64,000 bases of DNA. It comes from Paramecium tetraurelia (taxonomy: Eukaryota > Ciliophora > Oligohymenophorea > Peniculida > Parameciidae). The notes beneath the pieces are model-generated. The model saw only the letters and a program-made list of their open reading frames with translations, made no database searches and was not told where the DNA came from. Of this stretch, positions 1 to 64,000 are shown one piece after another (position 1 is the stretch's first letter; each line of letters begins with the position of its first letter). The DNA is taken from assembly GCF_000165425.1 (NCBI RefSeq), contig NW_001799640.1:9825-73824 (forward strand), given 5' to 3'. A program made the position numbers and the translations under genes.

Positions 1-87
1 CAGACCCAAACCCAAACCCAACCCCAACCCCAACCCCAAACCCAAACCCAAACCCAAACCCAAACCCCAAACCCCAAACCCAAACCC
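1..87. repeat. Telomere, C-rich strand, mixed C3A3/C4A2/C4A3 repeats
   Basis: The window begins with uninterrupted C/A repeats: mostly CCCAAA, a block of CCCCAA around 18-36, and several CCCCAAA units. They end in CCCTAT at 85-90, where ordinary AT-rich sequence starts. A mix of G3T3 and G4T2 units within one telomere is the known pattern for Paramecium macronuclear telomeres. The C-rich strand reading 5' to 3' into the window means position 1 is a true left chromosome end. The first four bases (CAGA) do not fit the repeat. Confidence 0.97.
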
Positions 88-3000
88 TATCAAAACCAGT
101 AATGCTTACTTTACCATCTCAATTTTTTTACCTCTCATACAAGAACTTATATCAGTTTAAACAAATCTAATTATATATTTATTGTATTATACTAAATCTA
201 CTCCATACTCTGTCCTTCCTATCATTTGATGTCATCTAAACATGGGACAAATTGTAAATATTCAGACACTCCTGCCTTATGAGTACCGGCCTCATGCAAA
301 TCAAAAGGGGCCGCCGGTAATGATAGATAATTACACATCCATATTATTATTATTATTATTAATGTCTACACCAACTTCATTATTTAACTTTATTATGATT
401 TATTAGAGCATCAAACGCAATCTAACTTAGAAAGCATTTTTTTAATTCTATTAAATTTTAATTCTACTTAATATGTTCTATTTCATTTATTATTGTAGTA
501 CCTATAGAAAGTATAAAAAAATAAATAATCTGTATTTTTAATTTAAAAGTACTCTCTTTCATAAATACACTTATAGATTGTATGATATTAATTATTATCT
601 TTTTAGAGTTAGTTTAAAATTACATAACTGCAGTTAGAAGAACTCTTGATATCAATATTAATTTTAATTATTATTATAATCTAATTCTCTTTTTTTAAAA
701 GGTTGATTAAGATATAAATTAATGTGTAATATAGCATGCCCTAAATGCACATATGCCTTTACTTATTAAAAAGCCAGCGAATATAAATCTTGCTTAAACT
801 TTGCTCAGAGAAAATATGCAGCTTGTGTTGCTGAAGTGATAAGTTTACTTATTGTAACTGGCGGATATTATGGCTCATCAAATATATTCAATTTTATGCA
901 GTAAATATAATACTTTATAAAATTGTGGTATGGGATTCCGTCGACATGTAAAAATCAATGACAATCATGAAATAATTCTGTGCTGTTTTGCTAATATTTT
1001 TGGCGCGCACTATAAAATTAAATAGCTGTTATCAATCTATGAAACCTCATATCAGATACGTTGCAAATACTATCATTTAAGAAAAAATAATTGAATTTTG
1101 CTACCATAAGCACTCAACAGTTTATAGATTCGCATATAGAATAGCAATTTACTATGTTGAAAGAATGCAAGCATATAGGCATCGTTAACATAAAAAATAT
1201 CATGCCTACATACTATACAATTATTTTTGATAATTTAACTTATAAGTGGAATATTTATATACTAAATATGTGGATGAAAAATTCCTAAATTACCCATAAT
1301 TGATTAGAAAGAATCAGCTACATTTTCTAAAGGTTTATAAGTTGATTGTCTTAAAACCAAAAACCAAAATATAAGTGGAACAATATCTAACTAATTAAAG
1401 TATTTTAATAAAAGCCACTTCATGCAAACTAAATAACATATAACTTGTAATTCAATCAGGAGCATAATTAGATTATATTATAAATTGTAATTTATTTGCA
1501 GTGAATTAGAATAAGGATATTACCTGATATGTGCGGTATAAAAATCTAAAATTATATCTAAGAAATTATTTCTTAGTGCTTAAAATTAAGGAGGAAAATA
1601 ATCTTCAACTACATTCTAAATTATTTTACATTATCTCCTATATTACCTTTCTTGATCCACATTTAAATTTGTCATTCATCTAACATTTGGTCATCCTTTT
1701 GTAAATGCTTCTAATTCATCCTCATCCTCTTTACTATCCTAGGAATAAAATTCTCAACATTTTATTCTAAATTCTTTATCAAAAATCAGCCTCATTTAGT
1801 ATTCATATATAAATCTATTCTTTTCCCTTGAGAGGTTTCTTCCTGAGTTTCCGATATATTTGGCCATGATTCAATACAGTGGTATTTGCCCGATAAATTA
1901 AAACTTCAATTAATACATGCAAATGAAATGAAACAACAAATCAATATAAAATCTGAGAGTGAAGAACCTTATCAAGATAAAGGAAAACACTAAGGGAAGA
2001 AAGAAACAATAAAATTTTAGAAAATAGTTTTGCAAACTAATTATCAACTATCCTTTTCTCATACTGAGATTCCTATGTTGATTTTTGTTTTTCGTAATAT
2101 CAAATTTTGACTCAACCTAAAAAAAATATACTAGTACCCTAGTTCAGATAAAAAATCGATACCTTGAGGAAATTCTATTAGAAATGTTTTCAAACCAAAG
2201 CAAATTAGAGTTATGTAGCATATAACTGTTCTATGATACTTCACCAGTCAGTAGTAAAGTAAAATAAGTTACCTCCTTAAGTCAAAAGGCTTTCCTTCTG
2301 CACACAGTAGAAAACCTCCTGAATCTGTTTAAGTTGAGTGAATATTAGCATTAACTTTGGAATTACCCTAATGTTGATGGATTTGTCCTCACGATAAGAT
2401 ATAATCGACTAAGCTGTCTTCTCTTAAATTAAATAAATAGTTGTTGTTCAACTTCCTAGCTATTAATAAGTTCAATACAACAGTAAATAACTCCTATCTT
2501 AAGGTTTTCATTAATACTTAATAAATTTCTTGGTATAGGCATGTAGATTTAAATTTGAAAACATCCACATAATTGAACATCTTTTAGATAAATTGATTCT
2601 GAAAGAGGTTTTTGCCCTCATGTAGATTTATTATCAGAATCTAAATTAGTCCTTCATCAATAACGGATTCTTAAGTAAGAGTTCAAAATTTTTAATTCAT
2701 CTTTCAAGAGTTCCATCTTCATCATAATTCTGAAATCAGGATTGATAACAACCTACTAATCGATCAATAATGGAAGATTTTTTATATTGGCTTTCGATTT
2801 AATCTGTAATTCAGGGTTTCTCCGCATTGCAGGGCATGACCAAGTTGTTCCCTCTCATAAATTTTTTATTGATAAAAATTCTACATAATCATTTACACTA
2901 ATTTTTCTTACCAAAAAAGTCTAAACTTCTTTTACATTATCTCATACCTACTATCAACTTTTTTATGACCACTAACTCTTATATAAAAGCAGAAAATGAT

Positions 3001-3584
3001 GTTGATATGCAGGTAGGTAAATACTATAGTGTTTTTAAACTTAGATTTATTTCAAAAATTAAAAACCATTCTACTTCAGTTTTTTGATTCTTAAGCTCTG
3101 TTCTTGCTTTATATTTCACAATAAACCTCCAAACATCTATGAATATTTGAATTCCTTCTTTGAATTCTCATTTTTCGAATATTCTAACCTATTATAATGA
3201 AATCTTAATATAAAGCTTCCAATATACTTGGTTTAAATAAATGGCGTGATCCATTAAACTGAAGCAAGTAGGGAGGAAGAACCATTGACTATTTTAGTCA
3301 AATTTAAATGCATTCTCAATTATATACATATTTATATAGATAATCAACAATCCTTCAATTTTCAATTAGCATACTATACTATTTTTTATGCGAGGATTAA
3401 GATTTCTAATAACTCTAATAACAATCATTTTTGTAAGATGATGATAATAATTTAAAAAACAAGAGAATTTGTATTCAGAATTAATAAGAAAATCTAATTA
3501 TTATTAAATAGAATTGTTTATTTTTGGCATTTAAATCTTAAAATTATTCAAGAGATAAGTTATTAATAAAAATAAAATATAAAC
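88..3584. other. Subtelomeric region without an intact gene
   Basis: About 3.5 kb with no long frame even when TAA and TAG are read as glutamine. Two short plus-strand frames exist: 722-961 (79 codons, with a CPKC pair near its start) and 967-1230 (87 codons, hydrophobic start). Both are near the length expected by chance with a single stop codon. On the minus strand, roughly 1650-2400, there are protein-like fragments (an acidic DSKEDEDELEAFTK stretch among them) broken by TGA and frame changes, which suggests a decayed gene I cannot name. A short ATT run lies at about 342-361. Confidence 0.6.
284..319. repeat. GC-rich inverted repeat in the subtelomere
   Basis: TACCGGC at 284-290 is matched by its exact reverse complement GCCGGTA at 313-319. 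The 22-nt spacer contains AAAAGGGGCC. The patch stands out because everything around it is strongly AT-rich. It could fold as a hairpin in RNA. I do not recognise it as a tRNA, snoRNA or other known RNA. Confidence 0.5.
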
Positions 3585-4763
3585 ATGAAACTCATAATTA
3601 TAGGATTATGTCTTTTAATCTTGGTAACAAGTTAAAGAATTAGTATTAATGATCAAAATTGCAATAAATATTTGCAAAAATTTGGTACTGCAAATAATCC
3701 AGATGGAACTGGAGCAACTAAAATAGCATTTACAGGTGATGTTGCATTTATTACCAACTCAACAAGCGTGAAAGTAAAATTAAGATATTCAGATGTGGAT
3801 TTGTTTAATGATCCAACATACTTTGGTCTTGTTTAAGAAGATGGAAAAAAAGCAGAAACCACATGTCTTGACCTTAAATTATGGAAATTCACTTCAAATA
3901 CTTATTCTGACCCAGTTTAAGTTACAGATTTACCCATAACAAATGAAAACAACAATCAAAAATAATGGAGATATTATTCATTTACTATTCCAGGAGATCA
4001 ATTAGGTTCAAAATTAGTGGTTACTTAAAATAGTGCACAATTTATTTACAAAGGATACTTTGCTATTGCTTATTATGCTGCAGGTACTGATCAAGTTCAA
4101 TATACCTTCTATTTTGAATTCTAAGTTACAGTAGACAAAGCAAGTGGAGCTTCAGTTGATACTGCTTTCAAACCATTAAGTTAATCATCTACTTTAGGCT
4201 GTACTCCTTCAGCTAGTTGTAATACAAAGGCTGATACTGTTTTAAAATGGTGCACAGATTTGACATGCACAAAATTTAGTACTCCAGATTTACATTTGAA
4301 TGATCAATTTGTTTTATTGTAACAAGTAACTACACTTGGAATGGATTACTATTTGGTTGGAACTGAAGTTTGGTACACTGGTAATGGATTGAATAAAAAG
4401 GCCATAATAATATCAATCAATAATTCAAAGAAAGGATAAGTCATTATCCAGTTAAAGGCTGAAATTGCTTGGACCGGAGTTACTATCAAAGCTACCTCAA
4501 CTTTGTCAACAACCTAAGGAAGAAGAATTTTGGTTTAAACCACATTTGATACAGTAAGTGGTGAAACAGAAGAAATTACCTGCATTAAAGCAGAAGGAGC
4601 AGACACTTGTCCCACATGTTAATAAGAAAAAAATGCTAATGGATTTTATAGTGATAATTGTAAAGGAGATGTTGAAGAAGAAGATGATGAAGTGAAACAT
4701 CCAAGTTCTAATGGATTCACATTATTTGGTTTCTTTACTTTGTTGCTATTCGCAATAATATGA
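3585..4763 (+). CDS. Secreted surface protein, GPI-anchor type C-terminus
   Basis: An intronless frame of 392 aa, open from ATG to TGA under code 6. Residues 1-18 (MKLIIIGLCLLILVTSQR) form a clean signal peptide. The body is a soluble, Ser/Thr- and Asn-rich domain with scattered Cys, including paired Cys near residues 205-230 and a CPTC motif near 345. The protein ends in a Ser/Asn/Gly spacer followed by a short hydrophobic tail (GFTLFGFFTLLLFAII) with no cytoplasmic residues after it, the layout of a GPI-anchoring signal. I do not recognise the family. A cell-surface location is inferred from the two terminal signals. It is the first intact gene from the telomere. Confidence 0.88.
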
Positions 4764-5688
4764 GTATCATATATTAAATATCATATTATTAACATTATTT
4801 TTTGCTTACATTTTGAAATAATATTATTTTCACCAAAAATAATAATTATTTTGATTAATTGTGCACAACGATGAGTACACAGATCCATATTATTTTTTTA
4901 GAAATATTTGGATTTTAATATCCTGTAAAAACAACAATTCTATTGTGTATCATAATTATTTGTTGTTTTTGGAGATTAAAATATCCATAAATATCTAATT
5001 GTTCTTTGGTATATTATATACTGAAATTAATAATAAATCTCTAAAAAATATTAAATAAAATGATTTCAAATTTATTTGACTATTTGTATCATAGGGCTAG
5101 TGAATGAAAATTTAAATTACTTGACTTAACCATTAAGGTAAAACAGCAAAAAATAAAATAAATTTCATATATATCATTAGACTAAACCTGTATTTGACTA
5201 GATCACTGAAGTAATAAATAATTTCTTTAAGAGTTTTAGATGTCTTTTGTGCTTGTCTAATAAAATCATACAAAATCGCTGCTTGCACTAGTTGAAAAGT
5301 ATTGTTTTTTTAAATGAGATCTCAACGTTTTTTCTTCAAAAAGTAGAATTGTAATCTATTGAATATTTAAGAATATTTCTATTAAAGAGCAAATATTATT
5401 GATCCTTCACTTAAAAACTTAAAATATAATAAACCTACACCAAGTTGTTATAGGTAAAGTATGATAATGGCAATGATGATAGCCAATTACCATCTCTTTA
5501 ATTGGTAGAGTTAATGCAGATTGACCAACTCTTTTAAGAATCGATTTACTTATATGCACTGAGAAAAAGGATTTGAAAAACCCTAAATTAAAGCAATTTT
5601 AATTTTCAAACAACTACTTCTAATGGATAATAAAATTTCAATTTATTTTATTTTTCTAATTAATATTAAATAAATAAAATTGAAGAAA
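4764..5688. other. Intergenic region with a large imperfect hairpin
   Basis: This is the 0.9 kb between two plus-strand genes. No convincing gene is seen. It holds an imperfect inverted repeat at 4904-4992 (listed separately) and a short stretch near 5500-5530 that resembles a tRNA D-arm but has no matching acceptor or T arm. Confidence 0.6.
4904..4992. repeat. Imperfect inverted repeat, about 33-bp arms
   Basis: The left arm at about 4904-4937 (ATTTGGATTTTAATATCC then TGTAAAAACAACAA) pairs with the right arm at about 4960-4992 (TTGTTGTTTTTGGA then GATTAAAATATCCATAAAT) across a loop of about 22 nt. The innermost 12 bp (AAAAACAACAA/TTGTTGTTTTT) match perfectly; the outer parts match with small gaps. 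It lies 140 bp past the stop of the upstream gene, so it could be a hairpin-forming 3' element or a small non-autonomous element remnant. No target-site duplication was identified. Confidence 0.55.
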
Positions 5689-8600
5689 ATGAAAACTCTA
5701 GATCTTCTATTGTATCAATATTCTCTAATGGTTCAATGCTTCTACATTTGGACTCTGACTGACAAATAATAATTTTATGCGGTATCGTTTACTGGAACAA
5801 TGTAAAGTTTTGAATAGGAAGAAATTATGATGTATGGAATCTGGAGCAGATTCACTCCTTTAAGTACAATTTCATAAACAGGCCCTATTGGAATATTTGA
5901 CAGTCATTGTTTCCATTTGAATTCAGCATTGGAAAGTGAAAACAAAAGGATCAATTTCATGTATTACGATTGCATTAATAAAGAACAAATGGTTGTGAGC
6001 AAATTTATTTAATTTATAAGTAAAGAAGGAAAATAATATAAATTTGAAATTATATTGGATTCAATGAAATACGAGTATTATTGGTATTTTTTTGCTATTC
6101 ACTTGCAACCTCATTAGAATAGTTTTACGTATTATTTACTTTAAGGAGAAAGCATAGTAGATATTCAATCCTTACAGATCTAATTTCCTTATTTAGATGA
6201 AAAACTTATTATTGTGTTTGGAGGTAGTTTAATAATAGATGATCATCAAATTCTTCAAGTTAAAGATACCTCAAAACTTTCATATTTTCCAGGTGAAATT
6301 ACTTTATTAGAGCATTAAAAAGGGTATTTCGAGAAATTAGATATAGATATAATAAGTTACATATAAACTACGTTTGATGGGACTTGCCAATGCTATGAAA
6401 ATTAAATTAAGAATCTGGTTGACGTAGATATTGATTGGTTGGATTATAAAATATTCGCATCTGCAAATGAAAATTGTGATACTTTTGCATTTTAAACTTG
6501 GATTAAAGTTTAATAAATAGTTTCAGATTAAACTGAATTTTTGTATTAGCTATTTAAACTATCAGGTAATTTTGAAAATCAATAATTAAGGGATGATAAT
6601 TTATCTGCTCTCTAAATATTTTACAAATTTTCGAAAGAAATTTATTAAATAAAATTTACAACATATAGTTATACAATCCCATATTACAATTTAGATTTCT
6701 CTAAAAATCCATTTTTGAATGAGTATTTATATGATTTACCTAATATCTATTTATGGCAATTTGTGACTGTAATCTTAAAAAACAATATCATTGAAATGAA
6801 GGTCACCTTATTTGAGGGTAAGAATTAACATATTTTTTTTCGCTCCTAACTGGTTAACTAATTTCATATTGTATAATACAAATTATAATATGGAAATATC
6901 TTGCAATCTTCTAACAATTATTTAAAAGTGTAATTGAGGGGATCAAAATTTTTTAATTGTGTCTCGGATGATCAGGTGAATTAAGAAATAAATTGCCATT
7001 TCAGTTGCAAAGACTGTGATGGCCCCACTAATTTAGATTGTTTATCTTGTCCCGAAACATCTAGACGTATTTATATTCCAACACATAAGGCGTGTATCTG
7101 CCCTTATGACACAATTGATGATGGGGATTGTAAAGATTACCAAAGTTTGAATCTGATAATGTAACAAGATTTTGAATAAAATTGTAAACAAGGGTATTTT
7201 GAATATAGATCATATTGTTATAAATGGTATAAATTAAAATTAGACTAGTCCTTCTATCATAAGGGATAATTTGATTACTTGCCTTGAATGTATTACAGAC
7301 CCTAAAAATTGGATGGATAATCCTTATTGCCAGACTAATCTATTTTTAGACGATGTCGGAAGTCCAGCTGAATTCATAAAGGATCTCAGTTAAACTTATT
7401 ATATCTTTGACGGTGATAATTTAAAGGCATGCAATCATAAATAAAATAAGAACTTATAAACCATTGATGAAGTATTTGAAGACTATCAGTTAGAAACTAA
7501 TGAAATACTTTCTATTTGTTCAAATTCAAAAGATCCTTAAAAATGTTTACCTTGTAATTTTATCGGTTGTGCGATATGTGGTGTTATTTCAACAACGTAG
7601 ATCTGTTTGCAATGTGATTTTGGTTATGATTTGAGAGATGGATTATGTGTAGAATTAATAATGGGGTAAATGGAATAAGAAAAATGTGTTGCTCCATATT
7701 ATATTACTTCAGAAAAGAAGTGCCGCCTATGTTAAATAGAGAACTGTTAGTATTGCTTTGAATATGAAAGCAATGACTTAACTTATTGCACACTATATAA
7801 GGACTTTTAATACTTTAAAATTGATGAATTCCATAAAGTTGGATGTGCATTGTGTTAGGAAGGCTTTATTTTTGATTTTGTCTAAGGAGGATGCCATTAT
7901 TAAAAACCATAAACAATTAATTGTTTGCGAGCTTTTAAGGATTTATAAAATAGAGAGATTTGCACATTATCTGCAGTGGATGATTTTAATATTGCACCTG
8001 AAATAATAAATTGTCAAAAATATATCTCAAATTGTAAATAATGCTATTAAACTACATTATCTGTTATTAAATGTATTATTTGTGAAGATGGCTATTCAAG
8101 CTCGATTATTACTGGTCATTGCTAGAAATGTAATTCTAACTATGCCAAGTATTGTATAGAGGGAGATTTTTACAAGTTAGATTCATGGATGTAGTTGCTT
8201 TAGAGCTTCTTAATGTAGTTCTTGCCAAATAGATATATGTATTCTGAATCCATATCGATATTCACTAATTATGATTTACCAATAAAATGCATGGAAGGAT
8301 ATGAGCTCAATAAGTTTTTTTGCAAGAAATATTGTGACAGCAATTGTTCTGTTTGCAAAAAAATGGGAAATCCTTAAGAGGGTTTTTAATGTGCGAAATG
8401 CTTCTTAAATTATTATATGGAACCAGTTAGAGTCAGGGATTAAGGAAAATGTATTGCTTGTGCACAACTATGTTAGGTGTGCCAACCTAGAACGACAGAT
8501 GAGATTGAAGTATATACTATTAATAAATATTTAGAGAATTAATCCATTGTTTGTTAATAAATTGGAATATTCAACCTATACTATGAAATGTATTAAATCT

Positions 8601-11600
8601 ATTCCTCATCCAAATATCTTTTTGGATCCTTATATTCAGATAGCAAAATATTGTTACAATCAATAATGTAACTCTTTTTTTTAATATTAAGTAACAATAC
8701 TTTTAATTTTAGATTGAATTTGATTAGGTTTAATATTTTTATTCAAATACTGAAAATTATATCAAATCACATTTTAATTTCAAATATCTAAATGAAATGG
8801 CTTATGAAAAAATGTCATTAATATTTCCCTTTTAAAATAGTTGCGATCAGTGCTTTAATTAATTAGAGGTCAATTTTAACAACATATTGAAATAAAATAT
8901 ATTTTCAATCTAGTTTGTTGAATTTGTTTTTTAAGGAAATCATCAACCTTTAAGGTTTTTTTAAATAATTTCAATTATTGCTTATGATTCTTTTAAGATA
9001 AAAGAAGCAATATGGATGATAGAAAATTTGTTTAAATTAAATTTAAATAATTCAGTAATGCCTTAAGATTTTCTCATTGCAGACACAGAATTTATTGCTT
9101 AAGAGAATAAAACTATTAAATTCGAAATTACTTCTTCTAATTATAACACTATAAATTTAATGAATATAAAATTTGTTAATTTGAATATAATAGATTCAAC
9201 TATTTTTGAAGTTATTCCTTTTGCAAGAGAATCTGAATTTATTATTAGCAAATTTATTTTTGAAAATTGCACATTTACAAATACAACAATATTCAAATTT
9301 AAGAATAACATTAAGGTTACAATTTTGGATCTAATTGTAGTTAATTGTAAGTTTTTAAACTCATAATTTGCCTTTTTTTAATTTGATTTGACTCTTTAAT
9401 CAAATGTTAATATTCAATTCTTAATTATCAAAAATTCAGATTTTCAATAATCATACATCATTAAAAATGCTGACTCTCTAAAATTAAACAATGTTTCATT
9501 GCTTTAAAACACTTTTTTGTTCACATAAATAATAGAATTTAGGAATAGTTTAATAATTCACGATATCTTGATTTAAGGCAACACTTTAGTATAATCATAA
9601 ATAATAATCAAAATTTCAACAACATAAGTTGAAAGTAGTGTAATCATAGATTAATTAGTCTTCGAAGAAAATTATAATACTAACTCATCAATTTTTATAA
9701 CTGATTTTTCAGTATAGAATGGACTAGATATTTATTTAATGAATTTGCACCTCAATCAGAATTAGTAAATATAAGAGGAGAGCTTCTCTACTTATCTTTT
9801 TGATATTAATTGTCTAAATTTAAGTATACATAACTTTTTGACAAGGAATTCAGATTATTTCAATTATTTTAATTTAATAGCTATTACTAATATCAAAGTT
9901 TATAATATCATTTTTCAACGCCCATAACTCAAAACAAAAGTACCATTATATTTGGATTGCATCGAATCTATGAACTTGAATTCGTAGTTGTTTTATGTTT
10001 AAGGATTTAATTACTTAGAACTTGTAAGTATAACAATTATGAATTATAAAAGTATTGATTAGTCCTTTATTTCAATATTTTCAAATATATTGAAAACAAT
10101 GAAGGACAACGAAATCATAAGCATATCGGATTTAAAATTTATTGGAAATACTTTGTTAAAAATCAATTTAAGGAGTATATTTTCATTAATGTCAATATAT
10201 TCTGAAAAAAGCTAATAAATAACAATTAACAACATTTAATTTGAAGAGAATATATATCACCAATATATTGATGATTCATCTCAAAATACAGCAAGTCTGC
10301 TATTTATAAATTCATAATAAAGTTCTGTAATTGTGTCTAATCTATCTTGCTAGTTAAATGTTTTAACAAATTCGACTAGTTCTTATATTTTGATAAAAAG
10401 TAAAATGATTAGCTTATCAAAATTTACAATCCAAAATCATAACATACTAAATACAAAAATTCTATTCTCACTTTTTGATTTTGAACTTAAGAATGCCTTA
10501 AATTAAAACCAGATTAATTAAATATTATAGAGGATATTAAGGATTCAAAATAAAGAAGGAGTCCTATATCTTACTGCTGAATATTGTTCTATCTCAACTG
10601 GCACTTTATAAAATATACTATCTTTAAATAGTTAATTATTCAATATTCATACTCTAGGAATAGGAATAATTAAAATAGACAACATAAATATCATATCAAT
10701 TGAAAGTTTAGATTTGTAGAATAGTGAAAGTGATGGATGCTTTGCTATTTCATCATAAAACAGCTTATTACAATTAGAATTATTAAATATATATTTAATG
10801 GATGTTTAAAATACATTTGCGTCTCCCATTATTTTTATCTAACCATCCAAAAATAAAAATTCTATTTCAATTAGAAATATTACTGCAACTAATTGTTTCT
10901 CTCTCATGAACCTCCTGCTTAAAACAGAATTTCCTTCAATGAATTTAAAAAATAATAAAGTTTTAATAGAAAATGTCAAAATCACCCAAAATAAATTAGA
11001 TTTATTTTAATATCTTTAGAAATTTAACTCGCTATCCTCAATTGATATGTAAAGAGTCTTAAACGATAATGGGGTTATTATTGTGTATGGTTGCATTTTG
11101 ACTGTTAGGAAATTTGTATTTGAAGGTGTTTTGTAGTCCTCAATTTTAAGGGTAGGAGATGCTTTTAGAGTAAATATCGAAAAAATACATCTAAACTAAA
11201 TATCCATGGTTCTCAAAGGAAATTTGATACATATTGTGCAGAGTTCCTACACCGAATGTGTTGTTCGGATGCAAGATGTGGTTTTCTCCAATATTACTAT
11301 AATCGAATCATTTGAATTTAAAAATTTATCAAGCAGTTAAAATATAATAGAGTTAGTTGATTCAAAGTGTGGTCTAATAAATGATATTCGGATCTCAATT
11401 TTCTATGGTTCTGATATTGGATTTGAATAATTTTTTGACTAATTAATATCGGAATCAAATTAACAAGGGTCCTTAATTTATTTTCAAAGTCAATCTAACC
11501 CCATTAAAATTGTTTTAAGTTCAATTTCAGCAACATATGTCAGAGCTTCATCAATTTTTAATGCAATTCTGTATTTTGATCTGTCTAGTCTTTCATCTAT

Positions 11601-14338
11601 TGATATAAGAGATTTTAATTGTTTTTGGAATAATTTAAATAGATATGGATGCATTTTTGCCCAATCAAATGACAAATAAAACTCAAATATTAGATTAGAA
11701 AACTCTATATTTTATTCGAATAAAGGTGGCTTTGGAACAGGAATATACACTAAAAATGGGAGAGTAGTAGTGCACAATTCAAAGATCATGAAAAATTAAG
11801 CTGAAGTTTAAGGAGGTGGGCTCAATCTATAATTAAAGAAAAATGAATTTCTAATCAAAAACACCTTCATTTAGGAGAACCAAGCAAATGAAGCAGGAGG
11901 AATATATCTTAATGGAGATATGAATTTAAATAATTAGAATTTTATCAATTCAATTCTATTGTTTAACAAAGCAAAAATTATCACCTTAGAACTTATAGGA
12001 AGTACCAACTCATTTATAATTATCTATAAATGGTTTAGAAATGTTTTCAATTTAAAAGGTTTATGAAAAGATCTTAATTAATTTTCTAAACATAGATCCA
12101 TATTATATAATTGAACAAGGGAAAATAATTTAAGCCAAGGTTTTGGTTCTTCCAAGCAATTAAGTCATTAAGAAGTACCTCCTTTTCAATCCAAATAATT
12201 AGAAATTTCAGAAGTATATTTATGAATTTTCTGTCATTTTTAAGAATAGCTTAAATGAGCAAGTTATTAGTTTCACAAATTCAACTTGTGTGATAAAAGA
12301 ATAGATCTTATCTGAAGATAGACTTGAATTATCCAAGAATCCATAAATGACATCATTTAAGACTACTTATGGAAACTTTGATCTTTCAGAACTATAATTT
12401 TCATTTGATCCGTACATGGAAAATAATAAATAACAACAAATCTTAATCATCTGTTAACCAAATAATACGTTTGCCGAATTATATTATAATATTAAGATAG
12501 CAACTCTCAAGTGTTAACTAGGAGAATTTTATATGTCCAACAGTTGTCAACCTTGCTAATCAAACTAAGGGTATTATTCTGTTACATACAACACAACGAA
12601 ATGTTCTATTTTCGATAAAAATAAATTCGAAAATATTACTTCTAATTAAATTAATCTAAAAGTTGGCTATTGGAGACCAAATCAATTCTCAGACAATATT
12701 GAAAGTTGTTTTAAGTATCCAAATATTTGTAGAGGAGGATGGTTTGTCGGAGATTAGCTGTGTCTCTCTGGCTACCTTGGAGGCCTATGCGAGGAATGTG
12801 ATAAGTATAATATTAGAGGACATGGATATTATTTTATCAATTAATATAGTATGCTTTGCTATTAATGTGATTAACCATCTAACAGGATATTGCTATTTAT
12901 TGTGGCATCTATCTGGTAAAAATAATTCTTTATGTGTTTTAGGTAGCTTGCTTCAACACTTCTTACACTTAGTAGCATTGAAAAATCTAATAAGTAATTT
13001 ATACTCTGCAAATTAAGATAAAAATTTTCTAATATTATTTTCAAACTTAATTTAGGTATTCGTGTAATATAAATTAGATCACGGGAGTATTATCATAAAA
13101 TTATTTCTTAATTACTTATGGATATTTTCTGCTATTTTTTCATTTAATATTAGCTTTACATTCTCATTTAACTTTATTGATTAGACAAGCAATCCATCAT
13201 ATTTCATGGCTAATAATCTAGATTGTTTCCTATCAAAAATGAATGATATCTAATTGATTTACCTTAGGATTATTACAATGTTTATATTAATGCTGTGCAT
13301 ACTACTATTTATCTATATAGGATTTATGATTATAGAACTAATTTATAAAAAATAATTTGATGCCAGTATTCTATCAATAACTGCCCTGTATTTATACGTT
13401 TCGAATTATGCTTCATTGATTAAACAGTAAATATTTGAATAATAATCAGATTTTTTTCATTATTGGCCAAAAGATAAATATCAGATATTAATTACATCCA
13501 AGGCGATGTATCACTTATTTTTGGCACACCAAACCATATTAAATGGATTCTAAGTTTCGTTATTCCAGGTTTGGGATTAATAGGATGGCTTTTACCATTT
13601 ACACTCTTAATTTTATTGTACGTGAAAAGACATTAAATAGAGTCTGTTAAATTTAGAAAGCACTTTTGCTATTTGTTTAATGAATATAATAAAGAAAACT
13701 TTTTTTGGGAATGGGTTAAATTAGCTTAAAAAACATTTGTTATCGTCATACTGACTTATTTTGAGACAAATATTTATTTAAAAGCTTCACTTTTAGGATT
13801 ATGCTTATTACTTTATTAGTAATATGCACTGGAACAGCAACCCTACATTATCTTTCCTTTTAATAAATTAGATGTAAAAACTGGTTAAATCTGTTCTATT
13901 TCAATATTTTTGGCTGTAATTAAATATATTTGCGAATAGCAAGATAATTATACAACTTCCTTTATTATTTAGATGATGTTAGTATTTCTTTGCATTAGAT
14001 TAAGCTTTCCATTTTTCAAAAGTTTAATAACATTATATCATAAAAAGTATAAAAAATAGATTTTGTTGCAATTATTGAATCTTACTAAAATTTTAAGATG
14101 CACATCTTGTATAGATAGATATCTAAGGAATAAATTGATTTTATGGAACTAAAAGGAATAAAGAATAAAATCTATATTTTATAAATTAAGACACCATCTT
14201 ATTTATATATCAAAACTACAATTAGAATAATAAAAGTAAAATTAAAAATCAAATAGATCGCTAACGAGTTTTATTCCACCAGAATCCCTACCAAGATATA
14301 AATAATTAAAAGCCTGTATCTCATCATCTTAACTTTGA
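5689..14338 (+). CDS. Giant cysteine-rich / beta-helix multi-pass membrane protein
   Basis: Six predicted introns (7227-7248, 8510-8534, 8691-8712, 12002-12038, 13056-13077, 13427-13449) give an exact frame of 2832 aa. The 37-nt intron is longer than usual and is the least certain. Order: hydrophobic N-terminus, an unrecognised extracellular region to about residue 430, furin/GCC-like Cys-rich repeats with many CxxC pairs (about 430-940), a very long Asn/Ile/Phe-rich region of short repeating strands that looks like a right-handed beta-helix (about 960-2100), a second Cys-rich block (about 2230-2360), then about seven hydrophobic segments (2360-2740) and a short polar tail ending near SFIPPESLPRYKQLKAC. 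Large surface proteins with this Cys-rich plus multi-TM layout are common in ciliates. Function is unknown; adhesion or surface sensing is inference. Confidence 0.9.
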
Positions 14339-15066
14339 AGAGATATTTAATGATAATATATTTAATAATAAACAAAAATCAAGCAGAACTTTCGTATAAT
14401 TTTATGTATTTTTTCCAAATTCGAAAAGAATTTTACAATATTAGCATTAGAATATTTATAATACTACAAAAATCATTCAAATTTGTTTCGATAATTTAAA
14501 ACAAAATATTTCTAAGTTTTCACAATTTGGAATTAATTTGAACAAAGAATGTTTTTATAAATTTAAATTATATTTCAAATAAAATAAATATATTCTTCTA
14601 AAAAACAAAAAATTTGTTTACCTAAACCTAATTACATAGATCATTTTTTATTGTTTAACAATCACATCAATTAGAACCTAATTATAATAATTGTATTCTT
14701 ATTAAATTTTTGAAATCTCAAAGTTACAAAGTATTCTAATGTCATGGACTTTTAAAGAGAATGGCTTCAGTTAAATGAATAATGCAACTTAGAAAATCGT
14801 CTAAATGTAAAATGTTATAATTTAGATTAAACTGGCTGAATAATAAGTTTATAACTTAAAAAATCTATATTACAGGATTGGCTCTTTACTTTAGACTCGT
14901 TTCTAAATTGTGTTTTCAAATAACAATGAGGGTTAGTTTAATTTTTATATAATTTAAATAAAATTAACCATAATTGTTTAATTAGTTAAACAATGAAGCT
15001 AAAATGAATAAAAAGTCAACCATTTATAGAAAAATCAAATTCATATTGAAGTAAATCAGATAAATC
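14339..15066. other. Intergenic region with one weak plus-strand ORF
   Basis: An open frame from ATG 14739 to TGA 14996 (85 aa) contains an amphipathic, protein-like stretch (KIVQMQNVIIQIKLAEQQ) and extends open upstream of its ATG. It could be a fragment of a larger decayed gene. Nothing recognisable was found in the rest. Confidence 0.4.
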
Positions 15067-16017
15067 TCATTATTCTTAATATAACCTTATATATATATCA
15101 TTTGTCTTATTAACTTATTTTGTTCTCATTCTGTGTTCCACTTGTGAACCTACTCCATAGCAATTGAAAATCTATCTTCTAGCTTGATGTTATTTTTCAT
15201 TTTTTAAATATCTAGTTTATCTCAAATTATCATTATTTATCATTAATTTTAAATATTCTCCCATTTCTTCTGTCTTAGGATCACTAATTCCAAATAAGTT
15301 CTTACTAAATTGATATGCTTTTTTTGAAGAATCAATGTATTAAACAATTTGTTTGAGCCCATGATATGCTTTAGCTGCATTGTGAAGTGCCTCTATTTTC
15401 TATTTTCCTTATAATGGAGTAGAATATTTATAATAAACTAGATTGAAAATTAATATTTATTTTAATAAAGAGACATCATTACCTAAAAATGGTTAATCTA
15501 AACTATCCTAAATTTTTTATCACAAAAAGTATAAAACAATTTATTACTTTCTCATACTGTTATAAACGTAAATATACGTTTTATAGATTTATCAGTAGTT
15601 TAGATATATCGAAGTTATTTTTAATTGCTAATTTAATAGCATGTCTAAATTGTTCAATTTTTTCATCTTCATCTTCTAAAATACATCCTAAATACAAGCT
15701 ATATCATACCTAAAACATTATAAGCTACACATTTATTTTCAAGTGAAATTTAATTATTATTTATAATCCATCTGCAAACCACCTCTATGTTAGATTATTA
15801 TAAACTATTTGCTCGATCTAGAAGAACCTTAGCTCCCTCATTCAATTTTCAATTACTCAAATTTTTGCAATGATTGAGGTATTTAATTCTCTTGTAAAAT
15901 TTTTAAGACTTATTGCATAAATTATGATTATTAAAATCTGTATACAATTTAAATGTTTAGAACATAAAAATAATTCTATTTGAATTTATGTATAAATTCA
16001 AGATAAGGCTTTTTCAT
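15067..16017 (-). pseudogene. TPR-like helical repeat gene with a frame break
   Basis: On the minus strand, consecutive helical blocks read as tetratricopeptide-like repeats, for example EGAKVLLDRANSLQQSNIE, IEQFRHAIKLAIKNNFDIS and EALHNAAKAYHGLKQIVQYI. This places it among kinesin-light-chain or SEL1-like helical repeat proteins. A 22-nt intron at 15688-15709 fits. One further intron is needed near 15500-15560; candidate lengths of 16 or 40 nt are both atypical, so that junction is unresolved. At 15840 one extra base puts TGA in frame exactly between LKIE and EGAK, which would otherwise join smoothly. The start at 16017 (MKKPYLEF) is a guess because the frame stays open upstream. It may be a decaying gene or contain a sequence error. 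Confidence 0.5.
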
Positions 16018-16721
16018 TAACTTATTTTAAGATGAAAAATATGATATTCGGGTTATACTTACTTTACCAAACAATATATTTTTTATTTTTTAAAATATTT
16101 ATTGAAATAATTTATACAACATTTATAAATTTTGATTTTCTAAAATTGTTATGTTTAATTAAAACTTTTAAATGATTAATAGAGATTCAAAATCCAAGGG
16201 GCTCTATATAATTACAAGGATATGAGATCTAGATACCTGCTTTCGAAATTCAAACCTCCCTAATTTAATTCTTCATATCAACATACTCAATTGATTAGGG
16301 AATTTATTAAAATCCATTGTTCCAGACCGTATACAAATGCTCACATTTAGCTAATTAGAAAGTTCAATTTAATCTTCTGCATTCTTCTAAGCAGCACTTA
16401 ATGAAAACCTATAAAATAAGTAGAATAATAGGAGAACAAAAATAAATAAAGTTTCAAACTTTGAGGTCATAATAAAAATGATTTGAAAATGTATAGATAC
16501 ATCATCTTGTATTCTAGATTCCCTCAGTCTCCTGTCCACAAATACCAGAAAAATATGAGAAGAATGATTTTCTCTGAGAAACTCATGTTCTTCAAATGTC
16601 GTATATAAATTAAAAATTTAGATTATAAACCGAATAAAATTATTCCAAAAAAAATAAGAAAAATAATTTAAAAATATTTTGATAGATAGATAATATTCTA
16701 ATTCTCCATTTAAGAAGAATT
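16018..16721. other. Gap without a confident gene
   Basis: The minus-strand frame of the TPR-like gene stays open for a short way into this stretch, so its true N-terminus may lie here. Nothing else recognisable was seen. Confidence 0.4.
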
Positions 16722-17378
16722 TCAAGATAGTATGCCTTAATTTAGTTTTATTATTATATACATAATCATATATTTTTCTAAAAATTAAGTTTGTATGATT
16801 TCTTTTTGTTGTTGTTCTAACCAATGATGTACATGTGATGTATTGCACTAAAGAATGAGCACTATTTAAATAATCCTATAAAATATAAGATTATCCATAT
16901 TTTTTTCTATAACTCTATTCAAAATTCTAAACATTCCTAGTGCAGTATAAGGAATTAATATATATGTTAGTATTCTTTTGATTTATGCTGTTAAATCAGA
17001 TTTTCCTACATAATAAATTGAGTCAAAAAGTTCTTAGAATGCCCATCCGCTTATAGTATTTCTAAAAGAACAAAAACATAGACCAGGAGTCATTAAATAG
17101 TATAAACATAATATCCTAGTTAGATAGGAGTAATATTTAACAATGTTTCGTTGATTTAAAATATCATTAGGCTTGATAAATATAATTTCAAGCATTTTTG
17201 CTCCTATTAACCATCTTACTAAATTTGCAATGGTTGAAATGTCTTCAAGTTCTAAACTCGTTTGGTATACTAAAAAGATAATCACTTGAATCCAGCCAAT
17301 CACTCTGAGTATATTATAAATAAGAATAATCTCGATGTTAAATTTCATAAAACAATTAATAACTGAACGATAAACCAC
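16722..17378 (-). CDS. Polytopic membrane protein, weakly HACD/PTPLA-like
   Basis: An unbroken 218-aa frame with four to five hydrophobic segments. The order and spacing recall 3-hydroxyacyl-CoA dehydratases (PTPLA/HACD), ER enzymes of very-long-chain fatty acid elongation. Candidate counterparts are LELEDISTIANLVRW for the LE..H region, WAFQELFDSIYY for the catalytic WSxxExxRYxFY segment and ILTYILIPYTALGMF for the LYPxG segment. The E is kept, but the RY is not and the YPxG motif is altered, so either the enzyme is highly divergent or the likeness is only topological. The last 50 residues look less natural and may hide an intron. Treat it as a membrane protein of unknown function with one hypothesis. 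Confidence 0.5.
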
Positions 17379-18897
17379 TATTAAAATATAAAGCCTTAAG
17401 TTATAAATTTAATTAAAAAACAAAGTTAATTATAGATTGAGTTAATTAAAATAAGGCCATTTTAAATATAAAATAACTAATTACAAATAAATGTATATAT
17501 TTTTGTGATAAACTTATATAAAAATTCTTTTTCAGATGAAAAAGTGATTTCATTATCCAAATGAAATGGTGGAGAGATTCACACATTTAAAATTTAAGAA
17601 CTTTAGATTATTAATGAAGTAAAATAATAAATCATTGTTTAATTTGATATTTAATAATTAATAAACACAAGGTTGAAATAATTAATATTTATTTTATTGT
17701 GATTTTATAAAATGTATTTAATATCAGGAATAGAAGTAATTTGATAATCCTTAATATTCAACTAAATATTTTAGTTTTCTTTTAGTTTAACCCCAACATC
17801 TGGATAATTTAATTAAGTGAAATAAAAGATGCTTAATTTTTTCAATATTATTTTTGTCTTTTTATCATATCAAATTATCTTGCATCCACTTGTATCTTCT
17901 GGAATTGATTAAAGCTAAAATATATAATATTATAGATTTAAATTTAAAACGTAAAAGTTGAAGAGATATAAGAATAATACATCCAATAATAAAATGACTA
18001 AATATTATGGATTCTTAGATCTTGATATTAGACCTATTAAAAAGAGTCTTTGGTATAATTTTAAAAATTTATAATTTTGATATTTATGTAATAAGAAATA
18101 TAATTGATATAATTTATTTTTATTTGAATATAAAGTTAAGAGGTTTTCATTTTCATGTAAACTAACTCGTTTACACTTTATTTTTATTACAATAATAAGT
18201 TGTTTTTTATTCAACTTATTTTAAATTTATTTTCCAATAAAATATAAAATGAGAATCAAAATTATTTGAAAGGTAAGTTAAGTATTAAAATACATAGGGC
18301 CTACATATTAAAAACAAGTTAAATTTAATTATACTCAAATGCTTGCACTCTTTTAATTGTAAAGACATATCTTGCTTTATCAAAATTTTATTTCCTTTAA
18401 CTCTAATATTAGAGTTTGCTAATTTAATCTTCATAATTAACTATTTAATTCATCTTGGTCTCTTTTTACATTAGATTTATAATTCCAGTAATGTTAAATT
18501 GGTATTCTATGTTAATTTCCATAAATATTTACAATTTCTCTTTTCTTTCAAATTAAGGGTTTTTGGTAATCAACTAATATAACATAAATGGTTTTCTCAT
18601 TTGATATTTTAATCAAGGGTATATATTTAGCTATGCTTTCTACATTAAATATTCATCGTTTTATTAATTCTAATTTCTGTTAAAATCAATTTCCTCAGTA
18701 ATCCCTATATCACAATTACCTCTATAAAGCTGATATAGAGAAAAGAATATAGCATCAAAGTTCTTTTTAATTAAAGAGAGACAACCGCTTTCAATATAGG
18801 TATAAAATTTATATATATTATCTTAATCAAATTGAACTTTTTTAGAGAAAAACAAAATCGAGAAAGTTAATTTAATGACTTAATTCTTGATAATAGA
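17379..18897. other. Sparse region with a small secreted ORF and a relic-like frame
   Basis: ATG 17829 to TGA 18080 on the plus strand encodes 83 aa with a hydrophobic start (MLNFFNIIFVFLSYQIIL) and a basic tail. It is listed separately as a weak CDS. On the minus strand, directly after the WD-protein stop and in the same frame, 18616-18897 is open and protein-like (contains FYTYIESGCLSLIKK and GNCDIGITEEIDFNRN). It then continues in another frame, as a decayed gene would. I could not assign it to a family. Confidence 0.45.
17829..18080 (+). CDS. Small putative secreted protein
   Basis: An 83-aa frame with a hydrophobic N-terminus resembling a signal peptide (residues 1-22), then a Gln/Asn/Lys-rich tail without Cys. 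The length is only slightly above chance for a genome with one stop codon in AT-rich DNA. There is no family match and no intron support. Listed because the N-terminal hydrophobic run is well formed. Confidence 0.25.
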
Positions 18898-19977
18898 TCA
18901 TGTCTAATCAATATATCTTCTTACTTAAACTTAATATTATTCCTCATTCCAAAAAATTAATAGATTACCATCATCACTAGCTGTACCGTAAATGTATTCT
19001 TTGTTTAAACCAATATACTATATTTGTTTAATTTGATATTTTTAAGAAGGCGCTTTTTCAATTCTAATAATATTTATGAAATAACCATTTTTATCAATAA
19101 TTAATTATTTAGATGGAACATAAATTAAAGGAAATAAGCTATTACAAGAATTTTAACCACCTTTAACTTCAATGATACCTTCACCTTACCCATCTTAAGA
19201 ATTTAAAGAGTAAAAATTTAATTTATCATGAGGTCGAGATTCTCGTTCTTAAAAGGCCATTACATCATTTGTAATAAAACACAATCTTAAACCATAATAG
19301 TTGGTATCCATTTTTTTGATTTCTATCCACTCTTATCTATTGCTTCCTTTAAAAACTCTGATTTCATTTGTGAAAGAACATGATATTAATGTATCTCCAT
19401 TTTGGTTGATAGATAAGCCTTAAGTATCAGAATTTTTCTTTGTTTCACAAATCCACTCTTATTAATTATTCTATAATGCACCTTGGAGTGTATGTAGATT
19501 TTTATACCAAAATTATATATATTTTTAAGAGCCGCATATGATAAGATCTTCCTAAGGATGAATAACTAAACATTTTATTGGAGATTTATCCATTTCTGCT
19601 ATCAAATATTACTGAGTATGCCATTTAAGATTTTATTCCTACCAAATAATAATTTTATCCGTAGCAGAGATGAATGAATTAGAAGACAAACTTTTAGGTA
19701 AAAATTTAAGGCAAAATACAATCTCATCATCCACTTTTGTATCCTATAATTCATTTTAGGTAAAGTTCTTAGTTATTCCAAATATTTTAATGTAATAACC
19801 AGAGCCAACTAAAAGTAAATTATTTGAAGAATTGATAGCCATTGCATAACATCTTGCTTTGAAATTTATATTTATTTAAGATTTTCCTTCATAAATAGGG
19901 AATTCATTTGGCAATTTAGTTGGCAATTCATTTGGCAATTCAGTTAGCACTTTTTGTATTTTTAATTCATCAATCAT
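18898..19977 (-). CDS. WD-repeat protein, paralogue A
   Basis: An intronless frame of exactly 360 codons (359 aa). The N-terminus is a short repeated LPNELPTKLPNE segment, encoded by imperfect 12-bp repeats at 19909-19944. The body then shows degenerate WD40 blades ending in IKIFGI, IIIWQEQN, QFWYKN, IRVFKGS, NFYSLN and LLIFWNEE, spaced 40-50 residues apart. That is about seven blades, one propeller. WD propellers are protein-binding scaffolds; no catalytic residues are expected and no specific partner is indicated. It shares design and a C-terminal SDDG(N/E)xLxIxW motif with the protein at 21665-22669 on the same strand, so the two are likely diverged duplicates. Confidence 0.85.
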
Positions 19978-21664
19978 TTAGTAAATAAATTAATATCAAA
20001 GACATTATAAATATTTAGAGATATCGAATTAATACAATTTCGCCATAATACAATATAATATTGTAATATTTTTTAGAATTATTGTAGTAAAAGATCGATT
20101 ATAACTTTTTAAACTCATATTTTTATATATACATTAGCTTTACATACTAAAATATATATTTCATCATTTGAGAATCTACTTAATCAAATAAGGATATTAT
20201 AATCTTAAACAGCTTCTACCAATAAAAGTTAGAATAATAAGTTACTGATTATTGAAGTAGATTTCTCACAAAATAAACACATGCTAAATTTATAATTATT
20301 AGATTAAAATCTTCTTATCATTAAGTATATCAATATTGTAGTTGAAGTACATTATTTCTGTGTTTTTAGAAATCCTTACATTTGGCAATTGTAGTACTTT
20401 TCAGTATTCAATCGATATTCTCATATTATCTGAAATACGATAATTCTAATTCTAATTCATATAATCTCAAAACGTATCAATAATATAATTAATTTAAAGT
20501 CTATAAGGGGGAATATTATTTCTAAATTAAGACAAATTTCTTAAAATACAATTATTTAGAGAATCTAAATTAAGTTATAAGCAAGAATTTAAATTTTAAA
20601 AGGAGAGTAGAATGTTGGAATTCATCGACAGCATTTTCAACATTTATTAAAATATTTTAACAATGATTTGAATTCTTTAAGTAATGCATTGTAAATAATA
20701 AATCAAATTTTTTGAATTATAATCGTCATTCTAATATTATTATGATAAATATAATTACGAAATTTAAATATTAAATCAATAAAATTCTTAGAATGGTCTT
20801 ATGAATGTATTTCTTGTTAACTAATATGAAAATTGTTTGATAGAGATCCAATAAATCTTATCACTTAACTCTGCTATTCAATCAAAAGATGTATTTACTC
20901 TGATTCTTAAGAAACGACATTATTTGGTTTGATTTAATAGACCAAAAGTTAAAATTGAAAAAATTCTATTAAATAATTTATTACTTTATTGAACATATTA
21001 TTCTGTAAAAATTAATTATTATATTAATGATTAATTACTAATTCTAATTTTCACTCTATAGAAATTAAAATGGTTTACAATCTTCATCGTTTGAATCCTA
21101 TTATAAAAAATATGGTACTTCATAAATCTCAATAAAATCCCTCAAAATAGATATTTATAAAGCAAATTTCAAAAGGTTAATTTTATTATTTTTAATTTGG
21201 TAAGAGATTAGCTTTAAATTTAAACTAAAGACTCTAAATAATTAAATGGAAACTTTAATATAAATATTGTGTGTTTTATGCATATTATTTCATATTTTCA
21301 ATTAAAAGCTTTTGAGTATCAAAATTAAGTGGATGACTACTTTTCTTTAAACAAGTTGAATACCTTAAATCAAAAAATTAGTAAATTAAAAGCTTCTCTA
21401 AAGCACTAATATTAATCTAATTCTTATAAATATTCTAGCCTTCAATTCAAAACCATTAAGTATTTCAAATTCCTTGATACGTAATAAGCATAATCTCTAT
21501 AAATTGGATATTTAATTCTCTATAAAAGTTAGAGTTCTAAGTAATTATGACAAAATGTGACTTTTAGTAAAATAATAACTGGAAATAGTTCCAAAAATTA
21601 ATTGATAATTTATTAATTTGTTTAATAATTATAAATATGATATATATGAGAGGATTTTATTTAA
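19978..21664. other. Decayed region between two WD-protein genes
   Basis: No intact gene. A minus-strand open stretch at about 20710-20950 is protein-like (contains VVSQESEQIHLLIEQQSQ) and is flanked by TGA codons and frame changes. It may be a relic, possibly of a third gene in this duplicated neighbourhood. I cannot show that it is WD-derived. Confidence 0.45.
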
Positions 21665-22669
21665 TCAAAGATTACAAAGTTTTCTTATCTATAATTTATT
21701 TGAACTTTCATCCCAAATAACAAGAAATTCCCCATCATCGCTCATCCTCCCAAAAACATGATGAGAATTAAAGTTAATAAATTATACAATTTGTATTTAT
21801 TCTTTTCCTATGACTTTTAACACCATTATTGTATTGCCAAATTTATTCAAAATGATTTTTTTTTATTTTTCAAATTACATTGGAAAAAATGCATCACAAT
21901 CTTTTTGGTTTTACACTAATGAGATTTCTTTAACTTGTTTTACTTTGCAACCATTATCTGATATTGAAAAGAGTACCGTTGATCTTGTAAATTAAGGTTA
22001 ATATAAAAAATAATCATCATCGAGAAAACAGAGTCTATATCCATAATCCTTAACAACAATTTTTTATACTACAACCCAACTTTCATTATTTTATCTTGCT
22101 GTAATTAATATCGTCTTATCCCAACCGCAAGATATTAGTTTATTTTCATTTTAATTCAAACTTAATGCCCAGACAGCACCTGAATGATCATTTATTGATT
22201 AAATGAGTAACCATTTCATTGGATTCTTCCAAAAGTTTATAATATTATTACTTCCAGTTATAATAATATCATAACTTTCATTATAAAGTAAACAACTCAC
22301 TAAGGATGAAGGGGCATCAAATTTCTTGATAATTATTGGTTTTGCAATAGGAACCATTGACCAAACATGAATTTATCCTTCTTAACTTGTAGAAATAAGA
22401 GAATTGAATTTCTACAAAACAGTAATTGTTGTAAGAAATGTTTTATGACTTGATAAGATTTGAATTTGATTCATTTACCCTTCATGAATACATAATACTT
22501 TAATTAAAGTTTTAAACTAAGTAAACAATAGGGAGTTTCCTTTTGTAAAGGCCATCGATTGGCACCAACCCTTATGTTTAAGTTAAGCGTATAATTAATA
22601 TTCAAATTATTCATATGGATCTTTTTCTTTGTCTGATATGTTTTAATTTATTGATTTTGCTCTATTCAT
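21665..22669 (-). CDS. WD-repeat protein, paralogue B
   Basis: An intronless frame of exactly 335 codons (334 aa). It starts MNRAKSINQNISDKEKDPYE; that is the first ATG of the frame. WD blades end in IHVWSM, INFWKN, KTILITAR and FLVIWDESS, and SGAVWALSLNQNENKLISC is a textbook blade opening. About six to seven blades form one propeller. It shares the C-terminal SDDGE(F)LVIWDE arrangement and general size with the gene at 18898-19977, implying local duplication followed by strong divergence. A scaffold role is inferred from the fold; the partner is unknown. Confidence 0.87.
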
Positions 22670-23126
22670 AATAAAATAATTAATAATTAATATTGTATTT
22701 AAAAGCACACGATTATATTTCATACTAATATTAAATACAACCGAAAAATAATATATCTCAATAATACATTTTCTAAACTTTGCGAACTTAAGTTTATCAT
22801 AATATTTACCTAACAAAAAATCATGAATAAAGTTTGTTTTAATAAGGTTCTTACTGCCTATTTATTTATATGAATATTTAAACATGTAACCATTTCAATG
22901 GATTGTAAAGCTTAGTAGATATAAATATCTTTCCAAAATAAAGTAAATTGTATTTAAATATGACAGATATAAATTATTTCGATAAAATAATAACCAAATA
23001 AGATTAAATTATGATCTGTAATTCTTTGATAACATAACTATATCAATCCTGATGGTCTGAACAGGATAATATAAATATAAGTTTTTTATATTAATTTTAT
23101 AAAACTTGAAAATAATAGCTGAACAA
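22670..23126. other. Intergenic region between divergent genes
   Basis: About 460 bp between a minus-strand WD gene and a plus-strand gene, presumably holding both promoters. Very AT-rich. No conserved motif or RNA gene recognised. Confidence 0.6.
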
Positions 23127-24048
23127 ATGCAATCATAGTAAGCATGGGATGGGTTGTAATCCTGTAAATTTAATTATTCAGAAGTAAACCTGAATCAATA
23201 TTATAGAAAATACACATAAAACCTTAAGATTGTATTACTGATTTTGCAGGAGGAGAAATTCAACAACCTCTGGGAAGAGTACATTATGATCCAAAATATG
23301 GAGATCCTTACACTTGGGTACCTCATCTCAAAACAAGTATACCAAGACCAGGTGATGGCAAATCGTAAGAATTTCCTCCTGGTATGCAACAGCAGTTATA
23401 AAATTAGGAAAATAATTTATTGATCATCGTCCATAAGAGAAGAAACCTCGAGCATAAAGGCTGCATCTCAAAGAAGGATAGTCAGGACATCTTGAAGATG
23501 TTCCATATGGCATTAAAACATTTCCACCGATTCATTGCGAAAAAAGACATGAGATTGAAGAAATGATGGGAAAAAAGTAAAGGTTAGATTACCTTTATTA
23601 AATGAGAAATGGGTAATTTTTGTATATAAATTAGTTTGCCAGTAGCAGCCTTAGGAGATAAAATATATAGAAATCCAGAATATGCATCTGATTTTTTTAA
23701 AGAAGGAGGATTGATTACAGGATCAAGCAACGTATAAAGAAAAGTAAATATCAACTAATTGCATGAAAAAGAAATGGAAAAAAAAATTTAGCTAATTTAA
23801 TCTAGGATTAAGAAAGGAACACTTTGGAGTGATAAAGTAAAAATGGATTAGGATGCAGAAAAGAAATAAGATATTGATGTAAACATTGCGTTTTATTATA
23901 GGACTTAGATACATGGATTGAAACTACCTTAAAGCCTTCGAATCCTAATTATTAAGATCCTGATAAATTTTTTGAGAATTTAGAAAAACAATAAGCATAA
24001 GATCCAAAAAAAGCATAGGCAAACCAAAAAAAAACTGGAAAAAAATGA
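23127..24048 (+). CDS. Conserved-looking protein of unknown function, possibly ciliary
   Basis: Four introns (23184-23206, 23382-23407, 23613-23634, 23879-23901) give an exact 275-aa frame starting MQSQQAWDGL. The protein is soluble, without signal or TM segment. It is rich in Gly-Pro and aromatic turns in the first half (VHYDPKYGDPYTWVPHL, GIKTFPPIHCEKRHEIEEMM, YRNPEYASDFFKEGGLITGS), then has a charged helical segment and a Lys/Gln-rich tail. Such short turn-rich motifs are typical of small microtubule-inner and axonemal proteins, which is the only basis for suggesting a ciliary role. I do not recognise the family. Confidence 0.8.
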
Positions 24049-26082
24049 TTTTTTGTCTATTAGAATTATCATTACTCGAAATTTTAGTTATTTATTTTTT
24101 AATTCTTAAATTAATATCAGCTTTTATTTTAAATATCTTTATCAGTAAAAATAGTTTGTTAAAATGTTGATTGGAGATTATTCTTTTTAGAACCCATATA
24201 TATTTAGATACAGAAATTTTTTAGGCTTAATAAGAGCAGCTTTAATGTATCATGGTTTTCACTTGAAATTTTTAGTCAGGGTCACTTTTCTAAATAGTAT
24301 CATAATATACTTTGCATTTTAACTGATTCAAATATAATGATAATTTTTATGAAAAATCAATGCCAATTTGAGATTGAATGTCATATATAAATGATTCATT
24401 CTCTGGATTGTCTCCCAAAAATTTAAAAATTGATAACGTTTTATCTTAATTATTATTTAGTTATTATTTAAACTTATTAAGATCGATTATGATACACTAC
24501 TGCATGTTTTAATACTGTAAATAAATTGCTTTTTGGCTTAATCAGTACATAACTTTTGTATGTATATTATTACTATATTATTTGCAGTCTCATTTCCATT
24601 AAGAATACTTTTCAGCATTTTCATCACAAATTTTTCTGATAGATCTTCTGCAATAATTTAAGAAATGAAACCTTATAAATATGTATTTATTATTTCATTT
24701 TAATTGTTTCTATAAAGTTTAAAATTTATCATAAAATTTGGCATAACAAATAGTTAAATACAGATCATAAATATACAATGGATTTTGTGAATAAAGACTG
24801 ACAGTCATCGTTTGAGTAGTCAAATACATTTAGCCATCCAAGTGACATAGCATATTAAATATAAATTGGATTGTATACTGATTCAGTTTGATTTGATGAA
24901 TTCGCAAATAAGAATGGAACTAGTATGCACATTAAACTAAATACCACCCTTTAAAACATATTTAGACTCGACTAACGAGAATAGATACTTATTTGCTGAT
25001 GAATTAAAGTATTTAGAATATTGGAATGATATAAAATACTTTTTCAACTTCTATAGTATAACTTAGAAGGTAGATATAGATTCTACTAGCGTAAATGCTA
25101 TTTATGCATGAGAATCGAAATTTTAGAAAATGATCAATTTATATTGAAATTATCCATGATTAAAAACTTCTTAATAAGAAATAGTTCCTAATGGTTAATT
25201 AAATATCAAGTTAAATATAAATGCACTTTGATAACAAATTCATCGAAAAAATTGAGAAATGCCAAGGTATCAGATATCAATAGGAAATAAAATTTGATCA
25301 TTTTGGTAACTTCTGATATGTGTTGACTTTTTAGGTATAGTTTATGAGATATTTAAGGTCGCTTTGAAACTTTTGAGAAGAATTTCCCCTGCAATCTATA
25401 TTTGAAGAATTTTAAAAATGAAGGAATTTGATTGGTTGGATTTTAAAATCCTCTAGATAGATAATAAAGAAAATATGATAAGAGATGTTTCATAAAGAAG
25501 TGGTCATTAGACTATATTAGATTAATTGACTAGTTATGGTGACTTTTCATAATTATTAGAAGAGCATAAAAAACAGAGTTGATTTATAAGTGGTTGGGAC
25601 AAAATTTTTCGGCATAAATTTCATCATAAAACTAGATTGAGATGAAGAAATGCTCAGTAGATTTTTAGTTTGATAACACATTCTGACGAAGAAAAAAATG
25701 AAAAAATTATTTATTTCATTTTTGTATTATTAATTAAATACTTTCGTAAACAATACAAAGGTTAAATAATAGATCTTCATTTATTATAATTACGAAATCA
25801 ATTAAAAATATAAATTTAAATACAAATGTTGTTTAGCTAATCTTCTTCTTGAAGATTCTCTCTTTGGTATCAAGATATATTATGAAAAAGTGTAATTAAA
25901 TTCCAAAAAATATTATTGTTCATGAATATAGATTAACATTAATACTAGGATACTATCATATAAATCTAATTTCATTTTGATAACTTTGAGATTATAAAGT
26001 CTTATTTTACAAGGATTTTAATTAATAAATATTTTGATAAAGAACAATGCTTGAATAAAAATTTAAAGATTTGAGAGTGAAG
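24049..26082. other. 2 kb gap with only short ORFs
   Basis: Plus-strand frames at 24164-24340, 24896-25111 (71 aa, containing PPFKTYLDSTNENRYLF) and 25418-25582 (54 aa, starting MKEFDWLDFKIL) are short but somewhat protein-like. They may be remnants of one or more genes. No domain recognised and no RNA gene seen. Confidence 0.45.
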
Positions 26083-26586
26083 ATGAAGCCAAAAAAGGTT
26101 AAGAAGATAAGTCTCTCACTAAAACAATAACTCATTGAAAGTGTAATGACTGATCACTTATCTATTCATCAAGTAAGATAGTAATTTATATACAAGGCTT
26201 CTAAACTCCACTCAATCAATTACTCATCGGCCAAATATATTATAAACTTATATAAAAAATTAGGTACTGTGGCTCCTCAGTAGTCAAAGCATAGAAGGAA
26301 ACCGAAAGTTTATATTCTCAACACATCAGTTTTAGTCGACTACAATTCTGGGGAGATTTTACTATATAAATAAAATTAATTTAAAAAATAGAGGCAACAG
26401 GAGAACTAATAGATATCTATTCAGAAAGGACTGATCATGGCTTCGAAATCAATATTTAAGTCACTTAAAATAAAAGAAAAAAATATTTCTTTATTGAAAT
26501 CTGATTAGAAACATTATCCAACCTTTACCAACTTAATAGAACTACAAAATTTCATCTAAATCCAGCACAGGTTGATGGTATCATGA
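26083..26586 (+). CDS. Helix-turn-helix DNA-binding-type protein
   Basis: The frame is 167 aa, or 159 aa if the 24-nt GTAAGA...AAG segment at 26173-26196 is removed as an intron. Removal joins LSIHQ directly to ASKLHSINYSSAKYIINLYK, which is a classic helix-turn-helix: a helix, the INYSSAK turn and recognition helix, then LGTVAP and a basic stretch HRRKPK. The same HTH (AAKxLxINYSTAKxII) occurs in many small eukaryotic proteins and is related to transposase-type DNA-binding domains. No DDE catalytic domain follows; the rest is Gln/Lys-rich with a final helical region. Sequence-specific DNA binding is inferred from the motif. It sits alone in a gene-poor stretch. Confidence 0.65.
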
Positions 26587-27258
26587 TTGAGTATTACATA
26601 TTATTATTATTATCGATCAGATGAAACTTTTATAATTATTGCATACAACAACATTTTTATTAGTTATTTGATTCGAACTCAGATTTATTATTACCTAATT
26701 GATATTAGATGAAATTTATTCTTAGTATTAAGAATAAAGTCAATGAATTAGAACTTATTTGGAAATAATTTATGCATTTATATATATTATTATATTACTG
26801 GTTGAATAGTACAGGATTTATAATAATAATTATTATAAGACTTACTAACGATCAATGTGCTTCATACTGTAGGAGAACTAAAATGCTACAAGATATACTC
26901 GATTATCTGAATATCTCTCTTTTTATTTCAAGGATATTTATCTTGGGATAAAATTTAAATTTAATGTTTTATCTATTTTTTACAATTAAAAGGCCAATAA
27001 CTTGGTGAGTTAACTGATTATTCAAAAGTCAATAAAGATATCAATTATACTATGTTACTATTATTTTATAATGATTTTTTAAAAAGTTATATTAATTACA
27101 TAAATATTATTTTATAACATGTCGATGAAAGATTACTATAATAGTAAGTCCGATCATTAATACTTATAAGTTAAGTATTAATCAAATTCACGTATAATTA
27201 CTAAATTTATGCAGTTAATCTTCTCTCATAAATACTATTAATTAATTAACTATATTTT
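26587..27258. other. Gap without a gene
   Basis: AT-rich, with ATT/TTA-rich low-complexity runs near 26590-26640 and 26770-26840. No supported gene. Confidence 0.55.
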
Positions 27259-27861
27259 ATGGATTGTTCAAATCTTGAAATTGATTAAATTTCTAAAGTC
27301 CCTCTAAAATTTGAGATGGAATTTAGAGATAGTCATTCCAAAATGAGGAACATTGAATCTTCTCGATCATCATTTAGCAAGAAAGAGAAACGAAATAGAA
27401 AGTTTTTCCTTAAACGCTCAGTTTTTTTTGTTTCAATTTGTAAATAAACTGGAAAAATAGAACTGAATTTGGGATCTGACTTCTTGCATATCGAAATAAT
27501 GCAAGGAGGTCACTTACCTTTAAATTAATATAACATTAAAGATATAAGATCAGAGAGTTTTCTGAATGATGTTGATTTTAAGGAGTAAAATGTTGAGAAC
27601 AGTTTAAGATTGGCATCTACGTAAATAAAGAAGTAAATAGACTAGATGCATAAGACCTAAGGCCACTAGGCTCCCTTTTAGTGCTCTCAACCTAATGAAC
27701 AAAGATTAAATGAAAATTTAAAAGCTAATTTTACGAATATTTTTGAAACATTGGACTGGAATTTAAGAGATAGGATCAATAAGGTTTCAGCTATTGAGGA
27801 AGCCAAAAAAATATTACAGGCTCAGCATTAGGATATTAAGAATTTTTTATATTAGAAATGA
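27259..27861 (+). CDS. Hypothetical soluble protein, helical C-terminus
   Basis: An unbroken frame of exactly 201 codons (200 aa), MDCSNLEIDQISKVPL onward, with no intron. It has a Ser/Arg/Lys-rich segment (ESSRSSFSKKEKRNRKFF) near residues 35-55, a polar middle and a helical end (INKVSAIEEAKKILQAQHQD). No signal peptide or membrane segment. The family is not recognised. The charged-then-helical layout suits a small scaffold or regulatory protein, but that is only an impression. Confidence 0.6.
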
Positions 27862-28706
27862 GCTTTACTCAAAATCATTATATTTTTTACAATTATTGAT
27901 TTTCTTAATTAAGTATTATCAATATATTACCCCTCAAGCTTAGTGTTTGGTTAAAGCCTGAATAACTCTTATAATTTGTTTTCTATTGATAATTTACTGA
28001 CCAGATAAATCCATCTCGATATTCACTCATCCAGTACCATATTTCGGTATAGATCAAGATGAAGTGTGGTAACGAAATCCATTTATATGACTGAACAATA
28101 AAATATTCAATAAAATTATATAGATTATTTAAATATCAAATTTTTGATGTTCACCTCATTTGAACAACATTTTCTCACTCGTTTTATGTGAATGGTCGGA
28201 TCAATTTGTTCGAATTATTATCGCAAATCTGGTGGAAATGATTTTCTAAATATTTCGAATAAATTTTAGAAAATTTATGGGTTCTTAAACTTTTTAACTA
28301 GTTCAACGTTTATTGCTTTGACCTCTTATCTAATCAGCAAATTTACTTATTTACCACGAAACTAGAGTGATTTTGCAATTTAAGTCGATAGATAATAATA
28401 TTGTTTAATCATTTAATTCTTGATGGAGAATGAATAAAAGATGAAGGATTTCATGTAAATAGATTTATTAGAATCTCTAAATATCAAATTGATTAAATGC
28501 TCTAAATATTTTATTACTTTTAATTAATGTTAATATCTAAACCATTATATTTAATCAGGTCATTAAAAAATTTGTTTTTAAAAACTGAAAATTGATTTTT
28601 CTACTATTAATAATGTATTGAATTAATTTTTACATAACTATAAGAATATAAACAGAATTAAATTTATGAGGATGTTGCACAATCTAAAATATAATACAAT
28701 CAGAAA
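27862..28706. other. Gap without a confident gene
   Basis: Nothing recognisable. A plus-strand frame from 28423 runs open past 28860, but it crosses the 3' half of the minus-strand transporter and has AT-driven composition, so I do not treat it as a gene. Confidence 0.5.
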
Positions 28707-30189
28707 TCATTAATTTAAAATTACCAGTTCTGTGTTTTATTAAGTGTCTATATTTTTTGGGTCTGTTTTGAAATCATATTATATGTAAAATATCCCTAAG
28801 ATTCCTGCAAATGAAAAGATGTAAAAGCAAACGGATATGCTGAAAGAAGAGACTAGCATTGGGAAAAATTGACCGACAACAGCTGTGCCCAACCAATTTA
28901 CACTAGTCGCAAGACAAACTCCTTTTGGAGAAACCATTTCTGGCATTACCACCTATGATATTAAATTCAATTTACCCAAAATGCTGGTCCTATTGTTGTA
29001 GAAAATAGCAGTATAAAGAGAAATATGAAGATCACGACAAGGATAGCTGGCTATTCTTCTAATGATGTCATATATCCAAGTGGGAATTCAATTAATACGC
29101 ACGATACAGCTCCCAGTAAAAAGAAGTTTTTTCTCGTTATTTTATTTAATATAAAACCCATTAAATAAGCTCCAAGAATGCCCAATAAAGGAATGAAAAG
29201 GTTTAAAATATTTGATTTCTAAACATCATTATTTGTAATCTGATTAAAGATTTAGGTTGAGTAAAATATCACAGCATTAATGCCCAACAACTATCCTATG
29301 CAAGCTAATACAGATATTCTAACTAAATTCCTAAATAATCTTCCATAAAATAAATCCTTATACGATTCTGTTGAACTCGTATTTTGCCTAAACATCAATA
29401 CATCATATACTTTTGATTTTGTTTTGTTTATTTCAATATATCTTAAACGTACTCTTCTTAATATATCACCTTTATAGATTCAATTGCGTTTTGCTCATCA
29501 TTTATACTGATATAATAATTAGGCGAATCTAATTTAAAGTTGCTAATCAGATTGTAACTACGAAAGGCACAAACCAGTAAAGGAAAAGAAAATCCGACTC
29601 TCCAATACTGATCATCTATGGTTGGGCTTTATTTATACCTAAACAAAAATAATTTTTACAATATACCATAATCCTATAGTGAAAGAGAGAAATAAACCAA
29701 AGCTACCAGACATTGTCATAATAGAACCTAATACACCTTAGAGTTCTGGAGGACTGAACTCGTTTACATAAACGGGAACCTTGATGAAATTAGATTAATT
29801 TTATTTACTAACGCCGAATTAAGTCCAAGTACTACGCCTGCTACAAATCTTCCAATTACCAAAAACTTCCATTCTCCAATTAATTAAACTCCATATCCCA
29901 AAATTCCAAAGAAGTCCAAAATAATTAATGATTGCCTTCTACTGAAATATTGCAACATATTTGGCATGGTCAATACACCAATTGCAGCTCCAATAGTCAT
30001 AATTGCTAAATAGGAGTATTTTATACCTGACAATAGACCATTAAAATAATCAACATTATCTGTGATTCCAAAAACTACGTCTACTGTTTATAATGCAGGA
30101 TTCAAATAACCAACTGAGTATCCAAAATACACAAAACCTAAACTAGCATTAGCAACAAGGTATTTTAATAGAGTGACAGATTTATACAT
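28707..30189 (-). CDS. MFS sugar-transporter family protein
   Basis: Introns at 29780-29808, 29639-29666, 29388-29410 and 28953-28975 give exactly 460 codons (459 aa). The first has an AAG 3' end. Twelve hydrophobic segments in two halves match the sugar-porter branch of the major facilitator superfamily: GRFVAGVVLGLNSALVPVYV (GR..G...G....VP.Y), NEFSPPELQGVLG, the central GQLLGINAVIFYSTQIF (GQxxGINxxxxY) and GPAFWVVMPEMVSPKGVCLA near the end. Expected role: facilitated or proton-coupled sugar uptake at the plasma or an internal membrane. The substrate cannot be told from sequence. It diverges from the NDUFAF3-type gene with about 320 bp between them. Confidence 0.92.
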
Positions 30190-30510
30190 GAAACTATTAA
30201 TTTATTTTATGGTAAAATAGAGAGTAAGGTATTATTTATATTAATTCAAAATATAGATGTGTATTGTTAATAATGGTCTAATAAGTATCATTAAAAAATT
30301 AATGGATGGTTTTTTTATTTTCATCAAGGAGAGATCAAAATTTTCATTTTGACTATCTGACAATTAATTTATTGATGATAATTGTCGAACCTAATGTATA
30401 TTTCTTGATAATAATTAATTTTATATAAAATTATGTTATAATTAAGAAGGCTTCCGAAATTTTTATTTTGTTAAAATTAAAACATTGATAAGAAAAATGT
30501 GACTGTGAAT
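30190..30510. other. Divergent intergenic region
   Basis: 321 bp between the transporter (minus) and the NDUFAF3-type gene (plus). Presumably contains both promoters; no motif stands out from the AT-rich background. Confidence 0.5.
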
Positions 30511-31049
30511 ATGGAGTAGATAAAGCAACGAATAATGGAGAGGAAGACTGAGTTGCCTTTTAAGGATCCATCAATAAGCAAACCCAGAGAATTTTATGAT
30601 ACAAAACAAAATAAAAGGAAAACAGAATACATATTTGATTTCATTGATCCAACTCTGCATAACAAACCCTTTTTATAGCAAGTGTTTGGATTGGGCAATG
30701 GATACTTTTCAGTGAATGATGTTTGGTATCCAGGGAGCATATTAATATTTCCTCAATAAATATTTTTATGGGATGTCTAAACTGCCGCTGATATCAGGGC
30801 TCACAGTTTTGATATTTTGGAGGTGATAAAGCCAAGACCAAGTAAGAAGTGCTCAATTTATATATAGGTTATGTATTGATTGGGACAGGAAGAGAGAAGC
30901 AAGATTTGCCAGATTCATATTTTGAGAAATTCAAAAAGTTCGGTATCAAGGTGGATGTGGTTGCAACATTTGAAGCATGCAGTCATTTCAATTTTTGTAG
31001 TGAAGAGCAAAGAGATGTTTGTGCTTTTATGATTCCTTAAAATTTATGA
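30511..31049 (+). CDS. NDUFAF3: NDUFAF3/AAMDC-type (DUF498) complex I assembly factor
   Basis: One intron (30842-30867) gives exactly 171 codons (170 aa). The Mth938/DUF498 fold is clear: GNGYFSVNDVWYPGSILIF, then LWDV, DILEVIKPRPSYVLIGTG and FKKFGIKVDVVATFEACSHF, followed by the final strand of this small domain. The family's eukaryotic member NDUFAF3 assists early mitochondrial complex I assembly in the matrix, in a membrane-bound assembly intermediate. The first 50 residues are basic and polar (MEQIKQRIMERKTELPFKD), which could serve as a targeting region but is not a classic presequence. It is 56 bp upstream of a WD40 gene on the same strand. Confidence 0.9.
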
Positions 31050-31105
31050 ATTAATATTAATATATATATATAGGTAGAAATGTTATCACATTAATTGTTG
31101 TCTTA

Positions 31106-32177
31106 ATGGAGGAAGGGTCCAACAAATAGTGTGCCCTTAGAGCCTGGACGTATTAAATGATTAATTCGATAGATGGCAGAGGGATCTTCTGTATGGACAT
31201 AATGAAGGATCATTTGGTTACTGGATCAGCTGATCATGGTTTGAGATGTTACAATTTGTCATCCATGAAATACGAGAAAGAATTGTATGCAAAGAGATAT
31301 GGTCACTCAGAATGGGTTAGTTCAGTTTAGCATTTGTAAAATGGGTAAATAGTATCAGCTGGGATGGACAGCAAGATCTGTTTATGGGATGCAAAGGGAG
31401 TAAGATGTAATGATTTGGTTGGACATCAAGGATCGATTACTAAATTGATGGTGGATGAATAGTCAGTGTGTATTTCAAGTTCATATGATTAAACATTGGT
31501 GATTTGGCAATTGAGTTCAATGTAAGAGAGTAGGAAATTGTTTGGACCACATAAAAGTGCAGTGTTGGATTTTGATTGGAAAAACTCATTGTGTGTGAGT
31601 GGCGATAAATAGGGTACTGTTGTGTTTTGGGACATAAATGAAGGAGAGCCAGTGATGTCCAAACATGCTCATCAAGGGGCTGTTTCTAAATGTCTATTGT
31701 ATTCTGATGGAGGAAATAATAATCTTGTTATTACGGCTGGTATTAATGATGGGACATTGGTTATTCATGATATGAGGACTAATAAATTGGTAAATTAGAG
31801 TTAGATTCATAAGGGATCAATCAATGGTCTGGCAGTGAATCTATAGAATTTTAGTAAGATTTTGAATTGATTCCTTAGTAATCACAGGTAGTGCTGATGC
31901 AACCTGTAAAATAACTGACATCGTGGCTGGTTTCAAGCCAGTATCTATGATGAAGGCCAAAGATGCAGTATTTTCTATAGAGACTATATACAATATGACA
32001 ATTGCAGGATGTGGAGATGGCAATATCTTGTTTTATGATAATGATTCAGGTCAATGTCTATATGGATTTGGAGCAATGAATAAGGGTTGTGTGAGATAAA
32101 TGAAAATAAATGACAATAAAACTAAGTTAGTTGCCATTGGTGATGATTTTTCTCCGATGGTTTTACAATATTCATGA
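31106..32177 (+). CDS. WD40-repeat protein
   Basis: One intron (31854-31878) gives exactly 349 codons (348 aa), starting MEEGSNKQCALRAW. Seven WD blades are recognisable, with strand ends LRCYNL, KICLWDA, LVIWQLS, VVFWDIN, LVIHDMR, KITDIVA and NILFYDND, and well-kept GH/SAD/SGD turns (GSADHGLRCYN, GHSEWVSSVQ, GHQGSITKL). It forms a single propeller with no extra domain, so a scaffold or adaptor. The frame is also open a little upstream of the chosen ATG, but no further ATG lies in it before the preceding gene's stop. Not closely similar to the two WD proteins at 19-22 kb. Confidence 0.9.
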
Positions 32178-32361
32178 TTATATTCAATTTAATTTAAGCA
32201 AATCTACTGTTTTTCATTAGTATACTTGGTTATTTAGACTAGAAGTAAGAACTGAAATAGTTCCTAATTGGTTATTATTATCTGCAATCACAACTTAGTT
32301 TGAAGGTGGTTTTGAATATTCAATGCAAAATGCGGAATTAGATAATTAATGATAAATATAT

Positions 32362-33939
32362 ATGATTTCAATTTATTAATAAGTGCCTTTAAAAGTAGAG
32401 GCATTCACTCACAGCTAGATTTGTGTTCGGATTTCGTGCTGGATTGCATTTTTCTTATGTCTGTAGCTTTTTGGAATTGGGGATAGGAAGAAGTTCATTT
32501 CTAAGCCATTTTATCATCAAGAATGCCAAGAAAGCGATTACGAGAATTCGACTAAGTTGAGTTGTTCTTCGATTGGGATGTTTCAGCCTGAGATGAAGGA
32601 TGTTAAATTGGAAATCAACGTTTCAATCTCGAATGTAAGAACTACAAATATCCATTAGGAAGATTTATACAAATTGAATAAAAGCAAGCTTTCATCTGAA
32701 TTCTAAATCAGTAGGATAGGTGTTCAATTAACCTTGTATAGCAATTAATCACTTGACAATTCCACGTATAGATTATATCCTAATAGTAAAGTGAAATGAA
32801 GAATTACTAGAAATACGAAACAACAATGATAGATGAATATATAGAGACGAAGTTGAATTGTTTGAAATGGTTCGATCATTTCAATTGCATTGGAGACTTA
32901 AGGGAAATAAATACAAATTAGAACACTCTTTTCCTGTCCAATATATCCATCATTAAACCACCAGAGTACTCAACCTTGAAATTGTAATATTTGCAATCAA
33001 CATTTGAGAGTACGCAATTCTATCGTATACTGCTCTCATGCTAAGTAACCACTATTCACATTCTTTAATTAGTTCCTTTTCACTGTGATCATCATTTATG
33101 CAATGTGTTATTTGTACATCAACATTGATGGCTACCAAAAAATATAATGGCCTGATATATTGAAATGGATACCCTTTTTGTTGGTTTTGATGGTATTTTA
33201 TAACATGCCAGTCTAACTCTTTAGATATTCTCATTTGTATTTTGTGCAAGGCTATACAAATATGATCTAATTGTTTGTACACACTAGTTTGTTTTATTTC
33301 TGGTTGATCATTTTTGAGTTTTAGAAATTTCAAAATATGACAATGGAAGATATCATTAATAAGAGGAAGTTGCTGTAAGTTAAACATGCATTTTAGATTG
33401 TTATTGTTCTCTTGTACACTATGCCGTAAGCATTCATGAATCTGTATCTCTTCTATCAGAAATAGAACAACTCCTAATTTGACATCAAGAAAGATATTCT
33501 ATTTTACGAAATCTATGATAGATACATATTGTCAGTCTTAACCATATACTCACTATGTTTTTTTTACTTGCTTTACAAACAATTTAATTACACTCAGCCG
33601 AATATGAATAACGAAACAGTCAAAATTTAGGAGATTCAATATGAGATTTTCCCTGAGCACGATTAATCCAAATTTGCCAAAGTGTAAATCAGGAAGTACA
33701 AACTCCTGCACATACTTTCCACACTATGCTTCATAGTCTTACTCTACAACTAATATATAAGAATACTGAGACCCAAACAGGTTACAGTCCTAAGCACTGT
33801 CAATGAATGGAGTTTAATCAACATTTACATATGTATCATCATCCAGTTTTACATACCGTCCAAGAGGGAATCATACAATCTGCCCAATGAAGTTGCTGAC
33901 AATAAGATTCAATAGGCGGATTAAGAAGAAGCCATATGA
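32362..33939 (+). CDS. Seven-TM protein of the TMEM181/Wntless type
   Basis: Introns at 32791-32810 (20 nt, GTG start) and 33045-33072 give exactly 510 codons (509 aa). Order: short N-terminus, TM1 (ISCWIAFFLCLQLFGIG), a luminal beta-rich domain of about 190 residues (VKLEINVSISNVRTTN is typical), then six to seven TM helices. The stretches MVFYNMPVQLFRYSHLYFV, LFVHTSLFYFWLIIFE and VNEWSLINIYICIIIQFYIP correspond in order to the NDPxxPLxFL, LFQSxFLCxLLLFWL and LLNFYLYTLAFxYSP segments of TMEM181/WLS (GOST-related seven-TM family). Members act as cargo or trafficking receptors in Golgi and endosomes. Ciliates lack Wnt, so the cargo here is unknown. Confidence 0.82.
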
Positions 33940-34014
33940 TGATAATTAACTTTAAAATGTTATAGTTAATAGATTCATAACAATCAGTGTATATAATTAT
34001 GTTTATTAAATAAT

Positions 34015-36107
34015 TCATCTAAACATTTAAAAAAACTATTCTTGATTCTTTTTATCATCTTCCTTCTCCTTTATGTGTTTCCAAATGATGATGCCGCCAA
34101 GCACAAATAGAATTATGATGGTTACTATGACAACCACCAATATAGCCTCAGTGGGTTCTATAAATATCGACAAGGTCCATCTAAGAATTAATGAGAACTA
34201 ATTACTATTTCGTGTCATCTCTATAGGGCGATACGATCAATTAAGAGTTAGGAATTATGGGAGTCCACTGTCTAATCTGTCCATTCAATAAGGGAACACC
34301 CAAGTAAAAGTTCTCGATGTAGTTGTTTGTTCTCCCCAAACCCATGTAAGAATAGGGCAATTGCAAAGGAGAATAGGCAGACTAATACAATTGCACTCCT
34401 GCAGCTGGTTTATAGGTTCCACTTATGTCAGTCACTCTGAATTGGTAAGTAGCCCCATAATACAGAGACCCTTGACATGAAATCTTGCTCTCCTCATCTG
34501 CGGCACATTGTCCATTAATGCCTAAGGCTTTCAAGAAGAAGGCATCCAAAGAGATATAGTTATAAAATGCTGCTAGGTTGTATCTTGGCTTTTGATCCTC
34601 GTCCATAGAGATACTATTAACTAAGAAATCCAGTCTTCCATTTTCTCCGAAATCGAAAAATGCTACGTTAATTCCCTCCATCTCCGTGATCAGATAGAAG
34701 TGATCTCCAGGATCATTATCCACAATCAATTACCTACACATCCTTGATTCTAGTTCGCAACCACTGCTAATGGGAACATTCTTGAAATAGTATATATTGG
34801 GTTTGAAGGTGGTTTCGTTGTAAATGATCATGAATGCTCCTGGATAACCACTGGCTAAATAATCACCAAATCTTATGAAAGGAGCCAGAGCCAATTGTAA
34901 GTCTAGTTTTTTGTAATCATAGAGTTTGACTGCCTGATCTCCATTGCTTAATGGAGTAACCAATTTCGTTGTTGTGCCCAGTAGACTGAATTCAGAATAG
35001 GGGTAAGCCATTTATTTATCTGAGTCCTTTGTATTCGCTTAACACAGGTTGGGAGGGTTGCTCGGATTTTCATATAGATTGTAGTTAATCACCAAGTTCT
35101 AGACGTCATTCCTTTCGAAAACATAGATCATGTCAATGGACCCATCGAAATTAATATCCACAAAATCCAGTGTCTTTAATTCCGCTCCACTCTGAAAAGA
35201 GTCTATTATTTGAAGACAGAATCTCGGTTGTTTGTTTAATAATTGATCTGTAGTTTCAGCAACAACATTGGGGACATATTTGGTGTACCAATACTCTATG
35301 CCCAAATCAGATGTTATAATTAAGTCTGCCCTACAATCAGAACTGACATCCACAAAGGAACTGAAGTGCGGATTTAATAGTTATGCACTCACAGTTTTTT
35401 CGAAATCTTTTATTGAACAACTCGAATCTACAAGGTCCAGGAAATCTATTGGCTATTGTAAACCATATTAGACAACCAATCTTTGAGTCTCAGTAGTGAT
35501 CATAATTGATGTTCTATTTAAGTTTAATTACATTTTACTTGTGATCGCCAAGGAAGTCTCCAACAAAGGGATAGGATGACGATGAATACTTCTCTTGCGT
35601 TTTATCGAAGTTTGGATAGCCATTCTATACCCCATTCTGTCTCAAGATGTTAATCATAAATCCTTCTTCATATCCTAAAACCACCAGGATATCCAAGTAG
35701 CCGTCGTAATCATAATCCAATGGAATTGTCCCTTGGATTAGGATGTCTTTGACTGGGTAACAGCTTTAACAAATATTTATTTATTCAAATTCATTTATTG
35801 TATTATCCCAATACAAGATTATTATTTTATTGTTCTTCTAATCAACAATTACCACATCTACTCTAAATTTATCAAGTAAACTTACGCTTTGTCTCCATTA
35901 AAATCTCCATAAGAGGAAATCAAACCTAAATCCATTTGATCTTCTGGCAATCCCACATTCACTTTGTAAATTTCTATAAATAATAATTCTCGTCTCCTTA
36001 CAGCTCTGCTTGTTTGTAAACTTGAATGCCTTCCCCTAGAAATCAGAAACACTCTCAGAACTTCCACTATAAAACAATATTGAAAGCCAAAGTATATATT
36101 ATTTCAT
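34015..36107 (-). CDS. ITFG1: ITFG1/TIP-type FG-GAP membrane protein
   Basis: Introns at 35974-36001, 35863-35885, 35514-35538 and 34181-34205 give exactly 664 codons (663 aa). Signal peptide MKQYILWLSILFYSGSSES. FG-GAP/VCBS beta-propeller repeats follow, with calcium-loop-like DxDxDGxxD motifs (YGDFNGDKAVDVVIVD, DYDYDGYLDILVV, DINFDGSIDMIYV, DFGENGRLDFLV). Near the end come QLYQSAYSPLQLPYSYMGLG and WTPIIPNSQLIVSPY, which are hallmark sequences of T-cell immunomodulatory protein/ITFG1. A TM helix (about 620-642) and a short Lys/Glu-rich tail close it. It is a type I membrane protein with a large extracellular or luminal propeller; the ciliate ligand is unknown. Its 3' end is only 75 bp from the convergent 7TM gene. 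Confidence 0.95.
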
Positions 36108-36304
36108 TAATTTATTATTCCTATTAAGAAGAACTTTTTTTTAAATTCCACAAAAAAGGATCATAATCAAATTCTCTAATTAATCAGATTTATTTGAAGA
36201 TTTCGCAAATTCTTATCACCACTCCCAGATTGCCATCCTACCATTATATATTTATAACTATTTTATATTTGTCAACGGATAATTATTAATACATTTATCT
36301 GTTA

Positions 36305-37316
36305 ATGGAATTGTCTGCCAATAAATCTCAAAACAAAGAAAATAACAACCCTGTCCTAGTGCCCACTCAATATGAAATCATGTAAAAAGAAGGTATCTTT
36401 GCCAAAACCAAACCATCCCCCCATCATAGATTCTACTATAGAAAACAAAGGCAATCGGTCGTTTAACCTATTCAGAATCCCATCATCGGCCATTCCAACA
36501 GTTCCTAATCCATCTACAAGGACATCGAGAAGATCGCCAAACAATTACAATCTCAGCATATTTAAACCATGACTCAATTCAACTTCACCCAGCCTCTCAA
36601 AGAAAGACACCCAACCTAATATTCCAATCCCCCAAACCAATAAGTTACTGAGGTCTTGGAGATGTTTGATAAAGAAAACCTAATGAAAATTCAGTAAATC
36701 AAGCCATACACCCCAAGAAGACCCCTCGCTCAATACCTTAACTCTAAATTACCCGCGTTGAACTAGGACAACGCAAGCAATGATCAGGAGAACAGTGAAA
36801 AGGCAACTCCTCTTCTTAAAAATAAGTTATTATTCAGAAGAACTATTAATCCTTCTTTGGATAAAATTAAAAGAAACACCTAACCAGAAGTTGAAGTTAG
36901 ACATAAGAGAGTAATCTCTTAGATCTTAAGTCACCCTGTAAATTAAAATTAGCCAAAGAATCTCAATGCCAAGCTAAACAAGGTTCTGAAGAACAAGAAT
37001 AAAATTATGTCTATTTGCAACAAAATACCAAACATACAGGAATTAATAGGCGAAGAACAACTATCGGATCTAATTAATTCTGATCAATTTAAAATTGAAT
37101 TTCAACATTTTATTAATAATTCACAAGGTTCTCCTTAAGATATGGAACAAATATTATAGAATTTTATGATTGACCAAATAAGAAAGACAAAAGAGTTACA
37201 AGAGGCCGAAACCAATTTAAAAGGTAATTATTATTTCCTATAATTTCATAGAAAAAAGGTAGATTTTCTAGAGATCTCTGACCAATTATATATAGGAACT
37301 TAAGGAAAAATTATGA
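36305..37316 (+). CDS. Basic, largely disordered protein with helical C-terminus
   Basis: One intron (37224-37251) gives exactly 328 codons (327 aa). It is rich in Gln, Asn, Lys and Pro with many short basic Ser/Pro-flanked clusters, and has no signal or TM segment. The last 100 residues are helical (IQELIGEEQLSDLINS, then QIRKTKELQEAETNLKEKRQ) and end in a coiled-coil-like tail that only appears after intron removal. No family recognised. Composition resembles cytoskeleton-associated or kinase-substrate proteins; this is weak inference. It diverges from the ITFG1 gene across 197 bp. Confidence 0.8.
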
Positions 37317-37625
37317 TTCTACTATTTATTACCCATTAATATAACTCATATAAATTTCGATTTATTTTTACAATTCCAATTTACTATCATGAAAATAAAC
37401 TAAACTTCAAATATTGACGTTAATCTTTATATTGTCAATTAGATTTTTATATGGTTGGCCTAATTCTCAATAATTTAGTTATAGAGCCTATTACCCACTT
37501 CTTATGTTTCGAACACTTTGACGTGCTCTCCACATCCTATTGATATCAACATTTTAGTTTATAACATAAACTGTAACGAACAAATAAAATATTAAGTGTG
37601 ATTACAAAAATATAGTCTATATATA
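37317..37625. other. Convergent intergenic region
   Basis: 309 bp between the ends of a plus-strand and a minus-strand gene. AT-rich. No gene or repeat recognised. Confidence 0.6.
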
Positions 37626-39861
37626 TCATAAATTAATAATTAGATATTATTTTTTGGCTTGTGACTTTTTAAATAAGTCTGTGTCATTAAATGAATATTT
37701 AGGGAGCAAAGGCTTGTTGGAGTATTGTTTATTATTGACATAATCTTTGAACTCCTGATATATCTTCAAGTCTCTTTGTTCTTTGAGATTTTATAATTTA
37801 ATCTCCTTATAATTTTATTACTTTATTCGATTCTGCCATAAGAACTAGTGCTTTAAACTATGCGAAGGCATTACAACTAATGGTTATATGGTATACTCGG
37901 ATTGTTTAGGTTTTTGTTGAGGAATGAACAAGTTTTAATGATCAGAATTATCATTTTTCACATTGCAATTATTAAAAGAATTGTCGATAAAATTGTAAGA
38001 AAACTATTAGTATTTCATTTAATTTTGGATGGATTATGATTTGGCTCTATTTCTGGATTGAGATGACTTGAGTTGTCTTTATTTAATTGAACTGGATCGA
38101 GTATACTACTTTTCCAGATTTGTACTTTTTTCTTTAAGGGGTTCTGATGATATCTACTTAATTTCTTCATAGCTGATTTCATCTTCTGATATCGAAGAAT
38201 CTGAGAAGCTCACATCGGAGTTCTATTCATCTATCAGAATGCTCTCAGCCCACATTTGTGCCTCAATGTTTTTAGAGAGATTGACAATTATTTGTCTTCC
38301 CATCTATCTTAGATCATTTAGTGTAAAATCCACAATTAAATTTTGGTCCTTGTAGCCAAAATATGAAATCTCAAGCGTGTAGATATTCTGTTTCATATTC
38401 AATAGTTTTTATAAAAAGACTCTGGCTGTGTGATTCAAGTATTTAGTGTTTTTCATGAACCTACTGTTTTCTAGACTGAATCTTTTATCTGAATTGCAAA
38501 GTTCAGTAATGAATTCATTGCAACTGTGACCATAAAAGAAGGCTGCCAGTCTAATTTATTAGATTTGTAATACTTTTTGCTGTGACCATGAATGTCTAAG
38601 ATCAATTAGATGGGATAGTTCTCATTAAAATTAGTTATTAATTTTTCAACAGTATTTAATGTTTCATCTCTATTGCATCCCCATTTTCTGTTGAGATCAA
38701 ATCCTCCTAAACCACACCGCTGATTTCCGTGGATTACTCCCGTCAACATTCAGCATGGGGATGATTTTGATAACAAACCTGTTTCTCAATTCATGAGCCT
38801 CAGCTGACAATAGAGCATTGACTATGCCTTCAATAACAAAGGAGCTGGGTGTTTCTCCTGGATGCTGTCTCCCAATGAAGAGTAAGCCTTGCTTCTCATC
38901 CCTGTTGTCGTTGGTTATGGTGATGATTTGAACCTCATTGCCTGCTTGGCTGGTGACAATGCTTTTGACTTTCATAATCCTGTCGTAGACCAGATATTTG
39001 GTAGATAGGAATGTTTGGAGATTGGAGTAGGTGTAGGGATAATTGGAGGCAAAGTACACAGTTCCCTACTCCATGAAGGTGTAATTGAAGGAGAGAGAGT
39101 AGTAGAAGGAGGAGTCGTTTCTTTGGATGTGGTTTTTTTTAAAGGATAGGCCCAGAGAGTCTTTTCTCCAGGAGTTGCATTCGTTGATGAGGATTTTCAT
39201 GCCTTGGCGATAGAAGCACATGTCTTTGTTGATGTTGACGATGCTGAGTCTGATGTTGTGGAGGAGGGGATTCTTGTTTGAGATGGAGAAGTAGAACCAT
39301 TGTGTGTAGCCTTTAGTATTGATGTCGTTTTGAAGGAGTAGGATGTAATCGCGATCGCTTTTCTAATTAAGATGTGATAGAGGTACTTTGAAGACTTGGA
39401 ATAAGTTGCCGCTTTCGAAGAGAGAGTCAAATTTGATGTCTTCGTCGCTCTGGTAGTAGTGGGAGGCATCGAGGTTGTGGTTGGGTGAGTGAAGAAGAGT
39501 TGCATAGAGGTTTGGGTTCTGTTGAGGTTGATATTTTTGGTAGATGAGTTTGAGGGGTTTGAGGAATGCTTGGAGAGTGGTCGGTTTTTGGTTGAGGAGT
39601 TCTTGTTCTTAACATTGAATGGGTGTTTTGTAGGTTGCTTCTTGTTCGTTTGGTTCCAGATGGCTAATATTTTTGAGTGGAAAATATCTACTTTTTTTTC
39701 AATGGTAATACTGAGTTTACTTTGTTGAATTGCAGTTATTAAATGAGGAGGGGATTGGGTTTTGGGAGCTTGTCTTTGATGGAGGAATAGAAAATCAAAT
39801 TTTCTTTGTCTTCTTTTTTTGAAAGGTTCTTCACGTCGACTGTTTGACTTATGTTCTTCAT
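37626..39861 (-). CDS. Cytosolic carboxypeptidase (CCP/AGBL, M14 family), one frame break
   Basis: Introns at 39664-39691 and 38551-38573. The product is about 727 aa. The N-terminal CCP domain reads FDSLFESGNLFQVFKV and YILLLQNDINTKGYTQWFYF. The M14 zinc core follows: HPGETPSSF (ligands H and E), NVDG/VIHGNQRCGLGGFDLNRKW (substrate Arg), DIHGHSKK (third zinc ligand) and the catalytic-Glu region IYTLEISYFGY. A long Lys/Gln/Ser-rich tail follows. CCPs remove C-terminal glutamate or tyrosine from tubulin in cilia and cortex. After removing introns the length is 3n+1: one extra base in the CCC run at 38739-38741 breaks NVDG from VIHG. It is either a sequence error or an inactivating change in the catalytic core. 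Everything else is open. Confidence 0.9.
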
Positions 39862-39917
39862 TTTATTAACGAATAGATTTAATATAATATTAATGTGAAA
39901 AATTGACAGAAAATAAT

Positions 39918-40216
39918 TCAGATTAATGGATGTTCGGATACAATGGATAATCGCTTTTGTCTCAGAGGTGACTTGGTCAGTAGGAGTGACTATGTTTTGA
40001 TGATCATGGGTGGTGTCATATCTGAGCCATCGGTGTCGGAGTCAAGGGAACGATAGGCACAATATCAGTTGTTTTTTGGCTTGTTCAAATTTAAACTATT
40101 TTGATTAAGGGTCAGTCAAGAATGTTAAGTTCAATTCCTACAAATAAGTGACGATATCTTTTTTCTTGGGGAGTAACTTCATTGAGAGAGCTCTCAAATT
40201 CAATTGTATCATTCAT
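39918..40216 (-). pseudogene. Small gene with two apparent one-base shifts
   Basis: Starts MNDTIEFESSLNEVTPQEKR. The later pieces FEQAKKQ and SLDSDTDGSDMTPPMIIK, then KSPLRQKRLSIVSEHPLI, look like one small acidic-then-basic protein of about 98 aa with phosphosite-like Ser-Pro motifs. They lie in three successive frames, and the total length (299 nt) is 3n+2, as two one-base insertions would give. A 46-nt intron could explain one shift but would be unusually long here. No family recognised. It sits 56 bp upstream of the start of the carboxypeptidase gene on the same strand. Confidence 0.35.
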
Positions 40217-40465
40217 TTTAATAAATAATTTATTTATTTATTGTCAATTCCTCAATTTACAAGAAGTTAAATAAAACAATTGAACCTCGTCATTCATTTG
40301 AAATGAGGGAATGCTTGGATGATCGTGTAGATTGAACATCTCTCAAACGGCAATTGAAAAATGATGGTGAAATTAGATATATATATAAATGTTAATAAAT
40401 TTTATTGTAATATTAATTTGATTTGATGTTCAGATAGGGACCATAAAAATATTAGCAGTTTCAAG

Positions 40466-43011
40466 ATGAACAGAGAGTGGTATCGAACAAGCAAGAATTC
40501 CCTCAAGAAGTGTAGGCTGGCGTTCTTGGAGGCAAGGAGGGCAGTTTGGATTTTCCTTCTGACTAGATTCCTCCTGATTTTAATTTGGCTGAACTGCACA
40601 GAGTATTCTAATAGAGTGATCATTTAGGAAGCGTGGAATGTGGGAACAACGACGTTATCAAAGAGTTAATTGAGAAGTCTGAGATTGCATTAGAATGCTC
40701 CAAATGTTTCAGAAGAAGAAAAATTGGTGGGACAGATATGCAAATGCTGTGCTCGTTAAGTGCCAAAAGACAGAGTGAAAATAGATTGCAATAACTAGGA
40801 TTACTCGTTTCTGGGAGCAGGTATTGATATGATTCATTTAGGTATGCCTCTGTATTTCGAATACATAAAGGCATGTATTTTAATGTTGATTGTGATGTTT
40901 GTAACCTCAGGAGATTACAACATTATCACCAACATTGCCTTCGGTTAATCATGTTAAACTTTGGATAAGAGCATTGGAATTGAGATCGACGAGAAAGCAG
41001 TTTGCATATTCAATTGGGTGACAGGGTTGTCCTTGGCTAACAAAAGGGAAGACTAAGAATTTATCGACTTGCAATAAATGCTCAATTTGATATCCATGTT
41101 GACACTCATCATCTTGTTTCAATATTTCAGGAAAGAACAAAGAGCCTTCGACACTGAAATTGATTCCAGCACTTACTATGCATCCGATTATACAATTCTG
41201 TTGAAGAACATTCCCACTCACACTGAGGGGTTGAAAAACGATGACTTCGATCAAGATCTTAAGGACTACCTCGAAGTCTACATTGAAAGAACCTATGAAA
41301 AGCCAAGTGAAGTACTGGATTATGAGGAAGAACTCCGATAATTTTTATAAAGAAATAATAGACCAGAAAAGAAACTATCAAGAGTGGTGGCAGTTAACTT
41401 GTGTTACAACATCGAAGAACAAACAATATTAGAGTAGGAAAAGCAAAGCAAGATCGCTCAAAAGTAAAAGGTATGGATAATCTTCAGTATTTTAGTTGTT
41501 ACCTGAATTGTATGATCAAGGTCTGTTGCCAGGCAGTGAGGACATAAACAAGGATGAATAGATTAAAGAAATAGATGCTCAAATAACTGAGATTGAGTCA
41601 AAGTTGGAAGCCTTGGAGAAACGATTTGTTGAAGGAAAAGATGTTAAATAATATTTCTTGGGATAAGCATTTGTTACCTTCAGATGGGAGAGTGATGTCT
41701 AATGGATGTTGATTGATCATAGATTGTCCTTATGTTCCAGAATTCTAGGCAGAAAGAGCAACTTAATCTACAGAGGTTCATAATTGCAAGTGGAATAACC
41801 TCCAGAACCAACAGATGTCTTTTGGGAAAATTTGCATATCCAAACATATTAGAAGATATGGAGAAGAATCCTAGGATATTTCCTTACCTTCATCATCCTG
41901 GGAGTCTGTGGTGGATTGATCTATTGGTTATCTGCTGTTCAAGCTCAGAGTGCTGATGAGTAGGCAAAAGCAGTGAAGAATGGAGATTTAAATCCTAATT
42001 ATAAAGTTAAAGTGATAGCATAATTGGCATCCATTTCAATCATTGTTATTAATTACATCCTCAGTGTTGTGATAAGGAAGGTCTCCCTTTTTGAAAGATT
42101 CTCAACTCAAACAGGATTCAACATCAGTCTAGCTAGTAAATCTAGTCTTGCCTAATTTGTTAACACTGCAGTTATCACATTTGCCATCAGCACTTGGGTC
42201 ACTAAAAATATATATGGCACAGGAGGATTGGTTTACAATTAGACTTATGTGTTCTTATCTAATGCGATCTTACCAGCTTTAATTCAACTGATTGATTCAT
42301 CCAGCATTTTGAAGTGGCTCTACTAATTTTTTGAATTACGAAAGGGCAAGTCTTCAGTCAAAACATAAAAGCAACTCCATGAGTAAACATTATACTACAA
42401 TTCTTAGTTTATTCGAGAGACCAGTCTTTGATATATCTACATCCTATGCAACAGTCTTGAAGAACATGTACGTTGTCGCATTCTATGCCTCTGTCATTCC
42501 TATTGGTTTAGTAATCACATGTTTTGCTTTACTCTTTTTTTATTGGGTTGAAAAATACAATATTGCCAGAAGAAGAACAATTAAGTACAATTATTCTTCA
42601 GTTCTCTCAAGGGAAATGATCGAATAATTAGAATATGTCCTGCCAATTTATTGCGTATGAATCCCTCATTCTATATCTAGTTAACAAATCTGTGGTGGGA
42701 ATATACCTTCTTGTAATCAATCTCAACAGAGGCTATCATCGGTGTGTGCTTTGGAATTGCCAATGCCCTTCTGCCAATGCATGAAATCAATAAGTTATTG
42801 TTCCGCATGAAGGCTAAACCCAATGAGCATCTACCCATCAATGAGGCTGAAGTCGGGTTCTTGACTGTACTCCCTATATCATTATATTTCAATATAGGAT
42901 TATTGTAGAGAGAATCCTGCCACTGCTGAAACTGAGAGGGCCAGATATTAGGAAAGAGTAACTAGACATCAGAAGGATAGAATTGCTATGGAGTAAATGT
43001 TTGAATAATGA
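40466..43011 (+). CDS. TMEM63/OSCA (CSC1, DUF221) ion-channel family protein
   Basis: Introns at 41471-41495, 42383-42407, 42655-42680 and 42867-42897 give exactly 813 codons (812 aa). N-terminal TM helix (AVWIFLLTRFLLILIWL), two more TM helices, then the cytosolic RRM-like domain opening with SDYTILLKNIPTHTEG. The family hallmark PPEPTDVFWENLHIQTYQK precedes the pore-forming TM bundle (GYFLTFIILGVCGGLIYWL, VNTAVITFAISTWV, LFERPVFDISTSYATVLKN, AIIGVCFGIANALLPMHEIN). A charged coiled tail closes the protein. OSCA/TMEM63 proteins are osmotically or mechanically gated cation channels. In Paramecium a role in osmosensing, contractile vacuole or mechanosensation is plausible but inferred. Confidence 0.94.
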
Positions 43012-43166
43012 TAATGATAATGATAAAATATATAAATTAAATTCATTATTGAATTCGTAATTGAAGTTGATACCTGTTTCGATTGCTATTGAAATGCCTT
43101 TAATTAACCACAAATAATTTTAATAGAAGAACAATTTTATAAATTCTGATTTAATAAATGACTCAA

Positions 43167-43877
43167 TCATTCTTTCTTTGCGTGTTCTTCAGTCCAATAT
43201 TGTTAGAGCTTTTGGCTTCCGTGATCAGGAACCATAGTTGGTTTTCCTGGTTTCCATGAGGCTGGGCATACCTCACCGTGTTCGTCAGTGAATTAAAAGG
43301 CTTATACCAATCTAGAAATTGAATCTACGTCATTCATTACCTCAATGTTTCATCGACATTTCTTCCGACTGGCAAATCATTGACTGAATAATGTCTGAGA
43401 ACACCATTCTTGTCAACTATGAATGTACCTCTGAAGGCCACTCCGAAATCTCCATCTTAAGGATCATCGATCAGAACTCCATAATCAGCAGAAATAGTCT
43501 AGAATATTCTTTACTAAATTGGCTACCTTTGCGATGTCAGCAATCAAAGGAATTTGCATATCGCCCAATCCTCCTTGATTTCTTGGGGTTTGGCAATACT
43601 TCATGTGAGAGAAACGTGAATCGACTGAAACAGCAGCAACCTCGCATCCAATCTTTCTGAATTCCTATGTGTTAAGAATGAAATAGGTACTTCAGCTCTG
43701 TCAGAAAAAGCGATGATCTCAGTTGGGCAAACAAAAGTGGAGTCCAATGGATAAAAGAATAAGACCAAGTATTTGCCTTTGAAATCGAGAAAGTGACACC
43801 TTCTTGAATGATCCATTCAAGTAAGCTTGGGCTGTGAAATCTGGAGCGGGTTTTCTAATTTTCAGCTTTTAACTCAT
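43167..43877 (-). CDS. Typical 2-Cys peroxiredoxin, one frame break
   Basis: Introns at 43665-43690, 43499-43526 and 43312-43340. About 208 aa. [20 protein letters not shown] opens the fold; the peroxidatic site is [14 protein letters not shown], then [47 protein letters not shown], and the resolving Cys lies in [16 protein letters not shown]. It reduces hydrogen peroxide using thioredoxin, probably in the cytosol because there is no targeting signal. After intron removal the frame is 3n+1: one extra base at 43787 separates VSLS from DFKGKY. This is a sequence error or a recent inactivation. A decayed copy in the opposite orientation begins less than 100 bp away. Confidence 0.93.
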
Positions 43878-43960
43878 ATCTTATTTATATGTTTGCACAA
43901 AAATATTATCTCCCTATATACAGGGTGACGACAATTTAATTTAATTACGATTGAGTTAAT

Positions 43961-44550
43961 ATGTAAAAGAATAATCCAATAAAATTAGAAAACCTCTCCA
44001 AATTTTAGTGGAGAAGCCTATCACAAGGTAGTAATCAAAAAGTTAATTGAATTCATATGTGCTAGGTTTTTCTGAAAGATTTTAAGGCAAATATAAATTG
44101 TTGTTTTTTATCCATTTGATTTCACCTTTGTCTGTCCAACAGAGATCATTGGCATAGTCGAGGCATTTATATAGATCTTAATATGCCTTATAGGAATTCA
44201 GAAAGATTGAATGAGAAGTAGTGGGAATATCAACAGATTCGAAATTCTGTCACATGAAGAATTGTGAGACACCAAGATAGAAGGGAGGAGTGAGAAAGCT
44301 AAATATTATGTTGATTTCTGATATTGGAAAAGTCAGAATAGTGTCTGGTAATTTTTGAATATATCAACCAGTTATGGATGTTTGATAAACTAAGAGAATG
44401 ATGAACAATATGGAGCATCATTGAGAGGAATCTATAAACAATAAGGATCATCATTCTGAGGAACCTACCTTATTGATGGCATAGGAGTTTGAGACTCTAT
44501 TCAATTAATGATACTCTAGTGTGTAGAAATATTGATGAATATTTAAGGTA
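43961..44550 (+). pseudogene. Decayed peroxiredoxin copy, inverted relative to its neighbour
   Basis: In scattered plus-strand frames the same order of peroxiredoxin segments appears: KIRKP at 43981, [26 protein letters not shown] at 44110-44150, EFRKIE then ISTDSKFCHMKNCETPR, LNIMLISDIGK, SYGCLINQENDEQYGASLRG, and GTYLIDGIGV near 44480. TGA codons and frame changes break it throughout, and no counterpart of the resolving-Cys motif was found. It lies head to head with the intact gene, so the pair arose by inverted duplication and one copy decayed. The peroxidatic VCPT motif survives. Confidence 0.82.
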
Positions 44551-44728
44551 CAATTTAATAATAAGAATATTAAACAAGATTGATAGATGTATTTGTTTAC
44601 ACTCACAGTATAAAAGTGAGCAAGCAGAGAATTACTAGATCGAATACTTCGGGTTGTTTTACAATGATTTTATATGCAGAATGTATTCATAAATAACAAT
44701 CTAAATAAGAATGAATAAGATCATAAAA

Positions 44729-47721
44729 TCATTTTTCTGTGAGTTCACGGTAACCCTTCCAGTTATTCCTAAGATAGGGTTCCTCTTTGATAACTCTTAG
44801 CAGGGTGTTTGAAGGACCGTCTCTGTAATTAGGCAAGAAGTTCTAAGAAACATTTGAAATATAAAAATACCAAGGTTTCTTCAAATATAGATTTGGCCTT
44901 ATCCCAATCTCCAGACAGATAGCAATGGAATCCCTCGGTCCATTTTGAATAGAATTCCTAAATCAAATAGAATATGTTTACTTTTCTAAAAAGAGCTCGT
45001 GATATTTTAATGTTGGGATCTTTGGTCCAAGTTTCAGATATTAGAACATGACTTTTAAGAACAGCCTATTTGAGTTTGTCTCTTTTCATTCTTTTTAATA
45101 CTTTTTATTTTTTTTTTAATTTCGATTGATCTGACTCTGAGAGATGAACTTACTTAACCTTGTCTTTTTTATGTGGATCCAGTATAGTTTTAGCCTTGTG
45201 TTCCTTTCTAAGCAAGGAGTCAACATTTAAATCCACAGTGTAAATGTCCATAGGTTCAATGCTGCCCTTGACTGTAACCCTGTCTATGTGTCTTAGATTC
45301 TTCTGGGTGACCTTAGTGGCAACATCCCTCAATTATCCAGAGATGAGAATCATGGATCCAAACTGTTTGGTGGCTGCCTCCAATCTAGAAGCCATGTTAA
45401 CATTAGGACTCAAATATGAAGCATCTATCTTGTATTCAGATCCTATGGCTCCTTCTATAGCCCAGCCAACATGCAATCCAAATCCCATCTTCACCGAATA
45501 ATTGGGTATTCTATTGTTCAATCCTTCATGCTATTTGTATTTCTATAATTTTTGGGATAGAGTAACATTGGTGATGATGGTAACAAAGGACAAGATGGCC
45601 ATGTCTGCGATTTGGGCCACGTGTTCATAGGGTTTGAGACTCAGTTTTCCATCCTCATCTTGATAATAGTCATTCTCTGCATACTTCCAAACCAATAAGA
45701 AAGCATCACCAATGTTTTTGTTAGCACTTCCAGAGAATTAATCCACTACTCCATGCACGATTTCAGCAATCTCATTCACAAATACCATTACATCCTATTA
45801 TAATACTTCTGTGGCATCAGTGAAATTTCTAATGTCACAAAATCCAAATATGGCCATCACCTTTTTGCCTGGCAACATCGGATTGATCGATGCATTGGCT
45901 CCCATATTTTAGGCAATGATCTAAGAACCTGCTTCTCCAAACCCAAGTGCTAACAAAGTTCCTATCTTCACTATCAGTTTCTACAAAATGACCGTTTCCA
46001 ATCTCTCATCCTCCTTGTCTTCCAATGCCTTCATCTCTCCATTTTCAATCATCTAAATAAATGCCTTATTCTCCTCTTCTTGGGCTGCAACCAACGGGTT
46101 CTCTGAGATCTTCTTGACAGTTTCCAACATCTTCTCGATTGGTGTCAGAATCAAATCTTAGACATCCTTACTGAACAACACAGCAGCAACTGAGAGCACA
46201 ATGGAAACAAAAATAGTTCTTACAATTGATAAGATGGCATTCAATTCATCGTCAGCTACTGTATTGGAAATGGATACAGCAGTTTGATCATCAGAGTCAG
46301 TGGAGGTGTAATATTATAAAGAGGCTGTTCTGTAATCCTCATATTCATATTAATTTTCCTGTTCTGAGGGATGAAGGATTGTTGAATTGATTTTAAAGAA
46401 AACCAATCCAGTTCTCAGAGGTTCATGATAAACAATAAAATCCTTGATTAGGTAATTATAGATTTCAGTGTCTTTGGACCAATACTAAATTGCTTATAAG
46501 CCTGTAGTGAAACTAACATTAGCATCTCGATAAGTACTGAGATTAAGAATGGGCACACTGAATAAGATTAACATCACAATTGTAATGACTCTTTTGTTTG
46601 TTAATTCTGTTAGCTCCTTCCCAATGTTGGTTTCTTTGACCTCTCCCTCATCCGAAATCCTTTATAACGGTTTTCCACCACTTTGGATGATAGATTTCCT
46701 CTTCTGAATGATGGTTTAAGATTGAATTTATCCGGACAATACTATTTTCCTGGTTTGTCTTCGCTGAAACCTGTGTTCGATTTCAGTGTTCAATTGACTG
46801 CTCTATCTGTTTTATAGCATGATTGATGTCCTTTGCTGTTGAGTCTTCTGTATGTGTGGTTACTCCTCCTGATCTCTAACATGTCTCTCAGATGAATCTA
46901 CTGACTTTTAAGAGGAGACATTGTCATTGTTTTGTTGTTGGTGATTTGATTGTTCTTACTCTTATTGGTTCTGATCCATCAAGTTCTCATCCTTCATTTC
47001 CTCGGCCAATAGTTTTTCTGCTTCCTTCTCCAAGGACTGTTTCGCGTGCTTGTACAATTTAGACAACCGAACAAGTCGAACCACTCTCACGATCCTCCCA
47101 GCTCTCGTTCCCACTCTTGAGGCTCTCCCTGCTCTATATTCAATCTCTAATAATATGTTAACCTCGCCAATGAAACTGCACTCAAGGCTGCACCGCCACC
47201 ACTTCCAAACATTGCCTCGTTGACCCATCCGATGTCCAACAGCATTGAAACGGTTGACAACAAATCCAACCAAAAAAAGAATCCAAGAATGTATCCGTCC
47301 TTGATAGAATGAAAAACCTTTTTACTTTACAAATTGAAGCCAACACTATTTCAACCAAAAATAATCCCATGCAGATGGCTGTAATCACCCAAAAAGCAGC
47401 ATCTCCATCCTAATTCATACGAATTGCATACTTTGTTTGTTGACAACACTCTCACATCATCACCAAATAATGCATAAATCGTTACCACAGTCATAAATAT
47501 CATATAATTGAAACTTTCTAGAAACTGCTCGATCCTTTTCTAAAATTGTGACAATTATCTACTTTGACCCCAAAATGGTTGTCTGAAGATGACTTGCTCG
47601 ATCGGGTTCCATAATTCATAGACCTCCGATGTGTGATGGTTCTCGAGGCATATGGTCCCTCATTAACCCCACTCTTCTTATTCGGAGATGAAGCATCCAT
47701 TTTGGAATCAGCCTAGTTCAT
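44729..47721 (-). CDS. Voltage-sensor domain fused to class III adenylyl cyclase
   Basis: Introns at 47540-47562, 47410-47431, 47300-47325, 47134-47162, 44958-44981 (24 nt, stopless) and 44843-44870 give exactly 947 codons (946 aa). Voltage sensor: S1 NYMIFMTVVTIYALFGDD, S2 FWVITAICMGLFLVEIVL, S3 GFFFWLDLLSTVSMLLDI and S4 RAGRASRVGTRAGRIVRVVR with Arg at nearly every third position. A Gln-rich linker, TM5 (about 340-355), a roughly 110-residue extracellular loop, TM6 (about 470) and a HAMP-like TPIEKMLETVKKISENP lead to the cyclase: FGFCDIRNFT and KNIGDAFLL (metal Asps), GSEYKID and NVNMASRLEAAT (Lys/Asp adenine pair). The C-terminus has a helical repeat and GYRELTEK. Voltage-sensor cyclases are known in Paramecium and Tetrahymena; no GYG-type pore is visible here. 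Confidence 0.93.
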
Positions 47722-47879
47722 TTAATCATTTTTAATACTCGCATTTGTCCACTCATCTAAACGACTTCATCTTCATTCCTTTTTTCCATCTTTATAAATT
47801 AATATCAAAATATTTATATATACATTTAGTTTATCTAATAAATCATACATCAATTATTGTTCCCCTTTAGTTGCATTAA

Positions 47880-49357
<1,478 letters not shown>

Positions 49358-49518
49358 TAATAAGTGTGTTAAAAGTAGAATTATTTAATTGCAAAAATAT
49401 TCTTATTATATAATTATATATTATAAGTAGTATATTGAAAGCATGTTTAAATAGAGTAATCTTTAACATGTTTATAGCATCAATTCAAATAATAATATAA
49501 TAAATTCCATTTAGTATT

Positions 49519-52500
49519 TCATTCTTTAAACTTAATGGGTCTTTTAATAGGTTAAATTACAATAAATTATTATCTTAGATAATAGTTTGTGTTATCTGAA
49601 ATTACAGGTGTCCCTTCCTTTTTGGCTGAGCATTGTTTTAATTTAGGGTATTTCTTAAAAAGGAACTTTATTTACATGTAACAATCGATAAGGATTTGTG
49701 TGCTCAACATAAGAATATACACTCCGATTTGAAAGTAAGAGATCCATTCGATAGTATCTTACGAGAAGTAGTTGAAGTTGTCTTGAACGTAGTAGATGAG
49801 GATAAAATTAAGAGAGATCAAAATTCCAAAATCTTGAATTATTGCTTTTGTTGTTTCCAAAGTGTTTTCACTAGGTTGGAGTACAATTGAAATGATGGCA
49901 GATATCATTTGAAGTGATGTCAATAGACCAATTTAATATAGAGCATTATTGAAAAACACCAACAGCGAAGCCATGAAAAGGATCTTCTTAAAGGGTTGAA
50001 GAAGAGCAGCTTACCGATTTTAAATGCCAATAATCTGAAATCCCTCAAACAAAGATCCATACTTCAGTTTATATTATATGGATTCAAATTGATACTTTTT
50101 AACCAGCATCGAATCACTTAATATAATGATTATCACTAATTAAGCCAAGATTATCAAATTCGCAAATAGATATTACAAAGTATCATTAAGGGTAATTTCT
50201 TAATGTTAAGTCCAACAATATACTGTTGTGAATATAGCAAAATTTAAATCTAGTAAACTAGACAAGTGAACTCTTAAAAGGATTTGAAAGAAAAAACTTC
50301 TTTCGTAAATGTTTGCTGTCTTGTTAATATAGTATAAAATTTAATAAACATACAATTTTATTTAACAAGGACCCAAACTTCTTGAATCAGATATCAAAAT
50401 TTAATCAAATAGGTATTTATGGTTTAATTTTGTAATCAGTCTGCATACAAAATAAATCAGAAATGGTAAACCATAGGTCACAAAAATCGAACTCAGATTT
50501 AACAGTAGATTCTCTTAAACATCTCGTTCTACTAATAATGGGTAATTGTGATAATTCTCGTTCTCTCCAATTTAAATAAAAGAAATAGGCATCAAATCAT
50601 TTAAAAAATCCATTTAAACAAATTTAAATATCGCCAAAAATTCAAGATGTAAATAGGGAAACTTAACATTGATGTAGGCCAAATACGAAAATAATTAGAG
50701 CATGTCCAATGTGTTCCAATAGAATTCAAGACTCTACATCAGTAATCCAATAATAGCTGCTCCTCCTAAAGTAGCCAAGAAAAATAAACCGACTTTCTTT
50801 GATGTTGCTGCTGTAGTCATTTGCAATTAAGACACTTTATAGAAATCTCCAAGTTAATACTCTAAAAATTGAGTTGACAATTGTTGTCCCTCTGAATCAG
50901 AAGGTAAGTAATTAGTAAAAGTGATTTAATAAATCATGTTCTATTATGATTCATACAAATTAATATTTAAAGTAATTTGAGAAGTGGATTAGTTGTAATT
51001 AACATCATATCCAAATTCAATGAAATAATTCGTTTAATTCATACCTTTAATTTCTTGTAGCCAAAGTTATTACGCTTTAATCTAATCAATTTGCATAATT
51101 TTATTAATTTTAATTACTCCAAATCTATTAGATTGATAAATACTAATAGGATCCTCAAAGGTAATGGTTGCTATAGGGGGATCAGCAATATCGCACTTGC
51201 TTTAAGTGCTATTATTAGAACTACAAACCCAATGTTATTCAAGTTTGCAATTAGAGGAACAACCATCTCCATCAACAGTGTTTCCATCATCGCATTGCTC
51301 TGTTAATCTTATCATACCATCCCCACATTTTGAAATACAGTTACCAAATTCGAGATACAAGCCTTGAGTATCCTCGCACAATTGGCAATCTTCCGTTTAA
51401 AATGTTTCAAATAAACAAGATTTACATTATTTTTTAGAAGGTCCTGAACATTCTTTACAATGAAGACTATCAAAATTAATATGAATAAAATTACTCGCAA
51501 GGAGAGCATTAATTTTTATTTAAGAAGTATCCTGATTTGCATTGAAAACATAATTCAATATTTGGACATGATTTACAATTAACATCTGCACATTGAATAC
51601 ATGATGAATAGTTGATAAGTGGACTTAATTAAAGATTTTAAATTAATGTACATTGATAGCCTTCTTCAACTTTACATTGAGAATTACAGCCATCTCTATT
51701 AGTCTTATTCCAATCATCACATTGCTCATAGGGTTATTTGATACCATCACCACAATAATTAGTTTGGCACTCAACAACTTCTTAAACACAAACATTGCAT
51801 GTATTATTTTCATAATAATATCCTTTTTTACAAAGGCATGAAGTATTTGATTGAATGAAATTTCGAGTTAAATCACAAGTCAAACAATCATTCTCATTAG
51901 ATCCATTACAGGTTTTACATTTAACATTACATTTAATACACACTTCATTATTATTTTCATAATAGCCCTCATTACACTAGCATTCGCTGGTAGATCTGTT
52001 TGATGAGCATAAAAGACAATTCGTAGCACTTAGTTCACAAGTCTAGCATTTCTTACTACATTTTAGGCAATCTAAATTGGAACTTTCGTAATATCCATCT
52101 GGACAAATGCAACTAGGTGAATTGATTCGAAGAGTAGCACATTAAATGCAAGTGGAAGCATTAGTTTCACAAGTAAAACAGCGTTTTGAACAATTTTCAC
52201 ATGGTTGTGATTAAGATACCTCATAGGTACCTTCTGGACAGACACATTTAAAAGGAAGAATTCTATTGAAATTACATTTTGTGCAATAGTCTGATTAATA
52301 TTTGCATTGATAGCATTGTGTTTGACAATTACTACACGAATTGGAGGATTGATCAAAATAATATCCAGTATTACATTGACAAGTGTTATCAGTATCAATA
52401 ATCAAAGGAGATATGCAAGTAGAACACTGATTATTAGAACAAAGGACACAATGTTAATTGCAAGATACGCACACTTGATCAATAAGTTAAAATCCATTAA

Positions 52501-54860
52501 CGCAAGAGCAGGATGGAGGATTAATGTAATTTGTAGAACATTCAATGCAATTAGTTGAAATGATTGAACAAGTCTTGCATTTTCTATGACAGGCTATAGG
52601 TATATAAATAAATTATTTACGTAAACATTTAGAATTCTACATGAAATAACCATCTAAACATTAGCAAGTGTCTATATTGGCAAAGTTAGTTATATTGCAA
52701 TTTTCAAAATCATATGTTTTCGTAATAACAGAATTATAATCTATTACAACTTAATTAGCTGTTACTGATATTAATACACAAATTTTATTTTACTCATCAT
52801 AGCCACTCAAACAATCACAATTGTTTGATGAATCTCTGTTACCAGAACAGATTGTACAAGAAGTAGAGGAAGCACATTTAAAACATTTATAATTACATTC
52901 TAAGAAGTTATTTATCTAATTTACATTCACAGATCATTGAGCCATTATCAAAATATCCATCTTAACATGGACAATTGCTAGCCAAATTGTTCAGTCTAAA
53001 AGTACCTGATAAAGCACACGCTTAACATTGATATGCGGATGATATAAATTAACAATTTCCACAATATACTCCACAAGCAATGTTGGTTGGTTAACAAATA
53101 GGGATTCCAAAATCATAATATCCCATATCACAAACACATTAATTAGATCCATCTAAAGTTCTATGGCTGTAATTACAATCTGTACAATGTGTACTACTGC
53201 CTGTACATTATCGACAGGAGTAATGGCATGGAAAACAATTGTATGTTCCATCCATATAATATCCTAAATTACATACACACGTTCCACTAACATAAGCATT
53301 ATTTTTGCATAGATTGCATTAAGTATTACTTGATCCATAACATCTTCTACAACTTAGATGGCAAACTGATGAACAACCTGCTCCATAAAACCCATCCGGA
53401 CAAGTAGGGCCACTCACACATGTAGATCCTGATAATTCTTATCCAGAAGGACAGGAACAAATTCCACCAACAACTACAAAAGGGCTATTACAAGAAGTGC
53501 ACAAAGTTTTGTCAGTTCGATCACATCCTTTACAATTGGGATCGCATGATAAGTTACAATTTGCACCTGTCTTTCCTTATTAACAACTTGTACATGCCTA
53601 TGTACCATCACAAGTTGAACAATTCGGGTTGAAACATTCTAATTATTATTGAATTCATACAAACACATGGTGCTACACAGCAATTATTAGGATCGAATAT
53701 ACACCTATTTCCACATGCAGTATCGCATATACTACATGAATTGCCATTCCAAACAAATCCTAAATCGCATAAACACATATTAGAATCAGGTTACAATGTT
53801 GCAAATGCATAACAAGTTAAACAATTAAATTCTCCAGAATTGCTGCAAGTCTAACACGTAGGATGACATTCTTAAATTATTTAGACAATCCTTACTAAAG
53901 CAAAATGAAGTGTTTGGTACTAATTAAGGTTGGTAATATCCATATGGACAGTCGCAAGAGCTTCCACTTTTATTATTATAACAGCTCAAACAATCATTAT
54001 TGGTTGGTCCAGAGCATGTTTTACAATTTATATCGCATTCTTAATTTATCAATTAATTTTACAATAGCAATTATTATCAATTGATCTGTAGTATCCATCC
54101 TTACATATACAAATGTTAGATTATAAAAGAGTATACTATTCTTAGTTGCATTTCACGCAATTTGAATTCAAAGATCCATTACATTTTGAGCAAGTAGGAT
54201 GGCAATCTATTTAAAATATTTTATTTTTTAAACCTTCACATTGATAATTAACATAATTAAAAAATTAATGTTCTCCGCATTTGCATTCATTTCCAAATAA
54301 AAACATTGAGTTTTTACAGCTTAGACAATCTTGATTCTATTTTCCTTAACAATTTAGGCAAGGAAAACGACATCCTATTTTCACTTAATAGATATACGCT
54401 AACAAAATAGTTCATTATTCTCATCATAATAATTCGCTTAACACTTGCAAATTGAATTCTCTAAAAATCGATTACCATCACTCAAACATTCTAAACAACT
54501 AGAAGAACCGCTAGAAGAGCATTTCTAACATGAATAGTGGCAATCTACATCATATTTGTGAATATTCACCTTCGCATACGTCATTATTCAAAAATTGGTA
54601 TGTCTAACATTACTCATTATCCTGTAAATTTCTAATAACCTAAAAATTCTATAAGATCTGATGACCTTTAAGCTTATAAGGTAAACTCACAAAGATTATC
54701 CACATAAGTTACATCAGGTTCATTTATCAGAATATTTAACAAATTCTTTTATTATATCTTTAAAACTTCATATTAATAATGATGTAATCAAATTAACCCT
54801 GTATTACTATTATTTCTGTTAATATTTCAAATTAGATTTATTCTTTTGATTTTCTTAATT
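49519..54860 (-). CDS. Large cysteine-rich repeat membrane protein
   Basis: The minus strand carries well over 20 furin/EGF-like Cys-rich repeats, such as CPDGFYGAGCSSVCHLSC, CVCNLGYYMDGTYNC and ECLSDGNRFLENSICKC, across about 54550-51000. About seven hydrophobic segments follow (for example KKVGLFFLATLGGAAIIGLL and MASLLVFFNNALYQIGLL), with a cytoplasmic tail ending KRPIKFKE and TGA at 49519. Several 22-30-nt introns are needed; one at about 54556-54580 joins DVCE to DCHYSC. The N-terminal 300 nt are unresolved and the start given is approximate. It has the same layout as the 5.7-14.3 kb protein but lacks its long beta-helix. Likely a cell-surface receptor or adhesin-like protein; the ligand is unknown. 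Confidence 0.85.
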
Positions 54861-55663
54861 TTTCTAATCTCCATTTTATATCATCCTATGAATTAAACTA
54901 CAAGGAATAATGTTTAGATATTTCAATAAGTTATTTTTTGTTGATTTTTCATAAACTTGCCTTCATACTATGTAATCTTTGGGGTAAATAAAATAATAAT
55001 AAATATATACTTTTTTCATTTATTCAACTTTATATACCATCAATAATTAAAGTATTGAAAATATTTAAATTGATAACAATTTATTAATTTCTGTATTAAT
55101 TTTCTATGCAAATATGAAAAAAATCTAATCTAAAACCTCAATAAACTAGTATGCAAACCAAATAATACTTTTGATATAAACTTTTCACTCTTTGTTAAAT
55201 TTGAAAATAAAACTTTAATGTATGTTTATCTTAGAAATTACAAATCTTTTAGCTTAAACAATATTGTGAATAGTAGTAATGTAAATAGAATTCATTTTAA
55301 AAATTGATTGTAATATCTTAATGTCTTTATAAATCCCTCTGTTCTTCCATCGTCCTGATTGAATTTTTTGTTTTCTTTTTCAAAAATATTGTTGACATCA
55401 TATTGTAAATATATTGTTTATTTAATTTTTTAATCAAACCACTTGTTATGTATGTAAAATATGATGATTCAATGAACAATTTATACTCATGATTTGCATC
55501 AGATGTTGATGGAGGGAAATTCTGAAGTTTGTTATAAAATGACTAGAATGATCATTTGTGTTTTAGTGATTTGGAATTGAAATAAGATGCATTAACTGTT
55601 TAATAAATGGAAAATTGCTTAGGTGTTTTATAAAAAGCATTTAATAAAAAAATCAAAATTAAT
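54861..55663. other. Intergenic region between divergent genes
   Basis: AT-rich. The 5' end of the cysteine-rich gene may extend into 54860-55000. No other gene or repeat recognised. Confidence 0.5.
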
Positions 55664-58246
55664 ATGAACGTAGAGGAGAGACCTGGAACATCGTTTACGT
55701 CGAAGAGACAGGTTCAGACTGAGCAGAGGAAGAGATAGCAAATGAATTTGGGCACTTTGGAGACTGAGGATAAAAGTGTAAGCTTCTTGGTACTTATTGT
55801 AGACAGGAATGAAAATGAGACCAATTACTCAAGACCAGCAGAGAAACAGTTTGCAATAGAAGAGATAGAAGATGATTCCTTAGGCAATTTTATACGACAG
55901 GGAATCTTTGTATGAGGAAGTTATTAATGCAAAATAAATCAATAACAACTTGGCGAGAGAGAACCAGGCTCTACATACCAAAATAAAAATGATGGATGTA
56001 AAATTGATTAAGACTTCTAGGAAGAATTACAAAGAATGGTTAGAGCAACTCCGATAAGCGAGCAAGTGGTCAACAACATGGAATCATTTTATTAGGATTG
56101 CAAGCCTTCGAAGCAGCATCTGATTATGGATCTAAAGAAACAACTGAGGAGATTGCAAGAGGAATCGATCAAAAAGGATCAGCAAATACAATTTCTGTAA
56201 AAAAATACAAAAGCAATGAAAATAAAAGAACTGGAAATCGAATTAATGTCCTATCAGCAAGAAGCACAGAGATTAAAGGCTTTGATCGGAATGAAATATA
56301 ATGATTCCGATAATGATCTTCTCAGATTGAGAGCTGATTATAAGCTATTGGAGGATGAATTAAAACAATTGAAAGTCAAATGCAAAGAATCTGAATCAAA
56401 AGCTACCATGTATTATAATGAAAAACTTAAAAAGGATAAATTGAATCAATATTTAAAAAATCAGATTGAAAGTTTAAAATTTAAAGATCCAGAATATAAG
56501 AAACAGAACAAAATTACTGAAAATGAATAGTAATTGAAATAAGATATTGAGTACTAAATCATCCCTATATTGCTAGTTAAAAGTAAGTTTAAATAGACAC
56601 ATTGATAAGTAGTTTGAAAGCCAAAGATGCTCAATATGCAGAATTGGATAAGAGAATGAAAGAGTTGGAGAGAGAGCAGCAGCAGATAATTGATTAATTA
56701 GAGAGAGACAGATAATAATTGAGAGAATAATATAATTCTCTTAAAGAAGAAGTTGCAATGCAATCAGGCAGAAGGTATAAAAGGCTTTGATGTTTTAATA
56801 GGAGAACTGTTTAAAATAATAGTTTTTTTGAGAATAAACTTGAAATTCTACCTGAAGGTCCAGAGATTACAGATCAAAAAAAGAAATTGTTGCCTTGTGT
56901 GACTAAGGATGACGTAAATTTGATATGCAAATCGATCAAATTCAAACTGAAAGCTATGAAAGTGCCTTTTGAGAAGATCGACAATGTAATGGTATTTTGA
57001 ATACATTAGTTTATTCATGGGGATGCTCACTCAGTTATCAGAATTGAGGAATTAAATGATATGTTGTAGGATGAACCTTTCTTGTTAAATGAAGCCGATA
57101 GTCTTAAGGTGGCGAGATACTTGATTGAAGATAACGATGATAGATTTGTTGAGTTTAGCATGTTAACTGAAGGTTTAATAGCAAGAGCCAAGAGTATACT
57201 AAAGAATTTGATTGGAAAATACACACTTTTAGAAGTAAAAAATTGAAATGAACCATAGAAAAGTGATGAAGATTAGCTATTCTTTGAAATTGGATCTGTT
57301 CTATCGAAATATAGAATCTCTTTAGAGGATTTCATCTTGAGATCAAAGAAGAAACAAGAGTTTTGTACAGTGGAGGATCTTGAGGAGGCTCTTAAGTTCG
57401 TTGAATAAACCTTTAATTCTACTTAATACGAATTTTTACTATTGAAGAATTATGAATTAACACAAGAATTAATTCAGATTAATTACAAAAAATTGTTTGA
57501 GTTGTTCTATGTTGGTAAAATGACTATTTATATTTTTATTAGATTTATAAGTTCAACACAAAACAAAAAGTGAAAGTGATTTACCAAAAGAATAAGTTAA
57601 GATTACAACACATTAGGAATAAAATCATAATGAAAACAACGATTTGTAGATATAGAAATAAAAATAAAAGTAAGAAGAACTCTAATAATAATAATTAAAG
57701 AAATAAAAAGAGGAAGAGGAACAAAGAAGATTGTTATAATTATAATAGGAGCAGGAAAGGTAGAGATAATTTGAATTGGAAAGGGAGGAGGAAGAATAGA
57801 GAAGATTAGAATAATAATGGAAGGAAGAGGAAGAGGAGAGAAAGAGGTAGGAAGAGGAAGAAAGAGTGAAGTAGGAGAATGAAGCGAAAAGGTAAAAATT
57901 ATTAGAAGACACGAGAAAGTAATAAGAAGAGGAGGAGAATTTGAGAAAGCATCAAGAAGAACAAAGACAATAACAAAAGGCAGAAGAGGAAAGATTGCAT
58001 AAATTAAGGGAGGAGGAAAAGAGATTACATTAGGAGCAATTAGAGAAATAGAAATTGGAGGAAGAATAGAAGAAATTAGAAGAAGAATATGAATAATAAG
58101 CTGAGTTTGACAAAGAATAGAATGGATAGGATAACAATGAAGAGTATAATGACCAATAGTTTGACTAGTAGCAATCGGAGAAATAAATTAGTGAAGCATA
58201 AAATAAGAGCTAGAAAGATTATGAGGAGGAGGAATTTGAATAATGA
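55664..58246 (+). CDS. Long coiled-coil protein with central EF-hand-like region and Q/E/R-rich tail
   Basis: Seven introns (55778-55802, 55998-56020, 56551-56576, 56775-56801, 56986-57009, 57235-57258, 57515-57542) give exactly 802 codons (801 aa). A polar N-terminus contains LYDRESLYEEVINAKQ; extended coiled coil runs to about 340 (KIKELEIELMSYQQEAQRLK). A folded region of about 200 residues follows, with EF-hand-like helix-loop-helix units (IRIEELNDMLQDEPFLLNEA, RYLIEDNDDRFVEFSML). Then about 230 residues of single alpha-helix-type Glu/Arg/Gln repeats. The tail's Gln are mostly TAA/TAG codons, so the DNA there is a long purine-rich tract. The design suits a cortical, basal-body or axonemal structural protein; family not identified. 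Confidence 0.9.
57640..58080 (+). repeat. Purine-rich (A/G) strand-asymmetric tract
   Basis: The plus strand is almost all A and G here, with T arising mainly inside TAA/TAG/TTG/TTA codons. It codes for the Q/E/R-rich helical tail of the surrounding gene. Repeated GAG-GAA-GAA and AGA-GGA units make it internally repetitive, though no exact long period was found. Confidence 0.7.
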
Positions 58247-58283
58247 AACATATTAATTATCCAATTATTAATATATATAAATA

Positions 58284-59186
58284 ATGAAAATAGTTGTTAA
58301 ATATTTCTACACCATTTGTTAATAAGAATAAAGAAAAGAAACCATCCGATAAATGATTGCTGAATACTTTGATGACAATATTGAATTTGATAAAGAAATC
58401 TTCAAGGATTATTAAGAGTTTTTGCAATTCATTTTCCCATTTCGACCAAAGAGTCTAAACAAATTAGGAGAAACAAAGAATACGAAAATGTGTAACATTC
58501 TAATCTCAGAACTAATTGAGACCTAATAAATAATGGATACTATGTTATTTGAGTTGAGAAAAGATTTAAGTTAATCAGACATCCTCAATATGTATAAGGA
58601 AATTGATTCAACATCCGATGGCTTTATAGACGTAATCAAATTAAAAAAGTACTTATCTTAATAATTTAACTATCAAACTTCAAATGATGATTTGATTTAT
58701 ATTTTTCGAAGAATGGACAAAGATGAGGATGGATTTATCAGCATGGCAGAATTCATAGATGAATTTACATCTGAGAATTAGTAGATCTCCTAGATGTCAA
58801 CTATGGCATAAACGAGATGGCAATCACAAGCTTCATCCTAAACATAGTTTGTGCCTCCATACTCTGATGATTGTAGAGAATTGGCAATATTCATTAATAA
58901 ATTGCAAAATATTAAAGTTATTGATGAAGAGGAACTACTTAAGTTGAAAAGATAATTCATAAAATAAAAAAAGCAATCTTTCCTAAATCTATTTGAAGAC
59001 ATTGCACATTCTATTTATTTAGATAAGCGTGATCTTCTAAATTTATTATCATAGTAATAATTTTGTTATATTTATAGTTTTAAAGTAGGTGTGAACAGTG
59101 ACTTAGAAAGGATATGCAAATTGTTCAACAAGGATAATCCAAATGAAATAGATTTTCAGGATTTTCTAAAATTTTTTACTTTTTGA
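58284..59186 (+). CDS. EF-hand calcium-binding protein
   Basis: An open frame of exactly 301 codons (300 aa). A 24-nt stopless GTAATA...TATAG segment near 59052-59075 may be an intron. Two central EF-hands: DSTSDGFIDVIK, whose position 12 is Lys instead of Glu and is probably weak, and DKDEDGFISMAE, which is canonical. A Ser/Gln-rich linker (MSTMAQTRWQSQASS) and a second, degenerate helix-loop-helix half follow (NKDNPNEIDFQDFLKFF). No kinase domain is present, so it is a calcium sensor or adaptor rather than a CDPK. It lies 37 bp downstream of the coiled-coil gene on the same strand. Confidence 0.88.
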
Positions 59187-59242
59187 TTATAAATAAACCT
59201 TTTTCATTTTGGGATTAGTATAAATTAGATTCATAAATATAA

Positions 59243-59725
59243 ATGTAAAATAATCAAGGCGCAGCCACTTAAGAGTAATCTATTAACTAAGAGAATAAGT
59301 AGGAAACAAGATTATGCAATATATGCTTGACTTTCTTTGGAACGGCAGCCACTTAATTTTATTGTTCTAAATGTTACTAGTAATCATTTTAATGATTATT
59401 TCATTTAGAACCATACTAAAGGAAACCAGTTCAGAAACCAAGTAACAAAAATAGGTTGTGTAAGAAATAAAATAGCAAGATGAGGTAATAAAGATGAAAG
59501 TAAAAATAATAATTTAGACTATATCAGGAAAACCCCTCGAAATGCAAGGTTTGTAAAAGAAAATTGGGAATATCTGGCATATAATGCAAATGTGAAGCAT
59601 ATTTTTGCAATAAGCATCGTTTGCCAGAGGAGCATTAATGCACATTTGATCATGCAGAAAAGGCTAAATAATTACTTATTAAAAATAATCCATTTGTTAA
59701 TATCAAAAAGCTGGAAGAATTGTGA
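59243..59725 (+). CDS. A20/AN1 zinc-finger (stress-associated) protein
   Basis: Introns at 59380-59408 and 59500-59527 (CAG 3' end) give exactly 142 codons (141 aa). The A20-type finger is CNICLTFFGTAATQFYCSKC (Cx2Cx14Cx2C). After a Gln/Lys-rich linker comes an AN1 finger, KCKVCKRKLGISGIQCKC, then YFCNKHRLPEEHQC and FDH, supplying the full CxxC, CxC, CxxH, HxC zinc set. This two-finger layout is that of ZFAND5/6 and plant SAP proteins, which bind ubiquitin and help stress responses and proteasomal degradation. The ubiquitin role here is inferred from family. Confidence 0.93.
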
Positions 59726-60196
59726 TAATTTGCCTTATTTAATAAGTTCTTATCATATTTTACATTGAATTGAATTATATTAATATCGAAATCTATAAGC
59801 AAAATTATAAGATTAACTATATTTGATTTTATTTCTATTGATTATTCACTTTCTAAAAACTCCTTTTGTAATATTTAAATGTTCTTAATTTCTTTGTTAA
59901 GTCATGTGATCGTCAATCTCCAGAAAATAAATTATTTTGTGTATGTCAATAATAAGAAACTTAATAATTCAATAGTAAGATATTAAGGATAACATGAAGA
60001 CATATTAAATGCATTACCTTGATTGAATGGATTCATAGGAATAAAAATAATAATTTGATAAATTTAAGAATTAAACAGAATTCTTTAGTAGAGTTAAAAA
60101 ATAAATGTTTGTTGAATAAAATGAAGAAGTCAGTGTTTATTCACACTTACAGATTAAGAGCATAATTTACATATATATATTTATTTTGGAACTTAA
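59726..60196. other. Convergent intergenic region
   Basis: 471 bp between the ends of the zinc-finger gene (plus) and the kinase gene (minus). No gene, RNA or repeat recognised. Confidence 0.6.
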
Positions 60197-61324
60197 TCAG
60201 GTATTTAGCTTAGAATACCATAATGGGATTAATTTAGAATTTAGTTCTGGTTTAACGCTTAATTCCTGTTTGTTAAAGTCAAATAGATTTGGAAACTTGA
60301 CATTTGATTTAGCAAATTCTTCTTTTCTTAAGTCGTCAAAGTATGGATGCAAAAGAGCATCGATTGGTTGAATTCTAGCTTTGGGAGAGTAACTAAATAT
60401 TAAGAAGGATGAATTTTACGTGAGCATTTGTGTAATGAGATCTAAAAATAATTGATCTGGTTTATGTTTGGCCAATATTTTGGACCAAGGATTGCCCTTA
60501 ATCGTAGGTAATTTGACTTCAGCTTTGGCTGGATTCATCTGCTTGATGATATCAGGAGTTGGTGTTCCAAGAATCTTAATAATCTACAAAAGTTAGTCTT
60601 GGGCACTTTCTCCTGGGAAGATTGGTTCCAATATGACCATCTCAACAATAACACAACCGATGGACCACATGTCGATTTATGTAGTGTAATCGGTGGCTCC
60701 AAAAATTAATTCTGGCGCTCTGTAGTAGCGAGAGCAAATGTACGCAATGTTAGGTTCACCTACTACTAGCCTTTTGGCTGAGCCAAAATCACATATTTTA
60801 AGGACATTGGTTTCAAGGTTGATCAGGATGTTCTGGGGTTTTATGTCTCTATGGCATATTCCGATGGCTAGTTGGGATAAGTCTCAGTACCCTGCAGGTA
60901 GAGCAGCGCACGAAGCATTTGATAGCTGTAGAGCTTGAGTTATGTGGGTGGGATCGTTTGCTTCTGCTTGCGTATCTGACGTATCATCTTCGAAAGTGTC
61001 TCTGGTACGTATTCCATCACAAGATTAAGGTACACATCTTGAGGCTACAAAATCGATATAACGTTCACTATACATTCTCTCCAGGAGTAAAGAATGAGTG
61101 GCGTAACATAACCACACAGGGATGATTTAATTCTTAAATGATCAAATGCTCTCTGTTTTTGTATCTCCTATCCTAGTACACCTTCTTAATCGCAACCTTC
61201 TCCTTAGTCCTGTTATCAGTAGCCTAACTATTATTCAATCCGCACATACCAGGTGCACCATGCCAAATGTGCCTGTCCCAACCACTTGCTCAATTGTGAA
61301 GTCTTTCTCTGATTATTATAACAT
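60197..61324 (-). CDS. GSK3: GSK3-type serine/threonine kinase
   Basis: Introns at 61224-61249, 61045-61073, 60868-60890 and 60393-60419 give exactly 341 codons (340 aa). The P-loop is [13 protein letters not shown] and the ATP lysine lies in [17 protein letters not shown]. The catalytic loop is [13 protein letters not shown] and the activation segment starts [19 protein letters not shown] and continues [18 protein letters not shown], which is diagnostic for GSK3 (Tyr in YICSRYYR, Arg/Lys phosphate pocket). [29 protein letters not shown] and [22 protein letters not shown] complete the CMGC lobe. The N-terminus is very short ([13 protein letters not shown]), without the regulatory Ser9-type extension. 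Expected substrates are primed phosphoproteins; in ciliates a cilia-length role is plausible. Confidence 0.96.
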
Positions 61325-61763
61325 TTAATAATTTCATTTAAAATAGTTCATTAAGTGTTATGAAAATTATTTTTAAACATCTATTACGTAGAATCACCTA
61401 ATAATTCAGTGATCTTTCTATTTAATTGATATTTAAACTAACTTTCATTATTACCATCCTGAATCAATTTAATTATTCATTAATTCAAATTATTACTTCT
61501 ATAATTAAAATACTAATTCTATTAATATTATAATATCAAAGTCACTTAGTATCAAGTATAGTTCTAAATAAGACAATGCTGATTGATGATATTAAAATAT
61601 ATAAAGTCATCTTTTAGATAAAATTCCATAATTAAATTTGATAATTCCTTCCAGTAATTAATTAATATATCAATTAGAACATAATATAGTGAAATAATCA
61701 CTTTTGCTATTAAGAAATAAAATATATTAAAAATCAATTCTCAATAAAAATTAATATATAATT
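61325..61763. other. Intergenic region between tandem minus-strand genes
   Basis: About 440 bp of AT-rich sequence. It should contain the kinase promoter. No motif recognised. Confidence 0.55.
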
Positions 61764-62507
61764 TCAGGTATGTTTATAATTCATTTCGGTTTATTTCATT
61801 TTTCTTAATTTGAATTGAATCGGATTCCTGTGGAATGGTTTTTCCTAATTATATTATATTCGGTATTCCGTTCTCACTTAATCGCCTAAATTAAAAAAAT
61901 AAATTGCAAACCATTCATGTTTTCATGAGGAATCCAGCCAGATCCGTCAAATTACATGTGATTCTTCTAAAATCCAGAAGTCTTAGTTTAAGCTTGTGAG
62001 GTCTATAGATACCTATCGGTCTTACGAAATCTATTTTATTATAATTCATTTTTTATACGTTGGAGCAACAAGTTCCTAAGGCTTTTTGAAACCGTCTTGG
62101 TAGGAGGTAACCATTTTATTGATATGAGTGCAAGGATGATTTTTCAATAAGGTCTAACATCCATATTTATGAGAATAAGCTTCCTTGTGTACATCGATTA
62201 ATTCTTTTGGATCAAAATTAAATCCAGTTGAAGACAATCTATTGAATTTTCCTAACTTTTAGTCTGCGTATGATTTTCTGGCTACTTCTGAAAATCTCTC
62301 GCCATACAGATTCTCTGATTGCACATAAGGGACATAGCCTGCATATCCTGGCACTGCTGTACTTTTTGGTTCTTATGGAAACTAGATAGCATGAAGCAAT
62401 TCACATACTTGAGTGTAATGATTGATATAGCTTGTTCTATAGAAGTTGTTTTTAGACCATTCATGAAAAGTCTTTTCTTATATGGGAGGTTGAGATTTGC
62501 TAGCCAT
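61764..62507 (-). CDS. CIMIP2/FAM166-like ciliary microtubule inner protein
   Basis: Introns at 62382-62408, 62031-62058 and 61886-61911 (GTT start) give exactly 221 codons (220 aa), starting MASKSQPPIQEKTF. Two copies of the family's turn motif are present: VPGYAGYVPYVQSENLYGER near residue 50 and GSGWIPHENMNGDQVRTEY near 175. These match the PGYxGYVPxxxxExxxGxxF pattern of FAM166/CIMIP2 proteins, small binders inside axonemal doublet microtubules. Without the second intron an early stop would truncate the protein before the second motif, so the intron is well supported. No TM or signal. Confidence 0.85.
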
Positions 62508-62788
62508 TTTATTTATTAATTAATTTCATTAAATATCACATCAATAAAGCTTTTGATAATTCTTAAAGTATATGCATAATTATACCATAAGATTTTATTG
62601 GAAATTATCCATTAAAACCAGTTTAATAGGATTAAAAATGATTATTTCCATAACTAATCCTTCCTACCTTATAAGAGTTGAATAAGTATATGTGTATGTT
62701 ATTATAATATAATCATATCAGACAAGGTCTAATAAAAATAATGTGGAAATGATTTTAAAATAATTAAAATCTTTTTATAACAACAATA
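62508..62788. other. Divergent intergenic region
   Basis: 281 bp between the CIMIP2-like gene (minus) and the uS13 pseudogene (plus). No feature recognised. Confidence 0.5.
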
Positions 62789-63307
62789 ATGAGTCTAGTT
62801 TTAGAAAAAGCAGATTAATTCAGACAAATCATTCGTATTTTAAATACAAATGTTGATGGTAAATAACAAATGGCTTATGAAATTAGAAGTATTAAAGGAA
62901 TAGGCAGACGCTTTGCTATATAAATTTGCAAAGTAATTCTGACTCAGTTTTGATGTTAAGGTGTTGAGACTCAATTTAACCAAAAGAGCAGGAGAACTTA
63001 CTGATGAGGAGGCTCACAAGATTACTGAAGTTATCAAAGTTCCAGAGGCTTATAATATCCCTAGATGGTTCCTTAATACATAAGAGATTTAAAAAATGGT
63101 AAGAACTATGAAGTGACAACTAATGAACTTGAAACAAAACTTAGAGAAGATTTGGAAAGGATTAAGAAAATAAAGTATTCATAATGGTTATGTATTACGA
63201 TGTAATCGAGGTTTGAGACATCATTGGGGTTTGAGAGCAGAGGATAACAAACAAAAACAACAGGAAGAGGAGGTTAAACATTGGGAGTGGAAAGAAAGAA
63301 AAAGTGA
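62789..63307 (+). pseudogene. RPS18: Ribosomal protein uS13 (RPS18) pseudogene
   Basis: Starts MSLVLEKADQFRQIIRILNT, then DGKQQMAYEIRSIKGIGRRF. A 28-nt intron with an AAG end at about 62931-62958 still fits and joins IQICK to VLRLNLTKRAGELTDEEAHK. PEAYNIPRWFLNTQE follows. From there the conserved blocks KNGKNYEVTTNELETKLRED, RGLRHHWGLR and RGQQTKTTGRGGQTLGVERK lie in different frames: a base is missing near 63085, the frame is lost between about 63170 and 63210, and another base is missing near 63237. With at least three breaks in a protein that tolerates none, this is a recently decayed extra copy. Confidence 0.85.
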
Positions 63308-63468
63308 AATACATTTTGTTTTGTTTTTATGTACATTAAAAATTAGAGATACTCTATTTCTTATGTTTAACTATTAATCTATTTTATTATTTAGTTGTTA
63401 TGAATAAATTATAGATATAAAATTTAAAGAATAACGAATCTGATATGCAAAATTTGAATTATAATTCA

Positions 63469-63908
63469 TCATACAAAAATGTATGCAATAATGGAAAGAG
63501 TTGAAAGTGAAATAAATTGTTCAATCACCTTCATAAAAAAGAAATTCCAAGTCTTTTACTCCCAAACCACTTTTGAGGTGAAATATTACAAGTCAAAAGT
63601 GACACAAAAAAACACAGCCAATGATAGCGCCAATCCCAAATCTCTCTCATTCTATTTTAATTAGTAGTATATTTTACTTTCACTTTGAGAATGCTGTATA
63701 AGTATGTAATTAAAGATGCCTTTATGAATCTGGCCAACAATTCTAAAATCAAAGGTTTACTATTTTATTCATCATCTTCTTTTTTTTTGTCTAATTTAAT
63801 ATTTGCTTCCTTCAAGTAACGGTCACAAAATAATATTGAATACCAATAAAATCCTATCATCATCGTAAATATTGTTCCAAAAATCACTGATAATAAACAC
63901 GGAATCAT
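63469..63908 (-). CDS. DUF1761-type small membrane protein
   Basis: One intron (63652-63677) gives exactly 138 codons (137 aa). Four hydrophobic segments: TM1 IFGTIFTMMIGFYWYSILF (the family's IGxxWYxxLF start), TM2 ELLARFIKASLITYLYSIL, TM3 GLALSLAVFFCVTFDLQYF, then VVWEQKTWNFFFMKVIEQF and TM4 LSTLSIIAYIFV. The V(V/L)WExxxW signature before the last helix is typical of DUF1761. The biochemical function of the family is unknown. A polar Lys/Asp/Glu-rich loop separates TM1 and TM2. The frame on the opposite strand here is only an antisense shadow. Confidence 0.85.
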
Positions 63909-64000
63909 TTTCTATTGAACTTTGATTTAAATTTAAAATAATTACTATAAAAATTAATAGAGTGTTAACACTGAAAATGTATGTCATTAAAGTAGTTATT

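Follow-up and report, generated by a model that had tools for sequence, protein, structure and literature searches.

The closest described relatives of the protein analysed here are the adenylyl cyclase/K+-channel (AC/K+-channel) fusions of alveolates (Paramecium, Tetrahymena and, in Plasmodium, AC-alpha), for which six transmembrane helices (TMs) with an S4, a GXG motif after TMD6 and a C-terminal class III cyclase are described (PMC3283738, PMC4588038, PMC5746546); with the GXG motif placed after TMD6, the architecture is reported to be radically unlike that of canonical K+ channels (PMC3283738). In Paramecium tetraurelia all sixteen adenylyl cyclase genes appear to encode both a cyclase and a K+-channel domain, as stated with reference to Weber et al. 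2004 (PMC4588038), and the Paramecium cyclase is still described as a channel-enzyme fusion on one 1992 conductance study. In the oomycete Phytophthora, pore-less cyclases with a voltage-sensor domain (VSD) were described in 2025, with counterparts in at least 90 other organisms, and were likened by the authors to the voltage-sensing phosphatase (VSP) (PMC12223298); by description, PPTG_13136 and PPTG_13761 share with the protein analysed here an N-terminal VSD (Ion_trans), a C-terminal cyclase and the lack of pore-helix homology, and differ from it in their oomycete origin and in having 5 and 3 TMs by the authors' count (PMC12223298). For oomycete relatives, a VSP-like, pore-less reading has thereby been published (PMC12223298). 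Ci-VSP likewise combines a voltage sensor with a cytosolic enzyme and has no pore; that enzyme is a lipid phosphatase, whereas the protein analysed here has two extra TMs and a long linker between S4 and the cyclase, and carries a cyclase after TM5-TM6 instead of a PTEN-type phosphatase after S4.

The gene lies in a stretch of 64,000 nucleotides of P. tetraurelia DNA (contig NW_001799640.1), hereafter the window. The original prediction had contrasted its product with the known ciliate cyclases bearing K+-channel domains; by every feature that could be tested, the window protein turned out to be one of these, and no difference from the alveolate family was found against the published descriptions. 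In particular, it has an Arg-rich S4 in an N-terminal TM domain and a single C-terminal class III cyclase, and it is filed in this family because its GFG at residues 559-561 lies after TM6, the site given for the GXG motif (PMC3283738). The gene, placed by the published description of the family, may be one of the published Paramecium genes or an orthologue; it is an ordinary member of a known family, of which the bacterial branch presented below was not found described. We put at about 0.65 the probability that the window protein is a membrane adenylyl cyclase of the alveolate family in which the enzyme itself reads the membrane potential.

Gene structure, voltage sensor and cyclase domain

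Under the ciliate code (TAA and TAG read as Gln, TGA as stop), the spliced frame of the window gene comprises 953 codons, 19 of them TAA and 12 TAG, with no internal TGA (Table 1); both ends of the gene had been placed correctly by the original prediction. The same five introns were returned by a spliced-alignment program written for the analysis, and their positions, after residues 18, 88, 116, 162 and 916, are common to the window gene and its nearest paralogue (L039), which has an additional one at 879. The domain order of the encoded protein is an S1-S4 voltage sensor, a long linker, TM5, a loop of 95 residues, TM6 and a class III cyclase. As for the neighbourhood, a pyridine-nucleotide disulphide oxidoreductase gene (glutathione/thioredoxin reductase-like, as judged by eye) runs on the plus strand from about 47892, head-to-head with the cyclase gene across a gap of about 170 bp, and a stretch at 43601-43816 on the minus strand, downstream of the cyclase gene, is peroxiredoxin-like by its motif.

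Table 1. Features of the window gene (window positions; residues of the encoded protein) and of the three bacterial genes (positions within each locus)
Feature	Position	Strand	Remarks
Whole cyclase gene	44729..47721	(-)	Spliced model, ciliate code; six exons, 953 aa; ATG at 47721, TGA finishing at 44729
Five GT-AG introns, 22-29 nt	47667-47642, 47431-47410, 47325-47300, 47162-47134, 44870-44843	(-)	
Voltage-sensor domain S1-S4, residues 53-190	47049..47539, introns included	(-)	Pfam Ion_trans; family profile against PDB; F105, E108, D128
S4 helix: R162, R165, R168, R172, R175, R178, R181, R184, K187, K190	47049..47164	(-)	Sequence; ladder test
Gln-rich linker, residues 191-335 (145 residues)	46614..47048	(-)	Taken as cytosolic; 68% identity to L039, 25-35% to L040, L046 and L052
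TM5, residues 336-358	46545..46613	(-)	Hydropathy; 23/23 identical in L039
Loop, residues 359-453	46260..46544	(-)	Taken as extracellular; N-glycosylation-type motifs at 359, 367 and 411; filter motif absent
TM6, residues 454-478	46185..46259	(-)	Hydropathy
TM6-to-cyclase segment, residues 479-585 (107 residues)	45864..46184	(-)	95% identical in L039; HAMP match absent
GFGEAG, residues 559-564	45927..45944	(-)	Site of the GXG motif described in the literature
Class III cyclase domain, residues 586-800	45219..45863	(-)	Pfam Guanylate_cyc (PF00211), E 3.4e-12, residues 593-794; single stretch
C-terminal tail, residues 801-953, ending in GYRELTEK	44732..45218	(-)	Alignments of all 16 ciliate models extend to residue 953
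L059, Candidatus Poribacteria	2147-4519	(+)	VSD-cyclase, 790 aa
L061, Candidatus Poribacteria	2189-4519	(+)	VSD-cyclase, 776 aa
L080, third Poribacteria copy	3826-6435	(-)	869 aa; 47% identical to L059

The four TM helices with an Arg-rich S4 that had been claimed for the N-terminal region are borne out by a Pfam match and by the spacing of the basic residues. In a scan restricted to the N-terminal 217 residues, Ion_trans matches with E 1.8e-7 over profile positions 6-124 of 241, that is, with its S1-S4 half only; in a scan of the full 953 residues it is unlisted at E up to 1. A profile of six VSDs of the family matches the voltage sensor of CaV1.1 in the PDB with E 2.2e-4 (the fourth sensor, as judged by position), and the window protein has F105 and E108 in S2 and D128 in S3. 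The basic residues of S4 form, together with K193, a ladder of 11 steps with a spacing of 3-4; among 20000 shuffles of the whole protein, 11 steps were reached in none and 10 steps in 7, and a separate earlier set of 20000 shuffles likewise contained none reaching 11. The first half of S4 is Ala/Gly-rich. Compared with a voltage-gated K+ channel, the window protein has the S1-S4 voltage sensor and lacks an S5-P-S6 region with a TxG[YF]G filter, the Ion_trans match ending at profile position 124.

The cyclase domain keeps D595, K634, D638, N741 and R745 in an alignment with the photoactivated adenylyl cyclases (5mbh, 4yus), which are its best matches in the PDB and the closest solved cyclase domains by sequence; these are soluble proteins with a light sensor, BLUF, in place of the VSD. 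We take D595 and D638 to be the metal residues and K634 and S734 to occupy the adenine positions; with the roles so assumed, the two metal Asp, the Asn/Arg and the adenine-binding Lys of class III are all present. Of the intact core proposed originally, both metal Asps stand, and the supposed Lys/Asp adenine pair is actually Lys634/Ser734, which resembles class IIIb adenylyl cyclases; the second adenine position is Thr in bPAC and Asp in mammalian cyclases. The tail ends with G[YF]RELTEK in all of the eight ciliate sequences compared at this point, and with GYRALTEK or GYRSLDSK in the bacterial relatives.

A family of sixteen genes and the search for a pore

Searching the 69-Mb genome at the protein level returned 55 matches; these group into at least 16 genes of the same design, the number being a lower bound since 48 of 65 candidates were scored; it equals the count published for P. 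tetraurelia (PMC4588038). Together with the genetic code, the short introns and the genome size, this gene count is in keeping with a Paramecium. From 20 regions taken, 15 gave spliced models that start at residue 2-56 of the window protein and end at its residue 953, with 41-82% identity, and five (L054-L058) contained other cyclases and were dropped. The Pfam cyclase family PF00211 alone under-counts these cyclases, as its search of the genome listed two of the 16 genes (on C229 and C10), the window gene being absent from the list. All 16 genes have 9-11 basic residues in the S4 stretch; the S3 Asp is kept in every model and the S2 Glu in 15 of the 16, the exception being L043 (G000:C204), where the frame is disturbed in S2 and the conserved Glu is lost in a model bridged with a 20-nt intron, a disturbance whose cause may be decay, a genuine intron or a faulty assembly. 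The window protein and L039 are 82% identical overall, 96% in the cyclase and 85% in the VSD. Among the most divergent parts is the TM5-TM6 loop, whose length ranges from 93 to 128 residues across the 16 genes and whose identity between the window protein and L040, L046 and L052 is 24-25%.

Hydropathy supports the two further TM helices that had been placed around this loop, the loop itself having 95 residues in the window protein rather than the predicted 110 or so. The predicted absence of a GYG or GxGD filter was upheld: G[YFL]G, TxG[YFL]G and GxGD do not occur between TM5 and TM6 in the window protein, nor in any of the 16 ciliate genes. A missing pore exon is ruled out: in the window a single open exon runs from TM5 to TM6, and none of the paralogues has a filter in this region. 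A domain search for a pore or a Cache/PAS domain had been proposed as a check on the original prediction; Pfam shows neither in the window protein, with no pore, Cache, PAS or HAMP family match from before TM5 to the cyclase, and in the loop neither Pfam nor NCBIfam recognises a sensor domain, be it Cache, PAS or another. The HAMP-like linker that had been assumed after the last TM was dropped, as Pfam HAMP at E up to 1 matched none of the nine family members scanned. The pore family Ion_trans_2 served as a control: with 150 of the 305 candidates scored, the genome contains at least 150 matches to it. Of those scored, 11 lie on contigs bearing these 16 genes, and none overlaps a family gene. 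The best Ion_trans_2 match of the genome (G000:C13:281485-281733) sits 928 bp from one cyclase gene, the shortest such distance among the scored matches, and, of these, the ones on C181 and C166 are each about 4.4 kb from cyclase genes. Two structure predictions, based only on the sequences of the window protein and of its bacterial relatives L059 and L061, had mean pLDDT values of 31.6 and 35.4, too low for use.

Overlooked in the original prediction was the GFG at residues 559-561, which lies after TM6, where the literature places the GXG motif of the family. GFG[ED]AG is found just ahead of the cyclase in 16/16 ciliate genes and in 3/3 bacterial relatives, and a further copy of the family (L060, see below) reads AFGEAG at this position. 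With 81 residues from where TM6 ends to the start of GFG, and about 30 from there to the cyclase core, the motif would be cytosolic, provided that the cyclase is. By hydropathy, a hydrophobic stretch directly precedes it in the window protein; in L059 and L061 this stretch is below the cut-off, the same cut-off that also missed S3. Both the AFGEAG of L060 and the place of the motif next to the cyclase argue against GFG as a selectivity filter, and we favour, by inference, the view of GFGEAG as part of a helix leading into the catalytic domain. No report of the motif letters GFGEAG was found by text search of the literature.

Bacterial relatives in Poribacteria

A collection of bacterial and archaeal genomes, described as covering 84,980 species, was scanned with an alignment of 91 cyclase residues, which yielded 139 pattern matches and nine relatives, a first scan with a longer alignment having given 22 pattern matches and no relative; the yield is a lower bound, since the scan patterns are unable to match L080. 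Six of the nine relatives (L062-L067) are distant cyclases and were dropped. L059 and L061 present the full design in a single intronless frame of the standard code: S1-S4 with a ladder in S4, TM5, a loop of 154 residues, TM6, GFGEAG, the cyclase and a tail that ends in YRALTEK. A search of the phylum (E up to 1e-20) found a VSD-cyclase in 3 of 84 Poribacteria genomes. The VSD, the two TMs and the cyclase are kept in the three bacterial relatives, and the loop and linker differ; the loops have 154-228 residues (n=3), and TAGLG is found in the loop of L059 and is absent from those of L061 and L080. L080 is above the Pfam cut-offs for Guanylate_cyc and Ion_trans; in L059 and L061, Ion_trans is below its cut-off and Guanylate_cyc is unlisted at E up to 0.1, and these two are called cyclases because of their 64-65% identity to the 91-residue stretch of the window protein and their aligned catalytic residues.

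All three bacterial genes lie between a gene for a sugar-type ABC binding protein and two permease genes, which are followed by an ATPase gene; these neighbours were named by eye. The binding protein is present in 70 of the 84 Poribacteria genomes (E up to 1e-120), and among the best 30 of these loci 25 have the permease directly after it (within about 40-460 bp) with no cyclase match, three have the cyclase, and two, which end early, have neither. This pattern of occupied and empty operons speaks for an inserted gene rather than for contamination. The Poribacteria module may have come from a eukaryote.

L060 (JAIYDP010000293.1, a Verrucomicrobiaceae MAG) has the VSD and cyclase of the family but broken frames and neighbours, and was not counted as bacterial; its contig is probably a eukaryotic contaminant in the MAG, and a copy of this type occurs in 1 of 387 genomes of its phylum. 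Pieces resembling an aldehyde dehydrogenase and a kinase are also found on this contig. Two scans for viral relatives returned none. With an E cut-off of 1e-30, the bacterial protein was also without a match in two further phyla, those of G472 (396 genomes) and G473 (398 genomes), a result that is uninformative, the searches having no known positive. Among the titles and abstract openings listed from open-licence PMC papers, no report of a bacterial VSD-cyclase was found.

Proposed voltage control of the cyclase and its alternatives

If the enzyme itself reads the membrane potential, the movement of S4 would be relayed by the linker, and then by the bundle of TM5 and TM6, to residues 479-585 ahead of the cyclase, and a shift of this segment would alter the packing of the cyclase dimer, hence the rate of cAMP synthesis; GFGEAG would then be part of the helix into the catalytic domain, and ligands of the loop may act too. 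Hyperpolarisation of Paramecium is described as going with raised cAMP (PMC4588038, PMC12414865), and by analogy with this published physiology hyperpolarisation would act through the window protein to raise cAMP and speed swimming. Consistent with such a transducer are the homology of the VSD and of the cyclase, the 16 genes of the same design, the lack of a filter in all of them and of any overlap with the scored Ion_trans_2 matches, the retention of the S3 Asp and S2 Glu, the low dN relative to L039, the bacterial copies that keep VSD, two TMs and cyclase, and the motif beside the cyclase. Against it stand the 1992 K+ conductance study, the Ala/Gly-rich first half of S4, the Ion_trans match obtained with the N-terminal part alone, the hydrophobic stretch before GFG, which is also expected of a re-entrant pore, and the conservation of GFG. 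Of the direct voltage-to-cAMP transducer proposed originally, the anatomy and the pore-less reading hold, and voltage control itself is plausible.

More tentatively, and at rather less than even odds, it is proposed that the AC/K+-channel fusions in general are direct voltage-to-cAMP transducers and not channels, and that the module entered Poribacteria, a eukaryote being its most likely donor, and came to sit in a sugar-type ABC operon, with a possible role in coupling cAMP to nutrient uptake and membrane potential. If so, there would be an intronless, standard-code bacterial protein on which the old channel question is testable; if voltage gates the cyclase directly, the family would link membrane potential to cAMP within one protein and could serve as the basis of a cAMP tool under electrical control. 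In the comparison of the 16 genes, the motif held to form the pore seems to lie in the wrong place for a filter, which challenges the "channel" label.

That label corresponds to the published interpretation of a true channel-enzyme fusion (PMC3283738, PMC5746546, PMC10651576, PMC8964087), in which an unconventional pore, formed with the GXG after TM6, would conduct K+, and the cyclase would be regulated by this current or by the voltage change that it causes; we consider it unlikely for the window protein, although a 1992 study reports a K+ conductance of the purified Paramecium cyclase, as described in PMC12414865, PMC5746546 and others. Channel function is indicated by a single study only according to one account (PMC3283738), and in another the channel activity of the Plasmodium relative is given as unconfirmed (PMC5746546). 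The constancy of GFG[ED]AG in ciliate and bacterial genes and the hydrophobic segment preceding it in the window protein would suit such a pore; its distance from TM6 and closeness to the cyclase core, which make it cytosolic if the cyclase is, do not, and the absence of TxG[YFL]G between TM5 and TM6, the AFG of L060 and the lack of overlap of any of the 16 genes with scored Ion_trans_2 matches also count against it. Less probable still is a receptor-type cyclase, whose TM5-TM6 loop would sense a ligand while the VSD only tunes or tethers the enzyme: the TM-loop-TM layout, the N-glycosylation-type motifs and a loop that diverges in sequence and in length, in ciliates as in bacteria, as different ligands would predict, agree with it, and against it we know of no ligand and Pfam and NCBIfam give no Cache, PAS or other sensor domain. 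The loop, which varies in length and sequence and has no Pfam domain, may nonetheless be a ligand sensor, the alternative named in the original prediction.

By far the least probable is that the window gene is a degenerate or non-functional paralogue. The disturbed S2 frame in the model of L043 suggests that decay may occur in the family; the window gene, by contrast, is intact with all catalytic residues present, and in comparison with L039 it has a dN of 0.023 over the cyclase, where dS is saturated, and of 0.098 over the VSD, where dS is 3.2.
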